A DNA stretch of 64,000 nucleotides from NCBI GenBank assembly GCA_026004795.1, contig BPJV01000006.1:186001-250000 (forward strand). The letters run 5' to 3'. Numbering within the stretch: position 1 is the first letter of the stretch; the number at the start of each line of letters is the position of its first letter. Positions 1-64,000 of the stretch are shown piece by piece. A program made the position numbers and the translations under genes. The DNA comes from Pirellulaceae bacterium (lineage in GTDB: Bacteria > Planctomycetota > Planctomycetia > Pirellulales > Pirellulaceae). The notes below the pieces were generated by a model. It made no database searches and was not told where the DNA came from. It saw only the letters and a list, made by a program, of their open reading frames with translations.

Positions 1-28
1 GTCCACCATTCTCCTATGCCGCATCCCC

Positions 29-988
29 ATGAATCGTTCGCTGACCTCCACCGATACCGTCGGCCACACAGCCACGAATCCGCTCGCCGTTCAACTCGGA
101 CGTTTGTGGTTGAAAAACCCGATCCTGGTGGCTTCGGGGACGTTCGGCTACGCCCGGGAAATGGAGCGCATGGTCGACCTGAACAGGTTGGGTGGGATCT
201 TGCCCAAAACGATTACCAAATATCCGCGCAAAGGGAACGCCCCGTGGCGGACCGTGGAGACGTCGGCCGGACTGCTCAATTCGATCGGGTTGGACAACGA
301 CGGCATTGACGCTTTCCTGGAAAGCCACTTGGCCTACCTGCGGCAACTGGATACGGCGGTCATCGTCAGCATTGCTGGCCGCACGGTCGAGGAGTTTGTC
401 GAGCTGGCGCGGCGACTTGAAGAAGCGGGTGGGGTCGATGCCGTGGAGTTGAATATTTCCTGCCCCAACGTGAGTGGAGGAGTTGATTTTGGCACCGACG
501 AGGGGCTATGCGAACAGGTGGTACGCTCCGTCCGCGAAGGGTGTAGCCTACCCATCTTGGCCAAGCTGACCCCCAACGTGACTCGGATCGCCGACGTCGC
601 CAGGGCGGCCCAACGGGGTGGTGCCGACGCCATCAGTTGCATCAATACGGTGTTGGGGATGGCGGTAAACTGGAGACAGCGGAAACCGATCCTCGGCAAT
701 GGCATGGGCGGACTGAGCGGCCCGGCAATCAAGCCGATCGCCCTGCGCTGTGTTTATCAAGTTGCCTCCGCCGTCACCATCCCCGTGGTGGGAATTGGCG
801 GTATCGCCACCTTGGACGACGTCATGGAGTTCTTGGTCGCCGGTGCTTCGGCCGTCCAAATCGGTACCGCCAACTATTACGACCCGACGATCAGCCAGCG
901 GTTGGTCGAGGCGTTGCCCGCGGCGTTGGCCGAGTTGGATGCCCGGTCGATCGCCGACGTGGTCGGGACCTTGACCTTCCCTGCCTAG
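29..988 (+). CDS. pyrD: Dihydroorotate dehydrogenase, class 1B catalytic subunit
   Basis: Oxidises dihydroorotate to orotate in de novo pyrimidine synthesis, using FMN in the cytoplasm. The 319-aa protein has the family's usual length. Visible motifs are the N-terminal [14 protein letters not shown] segment, [13 protein letters not shown] near residue 90, NISCPNV with the likely catalytic Cys at residue 145, and the phosphate-binding [11 protein letters not shown] and [12 protein letters not shown] segments near the C-terminus. A cysteine base and this layout point to class 1; class 1B would need a PyrK electron-transfer partner, which is not in the window. Only 28 bases precede the start, so upstream operon partners cannot be judged. 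trpS follows after 78 bases on the same strand. The ATG at 29 is the first in frame; no strong ribosome binding site is visible. Confidence 0.95.
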
Positions 989-1066
989 TCCTCGCCGCGC
1001 TTCACGGTCGGCACGAAACCAGATCTTCCATCAACATCGTCTTTGTTCAACAGTACGGGATACGAC

Positions 1067-2065
1067 ATGCGAGTACTCTCCGGGATACAACCCACTGGTC
1101 GCTTTCACTGGGGGAACTACTTCGGTGCCATCCGGCAATACATCGAGTTGCAACACGAGCACGAAGGATTCTACTTCATCGCCAACCTGCACGCGTTGAC
1201 GACGATCCGCGACCCGCAACGATTGAGTCAATTGACGCTCGACGCGGCCATCGATCTGTTGGCCCTAGGACTCGATCCCCAACGAGCGACCTTGTTCATT
1301 CAATCCGATGTGCCTCAGGTCAGCCAGCTCACTTGGATCCTGATGACCTGCACGCCGATGGGGTTACTCGAGCGTTGCCATGCCTACAAGGAAAAGAAGG
1401 AACGTGGTTTAACCGCCGATGCCGGTCTGTTCACCTACCCCGTACTGATGGCTGCCGACATCCTGGCCTACGATTCCAACCTGGTACCGGTGGGGCAGGA
1501 TCAGGTACAGCATATCGAAGTCTGCCGGGACCTGGCCAACAGCTTCAACCATCATTTCTCCCCAGTGTTCGTCCTTCCGGAAGCTCGGATCCTGTCCAAC
1601 GCGGCCAAAGTCCCCGGTACCGACGGCGAAAAGATGTCTAAGAGCTACAACAACACCATTGAGATATTCGAGGACCTGAAATCCCAGCGCAAAAAGATCA
1701 TGCGCATGCAAACCGACAGCCGTCCTATGGAACAACCGAAGGATCCGGAAAGCGACCACCTATTTCAACTATACCGCCTCATGGCCTCCCCCGAGGAAAT
1801 CGAACAGATGGCAGCCTTGTACCGCCGCGGTGGATTCGGGTACGGCGAAGTGAAAAAGGCCTTGGCGGACGTCGCCGAACGCTATTTTGCCGAAGCGCGC
1901 CGACGACGCGCCGAGCTGGAAAAGGATCCCGATACGGTGCGCGATATCTTGCAGGAAGGTGCAGCCCGGGCCAGAGAAAAAGCGGCCGAGGTTTTGCAGC
2001 GGGTCGAGCAAGCATGCGGAATCTCCGCGGCGACAGTGACCACCTCCAACGCGCTCCCCCAGTAA
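1067..2065 (+). CDS. trpS: Tryptophan-tRNA ligase
   Basis: Class I aminoacyl-tRNA synthetase charging tRNA-Trp. The HIGH-like motif is [13 protein letters not shown] at residues 9-21 and the second signature is GEKMSKS near residue 189, so both ATP-binding motifs are intact. The length, about 332 aa, fits bacterial TrpRS. The frame is open from a possible start at 1043, but the ATG at 1067 puts [11 protein letters not shown] at the N-terminus, where the family starts, so it is preferred. It lies 78 bases after pyrD on the same strand and may share its transcript. The C-terminal segment is Ala/Arg/Glu-rich and helical, as is usual. Nothing looks degraded. Confidence 0.96.
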
Positions 2066-2357
2066 TCAGCATGGCTGTCGCCAGCGCAGCGGGGCAACGG
2101 CCGCAGGGACGACCGGTCCATGCCGGATGCATCAGGTCCGTGGGAAGATATCGACCACCGGCGCTGTCGTGTAAGCATCCGGAAGCCCCATGAACTCCTA
2201 GCGACACAACCACTACCATCGGCACCAACGGCAGAAGGAAGCTTCCCTGCGTCCGGAGAAGGCCCCTCCCTGGCGCATCGTCCCGCCACGGCGGCGTAGA
2301 GTTTCCTATCGACGCTGGTAACACACGATCCAATCCCGTTAGCATTTGGATGGAACG
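2066..2357. other. Intergenic stretch, no gene seen
   Basis: About 290 bases between trpS and the glycosyltransferase gene. Open frames here on either strand lack any recognisable protein feature. No clear hairpin followed by a T run was found. It probably holds the promoter of the glycosyltransferase gene, but no convincing hexamer pair was seen. Confidence 0.4.
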
Positions 2358-3587
2358 ATGGACGCGATAGGTACTGACGCCGGAAACGCCGTTATGCCAC
2401 TGATGGCGGGCGACCAGAGCGAAGCCACGGCACGCGATGGCTCATTCGACAGCGCACCATCGAGTCGCCCGCGGCCCTTGGTGCTCCATCTGATCAACGG
2501 TGAACATTTCTCGGGCGCTGAGCGCGTCCAGCAGCTCCTCGGCCAACGCTTGCCAGAATACGGTTTCAGGGCTGAATTCGCCTGCTTGAAACCTGGTCGA
2601 TTTCGCCAATGCAGCGGCTTGCCGGGCGAACTGATCCACGACTTTCCCATGCACAGTCGCGCCGATTTACGGGTGGCCACCCGACTGATCGAGTTCACGG
2701 CGCGTAGCGGTGTGGAGCTGATGCATGCCCACACGCCACGTACGGCGCTGATCGCGGCCACCGTTTCCCTGCGCCTTGGTTTACCTTGGGTCTATCACGT
2801 CCACAGTCCCACTTTGTGGGATAGCACGCGGCGGTGGATCAATCGCTTCAATCACGCTGTGGAATGGGTATCCCTTCGTCGTTGTACCCACCTGATCACC
2901 GTCAGTCGCAGTTTGCGTCGTTACATGTTGCGACGCGGAATGTCGCGACAGCGGATCACCGTGGTGCCCAACGGCGTACCCGCCATCGATCCCATCGATG
3001 CCGCAGCCCGCCAGAACCAACGTCAGTGGCGGTTGGGACTGATCGCCTTGATGCGCCCCCGAAAAGGCGTGGAAGTGGCTCTGACCGCCTTGCAGCAATT
3101 GCGTCAGCGCGGCCACGCCGTTTCTCTGGACTTGATCGGCGGTTTCGAAACCGCGAAGTACCGGGCGCACATCGAGGCCATGATCCATGCGTTGCAAATC
3201 CGCGAACACGTCAATTTACAAGGATTTGCCCAGGATGTGGGTGCATGCTTGCGCGAACTGGATGTGTTGCTGCTTCCCAGCTTGTTTGGTGAAGGAATGC
3301 CGATGGTTGTCCTGGAAGCGCTGTCCGCCGGCGTTCCGGTGGTAGCCACGCGCGTCGAAGGCACTCCCGAGGTAGTGCGCCACGGACGGGAAGGACGGTT
3401 GGCCGTGCCGGGAAGCGCGACGAGCCTGGCTGCCGAAGTGGCCGAGGTGTTGGCCAGCCGTCAACGATGGATGGCGATGAGCCACGCGGCCGTCGAACGC
3501 CATCGAGAGTGTTTTTCCGATCAACACATGGCTCGCGGCGTTGCCCGCGTCTACCACGAAGTGCTGCATGCGAGCGCCGTGCGGTGA
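2358..3587 (+). CDS. Glycosyltransferase family 4 (GT-B fold)
   Basis: Retaining glycosyltransferase, probably transferring a sugar from a nucleotide-sugar donor onto a cell-surface glycan or lipid; acceptor and donor cannot be told. After a poorly conserved N-terminus of about 40 residues, the acceptor-side Rossmann domain begins at PLVLHLINGEHFSGAERV. HAHTPRTALI and the VPNGV segment are typical, and the donor domain carries the E-x7-E type motif in GEGMPMVVLEALSAGVPVVA followed by EGTPEVV. At 409 aa it has normal length. The frame opens with a TTG at 2346, but the ATG at 2358 is a likelier start. It stands alone: trpS ends about 290 bases upstream and the next gene is 610 bases downstream, so no polysaccharide cluster is visible. 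Confidence 0.85.
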   Translation: MDAIGTDAGNAVMPLMAGDQSEATARDGSFDSAPSSRPRPLVLHLINGEHFSGAERVQQLLGQRLPEYGFRAEFACLKPGRFRQCSGLPGELIHDFPMHSRADLRVATRLIEFTARSGVELMHAHTPRTALIAATVSLRLGLPWVYHVHSPTLWDSTRRWINRFNHAVEWVSLRRCTHLITVSRSLRRYMLRRGMSRQRITVVPNGVPAIDPIDAAARQNQRQWRLGLIALMRPRKGVEVALTALQQLRQRGHAVSLDLIGGFETAKYRAHIEAMIHALQIREHVNLQGFAQDVGACLRELDVLLLPSLFGEGMPMVVLEALSAGVPVVATRVEGTPEVVRHGREGRLAVPGSATSLAAEVAEVLASRQRWMAMSHAAVERHRECFSDQHMARGVARVYHEVLHASAVR

Positions 3588-4075
3588 CCTGTACGAACGC
3601 CGCTGCGGCAATTCCCCATTCAGCGGCCGGCGTTTTCTTCCCCCGCCGATTCCTCCTTGCCAGCGGTACGGCTCACCTCCCTGCCCAGCCCTAGCGGTAC
3701 GCTGCCGCATCAAGCGCCAGACCATCGCGTTCCGCGTGCCCGGCGTGGCCCACCTCACGCTGACTGACGTGCACCCCGCGCGGCGCGAACGGTGCATCGC
3801 CACCGCTGCCCCATCGCCAAGCGCGAGGAGGCAAAGGAGTCCCCCGCCGAGCACCATCGCCAGGTTGGCGCATTCGATAGTAAACGCATCAGGGAAGTTC
3901 GTCAGCCCGTCCCCCGCCGATGGAGCTCGTCAACCATCGTAGGCCGCTCCGCTGTCGCCCCGTTGCCGCCGCGCCCTGGCCCCTTCGCAGTCCGTGTCCG
4001 CGCGATCCCGCGCAGGGCGAACCTGGACCTGGACATGCCTATCCACCCCGCAACAGCCAACTGCCGCTCACCTTT
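3588..4075. other. Intergenic stretch, no gene seen
   Basis: Roughly 490 bases, C-rich on the plus strand. The open frames across it are rich in Pro, Arg and Ala and resemble no family known to me, so they are taken as chance. No tRNA, terminator or tandem repeat was recognised. The right end leads into the promoter and inverted repeat in front of the BlaI-type gene. Confidence 0.4.
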
Positions 4076-4126
4076 TTTGGTTTTTTAGTTGACAAGGCTC
4101 GCCGCCGCGAGTACTATAAAACCAAA
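4076..4126 (+). promoter_or_regulatory. Sigma-70-type promoter enclosed by an inverted repeat (candidate BlaI operator)
   Basis: TTGACA at 4089-4094 and TACTAT at 4112-4117 are separated by 17 bases, a near-ideal housekeeping promoter. It is framed by an inverted repeat: TTTGGTTTTTTAGT at 4076-4089 and ACTATAAAACCAAA at 4113-4126, 14 bp with one mismatch. Between the arms lies a smaller hairpin (CTCGC/GCGAG, 4098-4111). A third copy of the half site, AAAAAACCAAA, follows at 4130-4140. BlaI/MecI-family repressors bind dyads overlapping their own promoter, so this is the expected place for autoregulation. That this repressor binds here is inference; the half site differs from the classic TACA/TGTA core. 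Confidence 0.65.
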
Positions 4127-4197
4127 TCGAAAAAACCAAATATCGAGCGGTCGTTGGAATCGGAGTTGATGGTTATTGTTACTGGAGCGATCTGATC

Positions 4198-4581
4198 ATG
4201 GCGCGACCCAAAGCGAAGGAACTGACCGAGCGTGAGTTGGAGGTCATGCATGTGTTTTGGCAGCACGGGGAACTCACGGCAGCCGAAGCGCGGGACGCTC
4301 TAGCGAGCGAAGGACGCCGTCTGGCGTATACCACAGTGGCAACCTTGATCCGCATCTTGTGCGAGAAATCGTTTCTGGAGCAGGTTAACGCGCAACGTCC
4401 GTTTCGTTTTCGGGCGGCCCGCAGCTTCGAAGAGGTATCGGGAAACCTGGTGCGCGATCTGGTGCAACGCGTGTTCGGGGGAGCACGGGAACAGCTACTG
4501 GCGCAGCTATTCGGCGGCAGAAAGAAACTGTCCACAGCCGAGCGGGCCATTCTGGAAGAAATTCTTAAGGAGCAGGACTGA
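4198..4581 (+). CDS. BlaI/MecI/CopY family transcriptional repressor
   Basis: Winged-helix repressor of 127 aa, the usual BlaI length. The N-terminus LTERELEVMHVFW and the AYTTVATLIRIL recognition-helix region are typical of the family. The C-terminal half (residues 75-127) is the helical dimer domain, which in relatives is cleaved or released after the partner peptidase senses its signal. The stop codon overlaps the start of the M56 peptidase gene (TGATG), so the two are translationally coupled, like blaI-blaR1. The promoter and inverted repeat at 4076-4126 suggest autorepression. In planctomycetes such pairs are numerous and rarely linked to beta-lactamases; the inducing signal here is unknown and no target other than the operon itself is visible. 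Confidence 0.9.
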   Translation: MARPKAKELTERELEVMHVFWQHGELTAAEARDALASEGRRLAYTTVATLIRILCEKSFLEQVNAQRPFRFRAARSFEEVSGNLVRDLVQRVFGGAREQLLAQLFGGRKKLSTAERAILEEILKEQD

Positions 4582-6296
4582 TGGGCGACTGGACAGAATA
4601 TTGGCTGTGGTGCGTTGGGCAGGTGACGCTGCTCAGCGGCACAGCGTTGTTGGTGACGACCCTGCTTGGACCTCGTCCAACGACGTGCCGGCGATGGGTT
4701 CTCCACAGTGCCGTGGCCGGCGTGCTGGCCCTGACGCTGGTCAGTTGGAGTCCCTGGCCGACATGGCGCACCGGACAGCATGCCGAGGTAGAGGTGGTTC
4801 CCACGGCTGAGCTATCCGGTACATCGTCGGGGAGGCCACGGGCGAGAGAAGGAATACAGGGCGACAGCTCAACCGTCCCGTCACCATTGCCGGGCAACGA
4901 TCGGCGCACGTGGTCAACCACACTGAAGAACAACGCCGGCGAAATCGTGATGACGCTGAGCGGGGCCGCCATCGCCTTGGGGGGGCTGAGGTTTCTAATC
5001 GGCTGGATCAGTGTCATGCACATGCGACGTCGGGCGCGGCCGGTGACTGCCTCCCGTGCACTACAGACGTTGGCTTTCTTGCGAAAAGCCCTCGGTTGCC
5101 AGCGAGAAGTTCGACTGGTCGAGCTTCCCGACTTCGACTCGCCGGCCACGATCGGATTCCGCCAGCCGCTGATCCTTCTGCCGTCCAACTGGCGCTGCTG
5201 GACCGAAACGGAACTTCGGGCTGTATTGGCGCATGAGCTTGCTCATGTCATTCACCACGACTTTGGAAGGTTGATACTAGCCCAACTGTGCACCGTCTTC
5301 CACTTTTATCACCCCCTCATCCACCGTTTGGTGGCACACCTTCGTGTGGAGCAGGAAATAGCGGCCGATGCTGCTGCCGCAGCCGTAAGTGGTGGTCAAC
5401 GAGCCTACTTGGAGGTTCTCGCCGCCCTTGCCTTGCGGAATGAAAGTCGTCCCGTCGTATGGGCTGCGCGCGCGTTCCTGCCGCCCGCCGGCTCACTAGT
5501 AAGGAGAGTAGACATGCTTCGCAGTCCCCGTCACTGGAGTCAGCGAACCGACCATTGGTTGGCTGCCGTTGGAGTTGCTACCGTGTTGTTGGTAGGTGGC
5601 CTAGCCGTAGGGCTTCGTCCCCTGCCCGTACGGCAAGCGATGGCTCAGCCCGATGAGCAATCATCGGAATCTGAGAATAGAGGCGAGGCCATGCATCGAA
5701 AGGCCCGCAGCACGAGCAACCTCAAGACGATCCTGCTCGCCATGCACCGGTACCACGATCGCTACGGTGCGTTTCCCCCGGCACAGATCCAGGGCCCAGG
5801 GGGCGTCGTCCACAGTTGGCGTGTGGCGTTGCTTCCCTTCCTCGACCACGAGGACTTGTACCGCCAGTATCGGGTAGAAGAGCCATGGGACAGCCCTCAC
5901 AATCGCCAGTTGCTAAAAAGAATGCCGGAGGTCTATCGGGCGCCAGGATTGGAGCAAGGCGCCGATGCGGGTTACTTCGTGTTGCAAGGCCCGCAAACAC
6001 CCATCGGGGGCGACAGAGGTCTCCAAGTTGCCGAGTTTCGCGATGGCACTTCACTTACAGCCATAGTCGTTGAATCCAACCAACCGATTCCGTGGACCAA
6101 ACCGCAAGACATCGCGTACGATCCGGAAAAACCGTTTCCCCAGGTAGGAGGGGTCCACGAGGACGGCATCTTTGTTGGCACGGCGGATGGCGCCGTGTTG
6201 TTCCTCAAGAATGACTCCCCATCGGTGCAGCTACATCGCTTGTTCCAGCACGCCGACGGCCAACGAGTAGACCTCGATGCGGTCTTGGGACCATAA
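4581..6296 (+). CDS. M56 (BlaR1-type) membrane peptidase with C-terminal DUF1559-like domain
   Basis: A 571-aa integral-membrane zinc peptidase, probably the sensor/antirepressor partner of the BlaI-type repressor whose gene it overlaps. Hydrophobic segments lie near residues 10-30, 41-57, 124-146 and 318-338. The metal site is HELAH at 218-222, with EQEIAADAAA about 40 residues later supplying a likely third ligand. After the last membrane segment (about residue 345) the protein lacks the penicillin-binding domain of true BlaR1. Instead it has a DUF1559-like domain: SNLKTILLAMHRYHDRYGAFP near 375, then SWRVALLPFLDHEDLY, PWDSPHN and a final FVGTADGAVLFL. DUF1559 usually follows a type IV pilin-like N-terminus in planctomycetes, so its position here, presumably outside the membrane, makes it a candidate sensor. 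A terminator-like hairpin follows. Confidence 0.85.
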   Translation: MGDWTEYWLWCVGQVTLLSGTALLVTTLLGPRPTTCRRWVLHSAVAGVLALTLVSWSPWPTWRTGQHAEVEVVPTAELSGTSSGRPRAREGIQGDSSTVPSPLPGNDRRTWSTTLKNNAGEIVMTLSGAAIALGGLRFLIGWISVMHMRRRARPVTASRALQTLAFLRKALGCQREVRLVELPDFDSPATIGFRQPLILLPSNWRCWTETELRAVLAHELAHVIHHDFGRLILAQLCTVFHFYHPLIHRLVAHLRVEQEIAADAAAAAVSGGQRAYLEVLAALALRNESRPVVWAARAFLPPAGSLVRRVDMLRSPRHWSQRTDHWLAAVGVATVLLVGGLAVGLRPLPVRQAMAQPDEQSSESENRGEAMHRKARSTSNLKTILLAMHRYHDRYGAFPPAQIQGPGGVVHSWRVALLPFLDHEDLYRQYRVEEPWDSPHNRQLLKRMPEVYRAPGLEQGADAGYFVLQGPQTPIGGDRGLQVAEFRDGTSLTAIVVESNQPIPWTKPQDIAYDPEKPFPQVGGVHEDGIFVGTADGAVLFLKNDSPSVQLHRLFQHADGQRVDLDAVLGP

Positions 6297-6337
6297 GTAT
6301 TGCGTGCTACCTACACGCGTTGTTCGTGCACTGCTCC

Positions 6338-6400
6338 GGCCTATCCGCTTGCCCTGGCACAGACAAGTTGCCGGCCGGTGATCGGATAGGCCTTTTCTTT
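6338..6400 (+). terminator. Terminator-like hairpin after the M56 peptidase gene
   Basis: GGCCTATCCG at 6338-6347 pairs perfectly with CGGATAGGCC at 6383-6392, followed by TTTTCTTT. The 35-base loop is long but contains a further GCCGGCC element that can pair locally. It lies 41 bases after the stop codon of the peptidase gene, which fits an intrinsic terminator. Confidence 0.6.
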
Positions 6401-7121
6401 GTAACCGTTCACTCCCCGAGGTAGTATTATTGCGCGGGGGTAATCCCATCATTCAATACCAGCACGAAGCGCCAGCGAATGAAGCGAGCGTGTCGAGGTG
6501 GTTTCAGGAACACCCACTCGCTGGCGCTTCGTGCTGGCAAGCAAGCGCATCGTCGTTTACGGCTTGCAAAACGGGTGGCGATCGTGGGAGGGCGAGGCTC
6601 CGGCTGAGCCGCACACGACACGTGGGCAGCGGAACGGGCTCGGGAGCAGCCTCGTCCTTACGACCGAGCCGTGAACGGTTACTTTTCTTTTTCCCCTCCA
6701 GCCCTTGCGTCCCCGAAAGCATCGCCGCGACGGGTGCAACCCAGCGGTTTCCCCGGCGCTACCCTTCGATGAAGAGCCGCCTGGCCATCGCCGAGCATCC
6801 CCTTCGATTCTCCGTTCGATTCACCGCCCGGGAGCAGGCCGTCCAACAGGGGCAGGCCGGGGCTTGTCCATCGATCACGGCATCCGCCCCTATCTGCGAA
6901 CGCAGCGTACTGGTCAACACCTCCAGGCTACCCGACAGAAAGGTCGAGGATGCCTCCGGTTTTCCGCCGCGGCAATCAACGTCGGAATAGGACGCCGATC
7001 ATCGACGGGACAGGGGGCCGAGTTGTCCCCGACGGTAAACCGCGTCGCCGTCGCGGTACTCCCTATTCAGCCGATGTGCACCGGTTGGTAGCCCTTCCAG
7101 GCGACACCACCTGCGGTTGAG
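6401..7121. other. Intergenic stretch with repeat elements
   Basis: About 720 bases between the end of the M56 operon and the convergent giant haem protein gene. It holds the perfect inverted repeat at 6459-6537 and, at about 6591-6616, a second GC-rich repeat-like element (GAGGGCGAGGCTCCGGCTGAGC). Open frames here have no recognisable domain. Repeat-rich intergenic DNA of this kind is common in Pirellulales. Confidence 0.5.
6459..6537. repeat. Perfect 20-bp inverted repeat with 39-base spacer
   Basis: Left arm 6459-6478 reads CCAGCACGAAGCGCCAGCGA and the right arm 6518-6537 is its exact reverse complement. The spacer (6479-6517) starts with ATGAAGCGAGCG. The arm matches, from memory, a short sequence repeated many times between genes in Rhodopirellula and relatives, whose function is unknown. 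No transposase is adjacent. Confidence 0.85.
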
Positions 7122-10100
7122 CTACGGCTCTCGTTGCACGGTAGCGGCAACAATGATCGGGGCGGTCGGATCGTCCCCCTTGACAAACTCGACCATACTC
7201 ACGGTTTTGTTGCTCTCAGGGGAAACCGCCAAGTAGCGTACCTGTTGGCCACGGGCGCTGAAGGCAAACTGCGATCCGGGCACGTCGACACGCCGGATGT
7301 AGTCAGCGAAGTGGACTCCATTGAGCAGTTCGACATCCTTCGAAGTCCCGTCGTCGAAGTGAAAACGCACGATCATCGACACCGACCGTTCCGGGTGGGC
7401 AGGGTACCCCCAACCACTGATACCGCTCAGCAAATGCAATTGATGCACATTGGTGTTTATCGGCAAACTGACGCTCTGCGGCATACGAGGCGGCAGCGTA
7501 CCGCGCGGACCATGGAGCAAAATGATGTTCTTCCGCTTGTCCCCTTGTGGATCCAGCACATTGAATGGCACACCGTTCACCTCGCGGATCCCCCACTTGT
7601 CCAGCACGATGCGATCGGGCCCATCATTCCCATCATGGAACAGCCCTTGGGTACTGACGGCCGTCGCCACGGAGTTGAAGGGAAGTGGCACGAACTTTCC
7701 TTTGGCCGTTAAGAACTCGAGCAAATGAGCCATGTCTTCGACCGATAGCTGCTGTTCAAAACCTTCCGGCATCAAGGACTGGTTGCTGCCACGAATCTCT
7801 TCAATGTCATCACGAGAGATCAAATGCCGCTTCGCTTCCGCGTCCACGATTTCAATCGACGTCAACGATTCGGCGGCCAGCATGCCGGTCAGCACTTGGC
7901 CATCGGCCGTCAACACCGTGTAGCGACGGAAGTTCCCTTCAACACTGCGGTTGGGATCCAGGATGTGCACCAGCAGTTCTTCCTTGGGATGCACGGCCAT
8001 GCCGGTCAGGTCTGGGCCAATCTCCTGCCCCAATCCCGAATGCTTGTGGCAAGCTGCGCAGTTCTTGACGAACAACTCCTTTCCTAACGAGACGTTACCT
8101 GGCCGTGTGGTTGCTTCGTGGTATTTCTCCACGATTGCTTGACGGTCCTGGTTGAGCATCGTTCCTTGTTGCGCCAAAACGCGAGCCGCCCGTTGACGAA
8201 TCCGCCGATTGGGATGCGCCAGCAGCGACTGCCGCTGATCGAGCGTCAAGTCGTTGACGAGCACTTCGCCGTTCTCAATGGCGGATAAAAGTGCTTCCGA
8301 ACTTGAGGGACGCGCCAATAGCGTTGCGGCAATGGCGGAGCGAACTGAGGGGGTCGTCGTGGGCCAAAGCGAGAGGAGCTCTTCCGCCACGTTATCCGCA
8401 CTGGCCGCAGCCAACGTGCGCACCGCATGAATGACCAAATCGGACGGCATCTGCGGAGTGATTTCCCCGATGACATCCTCGATCACCTCCGGCGAATCCC
8501 CCATGATGCCAATGAGGCTGGTTACGGCTTCCTTGCGCTGCTCCAACGGCTGGTCAGGATCAGCGAACTGCTCCAAAAGCGAATCGATCAGTTCCGAAGC
8601 ATATTTTTCCGTCTGATTGCTGCCCAGAACTTTCCCTAACCGGATCAGCCACGCCAATTCGCCCGCAGACGCGCTGTCGAAGAGCTGCGCCAGCGATTGT
8701 TCCAGCTCGTCGCGGTGCGCTGTGGTAAGCTCCACCTCAACGCTTCCCTCCACCAAACCTTCGACCAGGGCGCTGCGAATAGTCACTGATGCTTGCGGGG
8801 CGACCTGCAATAGCCGGACCAGCTCTTCCGCCTCAAAACCTTCCCGCGCTTGATGCTCGGCAATGATACGGATCAAGTCGGCCAGCCGTGCCGATGCGGA
8901 GTCATCCTGAGCGATGGCCATGAGGAAGGACTTGGCATGGGTCGCGCTTGCGCACACCAGGGCATCGAACCAGGGACGGTCCGCCCGATCGACCACTTCG
9001 CCAGCGTATTGCGCCAGGATTCGCCCTGCCTGTTCGTCGGCTGGCATATCGGCCAGAGCCATGAGCGCAGCCAGGCGGACCTGCGGATGCGGATCTCGAA
9101 TGCCGTCGGCTTTCAAGATAGCGGCCGTCGACGCAGCCGCGGCAGGCAAGACAAGGGCTGCATTGCGGCGCACGCCACTGGCCGGATGCTCCAGCGCCTT
9201 GATGGCGGCGTCGAAAGCGAGGCCATCGGCCTTGTCTAAGGCACCGAGTCCCTTGAGCGTCCACAGAGCGTGTACCGCACCAGGATTATTATCGACGGCG
9301 TCGACGGTCGTATCGCTGACCAGCGCCACCAATTCAGGAACAACATCTTGATTGCCCCGCTCCACGAGCAAGCGTTGGGCATGACGGCGCCAGAGTCGGT
9401 TGGGGTGGGACAATGCCGCCACCAACGATCCGGCATGCTGAGGATCGAGCTGAGGAGGTTCCTCTGCCCCCGCCAGACGGTCCTCGCCGTCGTACACGAC
9501 GCGATAAACACGGCCATGCGTCTTGTCCCGCAAATCCGAGACGTAGGCATTGCCTTTACCGGTCTCGAACCCCTGAGGGGTGGGATTATGCTGCACGATG
9601 TAATTGTACCAATCGATTACCCAAACCGCTCCGTCCGGGCCAACTTCCGCCATGATCGGCGCCGCCCATTCGTCGTCGCTGGCCAAAAGATTGAAGGTGT
9701 AACGGCTCTCGAAACTGCTACCGCGGGGACGCAAAACGAACGTGCCGACCAAATGCCCGGTGGGCCCACAAACAAAGGCCGTGCGATTCCACCACGCCTG
9801 CGGATAACTGCGCGCCGTGTACAGGGCGTGGCCGGCAGCCGCCGTGTAACCACCATGGTGATCGACCTGCCGCACCTTGTCGGTAATAGGTTGGAACAAG
9901 TGATCGGGGGCGATGCTCTCGGCCATCAGCCGCGGCGCCCAGCCACGCACTCGTTCGTAATACCGATTAGGAATAGGGATGAAGACACTCGGATCGCGGT
10001 TGGCGGTGGAAGCGAAAATCAGCCCCTCTTCGCTAATGCCCAATCCCCAACTATTGTTCGAAGTCGAGCGAATGAACTCGACATCGACCACCTCGGGACG

Positions 10101-11540
10101 TTCGGCCGTGCCGCCAATGGTCATCGCAAATGGACCTTGGCGAAACCCAGGATGTCGCCCACCAGCATATCGGGGATGGGAGTCGTTGTAGCCCTGCATG
10201 GCCCAGATGCGATTGTCCAGGCCATACATGAAATTGCTGACCCCGCCGTGGGTATCTCCCATTGCCCAACCGCTGACCAGCGTTCGCCGCTCATCGGCTC
10301 GGTCATCCCCATCGTTGTCGCGCAAAAAGAGCGTCTCCACTCCACTTTGCACAATCACTCCGCCGTGGACAAATTCCAGCGTCGTGGGAATGCTGAGTTT
10401 ATCGGCAAACAGATGCACCTGATCGGCCCGCCCATCACCATCGGTGTCTTCCAGGATGCGGATCGCATCATTTCCCTGACCAGGTGGCTGCAATTCGTTG
10501 GGATAATCCACCGTAACGCAGACCCACAAACGCCCACGATGATCCCAGTTCATCGCGATCGGCTTGCCGCCGAACATCGGCTCGGCCGCAAACAGTTCGA
10601 GGTGGAAACCAATCGGGAGAACCATGCGCTGCATGGAAGCCTCCGGTGGTAAGGGCTTCTGCATCAAGGTCATCGGCTCCCCTTGAGCCCCCCACCGCTG
10701 GCCAGGAACATAATTGGGAATCTTTGGCCCGACATCGACATACTCGAAGGGCGCTGGACCATCGGGCAAACTCGTCATCTGCGGTACGGGAAAGACCTCA
10801 GCATCCCGGTAAGGCGGAACCACACTCGGGTCCTGCCCACAAGCCCAGCGAATGCCTCGTTCGAGGAGGTTATGAAAACCTGGATGCCCCCACGTGCGCT
10901 GGTCGTGCCCCCAAGCAGTGTAGAAAACGCGGCCACGACCATGCGTGCGTACCCAGGTCCACGGCTCTGCATCTCGACCTTCGGCCTGTTCTCCCATCCG
11001 CCGCACTTCCAAGACAACGCGATTACGCGGATTGTGCTTGGTGTGGATGTACGTTTCATCCCAACTGCGGAAACCGGAGAAACCGCGCATCACCGGATGT
11101 TCCGGAGCAACGATCTCCGTCTCAAATTCACCGACACCATGCTTCCAAAACTGGCCACCGATCAAATCGACCAGTTCGGGAGAGTTGCGAAAGCAGTAGG
11201 ATGCACAGTGAATTGGTATGAACCCACCGCCATTGGCCACATACTCCAAAATGGCTGCCGCCGGTTGCGGATCGATGGTGTCGATGTTCGCGTAGACGAG
11301 CAAACCGTCGTATTGCTGGAGGTTCTCTAGCGTAAGCCGCTGGATATCTTCGGTGTAATCAACCGCGATGCCACGTTCGGCAAGTACTGGCGTGATTTGG
11401 GCGGCACGATCGGCAGGGCGATGGTGCCCGGAGTCACCTAAGAAAAGGATCTTCAATTCGTCCGCCCGCGCCCCGCTGCACAGGCAACAAGTCCACCCAA
11501 CAAGAACGCACCAGAACGCGCGCGACACCCTAGCAATCAT
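7122..11540 (-). CDS. Exported ThuA / PVC membrane-bound dehydrogenase / HEAT / haem c protein
   Basis: A 1472-aa exported multidomain protein of a type expanded in planctomycetes and verrucomicrobia. Order: signal peptide (about residues 1-26, ending SGARA); ThuA-like glutamine-amidotransferase fold (about 28-235, with GGGFIPIH and DETY); a sorbosone-dehydrogenase-like beta-propeller region (about 300-670, with DTDGDGRAD, DNDGDDRAD and WGLGISEEG); HEAT-like repeats (about 690-1130); one cytochrome c domain with CAACH near residue 1160 and a later GPDLTGM; and a C-terminal carbohydrate-binding-like module (about 1290-1470). The likely role is periplasmic oxidation of sugars or polyols with electron transfer through haem c; substrate unknown. 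ATG at 11540 is chosen over the TTG just before it because GGAGGAATTG precedes it. The gene is monocistronic as far as can be seen. Confidence 0.88.
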   Translation of the reverse strand: MIARVSRAFWCVLVGWTCCLCSGARADELKILFLGDSGHHRPADRAAQITPVLAERGIAVDYTEDIQRLTLENLQQYDGLLVYANIDTIDPQPAAAILEYVANGGGFIPIHCASYCFRNSPELVDLIGGQFWKHGVGEFETEIVAPEHPVMRGFSGFRSWDETYIHTKHNPRNRVVLEVRRMGEQAEGRDAEPWTWVRTHGRGRVFYTAWGHDQRTWGHPGFHNLLERGIRWACGQDPSVVPPYRDAEVFPVPQMTSLPDGPAPFEYVDVGPKIPNYVPGQRWGAQGEPMTLMQKPLPPEASMQRMVLPIGFHLELFAAEPMFGGKPIAMNWDHRGRLWVCVTVDYPNELQPPGQGNDAIRILEDTDGDGRADQVHLFADKLSIPTTLEFVHGGVIVQSGVETLFLRDNDGDDRADERRTLVSGWAMGDTHGGVSNFMYGLDNRIWAMQGYNDSHPRYAGGRHPGFRQGPFAMTIGGTAERPEVVDVEFIRSTSNNSWGLGISEEGLIFASTANRDPSVFIPIPNRYYERVRGWAPRLMAESIAPDHLFQPITDKVRQVDHHGGYTAAAGHALYTARSYPQAWWNRTAFVCGPTGHLVGTFVLRPRGSSFESRYTFNLLASDDEWAAPIMAEVGPDGAVWVIDWYNYIVQHNPTPQGFETGKGNAYVSDLRDKTHGRVYRVVYDGEDRLAGAEEPPQLDPQHAGSLVAALSHPNRLWRRHAQRLLVERGNQDVVPELVALVSDTTVDAVDNNPGAVHALWTLKGLGALDKADGLAFDAAIKALEHPASGVRRNAALVLPAAAASTAAILKADGIRDPHPQVRLAALMALADMPADEQAGRILAQYAGEVVDRADRPWFDALVCASATHAKSFLMAIAQDDSASARLADLIRIIAEHQAREGFEAEELVRLLQVAPQASVTIRSALVEGLVEGSVEVELTTAHRDELEQSLAQLFDSASAGELAWLIRLGKVLGSNQTEKYASELIDSLLEQFADPDQPLEQRKEAVTSLIGIMGDSPEVIEDVIGEITPQMPSDLVIHAVRTLAAASADNVAEELLSLWPTTTPSVRSAIAATLLARPSSSEALLSAIENGEVLVNDLTLDQRQSLLAHPNRRIRQRAARVLAQQGTMLNQDRQAIVEKYHEATTRPGNVSLGKELFVKNCAACHKHSGLGQEIGPDLTGMAVHPKEELLVHILDPNRSVEGNFRRYTVLTADGQVLTGMLAAESLTSIEIVDAEAKRHLISRDDIEEIRGSNQSLMPEGFEQQLSVEDMAHLLEFLTAKGKFVPLPFNSVATAVSTQGLFHDGNDGPDRIVLDKWGIREVNGVPFNVLDPQGDKRKNIILLHGPRGTLPPRMPQSVSLPINTNVHQLHLLSGISGWGYPAHPERSVSMIVRFHFDDGTSKDVELLNGVHFADYIRRVDVPGSQFAFSARGQQVRYLAVSPESNKTVSMVEFVKGDDPTAPIIVAATVQREP

Positions 11541-11888
11541 CAATTCCTCCCACCTTCCAACGAATAAGGTGCTATGAGATCTTCAACCCCCAAAGGCATA
11601 AGCGCTGGCATGAGACAGAAGACGCATCTGCTCTTCCTGTAAACCACGGCTCATCGACAAGACAAGATTTCACCTACTATAGTTGATTCCCTATTTTGAG
11701 AGTACCACACTCCGATTTTCTTGTCGAAAAAGCAAGTCAAGAAAAGTGGGGATAACCGGCTTACCGCAATCGATCCCTGAAAAAAGGCCTGTCCGCCGCG
11801 GAAAACCGCGCGGGCAGGCCTGCATGACCGGGTGACCTTAAGCGGATGGTGCCGCCGGTAAGGCCGAGACCTGGGCGTCGCCCAGAGA
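11541..11888. other. Intergenic stretch between two minus-strand genes
   Basis: About 350 bases between the start of the giant haem protein gene and the end of rpoC. It contains the rpoC terminator at 11779-11822 and otherwise nothing recognised. The promoter of the haem protein gene should lie in its left part. Confidence 0.45.
11779..11822 (-). terminator. Intrinsic terminator of the rpoBC operon
   Basis: Read on the minus strand: GGCCTG(C)CCGCGCGG, loop TTTT, then CCGCGGCGGACAGGCC followed by TTTTTT. The stem is long and GC-rich with a small internal irregularity, and the T run is uninterrupted. It lies about 65 bases beyond the rpoC stop codon. Confidence 0.85.
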
Positions 11889-16271
<4,383 letters not shown>

Positions 16272-16375
16272 GAACCGTGGCTCCTAAAGTGAACGGAATC
16301 GGGCGACAGGTCGTCCTCCTGCCGCCCCGGCAGGTGCAAATTAACGGCATCGGGATCGTTGCTGGCGATCGGTCC

Positions 16376-19300
16376 CTACAGCCTGCGTTTTTCCAGTCGC
16401 ATGTTCAATCCGAGACCGCGAATCTCGTTGGTTAACACGTCGAAGCTGGCAGGTGTCCCAGCCTCCAAGGTGTTTTCTCCCTTGACCATCGATTCGTAGA
16501 TCTTGGTGCGTCCTTCAACATCGTCGCTCTTGACGGTCAATAGTTCTTGCAAGATGTACGCCGCTCCGTACGCCTCCAAGGCCCACACCTCCATCTCGCC
16601 GAACCGTTGACCGCCGAATCGCGCCTTGCCACCCAACGGCTGCTGGGTGATGAGCGAGTACGGTCCCGTGCTCCGCGCGTGAACCTTGTCGTCGACCAGG
16701 TGGTGCAACTTGAGCATGTAGATGTAACCGACCGTCGTTTCCTGATCGAGCGGCTCACCGGTACGACCGTCGATCAAGCGGACTTTCCCATGCCGCGGCA
16801 ATCCGGCCTCCTCGAGACAATCGTTGATTTCATGTTCCTTCGCCCCGTCAAAAACAGGCGTGATGGCTTGGAACCCCAGTTTGGCGCCGGCCCACCCCAG
16901 GTGAGTCTCCAAAATCTGGCCAACGTTCATGCGACTGGGAACGCCGAGCGGGTTGAGCATGATCTGAAGCGGCGTGCCGTCAGGAAGATGCGGCATGTCG
17001 GCGATCGGCAACACCTTGGAGATCACCCCTTTGTTCCCGTGGCGACCTGCCATCTTGTCTCCCACACTGATCGTCCGTTTGGTGGCGATATAGACCTTGA
17101 CCATCTGCAGCACGCCGCTGCGCAGCTCATCCCCGCGCTTCATGCTGTTGAGCTTGCGGTCCCGCACGTCCAACGCCTCTTCGACGGCCGGCCACAACTG
17201 CTTGTAGACCTTCCGCACGTCCGCGTGAAACTTGGAATCCAGCTTGTTGATCAAGCGGGAGAGGTTGAACACCTGCGCCTGCTCGGCGATAAACCGCGGA
17301 TCTTGATCCGCAGTGACCGGCGTCCCCTCCTCGTCGACGAGCTTCTGCCCGGTCACCGCCTCCAACTCGGTGGCGAAAGCCAAGAAGGCCCGCGCAATCT
17401 CCGCATTCCCTTCCTGCTCGATCTCCTTGAGTTGCTTTTCGAAGGCCTTGCGTTCTTCGTCCGACAGGCTGGTACGACGGCTAAACCGCTGCGTATCGAT
17501 GACAATGCCCTCGATGCCCGACGGGACCTCCAGCGAATCGTTCTTCACGTCTTCGCCAGCACGTCCGAAAATCGCATGCAGCAATTTTTCCTCAGGAGTC
17601 AACTCGGTCTTGCTCTTCGGCGATACCTTTCCAACCAAGATATCCCCTGGGCGGACATAGGTTCCCACGCGGACGATACCATTTTCATCCAGGTTGCGCA
17701 GCGCTTTCTCGGAAACATTGGGAATGTCGCGCGTGAACTCTTCCCGGCCGAGCTTGGTCTCCCGAATCTCCACGTCGAAGTCTTCAATATGAATCGACGT
17801 GTAGGTATCCGACCGCACCAACTCCTCGCTGATAATGATTGCGTCCTCGAAATTGTAACCGTCGAAGGACATGAAGCCGACCAGGACGTTGCGCCCCAAG
17901 GCAAGCTCGCCCTGATAGGTCGCCGCCCCATCGGCGATGATCTGCCCTTTCTCGACCTTATCTCCGACGCGCACGATGGGCTTTTGGTTTTGGCAAGTCC
18001 GTTCGTTAAGCCCATGGTACTTTTGCAAATGGTAAACGTCGGTTACCCCGCGTTCGGTAACCTCGATCCGCGCCGCGTCGCAGTAAGTCACCTTACCGGA
18101 CCGTCGGGCGCGCACCACCATGGAACTGTTCTTGGCGACCTCTCGCTCCATGCCCGTGGCCACGATCGGCGGCTCGGCCACCAACAGCGGCACCGCTTGA
18201 CGCTGCATGTTCGAGCCCATCAAGGCCCGGTTGGCGTCGTCGTGCTCCAAGAACGGGATCAGGCTGGCCGACACACCAACCATTTGACTCGGCGCGACAT
18301 CCATGTATTGCACCTGATCCGGCTGAACGATCTGGAAGTCCGCTCGGTAACGAGCAATAAGATTCGGGCCGGGAACCAACGCCCCGTCCTTCACCTCCGT
18401 ATCGGCTGGACAGATGTAGGCGTCCGCCTCCTGGTCCGCACGCAGCCACTCGATCTGGTCGGTCAATTTACCATTCTTGACCACCCGGTACGGCGTTACC
18501 AAGAACCCGTACTCATCGACCCCGGCATAGATGGCCAACGAGCTGATCAAGCCAATGTTCGTACCTTCCGGCGTCTCGATCGGGCAAATACGACCGTAGT
18601 GCGAAATATGCACGTCGCGCACATCGAAGCCAGCTCGCTTGCGGTTCAACCCACCGGGCCCCAAGGCACTCAGACGCCGCTCGTGAGTCAACTGGCTGAG
18701 CGGGTTCGTCTGGTCGACGACCTGAGAGAGCTCGCCACGACCGAAGAAGTAGTCGATCGCCGCGGTAATACTCTTCGGATTGATCAGATTCCGAGGCGTC
18801 ATCTCATCCGCCTCTTTCATGTTCATCCGCTCCTGAACCGTCCGACGCAGCTTGAGAAAGCCTTTACGCAATTCTTCGCAAGCCAACTCGTCGATCGTGC
18901 GCAAACGGCGATTGCCCAAGTGGTCGATATCGTCGTACTCTGCATGCGGCTCTTCTGCAAACAAGTCCATCATGTACTTGACGATGGCGATGAAATCCTG
19001 CGGCCGCAACGCATTTTCTTCCTCGGGGGTGTCCAACCCGAGTTTGCGATTCAAGCGAAAACGCCCCACACGCCCCAAACGATACCGCGAATCATCATAA
19101 AATTTCTCATGAAACAGCGCCCGCGCCTTTTCCAGATTCAACGGATTCCCCGGACGCAATCGCTGGTAAATCCGCAACAGCGCTTCTTCATGACTGTTAG
19201 TCGGATCTTCCGCCAAGGCATTGATAAGCAAGGGAGTTCGTGGCGGATCCATCACCCGCACACTCTGCACCCCCGACGTGCAGATCAATTCCGCCAAATC

Positions 19301-20107
19301 CTTCGTAATACGCCCTCCAGCTTCCAAGATCACCTCACCACTGCGCTCCGAATCACTCGGATAGACGATATCATCAACGGCAATCTTGCCCTCGATCTTC
19401 GTGGCACTGCGCCCATCGACGATCTTTTCCTCTCGAGTCTCATAGAACGCCCCCAACAAATCAGCGTCCGTGCTGTACTCGGGAGCCATGGCACGCAATA
19501 ACATCGTCACCGGAAACTTGCCGCTCTGATCGATACGAACGGTGAGACTATCTTTCTTGCTGACGTTAATCTCAATCCAGCTACCACGCTCGGGAATAAT
19601 CCGACACGTGGGAACCTTGCGATCGGTCGTCGTCTCCAACTCTTGCTCGAAGTAAACCCCAGACCCACGGTGCAACTGACTAACCACCACCCTCTCGGCA
19701 CCGTTGATAATGAACTCCCCACCACCCATCATGATGGGGATGTCCCCGAGATAGACTTCCTCCTCGATCGGTTCGTCGCGATTCAGCCGCAACCAGACCC
19801 GTAAGGGCTTGCCATAGGTCAACCGCAACTGACGGCACTCGGAAGGCGTATACCGCGGCTTACCAAGTTCATAGCGGATATAATCCAGGGAGATCGACTG
19901 ATCGAAGCTATGAATAGGGAACACCTCACGGAAGACCCCTTCCAGCCCCACATTCTCTCGCTTCTCTGGAGGCACATCTTCCTGCAGGAAACGCTCGTAA
20001 CTCCTCGTCTGCAGCTCAGTCAGCTCGGGAATCGACATCGCACCCAAGCCTGAACCAAACCGCCGAATAGCCTTCGGCTCCAGTCGCCGTTGAGAGGGAG
20101 TGGCCAT
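16376..20107 (-). CDS. rpoB: DNA-directed RNA polymerase subunit beta
   Basis: Second-largest RNA polymerase subunit, about 1243 aa. Recognisable segments include [17 protein letters not shown] near the N-terminus, the rifampicin region with [53 protein letters not shown] and the C-terminal [19 protein letters not shown]. The frame runs back to 20191, but the ATG at 20107 (MATPSQRR) is preferred: the residues before it look unlike RpoB, and TAGGAGAG lies upstream. The usual neighbours rplJ and rplL are not upstream; instead there is about 890 bases of non-coding DNA with a promoter-like sequence at 20310-20338. Confidence 0.97.
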
Positions 20108-20993
20108 AAGTGAATACGCTCTCCTACAAAGAACCTTGGAATTATTTAGAGCACGCCCACCTACTGCGGTCTGCGCAGAGATTGACCGCAAAACTGCCTT
20201 GCCAACGCGCAGTTACTTGACTTTTCTTGATGCATCCCGCGCCAAAGAAATATGGGAGAGAATGGCAGAATTGTTGAGCAGGCTGGCCAACACAGACACT
20301 TGACTTGAGAATATATCCGACTTCCCCCTGACACGCAAACCCCGCTGGCCCCGGTTTTCGAAAAATCAGAGCATTTTCCATGCCGCGCCACCGAGAATTG
20401 AGCCCAACGGCAGCAAATCGCATCCCCTAATACCAGAACCAGCCTGCCCGACGCCAGGAACAGCCGCCAAAAGCGGAGCGCACCAAGCAACCGAAACGAG
20501 CCGCCCCACCACGAAGCCCATACCGCCGGCGCAGCCAAAGTCGCCGAAAAACTACCGCCCGCGAAACTCACTCCTGCAGCGACCAGACCATCAACCCTCA
20601 GCGTGCCGACTGCCAAAGCCCCAAATCGTCGTCGCAACTTCCCCAACGCTGTTCCGACAATGCCGCCCCCTTATACCTAAGACCATGGAGCCAACAAAGC
20701 CACTCCAAGGCCCCCTTGCCCCAGCGACGGCCTGTCTATTGAAGAAACACCGCAAGCGCCCGCAACCAATCTCGCCACGAGATGGACTACTTAGGGATCT
20801 CACCCTGCCCCAATGCCACGGCAACACCCCATGGAGGCGGCAAAACATGACGCTAGCATTAGAGAGCTAGCACTTCAGCACGACAGCAATAAAAAACCAA
20901 CCAGGGCCAGCAATCACCGCAGAAAAGCCAACCTCCGCCTCAACTCTGGGGAGGCAGCCCTACCGCAGCCGCTCTGAAAACGGCCACGACGAC
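20108..20993. other. Non-coding stretch upstream of rpoB
   Basis: About 890 bases between rpoB and the next minus-strand gene. Aside from the promoter-like pair at 20310-20338, nothing was recognised: open frames on both strands have skewed composition and no domain. The length is notable because in most bacteria rplJ and rplL occupy this place. No ribosomal protein L10 or L7/L12 sequence can be read in any frame. Confidence 0.5.
20310..20338 (-). promoter_or_regulatory. Promoter-like sequence upstream of rpoB
   Basis: On the minus strand, TTGCGT (20338-20333) and TATATT (20315-20310) are separated by 17 bases. This would start transcription about 200 bases before the rpoB ATG. The -10 box is good and the -35 box moderate. 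Because rplJ/rplL are not linked to rpoB here, a dedicated rpoBC promoter is expected. Confidence 0.45.
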
Positions 20994-22130
20994 CTAGGGT
21001 CCGATACCCGTAGCCAGGTTGCCATCAAAGCCATCATCATCACTGAGGGCAGCAACCCCTACGGCAAGCCCAGCCGCTCCAAGCAATCCCCCCAGTCCGC
21101 TGGCGCCACCGATCCCGCCGCCACCGGCCCCACCGAAACCGCCTCCACCAATAGGAGCCCCACCGGCCATCCCCGCCACCGGAGGCGGAGGAAGAACCGC
21201 TTCTTCCGTCGCACCCAACTCTTCCGGTGCAACACCTGGCGCCGGACGAACAGGAACCAGCAACGAGTCCTGCAGCAACCGCTTGGCCACGAACTGACCA
21301 CCAGATTCCGTTACAGCCGCAGTCGCACCACCACCAAATTGGACCACTGCCGAAATACAAGCTGACAGACCGGCGCCACCAACCACCAAATCGGTCACCC
21401 CTGGCCGCGGCAGCCGCAATTCAAATCTGGCAAGCCCATCCACTGGGGCACTGGCCACCAACTCTCCATCCTGATATGCCTTCACCACGCAGCCGGTGTA
21501 ATCGGTAACCGAGAACGGAAAGGCCAATTGCCCACGCAGCATGCCGTCTACCGCCACCACATAGGGCGACTGCTCTACAGGCCAGCCATCGGGGCGGACC
21601 TCGCCGTATGCCGGCTTGGCTTTACCCTTGGACGGCGACCACAATTCGCGAAAGACATCGCGGACCCGCGCTGGCTGCATGCCAGCAGCATAGACATCCA
21701 TAGGGCGGACGCTATCGCTGGGGACCGCCTGGAACGAGAACGCAGCATAAGCGCCGCTCCCCTCTGCCTCCAACAAATAAACGCCCGGACGCAATCCAGT
21801 CAGCTCAAAAGCCCCCTCCGCGTCGGTTGTTACCGCCGCAATCGGACCGCCCATACCATCGATGCGCACCTCGACTTGATCCTGTGGAACCAGCTCGCCG
21901 TTAGCGCTCAATGTCACCACCCGGCCAACCAGCTTGCCATCGCCATCAATTGTCGCCCAACCTTCGTGAAAAGCCCCCACCAATTTGGCAACAGGAGTTA
22001 GCGCAGGAACCTGCGCATTACCACCGGGCAGGACGGCTTGCGCCAAAGCAGCTATTGGCAACAACAAAACGGCTGCCAAGGAGGCAACGATACGTGCTGA
22101 CGGTACAAGACTGGGCATAGTCATTTCCAT
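20994..22130 (-). CDS. Exported protein with carboxypeptidase-regulatory-like domain and Gly-rich tail
   Basis: A 378-aa secreted protein of unknown function. It has a signal peptide (hydrophobic core ASLAAVLLLPIAALAQA), then a beta-sandwich of the carboxypeptidase-regulatory / Cna-B kind at about residues 60-130 (GRVVTLSANGELVP ... DAEGAFELTGLRPGVYLLEAEG), a second possible beta-rich section at about 150-270, a Pro stretch, and a Gly-rich C-terminus (about 315-360) ending SDDDGFDG. Gly-rich tails ending in an acidic S-D-D-D patch recur in exported Pirellulales proteins and may be surface or matrix related; this is inference. The stop of the next gene upstream lies 190 bases away, so the two may be co-transcribed. 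Confidence 0.7.
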   Translation of the reverse strand: MEMTMPSLVPSARIVASLAAVLLLPIAALAQAVLPGGNAQVPALTPVAKLVGAFHEGWATIDGDGKLVGRVVTLSANGELVPQDQVEVRIDGMGGPIAAVTTDAEGAFELTGLRPGVYLLEAEGSGAYAAFSFQAVPSDSVRPMDVYAAGMQPARVRDVFRELWSPSKGKAKPAYGEVRPDGWPVEQSPYVVAVDGMLRGQLAFPFSVTDYTGCVVKAYQDGELVASAPVDGLARFELRLPRPGVTDLVVGGAGLSACISAVVQFGGGATAAVTESGGQFVAKRLLQDSLLVPVRPAPGVAPEELGATEEAVLPPPPVAGMAGGAPIGGGGFGGAGGGGIGGASGLGGLLGAAGLAVGVAALSDDDGFDGNLATGIGP

Positions 22131-22320
22131 TTACCTTGAGGACTTGTCGGGGCAATTTGGGTCCAGAGGCCACAATCGTGTGCCCACCACTGCGGGTTGG
22201 CAACGAGAAAAAATAGGCTGATTACAGCAAGTGTATCGAGAGCTCAGTTGAAGTCAAGCGATTTCCACTGGATGCCGGTATCCCATGGCTGCCCCTGGCA
22301 AAAAACCATGGCCGAGGCGG

Positions 22321-23781
22321 CTAAGGGGTACGTGGCTGGAATCCACCGTTGCTTGCCGGCGCGTTGAGCCGCGGTCGAATGGGAAAATCCTCGCCACGAA
22401 TGCGATCTCCCAAAGGTATGGTGCGACTAGTTCCTTCGGCCTTCAGATACCCCATTAGCTTGTCCAACGAGATTGTAATGATGCCATTACGGCGGGCTTC
22501 GGCAAGGAACTTGGCATAGGTCTCTTGTCGCGCTTGGTATTGCTGCCGCAGCTCGGGACTGATGTTCTCGGGGATGGTCAAATCCGTCCCCAACACCAGG
22601 AAGGATGTGTTCGGCGTCATTCCCGGACCACTCTCGTTTCCTTGCGGATCAAGTTCAGCGTCAACCTGTCCGCCCGCCAGACGAATCAGCGATTTAACTT
22701 GCTCTCGGTCATCCCGTCCGTCACCGTCGATGTCAAGCAACCCCACCAAGGCAAAACCGACCGTCCGTCCAGGACGCCACGCGGGAGAATAGACCTTGTC
22801 ACCAGGCACCACGGGATTGCTAATGCGGTAATCGACGACGCCTGCCCGGCTGAGATGGTCGTCAACGATGTGCGTGATCTCCACCTTCGCCTTCGGTTGG
22901 GCATTGCTGATATTGATTTCACTCTCATCGATTACCGAAAACGGGACGCCCACCCGCAATCCATCGGCGCGCCCGAGATTGATCCACACGATAGTTCCGC
23001 CATCAGCAACCCGAACAATCTCGCCCTGCGGTGAAGCGAAGTCGGGATTCTCGAATTGGTTCAGCCGGTCCGCTTGGATGGCAATCGTTTCCGCCTGCTC
23101 AGCAACCAACTGCTTCAAGCGTTGGTTCTCGGCAACCAGGTTCGCTTTGACCGCTTCGAAATCGCGGCGATAAGCGTCAAAGCGGGCCAGAATCTCTTCC
23201 TTCTCTTGATTGAGCCGATCCAGTTCTTGCGCGTGTTGCTGTCGTGCCGCGCGGAGATCGGCTTCTGCCTTCTGCTGAGCGGCCACCGCATCGGCAGCCT
23301 TTTGCCGCTCCCGCTGCAGCGTGGCGGCCAACTCCCCTTCCAACCGCTTCACCTCCTCACGAGCTTGCACGATCTCTTCGTTACGCAAACGCACCGTATC
23401 CATGAGGAATTTGGGAAGCCGCATTAAGTTCTTGTCGGCCACATCAAAGGATTGAGGGAAAAGCTTCATTTGTTCGGCGAAATCGCGTTCCACCTGCGCC
23501 AACTTCTCGTCGTTGGCCATCTCCGCGGCCATAGCCTGCAGTTCCGATTCGGAATAATTGCCATACCCCATCATCGCCAGCAGACGATTGACGCGCTTCT
23601 CACTGAGCTGGAAATCGGAGCGTGCCTGCTGGTATTGGGATTCCAAATCCGCCAGCCGCTTGGCGGAATCACTGGCACTGCGCCAGAGGAAAAACATACC
23701 GACGAGCAAGCCGACAGAGATGATGGCCGAGGTGACAACATACGCCTGCCAGGCGAAAAGATTCCTGTCGCGAACTGCCAT
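22321..23781 (-). CDS. Membrane-anchored coiled-coil protein, function unknown
   Basis: A 486-aa protein with one N-terminal membrane segment at about residues 13-33 (AYVVTSAIISVGLLVGMFFLW) in the orientation of a type II anchor. A long coiled coil follows at about 34-245, broken by a short helical part around NYSESELQAMAAEMAN. The rest (about 250-486) is predicted globular and beta-rich, with GRADGLRVGVPFSVIDE and a repeated GDKVYSPAWRPGRTVGFALVG section. The overall plan resembles MreC-like or envelope scaffold proteins, but I do not recognise a specific family. ATG at 23781 is in a good position directly before the anchor. It precedes the Gly-rich exported protein gene on the same strand. 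Confidence 0.65.
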   Translation of the reverse strand: MAVRDRNLFAWQAYVVTSAIISVGLLVGMFFLWRSASDSAKRLADLESQYQQARSDFQLSEKRVNRLLAMMGYGNYSESELQAMAAEMANDEKLAQVERDFAEQMKLFPQSFDVADKNLMRLPKFLMDTVRLRNEEIVQAREEVKRLEGELAATLQRERQKAADAVAAQQKAEADLRAARQQHAQELDRLNQEKEEILARFDAYRRDFEAVKANLVAENQRLKQLVAEQAETIAIQADRLNQFENPDFASPQGEIVRVADGGTIVWINLGRADGLRVGVPFSVIDESEINISNAQPKAKVEITHIVDDHLSRAGVVDYRISNPVVPGDKVYSPAWRPGRTVGFALVGLLDIDGDGRDDREQVKSLIRLAGGQVDAELDPQGNESGPGMTPNTSFLVLGTDLTIPENISPELRQQYQARQETYAKFLAEARRNGIITISLDKLMGYLKAEGTSRTIPLGDRIRGEDFPIRPRLNAPASNGGFQPRTP

Positions 23782-24942
23782 AGGATGGGATCCGAACGTG
23801 AGTAGTTAGGAAAAGCGCTCGATTGTTCATTCAGCAGGCACGCCCTGGGCCTTACAGCCCGGAAGCACACGCCCCTGCGACCAGGCGCAAAGGTTACTGC
23901 CACAGATTCCTGATCAGAGTGTTTAGTCTATTTGCGAGTCGGAACGACGTCAAACTTTTCGCCCCAGATCGCCCGCCTTTCCTCGCCGCTGCCAACTTTT
24001 TCTGCCCGCAAAACCCGCACGTGCCCTACCAGCATTCATGCGAAGGCCCCCGACGCTCTCTCAAAGGAGGGAAGCCCCTTACAAAAAAGAGGGGACATGA
24101 TGCCGAGCCCTCGCACCGGTTTCCACAAAATCCTCACCAAATTCCTCCAACGGCGCTCACCGGATTCGCCCCCATGCGTGACCGTGTGACCGTGTGACCG
24201 TGTGTCTGGAAGACCGTGAGACCGTGAGACCGTGTTTAGCCGTGCCCTGGTCGTCGCAGCCTCGAAGGCCGTGCCCTTATCGACCGTGACGGAGAACTCG
24301 CGGGCTTCCTTTTCTGCTGTTACTGCTGCTACTGCTGCTGCGACGGCGGCGACGAGGAGCGCCCGTCCGACCTCGGTGGTTGCTGAAGCCCTTACCTGCT
24401 TGGGCTCCCCCCGAAGCGTTTGCCCATCCATAGCGGTACTGCTACCGTGCCGTGGACCAGATCATGGGCCGGTCAGCGTCACGGTGCCCGCGACTATCCA
24501 ATTGTTTCCTTTCCCGTTTCTCGTCGCCGACCTCCGGGCGAGGCTGGAGGGACGCAACATCGCTCGGCTGAACCGACAAATGGATACTGCTCATGAGAAT
24601 GGACTGGATTTGGGGGTAACGCGATGGATTTGGCAGGAGAGCGATGGCAATGCGGGGAACCACAACTGGCGCTTCCATGGCTGACCCCCGTGAAGTTTTG
24701 CCACCGCCCTCCTCCTTCCTTCACCCGGGAATCGCCGGCAGACCGGCAGATGAACTCGGCATTCCCCCTACCCAGCAGGATGTTCTGGATTTAAAATTCG
24801 TAACTCCGCCTACCGGCGTGAAGGCGTGTTCGGCTTTGTTGGTCCTCGGTGGCCCCAACCGGTGCACCTGGTCGAATTGCACCGCGGACAATTCGCGCAT
24901 CAAATGGAACATTTGGGAATCGTCGTCGCGCGAGTGCAATCT
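23782..24942. other. Non-coding stretch with an octamer array
   Basis: About 1.16 kb without a supportable gene. It contains the ACCGTGTG/ACCGTGAG array at 24181-24236 and, at about 24312-24350, a GCTGCT-rich run. The open frames here are composition artefacts: low-complexity Ala/Thr or Ser/Pro, with no domain. It ends at the tRNA-Arg gene. Confidence 0.5.
24181..24236. repeat. Array of seven octamers (ACCGTGNN)
   Basis: Seven consecutive 8-base units: ACCGTGTG three times, one degenerate TCTGGAAG, ACCGTGAG twice, ACCGTGTT once. The period is exact. Eight is not a multiple of three, so it is unlikely to be coding. It may be a slippage-prone minisatellite. Confidence 0.85.
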
Positions 24943-25016
24943 GTCTCCGTAGCTCAACTGGATAGAGCGTCGGCCTCCGGAGCCGAAGGTTGTGGGTTCG
25001 AATCCCGCCGGAGATA
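24943..25016 (+). tRNA. tRNA-Arg (anticodon CCG)
   Basis: A complete cloverleaf of 74 bases. Acceptor GTCTCCG pairs with CGGAGAT (first pair G-U), D arm GCTC/GAGC, anticodon stem TCGGC/GCCGA with loop CTCCGGA giving anticodon CCG, T arm GTGGG/CCCGC with loop TTCGAAT, discriminator A. It reads CGG arginine codons. CCA is not encoded. It stands alone between non-coding stretches; no integrase is next to it. Confidence 0.93.
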
Positions 25017-25456
25017 CTCAACACTCCTCCGTTGGTACCGGAAGCCGCGCTTGGTTGAGGTGCATCACCTCATGATCTCAAGGCGCAGTCCCCTTGTTGC
25101 GATCGCCAGTATTGGTCGGTGGGGCAATCATTGCCTCTCCCGGCGAAGATTTTCCTCCGGTGATTGCCCCACCCTTCGGCGGCGTTCCTCTTGGCACCAG
25201 CTGGCTTTCACGGCCCGGCAACGCTGGTGACCATCTCCGCAGCGTCTAGGGTAGGGAACTTGCAACCGGGACCGCTAGCCAGCTTGGTCACTGGTCGGCG
25301 GCAGCATCGAGCCGGTCGCCCGTGGAGCGCCGCAGGTGCCCGCCAGTCGCTCGCCGACCAAAGCGCGAACCTGTTCTGTAGCTCTCGCTATTTGCCGGTG
25401 GCAGCAGAACTTGCCCGCACCGGTCGGCGTGGCGCAAGTCGAACCGCGCCTTATTG
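25017..25456. other. Intergenic stretch, no gene seen
   Basis: About 440 bases between tRNA-Arg and the convergent oxidoreductase gene. No domain, terminator or repeat was recognised. No phage or transposon remnant or duplicated tRNA 3' end was seen, so the tRNA is probably not in use as an attachment site. Confidence 0.4.
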
Positions 25457-26500
25457 CTAGGCCAGACGGACCTTCTGTCCGCTCTGTGCGCTTTGATAGA
25501 CGGCGCAGATCAATTCCACGCTGCGACGCCCTTCATATCCGTCGATCAACGGTGGTCGGCCTTCCTGTAGCGCCGCCAGGAAATCGCGAAACAGGGCGGC
25601 ATGCCCATGGTGCCCAATGGCAGCGGGATCAGCCGCCCCGCCACCGGTCTTCGTCTTGCCGATCATCGCCTTGCGAAACGCTTCGTCTTCAGCAGTTTCG
25701 TTGGCAAACTCCCATTTGATGATGTCCTCTTCTTCGAGGATGGCGGTACCATGGGAGCCGGAGAGCTCGATTTTCTTCAGCGATCCGGGATAGGCAGCCG
25801 TGGTGGCCTCGATCACCCCCAACGCTCCGTTGGCGAACCGTAAGCTGGCAGTGGCCACATCCTCCACCTCGATGCGCTCGTGCGCGACGGTGGCCGTATG
25901 CGCCATGACCTCTTGCACGGACCCCATGAGCCACAGCAACAAATCGACACTGTGGATGGCTTGATTCATCAATGCTCCGCCACCATCGAGCTGCCACGTT
26001 CCGCGCCAGGCACCGCTGTCGTAATACTCCTGGGTGCGGTACCACTTTACGTAAGCGTCGCCGAGGGCAAGCTTCCCAAAGCGTCCTGCCTCCACCGCCC
26101 GCTTCATCGCTTGGCTCGATTCATGAAACCGCGAGGGGAAGATGGTCGCCAACTGCACCCCCGCCTGCTCACACGCCTGGATCATCTGATCACAACGATC
26201 GACGGTCACTTCGAGCGGTTTCTCAACGATGACATGCTTCCCGGCCTGCGCCGCGGCCAAACATGGCTCCAGGTGCGCCCCGCTCGGCGTGCAAATGGTC
26301 ACCACCTGAACCCGCGCATCGGCAAGCATCGCCTCCAACTGCTCGTAGGCGGTACAGCCGAATTGGTCGGCAAACTTTTGGGCCGACTCAGGATTCCTAC
26401 TGTGGCAGGCAACAAGCTCAGCTCCTTCGATCTCCGCCAGGGCTTGCGCGTGAAATCGAGCGATCATGCCACAACCGATAACACCGAATCCGATCGTCAT
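25457..26500 (-). CDS. Gfo/Idh/MocA family NAD(P)-dependent oxidoreductase
   Basis: A 347-aa sugar or inositol dehydrogenase-like enzyme. The Rossmann fold starts at once with GVIGCGMIARFH (residues 6-16). VEKPLE is the family's conserved EKP motif, and KWYR plus GGGALMNQAIHSVDLLLWLMG are typical of the substrate domain, with the likely catalytic His in that last helix. The substrate cannot be told; these enzymes are numerous in planctomycetes and act on sugars and sugar acids. The ATG at 26500 (MTIGFGVIG) is chosen over an upstream start at 26521, since the fold starts immediately and GAGGAC precedes it. The RNase D gene lies 39 bases upstream on the same strand and may be co-transcribed. 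Confidence 0.88.
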   Translation of the reverse strand: MTIGFGVIGCGMIARFHAQALAEIEGAELVACHSRNPESAQKFADQFGCTAYEQLEAMLADARVQVVTICTPSGAHLEPCLAAAQAGKHVIVEKPLEVTVDRCDQMIQACEQAGVQLATIFPSRFHESSQAMKRAVEAGRFGKLALGDAYVKWYRTQEYYDSGAWRGTWQLDGGGALMNQAIHSVDLLLWLMGSVQEVMAHTATVAHERIEVEDVATASLRFANGALGVIEATTAAYPGSLKKIELSGSHGTAILEEEDIIKWEFANETAEDEAFRKAMIGKTKTGGGAADPAAIGHHGHAALFRDFLAALQEGRPPLIDGYEGRRSVELICAVYQSAQSGQKVRLA

Positions 26501-26539
26501 CGTTCTTTGTCCTCGTCCCACAAGGTAAATTAAGGTGTG

Positions 26540-27763
26540 TCAAGAGGTTCTTGGCTCGGGAGTCGTCTCCTCTCCCGCTGCCACATCGCATAACTCCAAT
26601 GGCATCTCGGCTTCCGGGTCGCCAACTCGTAGGGCCTGCTGCCCTCGAAAAATCCGCTCCAGCGGTTCACCGATCAGCTTGCCTCGCCAGCTTTTCAACA
26701 GGTCCGGCAGGGGGCGTTGGCCGGGCCCCTCGCCGCCATCGTCGCCCAACCAGTAGCCGATCAGTTTCCCCACGTCATCGGAAGAGCCCACGATGCCCGG
26801 GGCGATCCGATGACTGCGGCACAGATAGGCCATGGCCGCCGAGAGGAACTGCTGCAGCAGCGACGCGTGCCTGGAGCGGGGCGTGCCACGTTGCCAGGGC
26901 ATCTCTGCCGGAGGAGCAGCCGTCAACCCTCGTTCAATACACTGGGCGATCTCCGGAAGGAATCGCTTAAAACCTTGATGGTGCAAGCCTCGTACGTGGG
27001 CGATCTTCTTCGGGTCGGAGACGCCACGCCGCGCTAGCTCGACGATCAAATCATCGCGCAACACGCGTCGGGGAGGCAAGTTTTTTTGTTGCGCGCGGCG
27101 CTCGCGCCAGCGCCACAACTCCCGGGCAATGGACAGCCCTTCCGGAGAGAGCGCTTGCACGCCCGACAAACGAATCCACCCTTCTTGCTTCTGGGTTTCC
27201 ACCAGCCGTTGTTGCCGCATGAGCAGCTCATCATGCAACCACGTGTCCCGCCCCGCTTCCCGTAGCTGCTCGGCCAAACGATCATAGAGAGCATGGAGAT
27301 GATAAACATCCAAAGCCGCGTAGTTCAGCTGCGATCGGGTCAAAGGACGCGTGCGCCAATTCGTTCGCGTCTCGCCCTTGGGAGCCCGTATCCCCAATTC
27401 CCGCTGCAACAATTTGCCATAAGAGGCGGGGTATTCGCCTCCCATCATCCCCACAGCCACCTGCACGTCAAACAATTGCGGAATGATGCCTCCGGTGGCC
27501 CGATAGACGAATAGGATCTCTTCTCGCCCCGCATGAACGATGACACGACGTTCCGGATCGCTGAGGAGGTTCCACACGGCGTCGAGAGAAAACCCGGCTT
27601 TGGGGTCGATCAGAAAAACACGCTCCCGCGTCGCCAATTGGACGAGGCACAGATCCGGTTGATAACAATCCTCGGCCACAAATTCCGTGTCGTAGGCGAT
27701 CGACGGTGCGGCTTGGAGCACTTCCAATGCATCCGCGAAGCCTTGCGCGTCGTCGATTAGCAT
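26540..27763 (-). CDS. rnd: Ribonuclease D-like 3'-5' exonuclease with HRDC domain
   Basis: About 407 aa. The DEDDy exonuclease domain shows DTEF (D25, E27) for Exo I and YAALDVYHL for Exo III with the tyrosine in place. The Exo II position reads HAGREE where E. coli RNase D has HAGSED, so the second-shell aspartate appears to be Glu82. An HRDC-like helical domain follows (about 195-290, with LSPEGLSIARELWRWRE and the HVRGLH motif), then a second helical part. Role: trimming tRNA and other structured RNA 3' ends. The ATG at 27763 is preferred to a TTG at 27790, because the family fold begins within a few residues of it. It lies just upstream of the oxidoreductase gene. Confidence 0.85.
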   Translation of the reverse strand: MLIDDAQGFADALEVLQAAPSIAYDTEFVAEDCYQPDLCLVQLATRERVFLIDPKAGFSLDAVWNLLSDPERRVIVHAGREEILFVYRATGGIIPQLFDVQVAVGMMGGEYPASYGKLLQRELGIRAPKGETRTNWRTRPLTRSQLNYAALDVYHLHALYDRLAEQLREAGRDTWLHDELLMRQQRLVETQKQEGWIRLSGVQALSPEGLSIARELWRWRERRAQQKNLPPRRVLRDDLIVELARRGVSDPKKIAHVRGLHHQGFKRFLPEIAQCIERGLTAAPPAEMPWQRGTPRSRHASLLQQFLSAAMAYLCRSHRIAPGIVGSSDDVGKLIGYWLGDDGGEGPGQRPLPDLLKSWRGKLIGEPLERIFRGQQALRVGDPEAEMPLELCDVAAGEETTPEPRTS

Positions 27764-28379
27764 GTATTCCAAGTTTTTCTCACGACTCAACGGCTTGCTC
27801 TCGGTCGAAGCAATACAAACCAGGTCCAGTTACCACAGTCTCCAACAGCGATAACGGAAATCGTGCGTCGCCGGTCGCCCGCCCGCTTGCGGACCGGCGA
27901 GTCCACCGGGCGCTTCTGCAGCCTTGGTCGCACTGGCCCCAGTTCCGTTACCTGCCGGTGCTTCTCCACCACCGTGCCTCTGCTCGGCCCCTTACCGAAT
28001 CGGGGAGCCAACCCATATTTTGGGACGGCGCGAGGATCGCTCATTAGAACCACTGCAGGGGACTTTGCCAAGTTGGGGCGAGCGAGCCACGCAGCGCGGT
28101 TCGCGCCGCCAGGTGCCCCCTAAGCAAGATGAAGCCCACGACCACCGACAATCGCCGCACCAGAATCGGTGTCGGCAACGGGGGCTAGCGTTCTGCCGCC
28201 CGTGGAAGCAGCAACAGGGAACTGATACACGGCGATTGGTCCACCTGGGGGGCGTGCCATGCGCCGGTGGCATTCATCATCTTGCCCGGGACGGATAACA
28301 TAGCGGCTCAATGGAACGAATCCCCGTAAACGTTTCTCGGCGCCACCCTGGAGACGGCGACGATCGGCGAGGTGTGTAC
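27764..28379. other. Divergent intergenic stretch
   Basis: About 615 bases between the divergent RNase D and aldo/keto reductase genes. It must hold both promoters, but no convincing hexamer pair was found. Open frames here show no domain. The reductase frame itself is open from 28311, but the part before 28380 does not resemble the family. Confidence 0.4.
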
Positions 28380-29375
28380 ATGGAAAATAAACAAGAAAAT
28401 AGCTGGCTGCAGGTTGGATCCAACGGGCGATTGCCCACTGTCGGACTCGGGTTGTGGAAGATCCCTGAAGACGATGCGGCGGACGTCGTCTATCAGGCAA
28501 TCGCCATGGGATACCGGCACCTCGATTCGGCGTGTGATTACGGCAACGAACGTCAGGTAGGCGAAGGGATTCGTCGCGCGCTCGAGGAGGGGATCTGTAC
28601 CCGCCAGCAGTTGTGGGTGACGAGCAAGTTGTGGAATACCTATCATCGCGGTGAACACGTCCGTCCGGCGGTAGAGCGGACGCTTCGCGATCTGGGGCTG
28701 GAGTATCTCGACTTGTACCTGATCCATTTCCCCATCGCCCTGCGGTATGTTCCCATGGAGCAACGTTATCCGCCGGGATGGGTGTACAATCCCGATCAAC
28801 CCGACGCGCGCATGGAACCCGATCCGGTCCCCCTTCAAGAAACTTGGCAGGCGATGGAGGCATTGCAGCGTTCCGGAATGGTCCGCCATATTGGTGTGAG
28901 CAACTTCAACTGCTCCCTACTGCAAGACCTCCTTTCCTATGCCGAGATCAAGCCCGCTGTCCTGCAGGTGGAATCCCATCCGTATTTGGCGCAGCCTCGG
29001 CTGTTGCGATTTTGTCAGGAACAAGGGATCGCTTTTACCGCCTTTTCTCCGCTAGGTGCCGGTTCCTATGTGCCGCTGGGTATGGCGGCGCCGGGCGATT
29101 CAGTTCTTCAAGAACCTGTCATCGGCAAGATCGCCCAAGAACTTGGTAAAACACCGGCTCAAGTCGTCTTGCGATGGGGCGTTCAGCGAGGAACGGCAGT
29201 GATCCCCAAGTCGGTTCACGAGGCACGATTGCGAGAGAATCTCAACCTGTTCGATTTCAAGCTGATCGACGAACAGATGGAGGCCATCTCGGCGTTGGAC
29301 CGCAATCGGCGATTCAACGACCCGGGGGTGTTCTGCGAGCAGGCCTTCGGGTGCTTTTATCCTATCTTTGACTAA
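28380..29375 (+). CDS. Aldo/keto reductase
   Basis: A 331-aa NAD(P)H-dependent carbonyl reductase with the (beta/alpha)8 fold, close in length and motifs to xylose/aldose reductases. The catalytic tetrad is present: D49 (RHLDSACDYGNE), Y54, K83 (VTSKLWN) and H116 (YLIHFP). GVSNFNC and the cofactor-binding VIPKSVHEARLRENL follow near the C-terminus. The ATG at 28380 is favoured because GAGGTG precedes it and the protein then starts like its relatives; a longer frame opens at 28311. The inositol monophosphatase-like gene follows 89 bases downstream on the same strand, hinting at a small sugar/polyol operon. Confidence 0.92.
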   Translation: MENKQENSWLQVGSNGRLPTVGLGLWKIPEDDAADVVYQAIAMGYRHLDSACDYGNERQVGEGIRRALEEGICTRQQLWVTSKLWNTYHRGEHVRPAVERTLRDLGLEYLDLYLIHFPIALRYVPMEQRYPPGWVYNPDQPDARMEPDPVPLQETWQAMEALQRSGMVRHIGVSNFNCSLLQDLLSYAEIKPAVLQVESHPYLAQPRLLRFCQEQGIAFTAFSPLGAGSYVPLGMAAPGDSVLQEPVIGKIAQELGKTPAQVVLRWGVQRGTAVIPKSVHEARLRENLNLFDFKLIDEQMEAISALDRNRRFNDPGVFCEQAFGCFYPIFD

Positions 29376-29464
29376 GGAGACCGGAACGCGGTTGACCTCT
29401 GGCCACGTCGCCGGTGGTGCGCCGAGTAGCCCTTTCCGAACGTTGTACCCGATGGACCTACGCC

Positions 29465-30280
29465 ATGAGTTCTGAAAACACTTTTGCCGGAGCAATGGAT
29501 GCGGCTTGTGATGCCGCCCGCGCTGCCGGACGAATTCTCCGTGATCGACTTGGAAAAGTGGCCGCCAAAGAGAAAGCCCCCGCCGATTTGGTGACTGAAG
29601 CGGATACGGCGGCACAGGCGGCGATCGCCGACATCGTGCGCAGCCGGTTCCCCCGTTATGCTTTTCTAGGCGAAGAGTCCCCGCCTCAACAACGGGAGGA
29701 AGCCGCGGCTAGTGGGGCTCCATTGTGGATCGTCGACCCCCTGGACGGCACGGCCAACTACGTCCATCGACTGGGAGGCTTTTCCGTCTCCATTGCCCTG
29801 TGCGTCGAGGGCCAACCACGTTTAGGAGTCGTGTTCGATCCGCTGGCAAACGTGATGTACAAAGCCCAGGTCGGCGGCAGGGCGACCAAGAACGGTCGCC
29901 CCTTGTCGGTCAGCGGCTGTTCCCAGTTGCGATCGGCCATGGTCTGCTGCAGCTTTCGCCCCGGAGTACGGCGAAGCGACCCGGAGGTGGATCAGTTCCT
30001 CAACATCTTGGAGTCGGCCCAAACGATCCGCCGCCTCGGATCGGCAGCATTGAATCTCTGCTACCTGGCAGAAGGATGCTTGGATGCCTATTGGGCCACA
30101 TCGGTCAAGGTGTGGGATGTCGCGGCCGGATACCTGATTGCCCACCTGGCTGGCGCCCACATCACCAACCCCGAAGGAGAGCCGTTCGATCTGTGGCACC
30201 CCCGACTATTGGCCACCGCCTCGAACGAACTCCATGAGGAGCTGCTCTGCTGCTTGCATACCACGGAAAAACTCAGGTGA
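29465..30280 (+). CDS. Inositol monophosphatase family protein
   Basis: About 271 aa, a Mg-dependent, Li-sensitive type phosphatase. Motifs: GEES near residue 72, the signature DPLDGTANYVH near 95-105, and the C-terminal VWDVAAGYLIAHLAGA, which supplies the last metal ligand. Substrates of the family include inositol-1-phosphate, histidinol phosphate and 3'-phosphoadenosine phosphate; context does not settle it. The start at 29465 (MSSENTF) is chosen over 29414 because the earlier residues look unlike the family. The gene ends with an 8-base convergent overlap with the CBM9-like gene on the other strand. Confidence 0.88.
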   Translation: MSSENTFAGAMDAACDAARAAGRILRDRLGKVAAKEKAPADLVTEADTAAQAAIADIVRSRFPRYAFLGEESPPQQREEAAASGAPLWIVDPLDGTANYVHRLGGFSVSIALCVEGQPRLGVVFDPLANVMYKAQVGGRATKNGRPLSVSGCSQLRSAMVCCSFRPGVRRSDPEVDQFLNILESAQTIRRLGSAALNLCYLAEGCLDAYWATSVKVWDVAAGYLIAHLAGAHITNPEGEPFDLWHPRLLATASNELHEELLCCLHTTEKLR

Positions 30281-30953
30281 GCAATCGCCATCGCGCCCAC
30301 AGGGCAGGCACTTCCTCTATTGGAAATCCCGGCGACGTGGCCAAAGCCTGCCACCCCAACTCCCGATCCTGGACGCCATAGTACAAACCGATTTCTGGAA
30401 AGTCGGCAGTATCCAGCCCGTAGAGGACGTCGGTGTGGATGGCCGCCACCACGCGATACCTTCCCTCGACCAACCGCGCTCGAACTGCGAACAGATCATC
30501 CGGAGGTGGCGGGGGATGGTCCGTAGCTCGCGGGATCACTCCCCACGTCGCAAACGGGCGGTCCGCTTTTCGCCCCTTCCCCAAGGGACAAAACGCGAAG
30601 CGATGGCAAAACTGGTTGGCCCGCTGTAGATCGGCACTGAACCGAGTATTGATCCATACATGCAACCCATCGCTGTCCTCCGGTCGGGATTCACGACACC
30701 AGGGCAACTGCCGCTTTCCCTGCACGTCCACCTGGAAGAAAAAAGCGTTGGCCCCCACCGCTAGGCGAACCTGAGCAAATTTCGGCTGACCGGCCAACTC
30801 ACTGGTCAAACAAGGCACAATGGCTTCATCGGGCAGCGGCTCGGGATGGAACGAGAACTGCCGATCCAGCCGCCATGCCGTCAGCCGCAGGCGCAGTAAC
30901 ACCCCGGGCTCAATCACTCTGGCAGGATCATCGCCTGATGCCACATCCCCCAC
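30273..30953 (-). CDS. CBM9-like (DOMON-fold) domain protein
   Basis: A 226-aa protein that appears to be one beta-sandwich of the carbohydrate-binding module 9 type used as a stand-alone protein: FAQVRLAVGANAFFFQVDVQGK, DSDGLHVWINTR, and a C-terminal DFPEIGLYYGVQDRELG. It has no evident signal peptide. An internal PPPPPDD turn lies near residue 150. Similar stand-alone proteins occur often in planctomycetes; ligand and role are unknown. GTG at 30953 is the likely start, with GGAGAGGTAGG upstream. Its 3' end overlaps the 3' end of the convergent phosphatase gene by 8 bases. Confidence 0.6.
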   Translation of the reverse strand: MGDVASGDDPARVIEPGVLLRLRLTAWRLDRQFSFHPEPLPDEAIVPCLTSELAGQPKFAQVRLAVGANAFFFQVDVQGKRQLPWCRESRPEDSDGLHVWINTRFSADLQRANQFCHRFAFCPLGKGRKADRPFATWGVIPRATDHPPPPPDDLFAVRARLVEGRYRVVAAIHTDVLYGLDTADFPEIGLYYGVQDRELGWQALATSPGFPIEEVPALWARWRLLT

Positions 30954-31044
30954 CGCTTACCTACCTCTCCGCCTGACCCAAGCCCATCGAATTCCCATCA
31001 TCCCCAAGCGTCATCGTAAACCGCTGCCGCTATACCCCCGAAGA

Positions 31045-31596
31045 CTACTTCTTACCTTGAGCACGTTTTTGCCGAAAAAAATGAGTCAGCAGAGCCCCGC
31101 AATCGGCCGCCATAACTCCTGACGTTACCTGACATCGATGATTCAAGCGTGCGTCGTCGAGCAATCGATACAGGCTATCGACGGCTCCAGCCTTCGGATC
31201 AGCAGCCCCGTAAACCACGCGCGGAATCCGCGACTGCAGGATGGCTCCCGCACACATCGGACATGGTTCCAACGTAACATACAAGGTGCAGCCCTCAAGA
31301 CGCCAGCTTCCCACGGCTGCAGCCGCTTGAGTAATGGCAATCATCTCCGCGTGGGCCGTCGGATCGTGTAGCGCTTCACGCTGGTTCCACCCCGCACCGA
31401 TCACTCGCTTCTGGCACACGATCAGTGCCCCCACCGGCACTTCGTCTTGCTCCATGGCGTGGATGGCTAACTGCAAGGCACGCCGCATGAAGTGCTGATC
31501 CTCGCTGTAATCACTACAGTCGGCATTAGAAGCTGGCGCGTGGCCAAGCGGCCAACCGGGCTGCTGATCAGACGATGAGAATTCGGAGTCGACCAA
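31045..31596 (-). CDS. tadA: tRNA adenosine(34) deaminase
   Basis: Converts A34 to inosine in the wobble position of tRNA-Arg(ACG). The zinc deaminase motifs are complete: HAEMIAI with the proton-shuttle Glu, and PCPMCAGAI with two Cys ligands; ARNPRVVYG-like text appears as [16 protein letters not shown]. The core starts at [11 protein letters not shown], so the first about 35 residues (Ser/Pro-rich) are an extension beyond the family's usual start. The only in-frame initiator that retains the conserved first helix is TTG at 31596, 10 bases after the DUF1080 gene's stop; start uncertain. The C-terminus AQGKK is short. It is read with the upstream DUF1080 gene. Confidence 0.9.
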
Positions 31597-31606
31597 GGCG
31601 TTGCTC

Positions 31607-32353
31607 TCACTTCGACGGGGCGGACTTCGGGGAAACAGCCAGGGGACGCCAACGAAAGTTGCGCACTGCTGCCTTCGTCATGAAAGTGGCCAGGCCCAGG
31701 GGTTGGTTCGCATACACCTCGATGCGGGTCGAAAACTCGTGGCCTTCCCTCTCTTGACGAAAGAACTCCTCTCCGTCGATCCACACTCGGACATACTCAT
31801 CGTCGACGCGCACCAGGAAACGATACCAACGGTCGTTCTCAAAATCCTCAGCAGTCGTGGTGGCGTTCTCCGAGGCATCGAATCCATCTACACTGCTCAG
31901 ACCAACGATCGTACCGCCCCAGCCACCAGCGATCAACGAACAGAATTCCTCACCCACCGGAAATGTCAAACCACAAAAGAAATCGCGTCCCTCCAACCGG
32001 CTCGCCTCCAAGTAGATCTCGAAGTTCTCCTTAGGAAAATCCTTTCCCAAATAGGTGATGCCATTGAGGGGATCTCCCGCTTCAATTATCAGTTGCTCCC
32101 CATCGCGCCGCACCACTCCTCGCTCCCCATAGTCGGTAATCTCCCATCCACTGAGCCCTTGCGGAGGCAACAGGGGACGCCATCCTTCCTTGTCCGGTTG
32201 GCAACTCGACGTCGTCCACACCTGATTGGCGGGCGGTTTCGAGGGAGCATCGCCCCGCGATTGGTCCGCCTCCTTTTCCTGAGCGAATGCCACTCCGATC
32301 CAACTGGCAATGGCTACCATCACCAGTCCCCAGCATGCCTGCCACTCGCGCAC
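31607..32353 (-). CDS. Exported DUF1080 (3-keto-disaccharide hydrolase-like) protein
   Basis: A 248-aa secreted protein with one DUF1080 domain, a concanavalin-like beta-sandwich common in planctomycetes and linked to 3-keto-glycoside breakdown. Signal peptide: [19 protein letters not shown]. Domain from about residue 60: [46 protein letters not shown], then [23 protein letters not shown]. The frame opens at 32473, but GTG at 32353 is chosen: GGAGGG sits 6 bases before it and the signal peptide begins directly. The tadA gene follows 10 bases downstream and is probably co-transcribed. Enzyme activity is family-based inference. Confidence 0.8.
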
Positions 32354-32783
32354 TTGAAACCCTCCTCTTACCTGCTGGTGCGACGTTTTCCACTTCACGT
32401 CTTCCGGTGGAAACGGACGCCCAGCGATGCGTACCTTTCCGTCAATTCTCTTCCCTTGGCTTCCGATGATCACTGAGGAAGGACCGCCGCAATCGACGGG
32501 GTCAACGTCCCCCAGCTGCCGCCAATCGCTTCATTGTACCCCACTATGTCGGGACGATCAGTACGACCAGCGGCGACTTGGTAGCGTTTCACGTCGATGG
32601 CAATGGTACCTTCGCCTCGCCAGTGGCCGGAATTTCCGACTGGCACGCCAAGCATGTGCGCGGAGCGCAAGGGAGATTACAATTAGTACCAGTATTCCAC
32701 AAATCGCTAAACCTACACGACCATCGATCGCTGGACGTCCATCCACACGGTGGCGATGGTCGCTGGCTGCCTATTGGGGGCCG

Positions 32784-33182
32784 ATGGCCGCACTTATCTT
32801 GATCGCCTACTGGGGAATGCTCGTGGTGGCCACCCACCTGCCAGGGCCCATGCTCCCCCGGGGCGTCGGACATATGGACAAAGTCCTCCACTTCACGGCT
32901 TTTTGCGGATTGAGCCTGCTCCTGGGGTGGACGCTGCGAGTGGATCGCTCGCGCTGGCGCTTTCTGGCGGTCTTGGGGGCCGGTATCGTCTATGCCGGCA
33001 TTGATGAGTTTACTCAGGGCTTCGTCCCCCGTCGGCACCCGGACATCGCGGATTTCGCGGCCGACACCGTCGGCGTATTGATCGGTACCTCAATCTTCGT
33101 CGTCATCGCCTTCCTGGCGACACGCTGGGGAATAGGTGTAGCGTCTCCGGCGGCAGGCTCAGATTCTCCCCGGTCCCCCTGA
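32784..33182 (+). CDS. VanZ-like family membrane protein
   Basis: A small integral-membrane protein with VanZ-type features: DKVLHFTAFCGLSLLLGW, then YAGIDEFTQGFVPRRHPDIADFAADTVGVLIG, the DE-Q and R-x5-D signatures of the family. About four membrane segments are visible (MAALILIAYWGMLVVATHL, the HFTAF helix, FLAVLGAGIVYAGI, VLIGTSIFVVIAFLA). The frame is open from 32427, but the upstream residues have a non-coding look; ATG at 32784 is used, and the true start may be 30-60 bases further upstream at a rare codon. The function of VanZ-like proteins outside glycopeptide resistance is unknown, and no van genes are nearby. Confidence 0.75.
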   Translation: MAALILIAYWGMLVVATHLPGPMLPRGVGHMDKVLHFTAFCGLSLLLGWTLRVDRSRWRFLAVLGAGIVYAGIDEFTQGFVPRRHPDIADFAADTVGVLIGTSIFVVIAFLATRWGIGVASPAAGSDSPRSP

Positions 33183-33278
33183 GCCGATCCGGATCCACTA
33201 CCGAGGCGTGGTTGGCAGCGTCTTGCCGAGGCCAGCGAGGGAAGAAAAATGGCCTCCCGCGAGATCACCATGCGGATT

Positions 33279-33971
33279 TCATCCAGAGAACTCAGCACTT
33301 CGGCGCGGTTGCCGCTCACTCCAGTCCTTCAGCGACTCGTCCCAAGCACGTAGCGCGGCATACTCCGCGATCGACCGAATCCCCAGCTTCTTCAACGCTG
33401 TATTTCGTCGCCGTTCCACCGTCCGCGAACTCACATCCAAACGCACGCAAATCGCCTTATTGGGAAGCCCCTCGGCAGCTAACTCCAAGATTTTCGATTC
33501 CGCTGCCGTGAGTCTGGCAAGCAACTGTCGAGCGAGTTCGGCACGTTTGCGTAGTGTGTACTGACGTATACTCTCGCTTACCGCCTCCCGTATCAGCTTT
33601 ACCAATTCCCTCATCGCTGGCCGTGCAGTAAGGAAGGTGGCGATCGCGGGAATGCGCATCTTGAACGCCTCGTGTCCATGCGTTTGCTTGGCCCAAGCAA
33701 CCATTTCTAGCGAAGCCTGTCGCTGGGACAATCGATGGGCGATCCGCATCAACTCAGACACCTCATTGGCCACTTCCACCGCCAGGCAACCAACATCGGT
33801 AGGAGTCACCGAGCCGATTGCGGCCTCCGGAGTACCAAACGGTTCTGCTGCAATCCCATGCTCGCTTAAGCAGCGGATGATGCTGACCCGTTGGGACGGC
33901 GACGGTACCACAACCAGCACGCGCTCGCTGCTCGGGACTGGGATAAGTCCATGCAAGGATTCGGGAAACAT
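33279..33971 (-). CDS. LuxR-type regulator with degenerate receiver domain
   Basis: A 230-aa protein. The C-terminal LuxR/FixJ-type helix-turn-helix is clear: LTAAESKILELAAEGLPNKAI followed by SSRTVERRRNTALKKLGI. The N-terminal about 130 residues follow the layout of a response-regulator receiver (ERVLVVVPSPSQR, GCLAVEVANE), but the acidic pair expected after VLVV is replaced by PSPS, and the phosphoacceptor Asp aligns with Glu66. It is therefore unlikely to be phosphorylated and may be constitutive or respond otherwise. ATG at 33971 is used; a TTG at 34013 is possible. No histidine kinase is adjacent. It converges with the VanZ-like gene. Confidence 0.75.
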   Translation of the reverse strand: MFPESLHGLIPVPSSERVLVVVPSPSQRVSIIRCLSEHGIAAEPFGTPEAAIGSVTPTDVGCLAVEVANEVSELMRIAHRLSQRQASLEMVAWAKQTHGHEAFKMRIPAIATFLTARPAMRELVKLIREAVSESIRQYTLRKRAELARQLLARLTAAESKILELAAEGLPNKAICVRLDVSSRTVERRRNTALKKLGIRSIAEYAALRAWDESLKDWSERQPRRSAEFSG

Positions 33972-34776
33972 GGCAGTGTCCGATTCTTCGCGAGCCGTGA
34001 ATGTTCTGGCCAACGCTCCAGCTTCACCTGCAAGAAAGACTGCAACCGTTCCGCCCCTCCGGCAATCGCCAACCCTACGCAGCAGGCGTACCCCGCCTTG
34101 CCTATCCCTATTGAGACTATCCCAGGCCTGGCGTAGCTATCTGGTAACGAAACGGTGGTGAAGCAGACGTACCAAGCTCTCTGCCACCTACTCAGGGACA
34201 AATCCCCGCGGAAAACGCTCTTAGGGATTGAATAAGAGGCAAAAGACGAAAATCGCCCTCTACCTGTTAGGAACACAAAAAGCGCCGGAGTATCCTCCCA
34301 AAAAAGTGAGCAGGACGCCCAAAATGAGGGGAAACCCGCACAAAGTGGTCGTCCTCTGCCCCTCCATACCACAGGGAGATCCCTCCCCAGCGGCCAGTGG
34401 TAAGCCGGACCGAAAAAAGCATCACGCTTGACGACGCCCCACGCCAGGCCACACGGCAGCTTCGATGGGTGCTCTTAGCCGTCAATGGCTGCCAAACTTG
34501 GCAATCGAGAACCAACGAGCAGACGCGAGCAGCACGTCGGTTATGGTGGCACGAGCCAGAGGGGGCCGCGGCCACGAAGGCGCGTCCTGAGAACCGGGCG
34601 CACTTCAATCATTCACCGCGGCCGAGAAAGAAGAGCAGGGAACTCGGCGGGAAAGCGCGGTTACACTGCGATGCTCATGAGTTTGCGCCACCTTTCGAGA
34701 GGAAGCATCACCCGACTGAGGCCACGCAGAGGAACGCGACCGGAACGCCACCAGTCGCGAGCCTCATGTAAAAGTT
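33972..34776. other. Intergenic stretch, no gene seen
   Basis: About 800 bases between the regulator gene and rpmG. The open frames are Arg/Ser-rich with no domain. No tRNA was found, although rpmG neighbours tRNA-Trp in many bacteria. At about 34736-34760 an imperfect GC-rich hairpin lies downstream of rpmG on the minus strand but lacks a T run, so it is not called as a terminator. Confidence 0.4.
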
Positions 34777-34941
34777 CTACTTCTTCTTCTCCACGTGGAT
34801 GGTATGAGACCGCGACCGAGGACAGAACTTCTTCAGCCGCAACTTCTCGCCACCGGTCTTCCGCTTCAACGTGTAGTTGTATTCACCACACTCTTCGCAC
34901 ACAAGGTGGATGACTTCTTTCTTCTTCTTGCTCTTAGCCAT
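34777..34941 (-). CDS. rpmG: 50S ribosomal protein L33
   Basis: A 54-aa protein readable on the minus strand: starts MAKSKKKKEVIHLVCEEC and ends HTIHVEKKK. Length and sequence fit L33. The first zinc pair CEEC (C15, C18) is present and C40 is the third ligand position (KFCPRS); the fourth cysteine expected three residues later is absent. It is thus between the zinc-binding (C+) and zinc-free (C-) forms. It lies 27 bases after rplQ on the same strand and is probably the last gene of the alpha-type operon, an unusual place for rpmG. Confidence 0.92.
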   Translation of the reverse strand: MAKSKKKKEVIHLVCEECGEYNYTLKRKTGGEKLRLKKFCPRSRSHTIHVEKKK

Positions 34942-34968
34942 TTAAGAACTCCTGACGCCTCCGGATGT

Positions 34969-35667
34969 TTACTTGGAATCTGATGCTTGCGATTGAGCGT
35001 CTGCCGCGGCCTGTTCCGACTGAGCAGCAACCTCCTCGCTCCCGCCATCCGGTTGGCCTGCCTCCTGGCTGGGTGGCGTGGAGTCTTCAGGCGCGGGCGA
35101 ATCCTCGGTGAAACTCGGTTTCTCGCTACGTTCGACGACCCGGTCATGCTTGCCGACGAACTCGAGAATGGCTCGCGGTCCGGCATCACCCAAACGAGGC
35201 GTCGCCAACCGCAAAATTCGCGTATAACCACCAGGGCGGTCTTCAAATCGCTCCGCCAGAATATCAACCAAAATCGAGACGGACTCGCGATTGCGCAAAA
35301 TCTGCAACAATCGCCTTCGCGCTGCCACCGCGGGCGCTCGCGCGGCTACCCACTGAGCATGCCTTTCGCTCTGCCGCCATTGCTGCCAAGCGTCCGTATG
35401 GGGTTCGGCGTCGGTGGCGAACTCCTGCGACGCCAACTCGGCAGCCCGCGCCTTCCGCGCGATCGTAATGCATTTTTCCACCAATGGCCGCACCTCTTTC
35501 GCCTTGGCCACCGTGGTGATAATCCTTCCCTTCACCTTCGGCTCGTTCCCCCACAACTCCGCGTCGGGACGCTCGGTGAGGATCAATGCATTAGCCAGAT
35601 TTCGATAAAGAGCCTTGCGGTGGCTGGGTGACCGACCGAGTACGCGACCTTGTCGTTTGTGACGCAT
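34969..35667 (-). CDS. rplQ: 50S ribosomal protein L17 with insertion and long C-terminal tail
   Basis: A 232-aa L17, about 100 residues longer than the E. coli protein. The N-terminus MRHKRQGRVLGRSPSHRKAL and the central EVRPLVEKCITIARK are typical. An insertion of roughly 35 residues (about 84-118) separates the two halves of the fold. The core ends near GPRAILEFVGK, after which an acidic Ser/Glu/Pro/Gln-rich tail of about 55 residues follows. Such tails recur in planctomycete ribosomal proteins. It lies between rpoA (51 bases upstream) and rpmG (27 bases downstream). Confidence 0.95.
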   Translation of the reverse strand: MRHKRQGRVLGRSPSHRKALYRNLANALILTERPDAELWGNEPKVKGRIITTVAKAKEVRPLVEKCITIARKARAAELASQEFATDAEPHTDAWQQWRQSERHAQWVAARAPAVAARRRLLQILRNRESVSILVDILAERFEDRPGGYTRILRLATPRLGDAGPRAILEFVGKHDRVVERSEKPSFTEDSPAPEDSTPPSQEAGQPDGGSEEVAAQSEQAAADAQSQASDSK

Positions 35668-35718
35668 GATCTATCCGTTGATTTAGCAAAGACTGAATGA
35701 ACCTGTCTTGTCGAAAAA

Positions 35719-36711
35719 CTACCGATAGGACTGTGACGAGGGAAGCCGCATGCCCAGGTGAAGCCCCATCGTCGCCAGCTTCTCCTGCACCTCGGCCAAC
35801 GTCGTCTCACCGAAGTTGCGAATCTCCAGCAACTGGTCCTCGTTGCGCTGCACCAACTCACGGATCAAGTGAATTCCCTCGCTCTCGAGGCAATTGGCAG
35901 CTCGCACACTGAGCTTCAATGCCGATACCGGCTGATTGAGCTTGGCTTCCAACTGGGCTTCCGCTGACCCCGGCCCACCGCGAGCAGTGGCATGGATTTG
36001 AAAACCAAGTTCCGTGTACTGCACGAAGGGATTGAGATGCTTGCGCAGGATTTTGCTAGCTTCCACCAACGCCATCTCCGGGCTAACCGATCCGTCGGTC
36101 CACACCTCCAGATTCAACCGGTCATAGTTGGTCTTCTGCCCCACACGGGTCTCTTCAACCTCGTAGCGCACCCGCACCACCGGGCTGAAAATCGCGTCAA
36201 TAGGAATGATCCCAATCTCGTGATCTCGCGAACTGTGCTCCGAAGCGGGAACATAACCACGACCATTCTCCACGACCATCTCCATAAAGAACGGTGTGTC
36301 GGTGGTAAGCGTGGCCAACACGTGGTGCTTATTGATAATCTCCACATCCGCATCGGTCTGAATGTCAGCCCCGGTAATCTCACCGGCCGTATCTCGCTCG
36401 ACGGTAATCACGCGCGTCGAGTCGCTGTGATTCTTCACCACCAACGACTTGACGTTGAGCACGATGTCGGTCACGTCCTCCAACACCCCGGGGATCGTGG
36501 TGAACTCATGCTGCGCACCGCGGATCTTGATCTGCGTTACCGCCGAACCCTCCAAAGCCGACAACAACACACGACGCAGGCTATTACCAATCGTCGTGCC
36601 GAACCCCCGCTCGAATGGCTCGGCAGTGAACTTACCGTACGTCGGTGACAGCGTGTCTTGGTCAACGTGTACTACGCTGGGCAATTCCAGTCCGCGCCAC
36701 TTGATATGCAT
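35719..36711 (-). CDS. rpoA: DNA-directed RNA polymerase subunit alpha
   Basis: 330-aa alpha subunit, normal length. The N-terminal assembly domain shows [27 protein letters not shown] and [19 protein letters not shown]; the C-terminal domain from about residue 255 includes [21 protein letters not shown] and [24 protein letters not shown] at 36711 (MHIKWRGL) is preferred over a TTG two codons upstream. It follows rpsK by 116 bases. The rpsD gene usually found between rpsK and rpoA is missing at this place. Confidence 0.97.
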
Positions 36712-36827
36712 AACCAATCGTTCCTATGCAGTTACAAAACCAAAGAACCTTCATTCGACCCGACCAACGTCGTGCGGCTGGCTAGCCCACCAGCGCGTCA
36801 GCCACCGAGGCTCAACCGAGCCCCCCC

Positions 36828-37208
36828 CTACACGCGGCGCCGCTTCTTCGGCCGACATCCGTTGTGAGGAATGGGAGTAACATCCTCGATCACCTTCACC
36901 GTCAACCCGGCCGTCTGCAAAGCCGTAATGGCGCTTTCTCGCCCCGACCCCGGCCCCTTGACGCGCACCTCCAGTTCGCGGACCCCAAACTTGGCCGCCT
37001 TCTCCGCGGCCTGCTGGGCAGCAACCTGACCGGCAAAGGGAGTACTCTTACGACTCCCCTTGAATCCTGCCGTGCCCGCACTGGCCCAACAGAGCGTATC
37101 TCCCTTGGTGTCCGTGATAGTCACCGTGGTATTATTGAATGTCGCGCGAATGTGCGCAATGGCAACCGTGACGTTGCGACGCTGACGACGTTTCTTGACC
37201 TTAGCCAC
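36828..37208 (-). CDS. rpsK: 30S ribosomal protein S11
   Basis: 126-aa platform protein of the small subunit. [37 protein letters not shown] and the C-terminal [18 protein letters not shown] are diagnostic. The initiator is GTG at 37208 with GAGGGG six bases before it; the frame extends to a TTG at 37229 that would add seven unlikely residues. It lies 81 bases after rpsM in the alpha-type operon. Confidence 0.96.
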
Positions 37209-37289
37209 CGAAAACCCCTCACTTGACAAAAACCGATCTGGCGAGCCACATTTGCCGGCAACCTATCCGCCGATACAAACCACCGCCGC

Positions 37290-37673
37290 CTACCGCAAGT
37301 CCTTCACACCCTTCTTTCCAGCCACCGTCTTGCGCGGCCCCTTCCGCGTCCGCGCATTGGTCCGCGTCCGCTGCCCACGCACCGGCAACCCCTGACGGTG
37401 CCGCAACCCTCGGTAACACTTGATCTCACGCAGCCGATTGATGCTTTGCGCCACCTGCCGGCGCAACGGCCCCTCGACCGTGTAGTCACGCTCCAACAAG
37501 GCTGCCAAACGACTCAGCTCATCTTCGTCCAAGTCACGCGCCAGCCGATTCGGATCTATCCCCGTCTTGTGGCACAGCTCTCGCGAAATGTATGGCCCCA
37601 CCCCGTACAGATAGGTCAACGCAATCACGACCTTCTTGTCATTCGGGATATCAACACCGAGCAAACGCGGCAC
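37290..37673 (-). CDS. rpsM: 30S ribosomal protein S13
   Basis: 127-aa small-subunit head protein. [39 protein letters not shown] and the C-terminal [18 protein letters not shown] are typical. The start is GTG at 37673, preceded by GGAGAG. It is the first gene of the alpha-type operon here, behind its own promoter-like sequence at 37761-37788; the gene that usually precedes it, rpmJ, is absent, and the accessory island begins directly upstream. Confidence 0.96.
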
Positions 37674-37760
37674 GAAACTCTCCTTTGTTTACGCAAGTGC
37701 TTACTGGACACGCAGTTATGTGCGAACTCAGGCATCCGGGACGCCCGATGAATCGAGCAT

Positions 37761-37788
37761 TTTATAGGATGTCACCCAGGTTTGGCAA
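37761..37788 (-). promoter_or_regulatory. Promoter-like sequence for the rpsM operon
   Basis: On the minus strand, TTGCCA (37788-37783) and TATAAA (37766-37761) are 16 bases apart. Transcription would start about 80 bases before rpsM. Its presence fits a detached alpha operon that can no longer be read from the S10/spc promoters. The divergent thioredoxin-fold gene starts about 45 bases away. Confidence 0.55.
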
Positions 37789-37831
37789 GGCTTAACCGCT
37801 AATTCTGGCCTAGGCCGCGCGCAGCGAGTTG

Positions 37832-38455
37832 ATGCAAGCCATGCGGCGTGGTGAAGTGACCGACGAGCTTCGTGAGAGCGTCGAATCGGCCCAGCGTCGC
37901 GAGCAATCGGTCCTGCAGTCACTCCTACGGCCGCCACAGGTCGAGCGATTGAGACAACGGTTGGGAGCCCCTTTCGACACATCCAAACTGCAACGAATCT
38001 ATCCGATGGCTCCCGAACTGGTCGATTCGGGGCATTGGATCAACACTTCGCCGCTCACCATGCGATCGCTCCGAGGAAAAATCGTTTTGGTGCACTTCTA
38101 CGCGTTTCAATGCCACAACTGCCACGCGAATTTTCCCATCTACAAACGCTGGCACTCTCGTTACCACTCGTCGGGTGACGTCGTCGTATTGGGCATTCAG
38201 ACACCGGAAACGTCCGCCGAAGCCGATCCGGCCCGCGTTCGCCAGGCTGCCCAGGAAGAGGGCATCGAGTTTCCGGTGCTGATCGACCTGGACAAGAAGA
38301 ACTGGCAGGCCTGGGGCAACACGATGTGGCCGACCGTCTACGTAGTCGACCAGGACGGCTACATCCGTCTGTGGTGGCAAGGCGAACTCAATTGGCAGGG
38401 CGCCACCGGCGACCAGACCATCGAGCAACTGATCGATAGCCTCCTCCGCCATTAG
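37832..38455 (+). CDS. Thioredoxin-fold (TlpA/AhpC-like) protein, possibly 5'-truncated
   Basis: A 207-aa protein whose residues about 60-207 form a TlpA/ResA-like domain: LRGKIVLVHFYAFQCHNCHANFP with the redox pair CHNC, then GIQTPETSAEADPARV, FPVLIDLDKKNWQAWGNTMWPTVYVVDQDG. TlpA relatives are exported thiol-disulfide reductases, but here no signal peptide or membrane anchor is found. The first 55 residues are charged and helical, as though cut from the middle of a longer protein, and a stop codon lies shortly upstream. It reads away from rpsM at the edge of the accessory island. It may be intact and cytoplasmic or a 5'-truncated copy. Confidence 0.75.
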   Translation: MQAMRRGEVTDELRESVESAQRREQSVLQSLLRPPQVERLRQRLGAPFDTSKLQRIYPMAPELVDSGHWINTSPLTMRSLRGKIVLVHFYAFQCHNCHANFPIYKRWHSRYHSSGDVVVLGIQTPETSAEADPARVRQAAQEEGIEFPVLIDLDKKNWQAWGNTMWPTVYVVDQDGYIRLWWQGELNWQGATGDQTIEQLIDSLLRH

Positions 38456-38541
38456 CGCGCGACATCCGGCTTCCTCCGTCAACCATTTTCGCTTAATCCA
38501 CCCCCCGCAAACCCTTCTTCAGTAGCCAGTCGGGCATTCAA

Positions 38542-41337
38542 TTACGGTGGCGGGAGATGGAGTTTGAACGCCAGTTCGCTTGCGGCCTGTGCGGGGAATG
38601 GGATACGATCGGCCAGTTTTTCCGTAGTTTGAAGGTCGATCTTGTAATCCTCCCCCATGACGACGTTGAACCACCGCTCGCGATCCATTACCACGCGATA
38701 CATCTTTTCGTCTTGCGTTTGGGCGATGAAGGGGAGGTAGAGCTGGATCGGTTGTTGGGCAAGCTCCGCTTTGGCTCCGATGCGGTCGATACGCCCGCTT
38801 CGTTGTTCAAGTGTGCTCGGATTCCAGCATAAGTCGTGGTGAATCATGTAACGACAGTTCAAATGCAAATCGACTCCCTCGGCCATCACGCTGCTGGCAA
38901 TCAGGACCTCGGGATAAAACGGCGTGTTGAAGGTCAACATGAGTCGCTGTCGAGTCTCGGGGTGCGTTGCCCCGTTGATCAGTCGCACGTTGGGCAACAA
39001 TTGCTCGGGCCTGGCGTCTTGCAGCTCGTCGTCGGTAAACACCGCCGTTGCGTCTCGCCCCAGGTGGGTACCGGTCTGTATGCGCTTGACGGCGTCGATA
39101 TATCGACGCCGTTCCTCTTCCCCGCAACGATCTGCCAGGAACCTGAGAAACTGACTCAGGGTTTCCTTCAACGTCAGGCCGGACAAGTCGGGAGTCTCCC
39201 ACGCATGGCGGATCGCTTCCGCATCGAGCTTGCCACGATTGAGCGGAAAGAACCGGACCAGAAACGACGGCGTGCGGACGTTGCGGCGAACGACCTCCAC
39301 CAGATCCTGCCGCCATTCTTCTAACGACGGAAACTGGCAGATCAGACGATTGGATTCCTCATCACAGGTTCGGCGAATTGGCGAATCCTGATCGAAGAAT
39401 CGCTTACCGATTCCTTCCAGCTCGGCTGCCACTTGATTTTCCGGCAGACTCAACTTTTCCGCGCCCAGACGCAGGATTTCCGTACGAATCGCCTGGGAAA
39501 TCAACTGCCGCAAGACGCGACTGGTTGCAACGTAATGACAGAAGACAACCACCTTTTCGCGTCGTCGCCAGATATCGACCACTCGTTGGACGGTAGCAGC
39601 GACTTTCGGGTGACTACCTCCGCCACTTTCCCCCTTCGGCAGGAGCGCTTCGAGGTGATCGAGGTACCACTGCAATTCCTCGTCGACTTCGACCGGTTGA
39701 GTGTCCTCATCATCTTCGTCGGTCGCCTGTGCGCCACCGGTAGCGCGGGTGTGCAGAAAGGCTTCGAAACTGGAGGCCAGGCCTTCGGCGAAGACCGGTC
39801 GCGAATCGGGGTGATGTGAAGTGGCTCGGGCCGCCAGCAGGAAAGGCAGCAGCGACTGGCCTTCCACTGGGATGCCCTGTTGATCGGTGTCGTCTTGATT
39901 GCCAAGGATGGCTCGGCCCACCAGACGCCGCCGACGGTCGATGTTGGCATGAGCCCCCGGCAGGTGCTTGGGTTTCAGGTGTCGAATTACCCACCTGCGC
40001 AGCATTTGTTCGGCCTCCGCCATGCGCTCTTTGGTCCGCGCGTAACAGCGCATTACATCGGCGGCGGCGTGGGTGAGCTGGCCGCCCTGGCGAGCCGTGG
40101 ACCACCACTGTTCGTCGTGGTCATACAAAACACCGTCGACCTGCAAGTCGCCGCTCGTCAATCGTCCCCAGGCGTGATCCAGCGTCACCGCCGCTTCCTG
40201 CGCTGCATCGAGGGCCTCGCGCAGGGCTTTGCGCTCGATCGAGAATTCGTCGCGGTCCATTCGCGGTGCTCGCACACCGGTCCATCGAATACCGTCGAAT
40301 CGATCGATGATCGAACACAGCTCGTGGTGTCCCAGTTGAAACGGAGTGGCCGTCAGAAACAGCATGCGTTCGAACGCGCCGGCCAGAGGACCTCGAGCGA
40401 ATTGCTCCGCGTCCTCCAACGCTTCCTCCGAGCGGAACAACGAAGCCAACCGAGTTTTCGGATTCTTCAAATGATGCGCTTCATCCAGGATCAGCAGAGG
40501 CAGCCGCAGACGGGTTCGCGCTAGGCACTCCTCCCACAGCGCCCTGGTCGCGTCCTTGATCACGTAGCGGGCGTGGTTCAGGTACATGTCGTAGTTGTCC
40601 GACCACCGCCGCGGAATCTGTTGCACGGCTTCGAAGACCAGGTCCGTATCGAGGCCGGGTAGGGCGTCGATAACCGGTTTAGGTACCGGATCATCGTCCG
40701 CTAATCCAATTGGCTCGAGAATCTTCAACCACTTGTCCGGATTGGTCTCGAGCAATTTGCGCCAGATGTCGGGATCATGTTTCTCGACCCATTTCATACT
40801 CAAAAGGTTTCCCAAGGACCGATGCAGGGCGCGGCGAAGTGTGGCGATGCCTCGCTTGCGGTAGAGACTCTGGCGGATCAGAGCCAACATGACCCATCGA
40901 TCGTTCAGCCCACGGCTCATCGCACCATGCGTCATGAAAATGAGCGAGTTTCGGCGACTGGGAGGATCGTCGACCATTTTGAGGAACTCGACCGCTCGAT
41001 CCGCCGTGCTCCATCGAATGCGTCGAGAAACAGACGGCGGCAAACACTTCTCGCAAAAGAGCGAAAAGTCCGCACACCACTTTTCCTTCAACGCAGGCGG
41101 TGTCATCACCACGACCGGATGCTTGCCGCGATTATTCAAGGCGACTGAGACTGCGACGGCCAGGGCCACGAAAGTCTTGCCCATGCCAACTTCGTCCGCC
41201 AGAATTACGCCCGGCTGGTCGGCCATCCGTCGAAGAATCTCCTGCGCCGTCCGCTGTTGACGCGCAGCATCCTCAGCCGAAATCCGCGCTTTCACGTACA
41301 GATCGATGTCATCGCAAAACGGATACAGCATGCTCAT
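38542..41337 (-). CDS. SNF2/RapA-like superfamily 2 helicase (candidate defence operon, gene 4)
   Basis: 931-aa DEAD/H-type ATPase. Walker A is DEVGMGKTF (residues 48-56), motif II is LILDEAHHLKNP (near 283), motif III FLTATPFQLG (near 335), and the C-terminal RecA domain has YEVLIASSVMAEGVDLH-like text (PEVLIASSVMAEGVDL) and motif VI RSGRIDRIG (near 850). The arrangement matches RapA/SNF2 enzymes that move along duplex DNA rather than simple unwinding helicases. No methyltransferase or nuclease domain is fused. Its start overlaps the 189-aa gene's stop (ATGA), so it is translated last in a tight four-gene operon with a PLD-like protein. SNF2-type proteins beside PLD nucleases occur in DISARM, but the other DISARM genes are absent. 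Role in phage defence is inference. Confidence 0.88.
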   Translation of the reverse strand: MSMLYPFCDDIDLYVKARISAEDAARQQRTAQEILRRMADQPGVILADEVGMGKTFVALAVAVSVALNNRGKHPVVVMTPPALKEKWCADFSLFCEKCLPPSVSRRIRWSTADRAVEFLKMVDDPPSRRNSLIFMTHGAMSRGLNDRWVMLALIRQSLYRKRGIATLRRALHRSLGNLLSMKWVEKHDPDIWRKLLETNPDKWLKILEPIGLADDDPVPKPVIDALPGLDTDLVFEAVQQIPRRWSDNYDMYLNHARYVIKDATRALWEECLARTRLRLPLLILDEAHHLKNPKTRLASLFRSEEALEDAEQFARGPLAGAFERMLFLTATPFQLGHHELCSIIDRFDGIRWTGVRAPRMDRDEFSIERKALREALDAAQEAAVTLDHAWGRLTSGDLQVDGVLYDHDEQWWSTARQGGQLTHAAADVMRCYARTKERMAEAEQMLRRWVIRHLKPKHLPGAHANIDRRRRLVGRAILGNQDDTDQQGIPVEGQSLLPFLLAARATSHHPDSRPVFAEGLASSFEAFLHTRATGGAQATDEDDEDTQPVEVDEELQWYLDHLEALLPKGESGGGSHPKVAATVQRVVDIWRRREKVVVFCHYVATSRVLRQLISQAIRTEILRLGAEKLSLPENQVAAELEGIGKRFFDQDSPIRRTCDEESNRLICQFPSLEEWRQDLVEVVRRNVRTPSFLVRFFPLNRGKLDAEAIRHAWETPDLSGLTLKETLSQFLRFLADRCGEEERRRYIDAVKRIQTGTHLGRDATAVFTDDELQDARPEQLLPNVRLINGATHPETRQRLMLTFNTPFYPEVLIASSVMAEGVDLHLNCRYMIHHDLCWNPSTLEQRSGRIDRIGAKAELAQQPIQLYLPFIAQTQDEKMYRVVMDRERWFNVVMGEDYKIDLQTTEKLADRIPFPAQAASELAFKLHLPPP

Positions 41338-41903
41338 GTCGCCACGGCGTCGAACACAGATTCCACATACACCCGCAGATTCTCCGGTGCATTTGATCCC
41401 AACGCAGGCACCAATCGGCGCAGCTCAGCAATAACCTGGCGGATTTCCTGCAGGTGCACAGCAGGGGGCACGCAACCCTCCTTTGCTTCCACACGTGCAC
41501 GGGACAGCTCGAGGACCAGTTCGGCAATCAAAAACGCTTGCTCTTCATCCGAACGGGACTCTCGGATGAGCGCTTCGGCCAGGGCGGTAACGCCAACCGG
41601 TCCCCGCAACCGCCATCGCAAGCACTCGAGCGTGGCCACCGGTCGTTCCAATCGCTTGCGCAAGGCGCCAAGTGCCCAGGAAATGCGCCGCGTTCGCTGC
41701 AGCAGAAACTGGCTGGTATCGACACGTTGGTGGGGATCAATGGACGGTCCCTCCGATTCGAGCTTGCCAGACCGCTCAAAGCGACGCAAGTAATCGTGCA
41801 TGACTCGATGCAATGGGCGTGCCGAACTGAGGATCGCGATCAGCAAATCCAACGGCAGTTGCTTCAGTTCGTCGGGCGCCGGCAACACTTCTGCCTTTGC
41901 CAC
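41334..41903 (-). CDS. Unknown 189-aa protein (candidate defence operon, gene 3)
   Basis: I do not recognise the family. The protein is predicted largely helical and rich in Leu, Arg and Glu, with no membrane segment or signal peptide. Notable segments are LPLDLLIAILSSARPLHRVMHDYLRRF near the N-terminus and EEQAFLIAELVLELSRARVEAKEG in the second half. The start is GTG at 41903, nine bases after the PLD-like gene's stop; the stop overlaps the helicase start (ATGA). Such coupling with a helicase suggests a partner or loading subunit made in matched amounts. It could also be a small regulatory protein. No cysteine/histidine metal cluster is seen. Confidence 0.7.
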   Translation of the reverse strand: MAKAEVLPAPDELKQLPLDLLIAILSSARPLHRVMHDYLRRFERSGKLESEGPSIDPHQRVDTSQFLLQRTRRISWALGALRKRLERPVATLECLRWRLRGPVGVTALAEALIRESRSDEEQAFLIAELVLELSRARVEAKEGCVPPAVHLQEIRQVIAELRRLVPALGSNAPENLRVYVESVFDAVAT

Positions 41904-41912
41904 GTTGATCGG

Positions 41913-43400
41913 TCACCAGGCAGCCCCTTCCGCTCCATTCCATCGCACCCACAAACCGGCCGGCGGACGTTCCTCGCGCCAAGGAATATCGCACTGCTCA
42001 GGTGAACCCTGCGCCGTCCATTCCGGCTCACCCCACAATCGCTGTTCGTCTGCATCCGTAAATAACTCCCATCCGGCCGGAGGGGGGCCAGCGAAAGTCA
42101 AACGTAGAGTCGGCTGATGCTGCTCGTCACAGTCGAAAATCGCCTCGCCAAAGCTCGGTGGCAACAGCACGGTGTCGACTGGAGCTTCATCTTCGGCTGG
42201 CAATGGCAACCACCTCACGTCCAAGTCCAGGTCGACCGGCTCGCTTTCCGGGAAGCTCTCCACCAGTTCCTCCCAGGCTTCCGCGGCGCGGTACGAATCG
42301 ACCAGGTAGACGAGGTTGGCCTCCAGGTTTGGATGCGCGCTGAGTCCCGTTCCAGCGCTGGTGAAATTGCTTGATCCGATCGAGTACATGCCCCACCGAT
42401 CGCATTCCAGCAGGATGCCTTTCGCGTGCAACGGGCGACCGCCCGGCAGGACGACTCGATAGAAATCGGTCGTGGCACCGGGACGTCCTGGCGGCTGAGC
42501 GAGCAACAGCGATTTGGGGGCGTGCAACAGTATGCCCTTTCCCTCAGGCAAATCCTCGCCGGAAACATGGAAATGCACCGCCGCGTCACCCCGTTGGCGG
42601 ATCAGTTGCCACAATTCGCGCGCCGGAGCATTGTCGGCCGCTGGCCGATCGAAGAACGGACTTACGACGCTGGCGACGTCAGGCGGAGAAGCGCTCGGCC
42701 AAGATTCGCGCAGTCCTTCGAACGCCGTCGGGCGATCTGGGCCGGTGAACAGGGTGCGGACGCGCAGCCCACGCCGCCGCGCCTGCGCATCCAAAACTCC
42801 CCAGTGTTTGCATTCGTTCATGACGCGATTCAACAGCGCGTTCCAACGGTTCACGGCCGGGTTGCTAATGCCGTCCGTTGAAGCGTACGTGGCGCATTCC
42901 TGTAGGAACCCGACCGTCTCGGTCAAGCAAGATACCGGCACGTCGCTATCGGGGTGAAAATCGAGAACTCCGAACACCTCCAGGTTCTTGCGATAGGCAT
43001 CTTCGGTCAGATTGGCCGAGGAGATGATCAGCCGCGCCAGATTGGTCCAGTAGAGCAAACAGACCTTGGCATGCAATAATCCGCGCCGCAACCGCGCCGA
43101 CAGCAGATCCCAGCGCAGGTTGCGCGTGCCCTGACAATGGTGCTGATCCACCAGGACGGCCGCGCAAGAGAGTTGAGCCATCTTCTCTTCGCGTTCGTAA
43201 AGATAGACCGGTCCATCCTCGATCGGATCGGACTCGAGCCCGAGGAACCTGGCCAGGCACTCCTCTTCGAAGAAAGCGGGGGTGAACGTGAAACTGGTGG
43301 CGACGACTCCCACCGGATCGCCCGCCCAATCGGGAGCCACCCAAGCGTCCAGCAGTTTGCCGCGCGCGGCGCTTTCGTCTGTCCGCTTCCTCTTGCCCAT
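41913..43400 (-). CDS. Phospholipase D-like nuclease family protein (candidate defence operon, gene 2)
   Basis: 495 aa with two PLD-type half sites. The first: LLHAKVCLLYW near residue 109, followed by LIISSANLTEDAYRKN. The second: PLHAKGILLE near residue 322, followed by YSIGSSNFTSAGTG. Each has the H-x-K pair and the S-S-x-N element; the Asp of the classic HKD motif is Tyr in the first and Glu in the second, as in many nuclease-like PLD proteins. The N-terminal part (about 30-105) precedes the first site and a long linker joins the halves. Gene order places it directly after the 440-aa gene (3-base gap) and before the 189-aa gene. In defence systems such as DISARM, dpd and Mokosh a PLD-like protein works with a helicase; the same is inferred here. 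Confidence 0.82.
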   Translation of the reverse strand: MGKRKRTDESAARGKLLDAWVAPDWAGDPVGVVATSFTFTPAFFEEECLARFLGLESDPIEDGPVYLYEREEKMAQLSCAAVLVDQHHCQGTRNLRWDLLSARLRRGLLHAKVCLLYWTNLARLIISSANLTEDAYRKNLEVFGVLDFHPDSDVPVSCLTETVGFLQECATYASTDGISNPAVNRWNALLNRVMNECKHWGVLDAQARRRGLRVRTLFTGPDRPTAFEGLRESWPSASPPDVASVVSPFFDRPAADNAPARELWQLIRQRGDAAVHFHVSGEDLPEGKGILLHAPKSLLLAQPPGRPGATTDFYRVVLPGGRPLHAKGILLECDRWGMYSIGSSNFTSAGTGLSAHPNLEANLVYLVDSYRAAEAWEELVESFPESEPVDLDLDVRWLPLPAEDEAPVDTVLLPPSFGEAIFDCDEQHQPTLRLTFAGPPPAGWELFTDADEQRLWGEPEWTAQGSPEQCDIPWREERPPAGLWVRWNGAEGAAW

Positions 43401-43403
43401 GAC

Positions 43404-44726
43404 CTATCCCCCTAACCTGAGATCGCGAGCGAAGGACGACAGGGCTCTAGTACGGTAAGCATGCACGTACGCGTCGTCATTTCGGCCTCCGTGTTCGGTG
43501 ACATACGCCGTCCGAATCATGCACGTTCCATCGTCAAAGCGGTCGAACCAAGGGGCTTTTCCGGCCGGCGCTTTGGCGTTCTGAACGCGACGGTGGTGTT
43601 GGAGCAGTCTTTCGACCCAATCGTCCACGGGTACCTGTTGGGCCAGGCCGGCAAATGTATCTTCAAAACGAACCGTCTGGTCGAACGGGGAAAGCAGCTC
43701 GGCGACATCGGCAAACATGCGAGGAACCGCCCTGGCAGCCCGCCGGACTCCGGGTAGGCGGGTGAATTCCTCAGGCGCAACGCGCCGCCGGTTCTGGGAC
43801 ATGCAAAACAGGCAATCGTCGAACGCATCCTGCAGCAACCGGCAGAACCGCTCGTAGGTATCGATCGCACGAAGCAGTTCTTTCAGTTGCGGGCTGGCCC
43901 TGGACATGATCCACTCGTGAAATCGTCGTTCGGAAAACGACCGCTGCTGCACTTCGCCCCACCATGTCTTCCAGCCTTCCGGATGAACCAATCCACGCAA
44001 TAGCTCGCCGCGAAACCCGCTCGCATCATTCAGCAGCGCTCGAGAAATTATCCGCGATTCCTGTGCTCCGACGTCGTAGATGTCCAAATGGTCACTTAAA
44101 AAATTCCAGCCCGTCCAGCCGTCGCGGCGAGCAACGGCTCCAGCGGCCAGCCCATCCTTGATGGCCTCGATCATCTGTCGCCGAATCCGATTCCCCTCGC
44201 CATCACCCGAACTGATGAAACCGTCCAGTCCCTGCTCTTTCTCCCACGTTGTCAACAGATCGTATCCGACTTGACCCAACCGCCCGGCAACTTCGATGCC
44301 GATGTCGCGAGCCAAAGTGCGATAGACGCCATGGAAACCGAAGACGTTGGGTGCCTTGAGATAGCGGCTGCGCGACAGCGGCACTCCGTCACGAACCGCC
44401 CGCGTGGCCTTGTCCTGTCCTGGCAAACCGCGCAACCGCTGCCGATCGGTCGTCGTGCGCACCAGACCCTCTACCAGATACCATTCGAACACTTGCCAAG
44501 GCTCACTGACGCCGTCGGCCGCGACCGTCTCTTCATCGAAATCACGGCACAGCCAGAGGGAAACCGCGATTGCGGTGAGGAACCGCGGATGCATCTGCCG
44601 TTCGCGCACTCCGGGCACCAGCCGCACCGCCAGAGCATCGGCGATTGAATACATGCCCAGCGGATCGATCGACCCTTCCGCTGAAACTCGCGGATCCGCG
44701 TCCGACAACTTCGGTAATCGCAACAC
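43404..44726 (-). CDS. Unknown 440-aa protein (candidate defence operon, gene 1)
   Basis: Soluble protein with no catalytic motif that I recognise. The N-terminal half reads DPLGMYSIADALAVRLVPGV then HPRFLTAIAVSLWLC, and near residue 125 comes KAPNVFGFHGVYRTLARDIGI. The order of these elements recalls DUF6361 proteins, which also occur beside helicases, but this is a resemblance from memory only. The middle part is acidic and helical. The last 60 residues contain WFDRFDDGTCMIRTAYV and a basic end. GTG at 44726 is the likely start; no good ribosome binding site is visible. It is the first gene of the operon; its stop lies 3 bases before the PLD-like gene. It may act as sensor or DNA-binding specificity factor. 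Confidence 0.75.
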   Translation of the reverse strand: MLRLPKLSDADPRVSAEGSIDPLGMYSIADALAVRLVPGVRERQMHPRFLTAIAVSLWLCRDFDEETVAADGVSEPWQVFEWYLVEGLVRTTTDRQRLRGLPGQDKATRAVRDGVPLSRSRYLKAPNVFGFHGVYRTLARDIGIEVAGRLGQVGYDLLTTWEKEQGLDGFISSGDGEGNRIRRQMIEAIKDGLAAGAVARRDGWTGWNFLSDHLDIYDVGAQESRIISRALLNDASGFRGELLRGLVHPEGWKTWWGEVQQRSFSERRFHEWIMSRASPQLKELLRAIDTYERFCRLLQDAFDDCLFCMSQNRRRVAPEEFTRLPGVRRAARAVPRMFADVAELLSPFDQTVRFEDTFAGLAQQVPVDDWVERLLQHHRRVQNAKAPAGKAPWFDRFDDGTCMIRTAYVTEHGGRNDDAYVHAYRTRALSSFARDLRLGG

Positions 44727-45622
44727 CGGCTACTTTCGTTGAACTTCTCGATTCTCTTACATCCTTCAGGGCCTTTAGACCCTCGATCTCATTTAGGGCC
44801 TCCCGAACGCATGCTTCACATGCTCCAAACGAATCTCTACGTTCAGTTGACTCGTGTGATTCCCTTGAATCGGGTGATCCAATTGGACCGCTTGATTTGC
44901 TCGATTCGATCAAATCAATTGGTTTGATTTGACAAGCGTTTGACAATGCGAAGGGGCTTCAGACGACAAGCTGACAGCCGTCGGTCACCCGAGATAGTAT
45001 ATCGAAAACGGCTCCCGATGCATTCTCGAAAGTTGTGTTCTGGAGTTGAGGGAAAAGGTGGCGTATCCTGCTGATGTGGGCTTCCTGTCTGATGTAGGCT
45101 GCACCCATTTTTTGCACCAGGAGTTATTTCGACTGTTTGAGTTTCTTGACGTAATCCATGGTAAATCTGGATAAAAACTTCTGTGAATTGTGGCAAGATC
45201 GTGTTTCATGGAAGGAGCATACGCATGGAAGCCAGATACGAATCGCGCCAACAGGAGTTGTTAGAGGAATGCTCGGTAGCGCCTCAGGTGAAGAATGCAA
45301 CCAACGCGCCATGAGCGAAGTCTGACGGGAAAAAAATGGATGCCGGCCATCACGGTGCAACAAATCCGGGAAGGCGTCAGCTCTGTCTTTGCGCGGCGGT
45401 GCCAATGCGGTACTCTCTCTCGCATACTGATCGAACACAAAAAACGCCGATCCGCAACGAACTTGCCCGCGTCTACCATTGGAAACAGCGCAAACGCCTG
45501 ACGCCATTAAACATAAACAAAAGACACATCTAGAACAGTCGAACTAGATGACGTGACCGACTAAGAGGTATTCGAGCAGTCGGCTGTAATGACCTACCAC
45601 TACGGACGCGGCTCTGGCCCTC
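44727..45622. other. AT-richer stretch upstream of the candidate defence operon
   Basis: About 900 bases with a lower GC content than its surroundings and no supportable gene. It contains the inverted repeat at 44910-44932. The part from 44740 to 44930 has many short GATTC/GAATC words and gives Ser/Glu-rich low-complexity frames on both strands. No integrase or transposase fragment was recognised. Confidence 0.45.
44910..44932. promoter_or_regulatory. Inverted repeat upstream of the four-gene operon (candidate operator)
   Basis: TCAAATCAA at 44910-44918 and TTGATTTGA at 44924-44932 are perfect 9-bp arms around the 5-base loop TTGGT. It lies about 184 bases upstream of the first gene of the operon in an AT-richer stretch. 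The shape suits a dimeric regulator, but no regulator gene is adjacent; function is inference. Confidence 0.45.
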
Positions 45623-46189
45623 TTGGCGGCCAACGTGCCCGTGTTAGCTGAGGCCTCGATTGCCGACGCGAAGGTGCGGATGTTTCGATCGGGCGAGTCG
45701 GAAACGCAAGTCACCGACCTGGCCGGGCAGGTCGCGTTCGCTGTCGGTTCCGGCACGTGGCAAGTCGCCATTAGTGCACGCGGGTTTCAGAACCTACTGA
45801 GCACCCTGATTGTCAACGGTGACCAGACGCCTGTGTTCAACTTGATGCCGATAGCCGTCAGTCCGCCCGCCGGGCCCGACCTGTGCGTCGTGCAAGCGTT
45901 CGTTTATCAAAACGGCGACCCGGTTTCCGGTGCCATCGTTAAAGCACGCTTGCGGGACGCCAATTCCACTATTCCCGCCGCCGTATTGTCGACTCAATGC
46001 CTCGAAGCGACCACCGATTCCAACGGCTACGCCGAACTCCAGCTCGTCCGCCAACCATCATTCACCTCTGGCCTCGGCATCTACATCATCGACATCTGGC
46101 ACACCTCTCGCCGCATCCTCTCCCTCGAAACCCCCATCCCCAACCAATCCACGGCGACTCTCGACCAATTGATCTCTCTCCAGTCATGA
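45623..46189 (+). CDS. Hypothetical beta-rich protein, probably 5'-truncated
   Basis: A 188-aa frame with two repeats of a regulatory-domain-like beta-sandwich: VPVLAEASIADAKVRMFRSGE ... DLAGQVAFAVGSGTWQVAISARG, and QAFVYQNGDPVSGAIVKARL ... DSNGYAELQLVRQ. This resembles carboxypeptidase-regulatory or Cna-B modules. The frame is open only from about 45593, after a TGA; the best initiator is TTG at 45623 with no ribosome binding site, and the coding look continues up to that stop. The gene is therefore likely a fragment of a longer one. Its last 17 codons are repeated at 47887-47940, on the far side of the AbiE pair. Confidence 0.55.
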   Translation: MAANVPVLAEASIADAKVRMFRSGESETQVTDLAGQVAFAVGSGTWQVAISARGFQNLLSTLIVNGDQTPVFNLMPIAVSPPAGPDLCVVQAFVYQNGDPVSGAIVKARLRDANSTIPAAVLSTQCLEATTDSNGYAELQLVRQPSFTSGLGIYIIDIWHTSRRILSLETPIPNQSTATLDQLISLQS

Positions 46190-46205
46190 ATGAACGAGCC
46201 TGATC
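46136..46205. repeat. Left copy of a direct repeat flanking the AbiE genes
   Basis: Covers the final codons and stop of the hypothetical gene (PNQSTATLDQLISLQS) plus about 16 bases after it, including AATGAACGAGCCTGA. The right copy at 47887-47957 matches it at most positions, with mainly third-base differences in the coding part. Confidence 0.8.
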
Positions 46206-46279
46206 GTAATTCCTGCCGTGGGTTATCGCAGTGGAAGGCTGGTTGACGACCCCTGGTAGCATTGCGGCATTCGTGAATA

Positions 46280-46329
46280 ATGGATAAAAATGCCAGCACA
46301 ATCGCGTTTCTGCTGGTATACTTATCCAT
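46280..46329 (+). promoter_or_regulatory. AbiE promoter/operator: imperfect 19-bp inverted repeat abutting the start codon
   Basis: Left arm 46280-46298 and right arm 46311-46329 match as inverted repeats in 15 of 19 positions (ATGGATAA and CCAGCA are exact) around a 12-base spacer. Inside the right arm, TATACT at 46317-46322 is a good -10 box, and the ATG of the antitoxin gene starts 7 bases later, at 46330. That leaves no room for a ribosome binding site and suggests a leaderless transcript. AbiEi antitoxins are known to bind inverted repeats in their own promoter, so autoregulation here is a reasonable inference. Confidence 0.65.
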
Positions 46330-46959
46330 ATGGCAAAACCGAAAGACGAATCTCGAGAACGAAGAGCGATCGCCGCGGCGCTGGAGGCGTTTCGTGCGGC
46401 CGGGGGACTGCTGCGCACGCGGGACGCTCTGAATGCCGGGATTCATCCCCGAACGCTTTACGAACTGCGGGACGAAGGGCGGATCGAGCAACTGAGTCGG
46501 GGCCTGTTTCGGCTGGCTGACGCTCCGCCACTGGGGGAACCGGACCTCGTCACGGTCGCGATCCGAATCCCGGACGGAGTGCTGTGCCTGATCTCGGCAC
46601 TTGCCTGGCACAAGCTGACAACGCAGATTCCCCACGAAATCTACGTCGCCATTCCGCGCAACGCGGAAGCGCCGCGGATAGACTACCCACCCGTGCGGCA
46701 CTTTTGGTTCAGCGGCGACGCGTACTCTTCCGGGATCGAGGTCCACACGGTCGATGACGTCAAGCTCCGCGTCTACAGTCGCGAAAAGACGCTGGCGGAC
46801 TGCTTCAAATACCGGAACCGGATTGGTCTCGACACGGCACTGGAAGCGCTGAAGGCCTACCGACGATCGGGTGCCGTGAACGTGGAAAGCCTGATGCATT
46901 TCGCGGACATCTGCCGCGTCAAACGCGTCATGACTCCGTATCTGGAGGCGGTGCTTTGA
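46330..46959 (+). CDS. abiEi: AbiEi-family antitoxin / transcriptional regulator
   Basis: 209 aa, the antitoxin of a type IV toxin-antitoxin pair. The N-terminal winged helix-turn-helix shows AIAAALEAFRAAGGLLRTRDAL, HPRTLYELRDEGRIEQLSRGLFRL; the C-terminal domain has DVKLRVYSREKTLADCFKYR and ends MTPYLEAVL, as in AbiEi_1-type proteins. It represses its own operon through inverted repeats and counteracts the toxin indirectly, not by tight complex formation, in studied cases. The start ATG at 46330 directly follows the inverted repeat, with no ribosome binding site. Its stop overlaps the toxin start by four bases (TTGA). Confidence 0.93.
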   Translation: MAKPKDESRERRAIAAALEAFRAAGGLLRTRDALNAGIHPRTLYELRDEGRIEQLSRGLFRLADAPPLGEPDLVTVAIRIPDGVLCLISALAWHKLTTQIPHEIYVAIPRNAEAPRIDYPPVRHFWFSGDAYSSGIEVHTVDDVKLRVYSREKTLADCFKYRNRIGLDTALEALKAYRRSGAVNVESLMHFADICRVKRVMTPYLEAVL

Positions 46960-47879
46960 CGGACCACCCCCGCCGTAACGTCGCTGCCTCGGTTCGCCAG
47001 CGGCTGATGAACGCCGCAAAAGCCAGCGGACGCCCGTTCCAGGAAGTTCTGCAGTACTATGCGATGGAACGGTTTCTCTATCGCCTGTCGCAATCGCCTC
47101 ACAGGGATCGATTCATTCTGAAAGGCGCGTTGATGTTCAACATCTGGGGGGCACTTGCTTCGCGCCCGACCAGGGACATCGATTTGCTGGCCCACATGAA
47201 CAACGATGTCGATGCTATCGTGCCGGTGATGCGTGACATCTGCCGGCAGGAGGTCGAGCCGGATGGTCTGACGTTCGATGTGGACAGTGTGACGGGAGAG
47301 GTCATCAAGGAGGAGGCTGACTACTCCGGGGTTCGCGTCACGTTTCTGGGATTCCTGCAGAACGCGCGCATCGCGATGCAAACCGATATCGGGTTCGGCG
47401 ATGTCGTCGAACCAGCCGCCCACCTGACGGACTATCCAACGATTCTGGAACTGGCCGGGCCGCGACTGCGAGCCTACCCCAGAGAAACGGTGGTCGCGGA
47501 GAAGTACCAAGCGATGGTCAAGCTCGGTCAACTGAACAGCCGGATGAAGGACTTTTTTGATCTCTGGATGCTCTCACGGCAATTCGCATTTGACGGTCCA
47601 TCGCTGGCCAAGGCAGTGTCTCGCACGTTCGCCAATCGGCACACGAAGATGAATCCGAATCCAGTCGCATTTACACTGGAGTTCGCTGGGGATACCGTGA
47701 AGCAGACTCAATGGCGAGGCTTTTTGCGAAAGTCAAGACTTGAGATTGCTCCGTCTGATCTGGTCGAAGCCATCACATCGATTCGCGAATTCCTGGTACC
47801 GCTAACCGAGGCCCTCGTAGCGGGCCAGCCCTTCGACATGCACTGGGAACCGCCCGGACCCTGGAGGGCAAGACCTTGA
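46956..47879 (+). CDS. abiEii: AbiEii-family nucleotidyltransferase toxin
   Basis: 307-aa DNA-polymerase-beta-fold nucleotidyltransferase toxin. Motifs: FILKGALMFNIWG (K56-G57), then RPTRDIDLLAH with catalytic D74 and D76, a downstream VRVTFLGFLQNARIAMQTDIGFGD holding the third acid, and RAYPRETVVAEKYQAMVKLG with KDFFDLWML, the typical C-terminal signature. Family members transfer nucleotides onto tRNA acceptor ends and block growth, giving abortive phage infection. The start is TTG at 46956, overlapping the antitoxin stop. It ends seven bases before the right copy of the flanking direct repeat. Confidence 0.93.
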   Translation: MTDHPRRNVAASVRQRLMNAAKASGRPFQEVLQYYAMERFLYRLSQSPHRDRFILKGALMFNIWGALASRPTRDIDLLAHMNNDVDAIVPVMRDICRQEVEPDGLTFDVDSVTGEVIKEEADYSGVRVTFLGFLQNARIAMQTDIGFGDVVEPAAHLTDYPTILELAGPRLRAYPRETVVAEKYQAMVKLGQLNSRMKDFFDLWMLSRQFAFDGPSLAKAVSRTFANRHTKMNPNPVAFTLEFAGDTVKQTQWRGFLRKSRLEIAPSDLVEAITSIREFLVPLTEALVAGQPFDMHWEPPGPWRARP

Positions 47880-47886
47880 ATCCCAC

Positions 47887-47940
47887 ATCCCCAACCAACC
47901 CACCGCGACCCTCGATCAGTTGATCACTCTCCAATCATGA
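47887..47940 (+). pseudogene. 17-codon 3' remnant of a paralogue of the 45623-46189 gene
   Basis: Reads IPNQPTATLDQLITLQS and a stop, against IPNQSTATLDQLISLQS at the end of the hypothetical gene; two residue changes, and several silent third-base changes. The similarity goes on for about 15 bases after the stop. Silent differences show that this was once a translated gene and not a recent copy. The rest of the paralogue has been replaced by the AbiE pair. Confidence 0.75.
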
Positions 47941-48058
47941 ACGAATAAACCTGAGAGACGTACTTTCGTCACTCTACCATACATGGCGACAGCACGGGAT
48001 CGCTTAGTTTCCCGCCATCGGAGTTCTCGCAATCAATTGATGACTGAATATGGCAGAT

Positions 48059-48223
48059 CTATTCGCTCTTCGGTTTGGGCGGCGGTGGTGGTGGCGGTGG
48101 TGGCGTCTTTTTCGGAGGAGGATTCCAACCTCCATGCTTGTGCGTTTGCTGTCCTGTCTTGTCCGTCTTCTCGGGCCGAAACGGCCGCGAAGATGAGTCG
48201 TCCTTAGCTTTCACTGTCTTCAT
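48059..48223 (-). CDS. Small proline-rich protein overlapping the DUF6338-type gene
   Basis: A 54-aa ORF on the minus strand: begins MKTVKAKDDSSSRPFRPEKT, ends with PPPKKTPPPPPPPPPKPKSE. Its ATG lies 20 bases inside the end of the DUF6338-type frame (48204), a typical coupled overlap. It is basic, lacks hydrophobic segments and looks disordered. From memory, small downstream partner ORFs with Pro-rich or disordered ends do accompany DUF6338 genes, but I cannot confirm that. The nine-proline run comes from a GGTGGC-like repeat in the DNA, so its length may vary. Confidence 0.5.
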   Translation of the reverse strand: MKTVKAKDDSSSRPFRPEKTDKTGQQTHKHGGWNPPPKKTPPPPPPPPPKPKSE

Positions 48224-48829
48224 TTTCACTTCTTCCGGGTAAGAACTCCACAAAACGGATCTCCTCGCCGGGCACCAACAGCAACGGACATGCATGTAGA
48301 TCCAATTCTTCTTCCTCTTGTTTGTCGTCGGCGAGCCACCGGGCATCGCGGAGCGCGACGTGTCCACCTGCTTGTCTAGACGAGTAGCCGCGGACTGCCC
48401 CCATGATTCTTCGACCATCCTGTAAGTGAATAACGGCATACTCGCGGTCCTCCATCCAAGCTGTGCGAAATGTTGTATCCCAATCGAAGGCCAAGGCGGC
48501 TGGCTGGAAATCCCGAACTTCTGCAGCCATTCAAAGGTTTTTCCGCTATTGCTGAGCTTCGCAATCAGGAGGCCCACCACTAGCGCGGACAAGGACAACC
48601 CAACTAAATCGGGAGTCGGAAGCCAAGACCACCGGGTAAGCATCCACCACAAAGCGTGAACCAACAGGGTGTATCCAAGCGCGTGCAAGACTGCTTCAAC
48701 CGTCTCAAGTGGACGTTCGCGGTTTGTTAGCGCATGCACTACGACATACGTCAAGAAGCCCGGAAGGAGGGCAAACAGGAGACCATTGGCCTCGAGTTCG
48801 TTCACGTCAGGAATGGTGACACGAGGCAT
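48204..48829 (-). pseudogene. DUF6338-type membrane protein gene with a frameshift
   Basis: The N-terminal part starts at ATG 48829 (MPRVTIPDVNELEANGLLF) and has the family's first helix LLFALLPGFLTYVVVHALT and two further hydrophobic helices (about residues 45-65 and 70-90). Around 48480-48500 the reading frame must shift to continue into FDWDTTFRTAWMED, then YAVIHLQDGRRIMGAVRGYSS, HVALRDARWL and GEEIRFVEFLPG, the DUF6338 C-terminal pattern, ending at 48204. Without the shift the first frame runs on as non-family sequence. So this is a broken gene, a sequence error or, less likely, a programmed frameshift. DUF6338 function is unknown. A small ORF overlaps its end, and an RHS remnant lies directly upstream. 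Confidence 0.65.
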
Positions 48830-48836
48830 TTCGCAC

Positions 48837-49394
48837 ACGACGCAGTACCTGTACGACAACAACCTGGCCGACGGCCAGGGGTTGGACAACGCGGGCGGCA
48901 TCGCGCCACCGCTGGGCGGGTCGGCGATCAACTTGACCGCCGCCCTGGCGAAACTGGCCGATCCGGTCGGCGATGGCAGCCTGTCGATCCAGTTCGACGC
49001 TACGGCCCCCGGCTCGGCCTCGGTGGTCATCAACGCGGCGGGCGAAGCCTCGTTCACCATCGCCGATGCGGCCGGACGGACGGTGATGAGCGGCCAGATC
49101 GATGGCAGCAACAGCCTGCTTGCCTGGTCGTGCCAGGTGTACGACGGGGTAGAAACGATCGCCGGTCTGGGTGATGTGCTGGTGACCCGCAACGTCGATG
49201 CCGCCGGCGGCGTGACCCGATCGCTGACCGACGGCGCCGGGCGGACGATCCAGTCGATCGACGCCTTGGGCCAGGTGACTCAATTCACCTACGACGCGGC
49301 CGGCAACCAACTGTCGGTCCGCGATCCGAACAACGTGGGCCAAGACGTGGTGTACGACGAACTGGGCCGAGCTGGCCTGACCACCGAGGCCTAG
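48837..49394 (+). pseudogene. RHS/YD-repeat protein fragment
   Basis: About 185 codons of an RHS-type protein: begins TTQYLYDNNLADGQGLDNAGG, ends with repeat text ... SIDALGQVTQFTYDAAGNQ, DVVYDELGR and a stop (GLTTEA). There is no start codon or signal at its left end, and intact RHS proteins are far longer, so it is an internal remnant. The frame is intact throughout, suggesting a fairly recent deletion. RHS proteins carry polymorphic toxin ends in other bacteria; here neither the N-terminus nor a toxin tip is present. It lies between the divergent DUF6338-type gene and the convergent adk. Confidence 0.75.
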
Positions 49395-49489
49395 GAATTG
49401 CACGCTTTCGCGTGGCGCCGCCCCCGGTGAGCCGACAGACCGCGGCACGATCCTGTTGCCATCCGCGCCGCCTCGGCCATCATGGGCGG

Positions 49490-50081
49490 CTATTTTCCCC
49501 CGCGACGAGCTACCATCATGCGGTCCACCACTTCACGAATCTGGGCGAAAACCTCGTCCGGAGTACGCGTGCCATCAACGGTTACTAACAATCCTTGCCG
49601 GCGATAGTAGTCGAGCACCGGTGCCGTCCGTTCATCGAATACTTGCAACCGTGCCGCGATGGTTTCCGGCGTGTCATCGTCGCGATGTTCCTTCTTCGCC
49701 CGCTCCAACATCCGGCGGACCAGCTCCTCTCTGGGCACTTCCAAACTAAGCACCAGATCCAACTTGCGTCCTTGACGCGAGAGAAACTCGTCCAGCAACT
49801 GCGCCTGAATGATCGTCCGTGGGAACCCATCGAACAGACAACCGGCTGCACAGTCCGGCTCCTGCAATCGCGCCTCGACGATGCGCATGACAAGATGGTC
49901 TGGTGCCAATTGCCCCGCGTCGAGGTACTTGGCAACCCACCGTGCCAGCGCCGTATCTTGACTCTTGACCCGCCGCAACATCTCACCGGTGGAAAGCTGC
50001 GGAATTCCCAAGTAGTCAACGAGCTTGCGGCACTGAGTGCCTTTGCCAGCGCCAGGGGCGGCCGATAAAGACGATGAACAT
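49490..50081 (-). CDS. adk: Adenylate kinase, apparent frameshift in the P-loop
   Basis: Interconverts ATP + AMP and 2 ADP. The long frame from about 50040 to 49490 is clearly Adk: IPQLSTGEML, LFDGFPRTIIQA, DDTPETIAARLQVFDE, DYYRRQGLLVTVDGTRTPDEV. The N-terminus MFIVFIG begins at ATG 50081 (AGGG upstream) in a different frame, and the P-loop GAPGAGKGTQCRKL is recovered only if one base is removed from the G/C run at about 50057-50063. Length would then be about 196 aa, lacking the zinc/LID insertion of long forms. Because adk is essential and usually single copy, a sequence error is most likely. It follows secY by 209 bases and ends the spc-type operon here. Confidence 0.82.
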
Positions 50082-50290
50082 GCTCAGTGCCCTTTCGGAA
50101 CATTCGCGGCAACAACCATCCACACGCCGCGAAGGCGCTGCACCCGATTCGCCGACTTATACTCGTGTCAAGGAATTGGAAGAGGCAGTTTCCCCGCCCT
50201 AACGATGACTCGTAGGATCGCAGTTGGCATCAGCGTCTTCCCGCCGCTTTGCCAGCGGCAGGGCGATCTCCTGCGCCCAATAAGTGACAA

Positions 50291-51643
50291 TCAGCCCTCC
50301 AACAACCCCTTGTAATTTCGCATGAGCAAGTGATTATCGATCTTCTGAATCAAGTCGAATGCCACACTAACCGCGATCAACAAACCGGTCCCACCATAGA
50401 AGCTGGCTACCGAATACGGGATCTCCATCTGCAAATTGATCAAAATAGGAACGATGGCGACCAACGCCAAAAAAGCTGCCCCCACGTAGGTGATACGGAT
50501 CATCACTTTTTCGAGGTAATCTGCCGTCCGCTTGCCCGGCCGGTAACCAGGAATGAACGTGCCGTGATCCTTCAGGTTTTCCGCCATCTCCTTCGGATTG
50601 AACGTGATGGAGGTCCAGAAGTAACAGAAGAAGAAGATCAGCGCTACATAGCTGACGATGTACAAGTAGCTTTGGCCAGTACCGAAAGCCGAAGACAGGG
50701 CCACAAAGATCTGCACCAGGGTCTGGTTCTCAAACGCTCTGGCCAGCCCGCCAAACAACACGCCCGGGAGCATCAACAAACTGCTGGCAAAAATAATGGG
50801 CATCACCCCCGCCTGATTGATGCGCAACGGCAGATACTGCTTCGTCCCGCCGTAAACCCGCCGCCCCCGTACGTGCTTGGCACTCTGCGTTTGAATGCGT
50901 CGCTGAGCCAACGTGATGTACACCACTCCAAACACCACCGCCACGAACATGGCAGCCAAGACGATCAATTTGTCGGGCCCAATCTCACCGCTAGAACCAC
51001 TCAGCTCGGTCGTCATGTTCTGCCGCAACTCGATCAACGCCTGCGGCATCTGTGCTAAGATGCTGGCCATGATCAACAAGCTGATACCGTTGCCGATCCC
51101 ATACTCATCGATCTGTTCCCCCAACCACATGAGGAACACGGTACCGCAGGTCATGATCAAGACGGCCGTGAGCTGCCACCCCCAGTACAGGTCGGTGGTT
51201 CCCGGCGCATAGAATTGCGGCGACACATTGGCCGGATTGCTCATGATCACGTATTTGAGAAACATCCAGCTCTGCAGCAGGCACAGAAACACCGTCAAGT
51301 AACGGGTGTATTCATTGATCTTCCGCATGCCGGTCTGCCCCTCCTTGCGCAATTGCTCGATGGGCTTCCACACACTTCCGAGCAATTGAAAGACGATGGA
51401 AGCGGAGATATACGGCATGATGCCCAATCCGAAGATCGTCAACTGCCGCAAATCGGTAGCGGCGAAGACCGAAAATCGCTCCAGAAACGTGTCCAGCTGA
51501 TTGCCGGCACCTATCGTCCGTGGACTGATCATCGGCAGGGGGATCTGGTACCCGATACGGTAAACACCCAGCAAAGCCAAGGTCAGCAGGATCTTCTGCC
51601 GCAACTCGGGAATCGTGAATATGATGCGGATTTTTTCCCACAT
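50291..51643 (-). CDS. secY: Protein translocase subunit SecY
   Basis: 450-aa channel subunit of the Sec translocon, with about ten membrane segments. Typical text: MWEKIRIIFTIPELRQKILLT, GIMPYISASIVFQLL, TRYLTVFLCLLQSWMF, GVMPIIFASSLLMLPG, and TSITFNPKEMAENLKDHGTFIPGYRPGKRT near the C-terminal third. It partners with SecE, SecG and SecA, none of which is in the window. It follows rplO by 32 bases and precedes adk, as in many spc operons. Confidence 0.98.
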   Translation of the reverse strand: MWEKIRIIFTIPELRQKILLTLALLGVYRIGYQIPLPMISPRTIGAGNQLDTFLERFSVFAATDLRQLTIFGLGIMPYISASIVFQLLGSVWKPIEQLRKEGQTGMRKINEYTRYLTVFLCLLQSWMFLKYVIMSNPANVSPQFYAPGTTDLYWGWQLTAVLIMTCGTVFLMWLGEQIDEYGIGNGISLLIMASILAQMPQALIELRQNMTTELSGSSGEIGPDKLIVLAAMFVAVVFGVVYITLAQRRIQTQSAKHVRGRRVYGGTKQYLPLRINQAGVMPIIFASSLLMLPGVLFGGLARAFENQTLVQIFVALSSAFGTGQSYLYIVSYVALIFFFCYFWTSITFNPKEMAENLKDHGTFIPGYRPGKRTADYLEKVMIRITYVGAAFLALVAIVPILINLQMEIPYSVASFYGGTGLLIAVSVAFDLIQKIDNHLLMRNYKGLLEG

Positions 51644-51675
51644 GGACTACGTCTCCATCACCCCCATGTAGCGGC

Positions 51676-52182
51676 CTACGACTTTTTCGAGCTCTCCGCA
51701 CGCAACTCGGCTACCCGTTGGCTCGGGGTTCGCTTCGCCACAAGCACTTCGACGCTCCCACCAGCCGACTCAATCTTTTGCCGGGCCGATTGGCTGAACC
51801 GATGTGCCGCCACCTTCAACGGCTTGTCGATCTCACCATCCCCCAGGATCTTGATTTCGTCGAATCGCTTCTTGACGATACCGCGAGCTTGCAGCACCTC
51901 TGGCGTGACCTCCTCATTGGCATCGAAGCGGGAGGCCAAATCGCGGAGGTTCAACGTCACCACGACCGCCGCGAAACGGTTATTGAACCCCCGCTTGGGG
52001 ATGCGGCGAATGACGGGCAAATCTTCTCCCACCATACCCGGATGACGCGAGTAACCGCGTCGCGACTTGTGACCATCCTGTCCCCGACCGGCGGTCTTCC
52101 CCTGCCCGGAAGCGGTGCCACGACCAATCCGCTTGCGTTTTCGAAACTTGTGAATCCCCCGATTGACGTCGTCGATTCTCAT
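51676..52182 (-). CDS. rplO: 50S ribosomal protein L15
   Basis: 168-aa large-subunit protein. KRKRIGRGTASGQGKTAGRGQDGHKSR-type N-terminus (Gly/Arg-rich, residues 15-40), GGVPIRRRL-like part reading LPVIRRIPKRGF, and the C-terminal KVAAHRFSQSARQKIESAGGSVE are typical. About 20 residues longer than E. coli L15, with a Ser/Lys tail. Its ATG overlaps the rpsE stop (ATGA). rpmD (L30), usually between rpsE and rplO, is absent. Confidence 0.97.
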   Translation of the reverse strand: MRIDDVNRGIHKFRKRKRIGRGTASGQGKTAGRGQDGHKSRRGYSRHPGMVGEDLPVIRRIPKRGFNNRFAAVVVTLNLRDLASRFDANEEVTPEVLQARGIVKKRFDEIKILGDGEIDKPLKVAAHRFSQSARQKIESAGGSVEVLVAKRTPSQRVAELRAESSKKS

Positions 52183-52667
52183 GACACCTCTACTCCTCTG
52201 AGCCGTTCGATTTCCTCGCGAGTTCGCAATTGCTGCAGTGCATCGAATGTTGCTTTGACCAGAACCGTCGGGGTATTCGAACCGTAGCTCTTCGTCAGAA
52301 TATCGCGGATGCCAGCCGCCTCGCAGATCGACCGCACCACCTGACCAGCAATGATCCCCGTACCGGGGCTGGCCGGAAGCAGCACGACTTTCGCGGCCCC
52401 AAAACGTCCGATCACCTGGTGGGGAATCGTCCCCTCCACGACCGGTACGTCGATCGTATCCCGCGCGGCTTGTTTTTGCGCCTTCTGCACGGCAGGCGGC
52501 ACTTCGTTCGCTTTACCGTACCCGTAACCTACCTTTCCATTGCCGTTTCCCGATACGACGAGGGCGGAAAAGCTAAAGCGCCGGCCCCCTTTGACCACCG
52601 CCGCACATCGTTTGATGTTCAGCACATGCTCAATCGTACCGCCAGCTTGTTCGATATCTGTAGCCAC
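52179..52667 (-). CDS. rpsE: 30S ribosomal protein S5
   Basis: 162-aa small-subunit protein involved in decoding accuracy. VLNIKRCAAVVKGGRRFSFSALVV, GYGYGKANEVPPAVQKA, PASPGTGIIAGQVVRSICEAAGIRD and the C-terminal ATFDALQQL are standard. Start is GTG at 52667. It lies 30 bases after rplR and overlaps rplO by four bases. Confidence 0.97.
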   Translation of the reverse strand: MATDIEQAGGTIEHVLNIKRCAAVVKGGRRFSFSALVVSGNGNGKVGYGYGKANEVPPAVQKAQKQAARDTIDVPVVEGTIPHQVIGRFGAAKVVLLPASPGTGIIAGQVVRSICEAAGIRDILTKSYGSNTPTVLVKATFDALQQLRTREEIERLRGVEVS

Positions 52668-52697
52668 GATCCTGGCTCTCCCTTAAGCGTTTTTCAA

Positions 52698-53060
52698 TCA
52701 GAATTCCAACCCAGCCTCGCGCGCCGCATTGGCGAAGGCCGCTACGCGCCCATGATACTTGCAGGGGCCACGATCCAGCCGTACCTTCTTGATCCCCGCG
52801 GCCAACGCCCGCTGGGCGACAACCTTGCCGACAGCCGCCGCGGCGTCGCAATTGCCGCCGTTTTCAACACCGAGCTGCTTGTCCAGTGTAGAAGCGGAGA
52901 CCAAGGTGCGCCCCTGCGTGTCATCGATGACCTGACAGGAAAAGTGCTTCAACGTACGATGCACACACAATCGTGGACGGTCGCTCGTTCCGCGAACTTT
53001 ATTGCGCACACGGAACTTTCGTCGCCGACGCTGATTGTTGATGATTTTTTTGAGTTTCAC
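52698..53060 (-). CDS. rplR: 50S ribosomal protein L18
   Basis: 120-aa 5S rRNA-binding protein. RRRRKFRVRNKVRGTSDRPRLCVHRT, SASTLDKQ, VGKVVAQRALAAGIKKVRLDRG and the end YHGRVAAFANAAREAGLEF are typical. GTG at 53060 is used because L18 begins close to the KLKK/QRRRR segment; an upstream extension to 53123 is Cys-rich and unlike the family. It follows rplF by 140 bases. Confidence 0.96.
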   Translation of the reverse strand: MKLKKIINNQRRRRKFRVRNKVRGTSDRPRLCVHRTLKHFSCQVIDDTQGRTLVSASTLDKQLGVENGGNCDAAAAVGKVVAQRALAAGIKKVRLDRGPCKYHGRVAAFANAAREAGLEF

Positions 53061-53200
53061 GTTACACCCATCGCAAATACAAATAACCGCAATCGGACAG
53101 GAGCTTGCCAGCGACCCGCCCATCGGTTGTCCGTGTCAACCAAGTACGAGCAGCATCGCCAACAGCAATAAGCACTCGCCTCAACCGGCCCCCAATTGCA

Positions 53201-53743
53201 TCATGTAGCCGACTTGCCCGGCTTGAGCTTAACCTGCTCGCCCTGATACCGAATTCCCTTCCCTTTGTACGGCTCGGGCTTCCGCAGAGCACGCACCTCG
53301 GCAGCAAACTGCCCCACACGCTGTTTGTCGCAGCCACGGATTACGATCTGCGTCTGAGTCGGACAGGTCACCTCGAGATCGTCGGGAATTTGCTTCTTCA
53401 GCTCGTTAGCAAACCCCACTCGCAGCTGCAACTCTTTACCCTGTACGGCGCACAGGTAGCCGACCCCCACTACCTCCAGCCGCTTCTCATAACCCTCTTT
53501 GACACCGTGCACCATGTTGTTGATGATGGCGCGGGTCAACCCGTGCAATTCTCTGCAGCGACGCTCGTCCGACTGGCGATCTACCGTTACCGTCTTGGCG
53601 TCCGCATCGACGGTGACGGAAACCTCCGGTCGATGCGTATACTGCAGTTTCCCTTTCGGCCCCTCGGCGGTAATGACGCAGTCACTCACGCTTACCGTTA
53701 CCCCTTCAGGGATGGGAACTGGTTTCTTTCCAATCCGGGACAT
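53201..53743 (-). CDS. rplF: 50S ribosomal protein L6
   Basis: 180-aa protein binding near the sarcin-ricin loop. SRIGKKPVPIPEGVTVSV, HGLTRAIINNMVHGVKEGYEKRLEVVGVGY, and the C-terminal GQFAAEVRALRKPEPYKGKGIRY are diagnostic. Normal length. It lies 63 bases after rpsH. Confidence 0.98.
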   Translation of the reverse strand: MSRIGKKPVPIPEGVTVSVSDCVITAEGPKGKLQYTHRPEVSVTVDADAKTVTVDRQSDERRCRELHGLTRAIINNMVHGVKEGYEKRLEVVGVGYLCAVQGKELQLRVGFANELKKQIPDDLEVTCPTQTQIVIRGCDKQRVGQFAAEVRALRKPEPYKGKGIRYQGEQVKLKPGKSAT

Positions 53744-53806
53744 GGCCTGCTACTCTCAATTCCAAAAAGGATGCATTCTAATGGATCGACGAAAAATCAA
53801 CAGGGG

Positions 53807-54202
53807 CTAAGAAACCTCACACAGGACTTCGCCACCGAGGTTCTGTTGCCGCGCCTCGCGGTCGCTGACCACCCCCTTGCTGGTGCTGATAATCGAAATC
53901 CCCATGCCGTTCAACACGGGCTTCAGCTCGCGGCTCTTACTGTAAATGCGTCGCCCCGGCTTGCTCACCCGACGAATCGACTGAATCACCCGCTCGCCGT
54001 TGGGGCCGTACTTCAATTCGATGCGCAACAGCTTCGCGGGCTGGGCATCGACGATCTCGTAGTCCCAGATATAGCCTTCTCGCTTGAGCACTTCTGCTAA
54101 ACCCTGCTTGACTCTTGACAACGGTATATCGACGTGCGATCGCTCCACGCGTACTGCGTTGCGAATACGAGTCAACATGTCGGCGATAGGGTCGGTCATC
54201 AT
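53807..54202 (-). CDS. rpsH: 30S ribosomal protein S8
   Basis: 131-aa 16S rRNA-binding protein. DPIADMLTRIRNAVRVERSHVDIP, SRELKPVLNGMGISIISTSKGV, and the C-terminal EARQQNLGGEVLCEV are standard. Two adjacent ATGs (54202, 54199) are both possible starts. It follows rpsN by 157 bases. Confidence 0.97.
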   Translation of the reverse strand: MMTDPIADMLTRIRNAVRVERSHVDIPLSRVKQGLAEVLKREGYIWDYEIVDAQPAKLLRIELKYGPNGERVIQSIRRVSKPGRRIYSKSRELKPVLNGMGISIISTSKGVVSDREARQQNLGGEVLCEVS

Positions 54203-54359
54203 CGCGGTATTCGTCCCTCTATTTCCACCTGTCAGCGATCACTTCAACCAATTCGCGTGATCGACGCGATACGGTTAACCAGACTTCGGCAATCCGTCCT
54301 GCCTTGGGCTGAGCGGGCCGCCGGAATCTCATTTCCCATTGCATTACACTGCCTACCAA

Positions 54360-54545
54360 CTACCAACTGGCTTTGCGCACTCCCGGAATCAATCCCCGGT
54401 CGGCGAGATTCCGAAAGCAAATACGGCAAATCCCGAACTTCCGGTAAACGGCCCGTGGACGCCCGCACAATTTACAGCGATTTTCACGGCGAACTGAAAA
54501 TTTTGGCGGACGTTTGGCCTTGGCTATTTTGCTTTTACTTGCCAC
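54360..54545 (-). CDS. rpsN: 30S ribosomal protein S14, zinc-binding type (S14Z)
   Basis: 61-aa short form of S14 with the complete zinc site C24, C27, C40, C43 (CKLC ... CRIC). [20 protein letters not shown] and the end [11 protein letters not shown] are typical. The zinc-free long form is not in the window. It lies between rplE and rpsH as in the usual spc order. Confidence 0.97.
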
Positions 54546-54689
54546 GTGAACTAATCCGTTTTGCGAAACCTATTTCAAACGACTGTACGATGCGACGTTA
54601 ATACCTCGTCGAAAACCTCAAGTTGCCCCGCCAACGCCAGACCAATCGGCACCGTAGCGAAGGCGAACCAACGCCGACGACCACCCTGG

Positions 54690-55256
54690 CTAAGCGGCCG
54701 ATGTTGCTTCCTTCTGCTTGAAGGGCATCCCCATCAACTCCAGCAGCAATCGTCCAGCGTCGTCATTTGCCGCTGTGGTACAAATCACGATATTCATCCC
54801 CTGCGGCTTGGTGTATTTATCCGGATTCAGCTCGGGAAACACCAACTGCTCAGTCAAACTGAGACTGTAGTTTCCATGGCCATCAAACGCCGTGCGGCTG
54901 ACTCCTCGAAAGTCACGCACTCGCGGCAACACGATGCTCTGGAGCCGATCGAGAAACTCGTACATCCGCTGGCGGCGCAACGTCACCTTGCATCCGATGG
55001 GCATTCCCTCACGGAGCTTGAACCCCGCGATCGATTTTCGTGCTCGGGTAATCACCGGCCGCTGCCCGGTAATCTCGGCCAAGGCATCGGCGGCCATATC
55101 CAAGTTTTTCTTGTCCGCAATGGCCGAACCTACCCCCATGTTGACCACGATCTTGGTCAACTTGGGAATGGCCATCGGGTTCTTGATGCCGAGCTGTTCA
55201 GCCAAGGCAGGACGCACCTGCTCTTGATAATGTTGTTGTAACCTTGGAATCATCAT
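54690..55256 (-). CDS. rplE: 50S ribosomal protein L5
   Basis: 188-aa 5S rRNA-binding protein. [61 protein letters not shown] and [22 protein letters not shown] are standard. Three consecutive possible starts exist (GTG 55259, ATG 55256, ATG 55253); ATG 55256 has AGGG at a good distance. It follows rplX by 143 bases. Confidence 0.97.
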
Positions 55257-55399
55257 CACGACCCTGAAATGCCGTCTAAGCTAATGTACTCTGGTTCATC
55301 TAGTGCTCCGGCTGCTGCCTGCGCTACGCTGGTGTGGACTGCCGATCGGCCCTTCCGCAGATGCCTGCCAGGCGACGACAACCGACGCTGCGCCGCAGC

Positions 55400-55753
55400 T
55401 CAGCCCTGCTGTTTGGCGTATCGCTGCCGCGGAGGAGCAATGATTCCCAACGATGCCCCACTACGCTTGGCGTACCGCTCCTTACTACCGTCGGCCAAAT
55501 ACCGCACCCCAACTCGGGTCGGCTTACCGGTTTCCGGGCAAATCAACATCACATCGCTGACGTCGATAGGCATTTCGCGGCTAAGCCGTCCACCTTGTGG
55601 GTTCTTCTGCGTGCGACGGACATGCTTGTACGCCAAACGCACCCCTTCGACAATCACCTTGCCGTTGCGGCGATCGACTTTAAGCACTTTCCCACGTTTT
55701 CCCTTATCAACGCCGGTGATTACCACCACCTCGTCATCGACTCGGATTTTCAT
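55400..55753 (-). CDS. rplX: 50S ribosomal protein L24
   Basis: 117-aa assembly initiator of the large subunit with an N-terminal KOW motif: VVVITGVDKGKRGKVLKVDR. The part KNPQGGRLSREMPIDVSDVMLICP and GVRYLADGSKERY follow, as is usual. ATG at 55753 has AGAGGAA upstream; a longer frame to 55771 adds six residues and is not favoured. It follows rplN by 62 bases. Confidence 0.97.
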   Translation of the reverse strand: MKIRVDDEVVVITGVDKGKRGKVLKVDRRNGKVIVEGVRLAYKHVRRTQKNPQGGRLSREMPIDVSDVMLICPETGKPTRVGVRYLADGSKERYAKRSGASLGIIAPPRQRYAKQQG

Positions 55754-55815
55754 CGCTGTTCCTCTATCCACTTCCCACGTGCACTCAGTTGATGCTCTGC
55801 TGGCGCCGATGCGGG

Positions 55816-56184
55816 TTACACCACCTCACTGGCGAGACTAACGATCTTCATAAATCGACGGTCACGCAATTCGCGAGCGACCGCACCAAAAATACGTGTC
55901 CCCCGCGGATTGGCATCTTTGTCGATCAGCACCACCGCGTTGCTGTCAAAGCGGATGTAACTTCCATCGGAGCGGCGGGTAGGCTGCTTGCAACGCACCA
56001 CCACCGCTCGGACAATCGACTTCTTCTTCAAGTTGCTTCCAGGGTTCACGGATTTCACCGAACAGACGATGATGTCCCCTAGCCCCGCGTAGCGGCGTCG
56101 GCTACCGCCGAGCACCTTGATGCACATGACTTCCTTGGCTCCGCTGTTGTCCGCTACCGCCAATCGTGTTTCTTGTTGAATCAT
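55816..56184 (-). CDS. rplN: 50S ribosomal protein L14
   Basis: 122-aa protein at the subunit interface. [40 protein letters not shown], and [28 protein letters not shown] are diagnostic. Normal length. It follows rpsQ by 124 bases and precedes rplX. Confidence 0.98.
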
Positions 56185-56308
56185 GGTCGTGACTGCGTGC
56201 TAATTATTGGTTCGTACGAGGTTTTCGTCGAGCGACAGTATGAATGCCCGTTGGTTAAGCCAGTACCGTGCCGCCCCAGTTATCCACTAACGCTTAAAGG
56301 CACCACAA

Positions 56309-56680
56309 TTATTCTGCTACACCAGGGGCCCCCGCCTCGGATTGCCCCTCTTGGCCGGCCAACTCTTCGATGACCTTCCTCTCTTCGGTTTCGGCCTGCG
56401 CTTTTCTCGCCGCCCGCAGTTCCGAAATGTCTACTTCACGGCTCTTTTCCACCACCCGCACTAGCTTCCACCGCTTGGTGCGACTGAGCGGACGACACTC
56501 CTGAATCTCTACCGTATCGCCCAGGGCCGATTCATTATCCTCGTCATGGACGTGGCATACCGTGCGCCGACGGACGTACTTCTTGTATTTAGGATGCTGT
56601 ACCAACCGATTGATCTCGACACGGCGTGTCTTGGCCGCTTTGTCACTGGTTACAACACCAATCAAAACTCTGGCAGGCAT
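56309..56680 (-). CDS. rpsQ: 30S ribosomal protein S17 with C-terminal extension
   Basis: 123-aa S17, about 40 residues longer than the E. coli protein. The OB-fold core shows [39 protein letters not shown] and [22 protein letters not shown]. After it comes a charged Glu/Ala/Gly tail ([15 protein letters not shown] ... EAGAPGVAE). Similar acidic tails on S17 are common in planctomycetes. It follows rpmC by 119 bases. Confidence 0.95.
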
Positions 56681-56799
56681 AGGTCTCTATCTCTTCGTGA
56701 TTCTCATACGCTATCAGGATAGGTCCATCGCATTCATAACCGACTTCGTGGTAATGGACCGATTTCAGGTCGCCAGTCCCCGGAAACTTCGCCAACGGG

Positions 56800-57027
56800 C
56801 TACGAAGCCACCTGCTCGGTCTGCCCACTGCGCTGCTGAGCCCTCTGGCGCTCGGTTTGGATCGTCCGTATACGGGCGATCAACCGGCGACAACGCCGCT
56901 TCTCACTAGGCGTCTCCAACTTTTCCGTCTGCGACTTGACGCGCAATCGAAACAGTTGATCCATCGCTTCACGAGCCGTCAATTCCAACTGCTCGTCACT
57001 CATCTCTCGCAGTTCATTGATCCTCAT
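56800..57027 (-). CDS. rpmC: 50S ribosomal protein L29
   Basis: 75-aa two-helix protein near the peptide exit tunnel. MRINELREMSDEQLELTAREAMDQLFRLR-type start and the second helix RRLIARIRTIQTERQ are typical. The ATG at 57027 has GAGGTGGGATCAG before it and is preferred to a frame opening at 57063. A short Gln/Ser-rich tail extends it beyond the usual length. It follows rplP by 160 bases. Confidence 0.95.
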   Translation of the reverse strand: MRINELREMSDEQLELTAREAMDQLFRLRVKSQTEKLETPSEKRRCRRLIARIRTIQTERQRAQQRSGQTEQVAS

Positions 57028-57187
57028 CTGATCCCACCTCAACAAATGCATCCCTCGAATCAATCGCCGAGAAATGACTGGTTACCTTTGGATTGTGCTG
57101 CCGAGCGACCGCTACCGCCTTGCGGGGCCAACTTCCTCCGCTGCGCTGCGCCAGCCAAGGGTGCCTGCCCTGGCGGCTAAGCGCCTC

Positions 57188-58265
<1,078 letters not shown>

Positions 58266-58366
58266 GAGACTATCTCAGCTGCGAATACCGTAAAAAATGC
58301 CTGCCGTCCGCAGGTCCTTAACTCCTGATCAGGCCGGGACCTCGACTGCACCCCTTCTCTTTTCCG

Positions 58367-58729
58367 TCAACCATCCAGCGCGTCAATCGATTCCAATTCG
58401 ACGGAAATGTGCGAAGTACGGCGAAGGATCCCATACGCCATGCCGCGTGCCCGCGGCTGAATCCGCTTGAACATCGGCCCCCCATCCACCCGCGCGTCGA
58501 CTACCACCAACCGTTCGGGGTTGAAGGATCGCCCACCGTTTTGGTCCGGGTCCTGCGCATTGCCGATCGCGCTGCGGAGCACTTTTTCCAACAACCGCGC
58601 GCCGCGATGCGGTTGGAACTGCAATATCTCCAGGGCTTCATCCACGAACTTGCCGCGCACCAGATTGGCCAATGGCCGAACCTTCCGCGCACTGATCCGT
58701 GCATACCGATGCGACGCTTTGAATCCCAT
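58367..58729 (-). CDS. rplV: 50S ribosomal protein L22
   Basis: 120-aa exit-tunnel protein. FKASHRYARISARKVRPLANLVRG, ALEILQFQPHRGARLLEKVLRSAIGNA, and RIQPRARGMAYGILRRTSHISV are typical. ATG at 58729 with AGGTCGG upstream is chosen over a frame opening at 58753. It follows rpsS by 78 bases. Confidence 0.97.
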   Translation of the reverse strand: MGFKASHRYARISARKVRPLANLVRGKFVDEALEILQFQPHRGARLLEKVLRSAIGNAQDPDQNGGRSFNPERLVVVDARVDGGPMFKRIQPRARGMAYGILRRTSHISVELESIDALDG

Positions 58730-58807
58730 TGCTTCCGACCTCAGCTTGTTCAATCTATTCCCCGTGGTCCCGCAGGAAGTCTTTACCGACCACCAATCTC
58801 TCTCGGA

Positions 58808-59077
58808 CTACTTCTTACCTTTACCACTGTGCCCGCGGAAGGTGCGTGTGGGAGCAAACTCCCCCAGCTTGTGGCCAACCATGTCCTCGGTCACATAGAC
58901 ACGCATATGCTGCCGTCCGTTGTGTACCATGAACGTGACACCGACAAACTCCGGCACGATGGTACACCGCCGCGACCAGGTGGTAATCGGTTCCGACTTA
59001 CCAGCCTCCTGGGCCTTGACCACCTTTCCGTACAACCGCGGGTCGACATAAGGCCCCTTTTTGGTTGAGCGTCCCAT
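58808..59077 (-). CDS. rpsS: 30S ribosomal protein S19
   Basis: 89-aa small-subunit head protein. [41 protein letters not shown] and [22 protein letters not shown] are diagnostic. Normal length. It follows rplB by 90 bases. Confidence 0.98.
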
Positions 59078-59167
59078 AGTCCTCTATATTCCGATATTCT
59101 CTGTTGAACAACTATTACCAAAATGCACTTTCGGCTCCCAACGAGCCCGCCATCGACGGCGCCAAGG

Positions 59168-60025
59168 CTACCGCAGTTTCAACTGCCCATAACGCTTCGA
59201 ACGACGCCGGCGAATGATGGCCGCATTGGATGGCTTGCGTCGCGGCCTCGTAGGACCACCCTTGGTAGGCCGACCTTGCGGCGTCACCGGATGGCGTCCC
59301 CCCTTGGTGCGACCTTCTCCACCACCGTGAGGATGGTCGATCGGGTTCATCGCTGTACCGCGCACGTGCGGACGCCGCCCCAACCACCGCGCCCGCCCAG
59401 CTTTCCCCAGCCGCACGGCGTTGTGATCCGGATTGCTACAACGACCAATCGTGGCTCGACAATTACCGGGAACACGCCGAATCTCGCCACTGGGCAAACT
59501 GATCTGCGCCCAGTTGGCTTCCCGCGCCATCAACGTTGCCATCGCTCCGGCGCTACGGCACATGGCCGCCCCGCGCCCGGGCTGCATCTCAATGCAGAAG
59601 ACCTCGGTGCCCGGCGGAATGTTTTTCAGGGGCAGGCAATTACCCACCTTTACCGGGGCATCAGGACCGTTCTGCACCTCCTGCCCTGCCTTCAACCCAT
59701 CAGGCGCAACTACATAGCGCTTCTCGCCGTCGGCGTATACCAACAAGGCGATACGGGCCGAGCGGTTAGGGTCATACTGAATGGAGTCAACCCGCGCAGG
59801 AATACCGTCCTTATCTCGCCGGAAATCGACCACACGATAACGCTGCTTGTGCCCACCACCTCGATGCCGCGCGGTGATCACACCTTGATTATTGCGCCCG
59901 CCCTTCTTCTTCTTGGGACGCAACAACGACTTCTCTGGCTTCGCCCCTGGCGTCAGCTCAGAAAAATCGCTCACCGACGCGTTACGGCGCCCAGGCGAAG
60001 TCGGCTTGTAGTTTCGAATACCCAT
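59168..60025 (-). CDS. rplB: 50S ribosomal protein L2
   Basis: 285-aa peptidyl-transferase-centre protein. [61 protein letters not shown] and the functionally important [21 protein letters not shown] are all present. ATG at 60025 is used; the frame is open to 60085 but those residues do not belong to L2. It follows rplW by 63 bases. Confidence 0.98.
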
Positions 60026-60088
60026 GATCTCAACTCGTCTTTCAAATTCCCCAATCCGTTGCGACCAACCACCGCAGGCCAACACTGC

Positions 60089-60436
60089 TTAGAAGAAGTC
60101 GATCCGATGCTCAACCCCCAACTTCACGATCGCCTTCTTCCAGTTGCCCGTTCGCCCCACGCGATAACGATACCGACGCAACTTACCCTGGCGATTCTGC
60201 GTCTTTACCTTTTCGACCTTAACCTCAAACAACTCCTCCACCGCACGGCGAACATCGACCTTGGTCGCCAGAGGATGCACCTCGAAAGCATATTGATTGT
60301 ACCGCGTTGCGCGATGCACCCCTTTTTCCGTCACCAACGGACGGACGATGATCTCGTGAGGCTGCAACTCCAACTTACCCGTCCCCACTGGCCGCTTCTT
60401 AGCCGACGGCTGCTTCGCTTTCTTCGTCTTGGCCAT
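60089..60436 (-). CDS. rplW: 50S ribosomal protein L23
   Basis: 115-aa exit-site protein that docks SRP and trigger factor. EIIVRPLVTEKGVHRA, YAFEVHPLATKVDVRRAVEELFEVKV and VGRTGNWKKAIVKLG are typical. A Lys-rich N-terminal extension of about 25 residues (AKTKKAKQPSAKKRP) precedes the core. It follows rplD by 29 bases. Confidence 0.97.
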   Translation of the reverse strand: MAKTKKAKQPSAKKRPVGTGKLELQPHEIIVRPLVTEKGVHRATRYNQYAFEVHPLATKVDVRRAVEELFEVKVEKVKTQNRQGKLRRYRYRVGRTGNWKKAIVKLGVEHRIDFF

Positions 60437-60465
60437 TGCATTGACTCCCGTTAGGCAACTTCAAC

Positions 60466-61101
60466 TCACGCAGTCGCGACGGCGGTCCCCGCCAACTTCT
60501 CCAACGCCCCCTGAGTAAACACCACGCGCTTGGGGCGCAACAAGGACAGCGCGTTCAAATCGGAGACCGGCAACACCTCCACCCCCGGGATATTGCGAGC
60601 ACTCCTGTACACCTGCGGAGCCAGCGACTCGGTGGCCAGCAACACAGTGCTTCCAGCGAGCCCCAACGCCTTCAATGTCGCGGCCAACTCCTTGGTCTTG
60701 GGGACCTCCATCTCCAGTCGATCGAGCACCAGCACTTCGCCATCACGCAACTTCGACGCCACCGCCATACGCGTCGCCAACTGCACCGCCTTTTTCGGCA
60801 GGCGATAGTAGAACGATCGCGGACGAAGCTGCATCGCATGGCCACCGCCGCGGCGCTGCGGCGCCCGACGCGATCCGGCCCGGGCATTACCAGTACCCTT
60901 CTGGCGATACAGCTTGCGCGTCGAACCAGCCACCTCACCACGCCCCTTCGTCTTCTTCGTCCCCTGACGACGATTGGCCAGATACATCACGACCGCATCG
61001 TGGAGCAACTGACGATTAATGCGCGGCGCGATAGCAGCCGGATCGACATCCACCTTGCCGACCTCAGCACCAGCCCGATCATACACAGTCAACGTAACCA
61101 T
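60466..61101 (-). CDS. rplD: 50S ribosomal protein L4
   Basis: 211-aa protein lining the exit tunnel and, in E. coli, the autoregulator of the S10 operon. VTLTVYDRAGAEVGKV, LLHDAVVMYLANRRQGTKKTKGRGEV, KLYRQKGTGNARAGSRRAPQ and LNALSLLRPKRVVFTQGAL are diagnostic. It follows rplC by 55 bases. Whether it regulates the operon here is unknown, but a leader hairpin exists at 62388-62413. Confidence 0.97.
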   Translation of the reverse strand: MVTLTVYDRAGAEVGKVDVDPAAIAPRINRQLLHDAVVMYLANRRQGTKKTKGRGEVAGSTRKLYRQKGTGNARAGSRRAPQRRGGGHAMQLRPRSFYYRLPKKAVQLATRMAVASKLRDGEVLVLDRLEMEVPKTKELAATLKALGLAGSTVLLATESLAPQVYRSARNIPGVEVLPVSDLNALSLLRPKRVVFTQGALEKLAGTAVATA

Positions 61102-61156
61102 ATGCTCAACTCACCTCATCTAGCAGCCCGACCCCACAGCGGCAGCCACCACAACC

Positions 61157-61843
61157 CTAACCCACCTTATTGGATTGACGGACCACCACATAACCACCAC
61201 GAGGCCCGGGGACTGCACCTCGCACGAGCAACAGATTGTTCTCGGGATCAACCCTAGCAACCTTCAAATTCCGAACCGTGGTCCGCACCGCACCATAATG
61301 CCCAGCCATACGCTTCCCCTTGAACGTACGACCAGGATAAGTACCCATGCTCGTACCACCGGCATGACGATGGCACTTCTTCACACCATGAGAGGCACGC
61401 TGCCCACGGAAATTGTGACGCTTCATCACACCAGCCGTGCCACGCCCCTTGCTCGTCCCAATCACATCGACGGCAGGAACATCCTGAAAGATAGCCGCAG
61501 TAACTTCCGCCCCAACCTCGAGACCGGAAGCCCCCCTCAGCTCTCGCACAAACCGCTTGGGCTCACACCCAGGCTTGGCCGGCACCTCCACCCCAGCCGC
61601 CGCGCGACGCTTCGACCGCTTGCTACTTATAGCCGCCACATGCCCACGCTCGGCACGACTGGCCAACCGCCGCGGCTTATCAAGAAAACCCAGCTGAACA
61701 GCTTCATACCCATCACGCTCGACGGTCTTCACCTGCAACACATGACACGGGCCGACCTCTAGAACCGTCACCGGAACCACCGTTCCGTCTTCCTGGAAAA
61801 TCTGCGTAGTGCCGACCTTGCGGCCCAATATACCTTTGGTCAT
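61157..61843 (-). CDS. rplC: 50S ribosomal protein L3
   Basis: 228-aa protein reaching the peptidyl-transferase centre. TKGILGRKVGTTQIFQEDGTVVPVTV, FVRELRG, VDVIGTSKGRGTAGVMKRHNFRG and SMGTYPGRTFKGKRMAGHYG are diagnostic. ATG at 61843 (MTKGILG) is used; the frame is open to 61882. It follows rpsJ by 155 bases. Confidence 0.97.
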   Translation of the reverse strand: MTKGILGRKVGTTQIFQEDGTVVPVTVLEVGPCHVLQVKTVERDGYEAVQLGFLDKPRRLASRAERGHVAAISSKRSKRRAAAGVEVPAKPGCEPKRFVRELRGASGLEVGAEVTAAIFQDVPAVDVIGTSKGRGTAGVMKRHNFRGQRASHGVKKCHRHAGGTSMGTYPGRTFKGKRMAGHYGAVRTTVRNLKVARVDPENNLLLVRGAVPGPRGGYVVVRQSNKVG

Positions 61844-61998
61844 GTCAGCAATTCCCGTCAAACGCTTGCCAACCGGGACCACCCCTCACCAGGAGCGGTT
61901 ACCCGACGGGCCTCCATCTCATACCTTGACTCACCACAGAACCATGGGCCCACTACACCACACAGCGAACCCAGCAAACCACCCGCCAACCGAGACGA

Positions 61999-62325
61999 TC
62001 AGCGCGACGTGGCCTTGATCTTGATATCCACACCAGCCGGCAAGCTCAACTTATTAAGAGCCTCAATCGTCTTGGCCGTCGCCTGCCGGATGTCGATCAA
62101 TCGCTTGTGAGTGCGAATCTCATACTGCTGCCGAGACTTCTTGTCGATATGCGGCCCGGACAGCACCGTGTAACGCTCAATGCGCGTGGGCAAGGGAATC
62201 GGGCCATGCACTTCGGAGTGCGTCCGCTTGGCAGTATCCACGATCTCCAGCGCGCTCTGATCGAGCACCGCATGATCGTATGCCTCCATCCGAATTCGAA
62301 TGACCTCATGCGAACCAGTCGCCAC
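61999..62325 (-). CDS. rpsJ: 30S ribosomal protein S10
   Basis: 108-aa small-subunit head protein, also NusB's antitermination partner. [38 protein letters not shown] and [31 protein letters not shown]-type text (given in parts) are standard. The start is GTG at 62325. It is the first gene of the S10-spc operon; tufA/fusA/rpsG/rpsL do not lie upstream, and a promoter-like sequence with a leader hairpin is present instead. Confidence 0.95.
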
Positions 62326-62387
62326 GACAGCCCCTCACTAATAAGTACACGCACCGAATGTTACAAACCATGCGGAAAGACACGAGA

Positions 62388-62413
62388 CCACTGCTCCCGG
62401 TGGGCAGCAATGG
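62388..62413 (-). promoter_or_regulatory. Leader hairpin upstream of rpsJ
   Basis: On the minus strand CCATTGCTGCC, loop CACC, GGGAGCAGTGG: an 11-bp stem with one G-U pair and one G-G mismatch. It lies between the promoter-like pair at 62442-62470 and the rpsJ start, so it would be in the 5' leader of the S10 operon. No T run follows it, so it is not a plain terminator. Confidence 0.5.
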
Positions 62414-62441
62414 TTACGTAGTGCCGTTCACGAAGCTCGAA

Positions 62442-62470
62442 AGTTTAAGGATCGTCCTATTGGTCGTCAA
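62442..62470 (-). promoter_or_regulatory. Promoter-like sequence of the S10 operon
   Basis: On the minus strand, TTGACG (62470-62465) and TAAACT (62447-62442) are 17 bases apart. Transcription would begin about 110 bases before the rpsJ start codon. Confidence 0.55.
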
Positions 62471-63252
62471 CGGCAAATGGATCTTCGTTCAAGTTTCTTT
62501 TTTCGTCGTCCGCCGGATCGATTTTGCTGCCGCTGGACAACGTCGACGAGGGGGAGCGGCCAACCCGATGGCACGCGAGCACCGCCCCCTGAGGACACGG
62601 CGTCGATGGCGCTCCAACGAGGCAGCTGCCCGCGTCTTGACGAAGGAAGGTTGCCTCGCGCGGCCCTATGCTACCTGCCGCCGTGCTCCACGGTGCCGTT
62701 CGTTCCAAGTGGTCAATGCCAGGGAAAGCTAGAGCCTGCGCAGCAACCTTGCCGGAGATGCGCACCGGGCCGGCTCCGAAGTCGGCCCCACCTCACGAGC
62801 AACTGTAGACCTCATCGCAAACCTGGCGGAGAAGCACTGATCCAGAGTTCTTTCGAAGCCCCCATAATCGCTGGTCAGTTGCCAAGGGGAGAGCCCCCGC
62901 CGAAAGGACAACCACCACCGGCTGGCTCATGCCGGCGGTAGACGGAGACAGTTAGCCCACAGATGGCTAGCCCTCAGATGGAGCAACAGATGAATTCGGC
63001 AACAACGGACGGCTTCGCCCCCCACGACAGCAAACGTGCGGAACATCGCTGCCCCGGCGAGGCCAATCATCTGAGTACCAGCTAGACACGACCACCGCTG
63101 CCTGACGTCAACGTAGCCCAACGCCGCGCCGGCGGGACTACAGCCTCTTGACCGCCACTGCCAAAAGCCGCGACGACGTCGAAAGCCGGGAAAACGAGGC
63201 GCGATGCTGAGAACAACCTAACCCGGCCCACTGAACCGTGCCACGAATTCGC
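62471..63252. other. Intergenic stretch, no gene seen
   Basis: About 780 bases between the S10 promoter-like sequence and clpS, both read leftwards. Open frames here are Arg/Pro/Ala-rich with no domain. No tRNA, terminator or translation factor gene fragment was recognised. Confidence 0.4.
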
Positions 63253-63609
63253 TCAACACTCCGGTTCGATACTAGCACTCATGCTTCCCGAACACTTCTT
63301 GGCAAACGGATCTTTGCCGAAAGCGTGAATCTGGTCCCGCTTCAGTTCGGCATGCTCCTTGGTGGTGGTCAGTACGATAACCCGGCCCGTGGTGTCGACT
63401 TCCTTGGCCATGGCATAAGCCTTCTCGAAGGAGTAGCCGAAGAGCTGGTGAAGCATCAGAATGACATACTCATACGTGTGCTCTTCGTCATCCCACAGAA
63501 CCACATGGTAGCGCGGCTGCCGCTTCGGCTTGGCTTGCTCCTTCGTTTTGGGTGCCTTGCGAGTCGACACCACGACGTCATCTAAGACGGCTTCGTCCGT
63601 TGCCCCCAT
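63253..63609 (-). CDS. clpS: ATP-dependent Clp protease adaptor ClpS
   Basis: 118-aa N-degron adaptor that hands substrates to ClpA/ClpC. The core from about residue 33 shows YHVVLWDDEEHTYEYVILMLHQLFG and SFEKAYAMAKEVDTTGRVIVLTTTKEHAELKRDQIHAFG, with the family's acidic D-D-x3-T-like pocket and the C-terminal H-x-ELK element. A Lys/Ala-rich N-terminal arm precedes it, and the tail is Ser/Cys-containing. ATG at 63609 has GGAGGG seven bases upstream and is preferred to a GTG at 63624. No clp ATPase gene is adjacent. Confidence 0.92.
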   Translation of the reverse strand: MGATDEAVLDDVVVSTRKAPKTKEQAKPKRQPRYHVVLWDDEEHTYEYVILMLHQLFGYSFEKAYAMAKEVDTTGRVIVLTTTKEHAELKRDQIHAFGKDPFAKKCSGSMSASIEPEC

Positions 63610-63880
63610 CGTTTCGCCCTCCACAGACCATTACTTCTTATCGATCCAACCAGATCGGCACCCCCGATCACCGGTGTTGGACGAGTTTCGACATTTGTTT
63701 GGGCCACGGTGTAATCACCGCGCCCATCCCTCCTGCCTAGCCAAGATGTCGCCCAACTATTGGTGCAGGCAAAGTAGTCACGCGTCGGTTGTGTTGTTTC
63801 CCTGGCCTTACTATTGTAACCAGCATTACGACCGACAAGGCAAGTACACGTGCACCTACCATCGTATCACGGCGGCAAAA

Positions 63881-64000
63881 ATGAATGCTCTGGAAACGAT
63901 CGATCAGTATCTTCGTCAAAGTCAACCTAGACAGCTTGAATTGCTTAACCGCTTGCTGCGCATCCCCAGCATCAGTGCGGATCCGGCATTTGCGGAAGAG
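63881..64000 (+). CDS. M20-family dipeptidase, N-terminal fragment (runs off the window)
   Basis: The first 40 codons from ATG 63881 read MNALETIDQYLRQ..., then LELLNRLLRIPSISADPAFAEE. The segment L-x-IPS-S-DP is typical of the start of M20/ArgE/CPG2-type dipeptidases, which are zinc aminoacylase-like peptidases. The metal-binding residues lie beyond the window edge, so activity cannot be judged. It is divergent from clpS with about 270 bases between them. Confidence 0.65.
   Translation, partial: MNALETIDQYLRQSQPRQLELLNRLLRIPSISADPAFAEE

Follow-up and report, generated by a model that had tools for sequence, protein, structure and literature searches.

A three-gene SNF2 and PLD operon with an interrupted nuclease gene in a Pirellulaceae bacterium, a candidate Azaca-like defence system

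Three closely packed genes, here called A, B and D, lie in the 64,000-nucleotide stretch of contig BPJV01000006.1 of a Pirellulaceae bacterium that was analysed (the window), and B, the gene of a PLD-family nuclease, is interrupted by an in-frame stop. We read A-B-D as an Azaca-like sister lineage of the DNA-targeting defence that combines an SNF2 ATPase with a PLD protein, a lineage that carries no name in the libraries and papers searched. Judged from sequence, the probability that these three genes make up an Azaca-type system against phages (or plasmids), of a lineage unnamed in those libraries, is about two in three.

The four minus-strand ORFs on which the preliminary description of this DNA was built are present, with spacings of 3, 9 and -4 bases, and the close-packed operon of SNF2 and PLD genes that it recognised is borne out by the ORF gaps and the Pfam matches. 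The 495-aa ORF matches PLDc_2 above the Pfam cut-off (3.8e-7), the 931-aa ORF matches SNF2-rel_dom and Helicase_C above theirs, and the 440-aa and 189-aa ORFs, described as matching no recognised family, have no Pfam match. K54 of D, proposed there for mutation, is indeed the Walker A lysine (GMGKT from residue 51). The count of four genes did not stand: the operon has three, and the 189-aa ORF belongs to the PLD protein (Table 1). On both sides the operon is bounded by opposite-strand genes, one of the AhpC/TSA family and one CarboxypepD_reg-like (Pfam). The predicted promoters number 3 against 2.2 expected, and the predicted terminators 10 against 7.2 expected.

Table 1. Features of the A-B-D operon, in positions of the window.
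Feature	Position	Strand	Basis
Gene A, 440 aa	43404-44726	minus	ORF call
Gene B, single PLD-family nuclease gene with an in-frame stop inside	41334-43400	minus	Comparison with intact relatives
Gene B, N-terminal part, 495 aa	41913-43400	minus	PLDc_2 and ZacB matches
In-frame TGA stop within gene B	41913-41915	minus	Sequence; same stop in L025
Gene B, C-terminal domain, 189 aa if begun at an internal GTG	41334-41903	minus	No known family
Gene D, SNF2/RapA-like ATPase, 931 aa, motifs intact	38542-41337	minus	Pfam, PADLOC, NCBIfam and PDB sequence matches

The second and third ORFs share one frame (43400-41903 = 1497 = 3 x 499) with a single TGA between them. Across the position of this stop the frame is open in all nine relatives, where it forms a single ORF of 687-718 aa (longest start), and in a genome-wide scan the junction is open at 46 of the 47 loci that could be evaluated; the two sets overlap, at least seven of the nine relatives being in both. 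The lengths agree as well, since 495 + 1 + 3 + 189 gives 688 residues, which is the length of intact B in the nearest relative. When 294 genomes of the phylum were searched, the 189-aa sequence was matched in seven, the window's own included; in the other six it lies within open frames of 700-1373 aa, and none of these six has it as a standalone protein. Because the frame is open there in the relatives and the scan loci, the 189-aa "unknown" is assigned to the PLD protein as its C-terminal domain, and the operon seemed to have four genes because a stop codon divides the middle one in the window's genome. The open junctions, the lengths and the phylum search rule out a separate fourth protein, and they advise caution, in that an apparent four-gene novel system can be a three-gene system with an interruption.

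The exception among the 47 loci, L025 (BPJP01000026.1), is a second assembly of the same or nearly the same genome and has the identical stop. It agrees with the window at 99.94% identity over 11,602 bases, with two substitutions and five single-base gaps, none of them at the stop. This makes an assembly error less likely, though the two assemblies might share reads. Six further loci, L038, L040, L046, L061, L065 and L075, likewise have a broken frame in one of the three genes.

Since the stop parts the PLD region from a conserved C-terminal domain, either the system of the window is impaired or B is made as two chains. We consider the window's copy probably impaired. That the split B works as a two-chain variant, through readthrough of the stop or reinitiation at an in-frame GTG 9 bases downstream, is possible but doubtful, and it would be compatible with Azaca-like defence. 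The first chain holds both PLD half-sites, the second ORF retains its 4-base overlap with the start of D, and the identical stop recurs in the other assembly. In the comparison with L026, furthermore, the C-terminal part of B is as constrained as the N-terminal part (dN/dS 0.165 and 0.154), but dS exceeds 1.2, so that this constraint mostly dates from before the stop. The stop is, moreover, limited to the window's genome and its near-identical relative, and the broken frames at other loci likewise speak against a functional split.

Gene A is present in 10 of 147 related genomes, the window's own included, and in all nine relatives A-B-D stand on one strand in this order. The genome-wide scan of a collection of 84,980 species found gene A in 51 loci, which is a lower bound because the scan depends on peptide patterns. 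All of A-B-D, in order, are present in 46 of these loci, from eleven phyla according to the record titles, while the remaining five either run into a contig end or have decayed. The set is therefore conserved in unrelated genomes, and the lack of conservation that the preliminary description had named as telling against its proposal is ruled out. The frequency of A-B-D is probably under-counted, because Pfam and NCBIfam give generic or sub-threshold matches and PADLOC weak or partial ones. On the tree of A, phylum labels are more clustered than shuffled labels, so the spread is partly vertical; gene A had zero matches in the plasmids, phages and viral contigs searched. Both results count against the defence reading. 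Uninterrupted loci occur in isolates, namely Pseudoxanthomonas sp. Root630, Dyella sp. C11, Pontibacter sp. HSC-14F20, Rhodopirellula europaea 6C and Rubripirellula obstinata.

The catalytic residues are retained throughout. Protein B has two HxK...N...E half-sites of the PLD type (residues 110-141 and 325-360), identical in 36 of 36 aligned rows, and D has DEAH and TATP in all 36 rows, with a Walker A motif of GMGKT in 35 and GTGKT in one. The PLD domain of the NgoFVII restriction enzyme (Pfam) is matched by 21 of 35 B proteins (best 6.7e-5). Among PDB sequences, B matches one "putative helicase" (7clg, 2e-4), which covers one PLD half-site, and A has two matches, both implausible (best 0.0088); a search with one ZacA and one ZacB returned zero matches. 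Most likely, D would act as an SNF2-family ATPase that translocates along invading double-stranded DNA, and B as a phosphodiesterase whose two complete half-sites would form one active centre and cut that DNA. Protein A, a putative adaptor or sensor, may recognise the target or bind B and D, and so license cutting. Because a methyltransferase is apparently not a standard neighbour, self DNA would probably be spared through a recognised DNA state or structure and not through a methyl mark set from the A-B-D locus.

The preliminary description saw the setting expected of a defence island, and defence genes do often stand beside the operon. The AbiE pair lies about 1.6 kb off, as described, starting at 46330 on the opposite strand (AbiEi, E 5.6e-75; AbiEii, 1.6e-110). 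Across the loci, the 71 nearest flanking ORFs gave matches to 71 PADLOC families (E <= 1e-25), whereas 72 control ORFs gave matches to 4. Individually named neighbours include Dsr2 (E 0), DrmD (3.7e-199 and 1.5e-279), DpdE (9.8e-183) and a DruE-like protein (8.1e-106); two of ten hand-picked flanking proteins had no PADLOC match at 1e-10. When up to four ORFs a side from 45 loci were clustered by blastp, the largest cluster covered 12 loci and contains known helicases, one of the 12 (L065) being the downstream half of D itself. Every other cluster is confined to at most four of the 45 loci, so that non-helicase families never exceed four in this clustering; individual annotation beyond the window covered a minority of the flanking ORFs.

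These neighbours bear on what else the operon might be. A housekeeping operon for DNA repair or transcription-coupled functions is improbable: the best PDB sequence matches of D are RapA structures (E 1e-18) and 14 of 35 B proteins weakly match Tyr-DNA_phospho (best 5.9e-5), but the patchy distribution, with 10 of 147 relatives and at least 51 loci in the whole collection, and the defence genes alongside argue against it. Somewhat less improbable, though still unlikely, is an accessory module that lends its nuclease to Druantia/ARMADA-like, DISARM-like or other systems. In L035 and L057 gene A is preceded by a GajB-like UvrD helicase, which in L035 overlaps A by 10 bases and has the DruE-like helicase upstream, and a DrmD (L060 and L045) or DpdE (L046) lies near the operon. 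Against such a module, a single recurring partner is absent from the clusters, and the neighbours come from many unrelated systems, as defence islands would give.

DISARM also pairs a PLD protein with an SNF2 helicase. In favour of a divergent DISARM or Dpd stripped of its modification genes, D matches DrmD (NCBIfam, 1e-33) and DpdE (1.8e-25) and B matches DrmC (3e-8). The scores, however, fall far short of the curated NCBIfam cut-offs (116.8 of 610 bits for DrmD, 89.1 of 500 for DpdE and 33.5 of 133 for DrmC), D groups apart from DrmD and DpdE, and in L060 and L045 a strong DrmD is encoded by a separate gene nearby, which leaves this origin highly improbable. Within the window's operon the DISARM methyltransferase, DrmA and DrmB are absent, the adjoining genes being of other families. 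On the NCBIfam scores DISARM and Dpd are rejected, in agreement with the preliminary description, which had likened the operon to both but seen no methyltransferase, DUF1998 protein or 7-deazaguanine gene.

Among other known systems, B has no Mko (Mokosh) model among its 12 PADLOC matches, and D has none among the best 25 of its 40. BREX-related type 2 systems also unite an HKD nuclease with a Swi2/Snf2 helicase, but there the two are usually fused and an N6-methyltransferase belongs to the system (PMC12839542), whereas in A-B-D nuclease and helicase are separate genes; the distinction is one of description, not of sequence. The models of the PADLOC candidate PDC-M27 (genes A-B-C) match 7 of 36 A proteins (best 1.3e-4) and 27 of 35 B proteins (best 4.7e-8), and for the window's D the match is at 6.3e-37, yet these are too weak or partial for membership, and the comparison is with its models, real members not having been found. 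None of them is a full-length match: for A the score is 16.6 bits and spans residues 352-428, for B it is 16 bits, and D reaches 125.4 bits with PDC-M27C in two stretches, the best of them residues 792-877. A convincing PDC-M27A was found in 0 of 294, 0 of 229 and, with two weak matches, 0 of 198 genomes. A literature search on DUF6361, the Zac gene names and PDC-M27 returned either no paper or, among the titles listed, unrelated ones.

A-B-D agree with Azaca in having three neighbouring genes that follow one another in the order of ZacA-ZacB-ZacC, as a comparison with nine reference regions (L091-L098 and L102) indicates, in which ZacA was assigned by model and genes 2 and 3 by position together with matches to the B and D profiles. 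The PADLOC ZacB model is matched at E <= 0.01 by every one of the 35 intact B proteins (best 8.3e-18), as it is by the N-terminal part of the window's B (4.4e-11), and HHalign gives 97% for residues 14-364 of B against ZacB. The C-terminal domain of B, in contrast, has no similarity to that of ZacB (0.4%). Protein A is weakly ZacA/DUF6361-like in its N-terminal part only: HHalign gives 70% in local mode and 88% for the N-terminal parts, where a reversed profile and mismatched halves give 0.2-1.2%, but 7% in global mode and 56% under another aligner setting. A similarity of the C-terminal parts, suspected by eye, was not supported (0.2%). The ZacA of L094 is a DUF6361 protein (1.2e-46), whereas DUF6361 recognises none of 36 A proteins and the ZacA model matches one of them at E <= 0.01. 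In the Azaca loci the third proteins are longer than D, and for the window's D the PADLOC models of PDC-M27C and DrmD score higher than that of ZacC. In a tree with long branches, D (13 rows), ZacC (7) and DrmD/DpdE (3) each group on their own; the split between D and the other two has support of 83/65 and occurs in 94% of bootstrap trees.

The preliminary description had proposed an undescribed system. Its claim stands in part, as the cut-offs of named systems are not reached, and falls short in that the gene order and the kinds of protein are already those of Azaca and the N-terminus of A is weakly ZacA-like. A match of all genes to a named system, which it gave as grounds for dropping the claim, was not found: NCBIfam cut-offs were unreached, PADLOC matches weak or partial, and the helicases apart. 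That A-B-D is a system of its own, with a novel C-terminal domain in B, its own SNF2 clade, a new adaptor family, a spread over eleven phyla and a two-chain nuclease in the window's species, has a small chance of being right. As an Azaca-like lineage, A-B-D would be of use for Azaca itself, the mechanism of which is listed as unknown in a 2026 review (PMC12926258). A distant sister lineage would reveal what is constant, namely a PLD nuclease in which both half-sites are complete, an ATPase of the SNF2 type and, in the first protein, a putatively shared N-terminal motif, and these constants would narrow the Azaca mechanism to be tested.

We read the three genes A, B and D as an Azaca-type anti-phage/anti-plasmid system of a lineage unnamed in the libraries searched, and give this reading a probability of about two in three. 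The preliminary description proposed a compact four-gene operon. Four ORFs on the minus strand agree exactly with its coordinates (Table), and both families that it recognised were recovered by Pfam, a PLD-like domain in B and SNF2 and helicase domains in D. The 440- and 189-aa proteins, for which it recognised no family, had no Pfam match, and the AbiE pair that it placed near the operon is present with strong matches to PADLOC, a defence-gene model library. Farther out on the D side are what we take, from their translations, to be rpoA and ribosomal protein genes. Beyond the AbiE pair, at an ORF at 48059–49192, the window is five single bases short of the related locus L025 within about 1 kb (48182–49152), and such losses are absent from the rest of the 11.6 kb compared; this may reflect a misassembly confined to that stretch or a gene in decay.

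Table. The operon in transcription order and its neighbouring genes.
Feature	Position	Strand	Remarks
Gene A	43404–44726	minus	440 aa; first
ORF "B"	41913–43400	minus	495 aa; second
ORF "C"	41334–41903	minus	189 aa; third
Gene D	38542–41337	minus	931 aa; last
AhpC/TSA-family gene	37829–38455	opposite to operon	next gene, D side
Carboxypeptidase-regulatory-like gene	45623–46189	opposite to operon	next gene, A side; weak match
AbiEi/AbiEii pair	46330–47879	opposite to operon	PADLOC 5.6e-75, 1.6e-110

The operon consists of three genes, not four. In the window, "B" and "C" share an identical frame and are separated by a single TGA. Protein A was found in 10 of 147 related genomes (own genome counted), and larger regions were taken from the nine other carriers. 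All nine keep the order A, B, C, D, and in each of them B and C form a single ORF of 687–718 aa from the longest start. In a species-wide scan the junction was open in 46 of 47 examinable loci, the sole exception being L025, which shares 99.94% identity with the window across 11,602 bases. Nor does the supposed separate 189-aa protein occur as such elsewhere: outside the own genome its sequence was found in 6 other genomes of 294, always inside frames of 700–1373 aa. Against the locus L026, dN/dS is 0.127 for A, 0.154 for B, 0.165 for C and 0.081 for D (dS 1.2 to 1.7), values that give no date for the stop; since C is near the other parts, the C-terminal part of B is conserved like the rest. 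Against L037 and L027, dS is mostly saturated. The reading frame of A, B or D is also broken in L038, L040, L046, L061, L065 and L075, and as most of these loci are metagenome assemblies, some breaks may be errors. In L065, gene D carries an insertion of about 1.77 kb (14969–16735) at approximately residues 505 to 519.

The window's stop cuts B's C-terminal domain off from the chain with the PLD part, and both PLD half-sites lie on the 495-aa part. Impairment of the system in this genome is the probable consequence; that the two chains still work together is a distinctly weaker candidate.

The scan, which covered 84,980 species with one genome apiece and used an alignment of A as query (A1, 10 rows), returned 51 loci, including at least seven of the nine relatives. 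A, B, C and D stand together, in order and on the same strand, in 46 of them, so that the co-occurrence across unrelated genomes proposed earlier as a check was borne out. Among the five loci lacking D, three end at contig ends (L055, L059, L063), L064 has a B that stops early near a contig end, and L074 holds a mere fragment of A. As labelled in the records, the carriers are members of Planctomycetota, Nitrospira/Nitrospirae, Chloroflexi, Verrucomicrobia, Acidobacteria, Bacteroidota, Proteobacteria, Ignavibacteriota, Lentisphaerae, Hydrogenedentes and Sumerlaeota. On a tree of 36 A proteins, which has several long branches and is unsure in detail, nine phylum labels require 14 changes (minimum possible 8; 5 rows unlabelled), compared with a mean of 17.2 for shuffled labels, none of whose 200 sets was as low as 14. 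The labels are therefore both mixed and partly clustered. A was not found in the plasmids, phages and viral contigs searched.

Alignments were built from 35 of the 51 loci, with the window added for A and D; the 16 others were excluded because they are truncated, broken or almost identical to the window (L025, L032, L036, L038, L040, L046, L047, L054, L055, L059, L061, L063, L064, L065, L074, L075). Both half-sites of B (H110-x-K112, N130, E141 and H325-x-K327, N345, E360) are identical in 36/36 rows, window included. In D, the Walker A motif is GMGKT in 35 of 36 rows and GTGKT in the remaining row, all 36 have DEAH and TATP, and the best solved relatives by sequence are RapA structures (E 1e-18). 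The SNF2 proteins are ATP-driven translocases of double-stranded DNA, and nucleases of the PLD family act through a covalent histidine intermediate at a pair of HxK half-sites. In the proposed mechanism, D would search invading DNA driven by ATP, B would cut it, and A would control the system. A methyltransferase is unlikely as a standard part, because, when the ORFs closest to the operon (at most four per side) are clustered by blastp at 1e-6, no non-helicase family is shared by more than 4 of the 45 loci, a clustering in which most ORFs are without annotation and diverged families could escape.

The neighbourhood is rich in defence genes. For 43 loci the sample comprised, per side, the closest ORF that reaches 150 aa (72 ORFs, 71 without D's own half in L065). 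The control comprised 72 ORFs picked by seeded shuffle out of 182, which came from 20 arbitrary stretches in 10 genomes belonging to the same phylum as the window. With a cut-off of E ≤ 1e-25, 71 PADLOC families match the flanks and four match the control (three RtcR models, one type II restriction enzyme), a ratio that overstates the enrichment since families and not ORFs are counted and one helicase can match many models, and the control taxa are narrower. Among the flank matches listed are Dsr2 (0), PDC-S37 (0), PDC-S41 (4.7e-290), a type IV restriction enzyme (2.7e-263), Hhe (2.8e-262) and DrmD (3.7e-199). Individual neighbours, three chosen as matches of D's own search and ten by size and recurrence, include DrmD (L060, L045), DpdE (L046), a DruE-like helicase (L035), GajB-like or UvrD helicases (L035, L057, L070), DSR2 (L058), Mokosh-like helicases (L033, L045) and a WYL regulator (L050); those of L034 and L028 had no PADLOC match at 1e-10. 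Directly before A-B-D, L035 (2059–10010) carries a 1946-aa DruE-like ORF and a 704-aa GajB-like UvrD helicase, and L057 (2640–9903) a 1717-aa ORF of the same blastp cluster and a 702-aa GajB-like UvrD helicase. Given this arrangement and the 10-base overlap of the UvrD gene and A in L035, a larger joint operon may exist there.

Azaca appears in passages of PMC10952713, PMC12278908, PMC10121019 and PMC12926258. Of these, PMC12278908 names "Azaca (ZacC)" among helicase systems, and a table in PMC10952713 assigns Azaca a PLD-like domain (source there, Millman et al., 2022); on these passages, PADLOC's ZacA, ZacB and ZacC are equated with Azaca. The literature search returned no paper on DUF6361. 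The A-B-D operon is not described in the passages of PMC12839542 and PMC12458937 that treat the BREX-related, ARMADA, BRIGADE and TALON systems, and "undescribed" refers to the main-text literature searched, PADLOC-DB 2.0.0, NCBIfam 20.0 and Pfam.

A search of 392 genomes from the phylum of the window gave ZacA in 14 (E ≤ 0.001; ten reach 1e-80 or better, and three are no better than about 1e-5) and none in the window's own genome. Nine (L091–L098, L102) of twelve regions taken show the Azaca order, with ZacA followed by a second and a third gene; we call these two ZacB and ZacC because of where they lie and how they match the B and D profiles, and not on the basis of PADLOC models. A ZacA from L094 is DUF6361. 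In profile comparisons, B against ZacB reached 97% in local mode (residues 14–364) and 98.6% in global mode, D against ZacC 98% (residues 730–937) and 99.8%, and A against ZacA 70% (residues 17–161) and 7%; mismatched pairs gave about 0.1% locally. Under another aligner setting A against ZacA gave 56%, and 87% with the protein of L100 added, which bridges the two because it matches both the A profile (1.2e-18) and ZacA (7.5e-6). By parts, A and ZacA gave 88% when their N-terminal parts were compared and 0.2% when their C-terminal parts were (controls with reversed profile or mismatched halves, 0.2–1.2%), and the C-terminal domain of B did not match that of ZacB (0.4%). On a tree of 24 helicases, D (13), ZacC (7) and DrmD/DpdE (3) form separate groups, the remaining row (L057, downstream ORF) is on a very long branch, and the branch parting D has 83/65 support. 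Proteins of the window's phylum at L100 (6548–7804), L101 (7167–10327) and L099 (7301–7603) resemble A and ZacA to differing degrees, and at L101 a PLD protein (ZacB 2.6e-19) and two ORFs of unknown kind come after the ZacA-like protein; this may be a third Azaca-type branch. On these comparisons we would not file A-B-D as a member of Azaca, and as far as the anatomy tells, it would work like Azaca.
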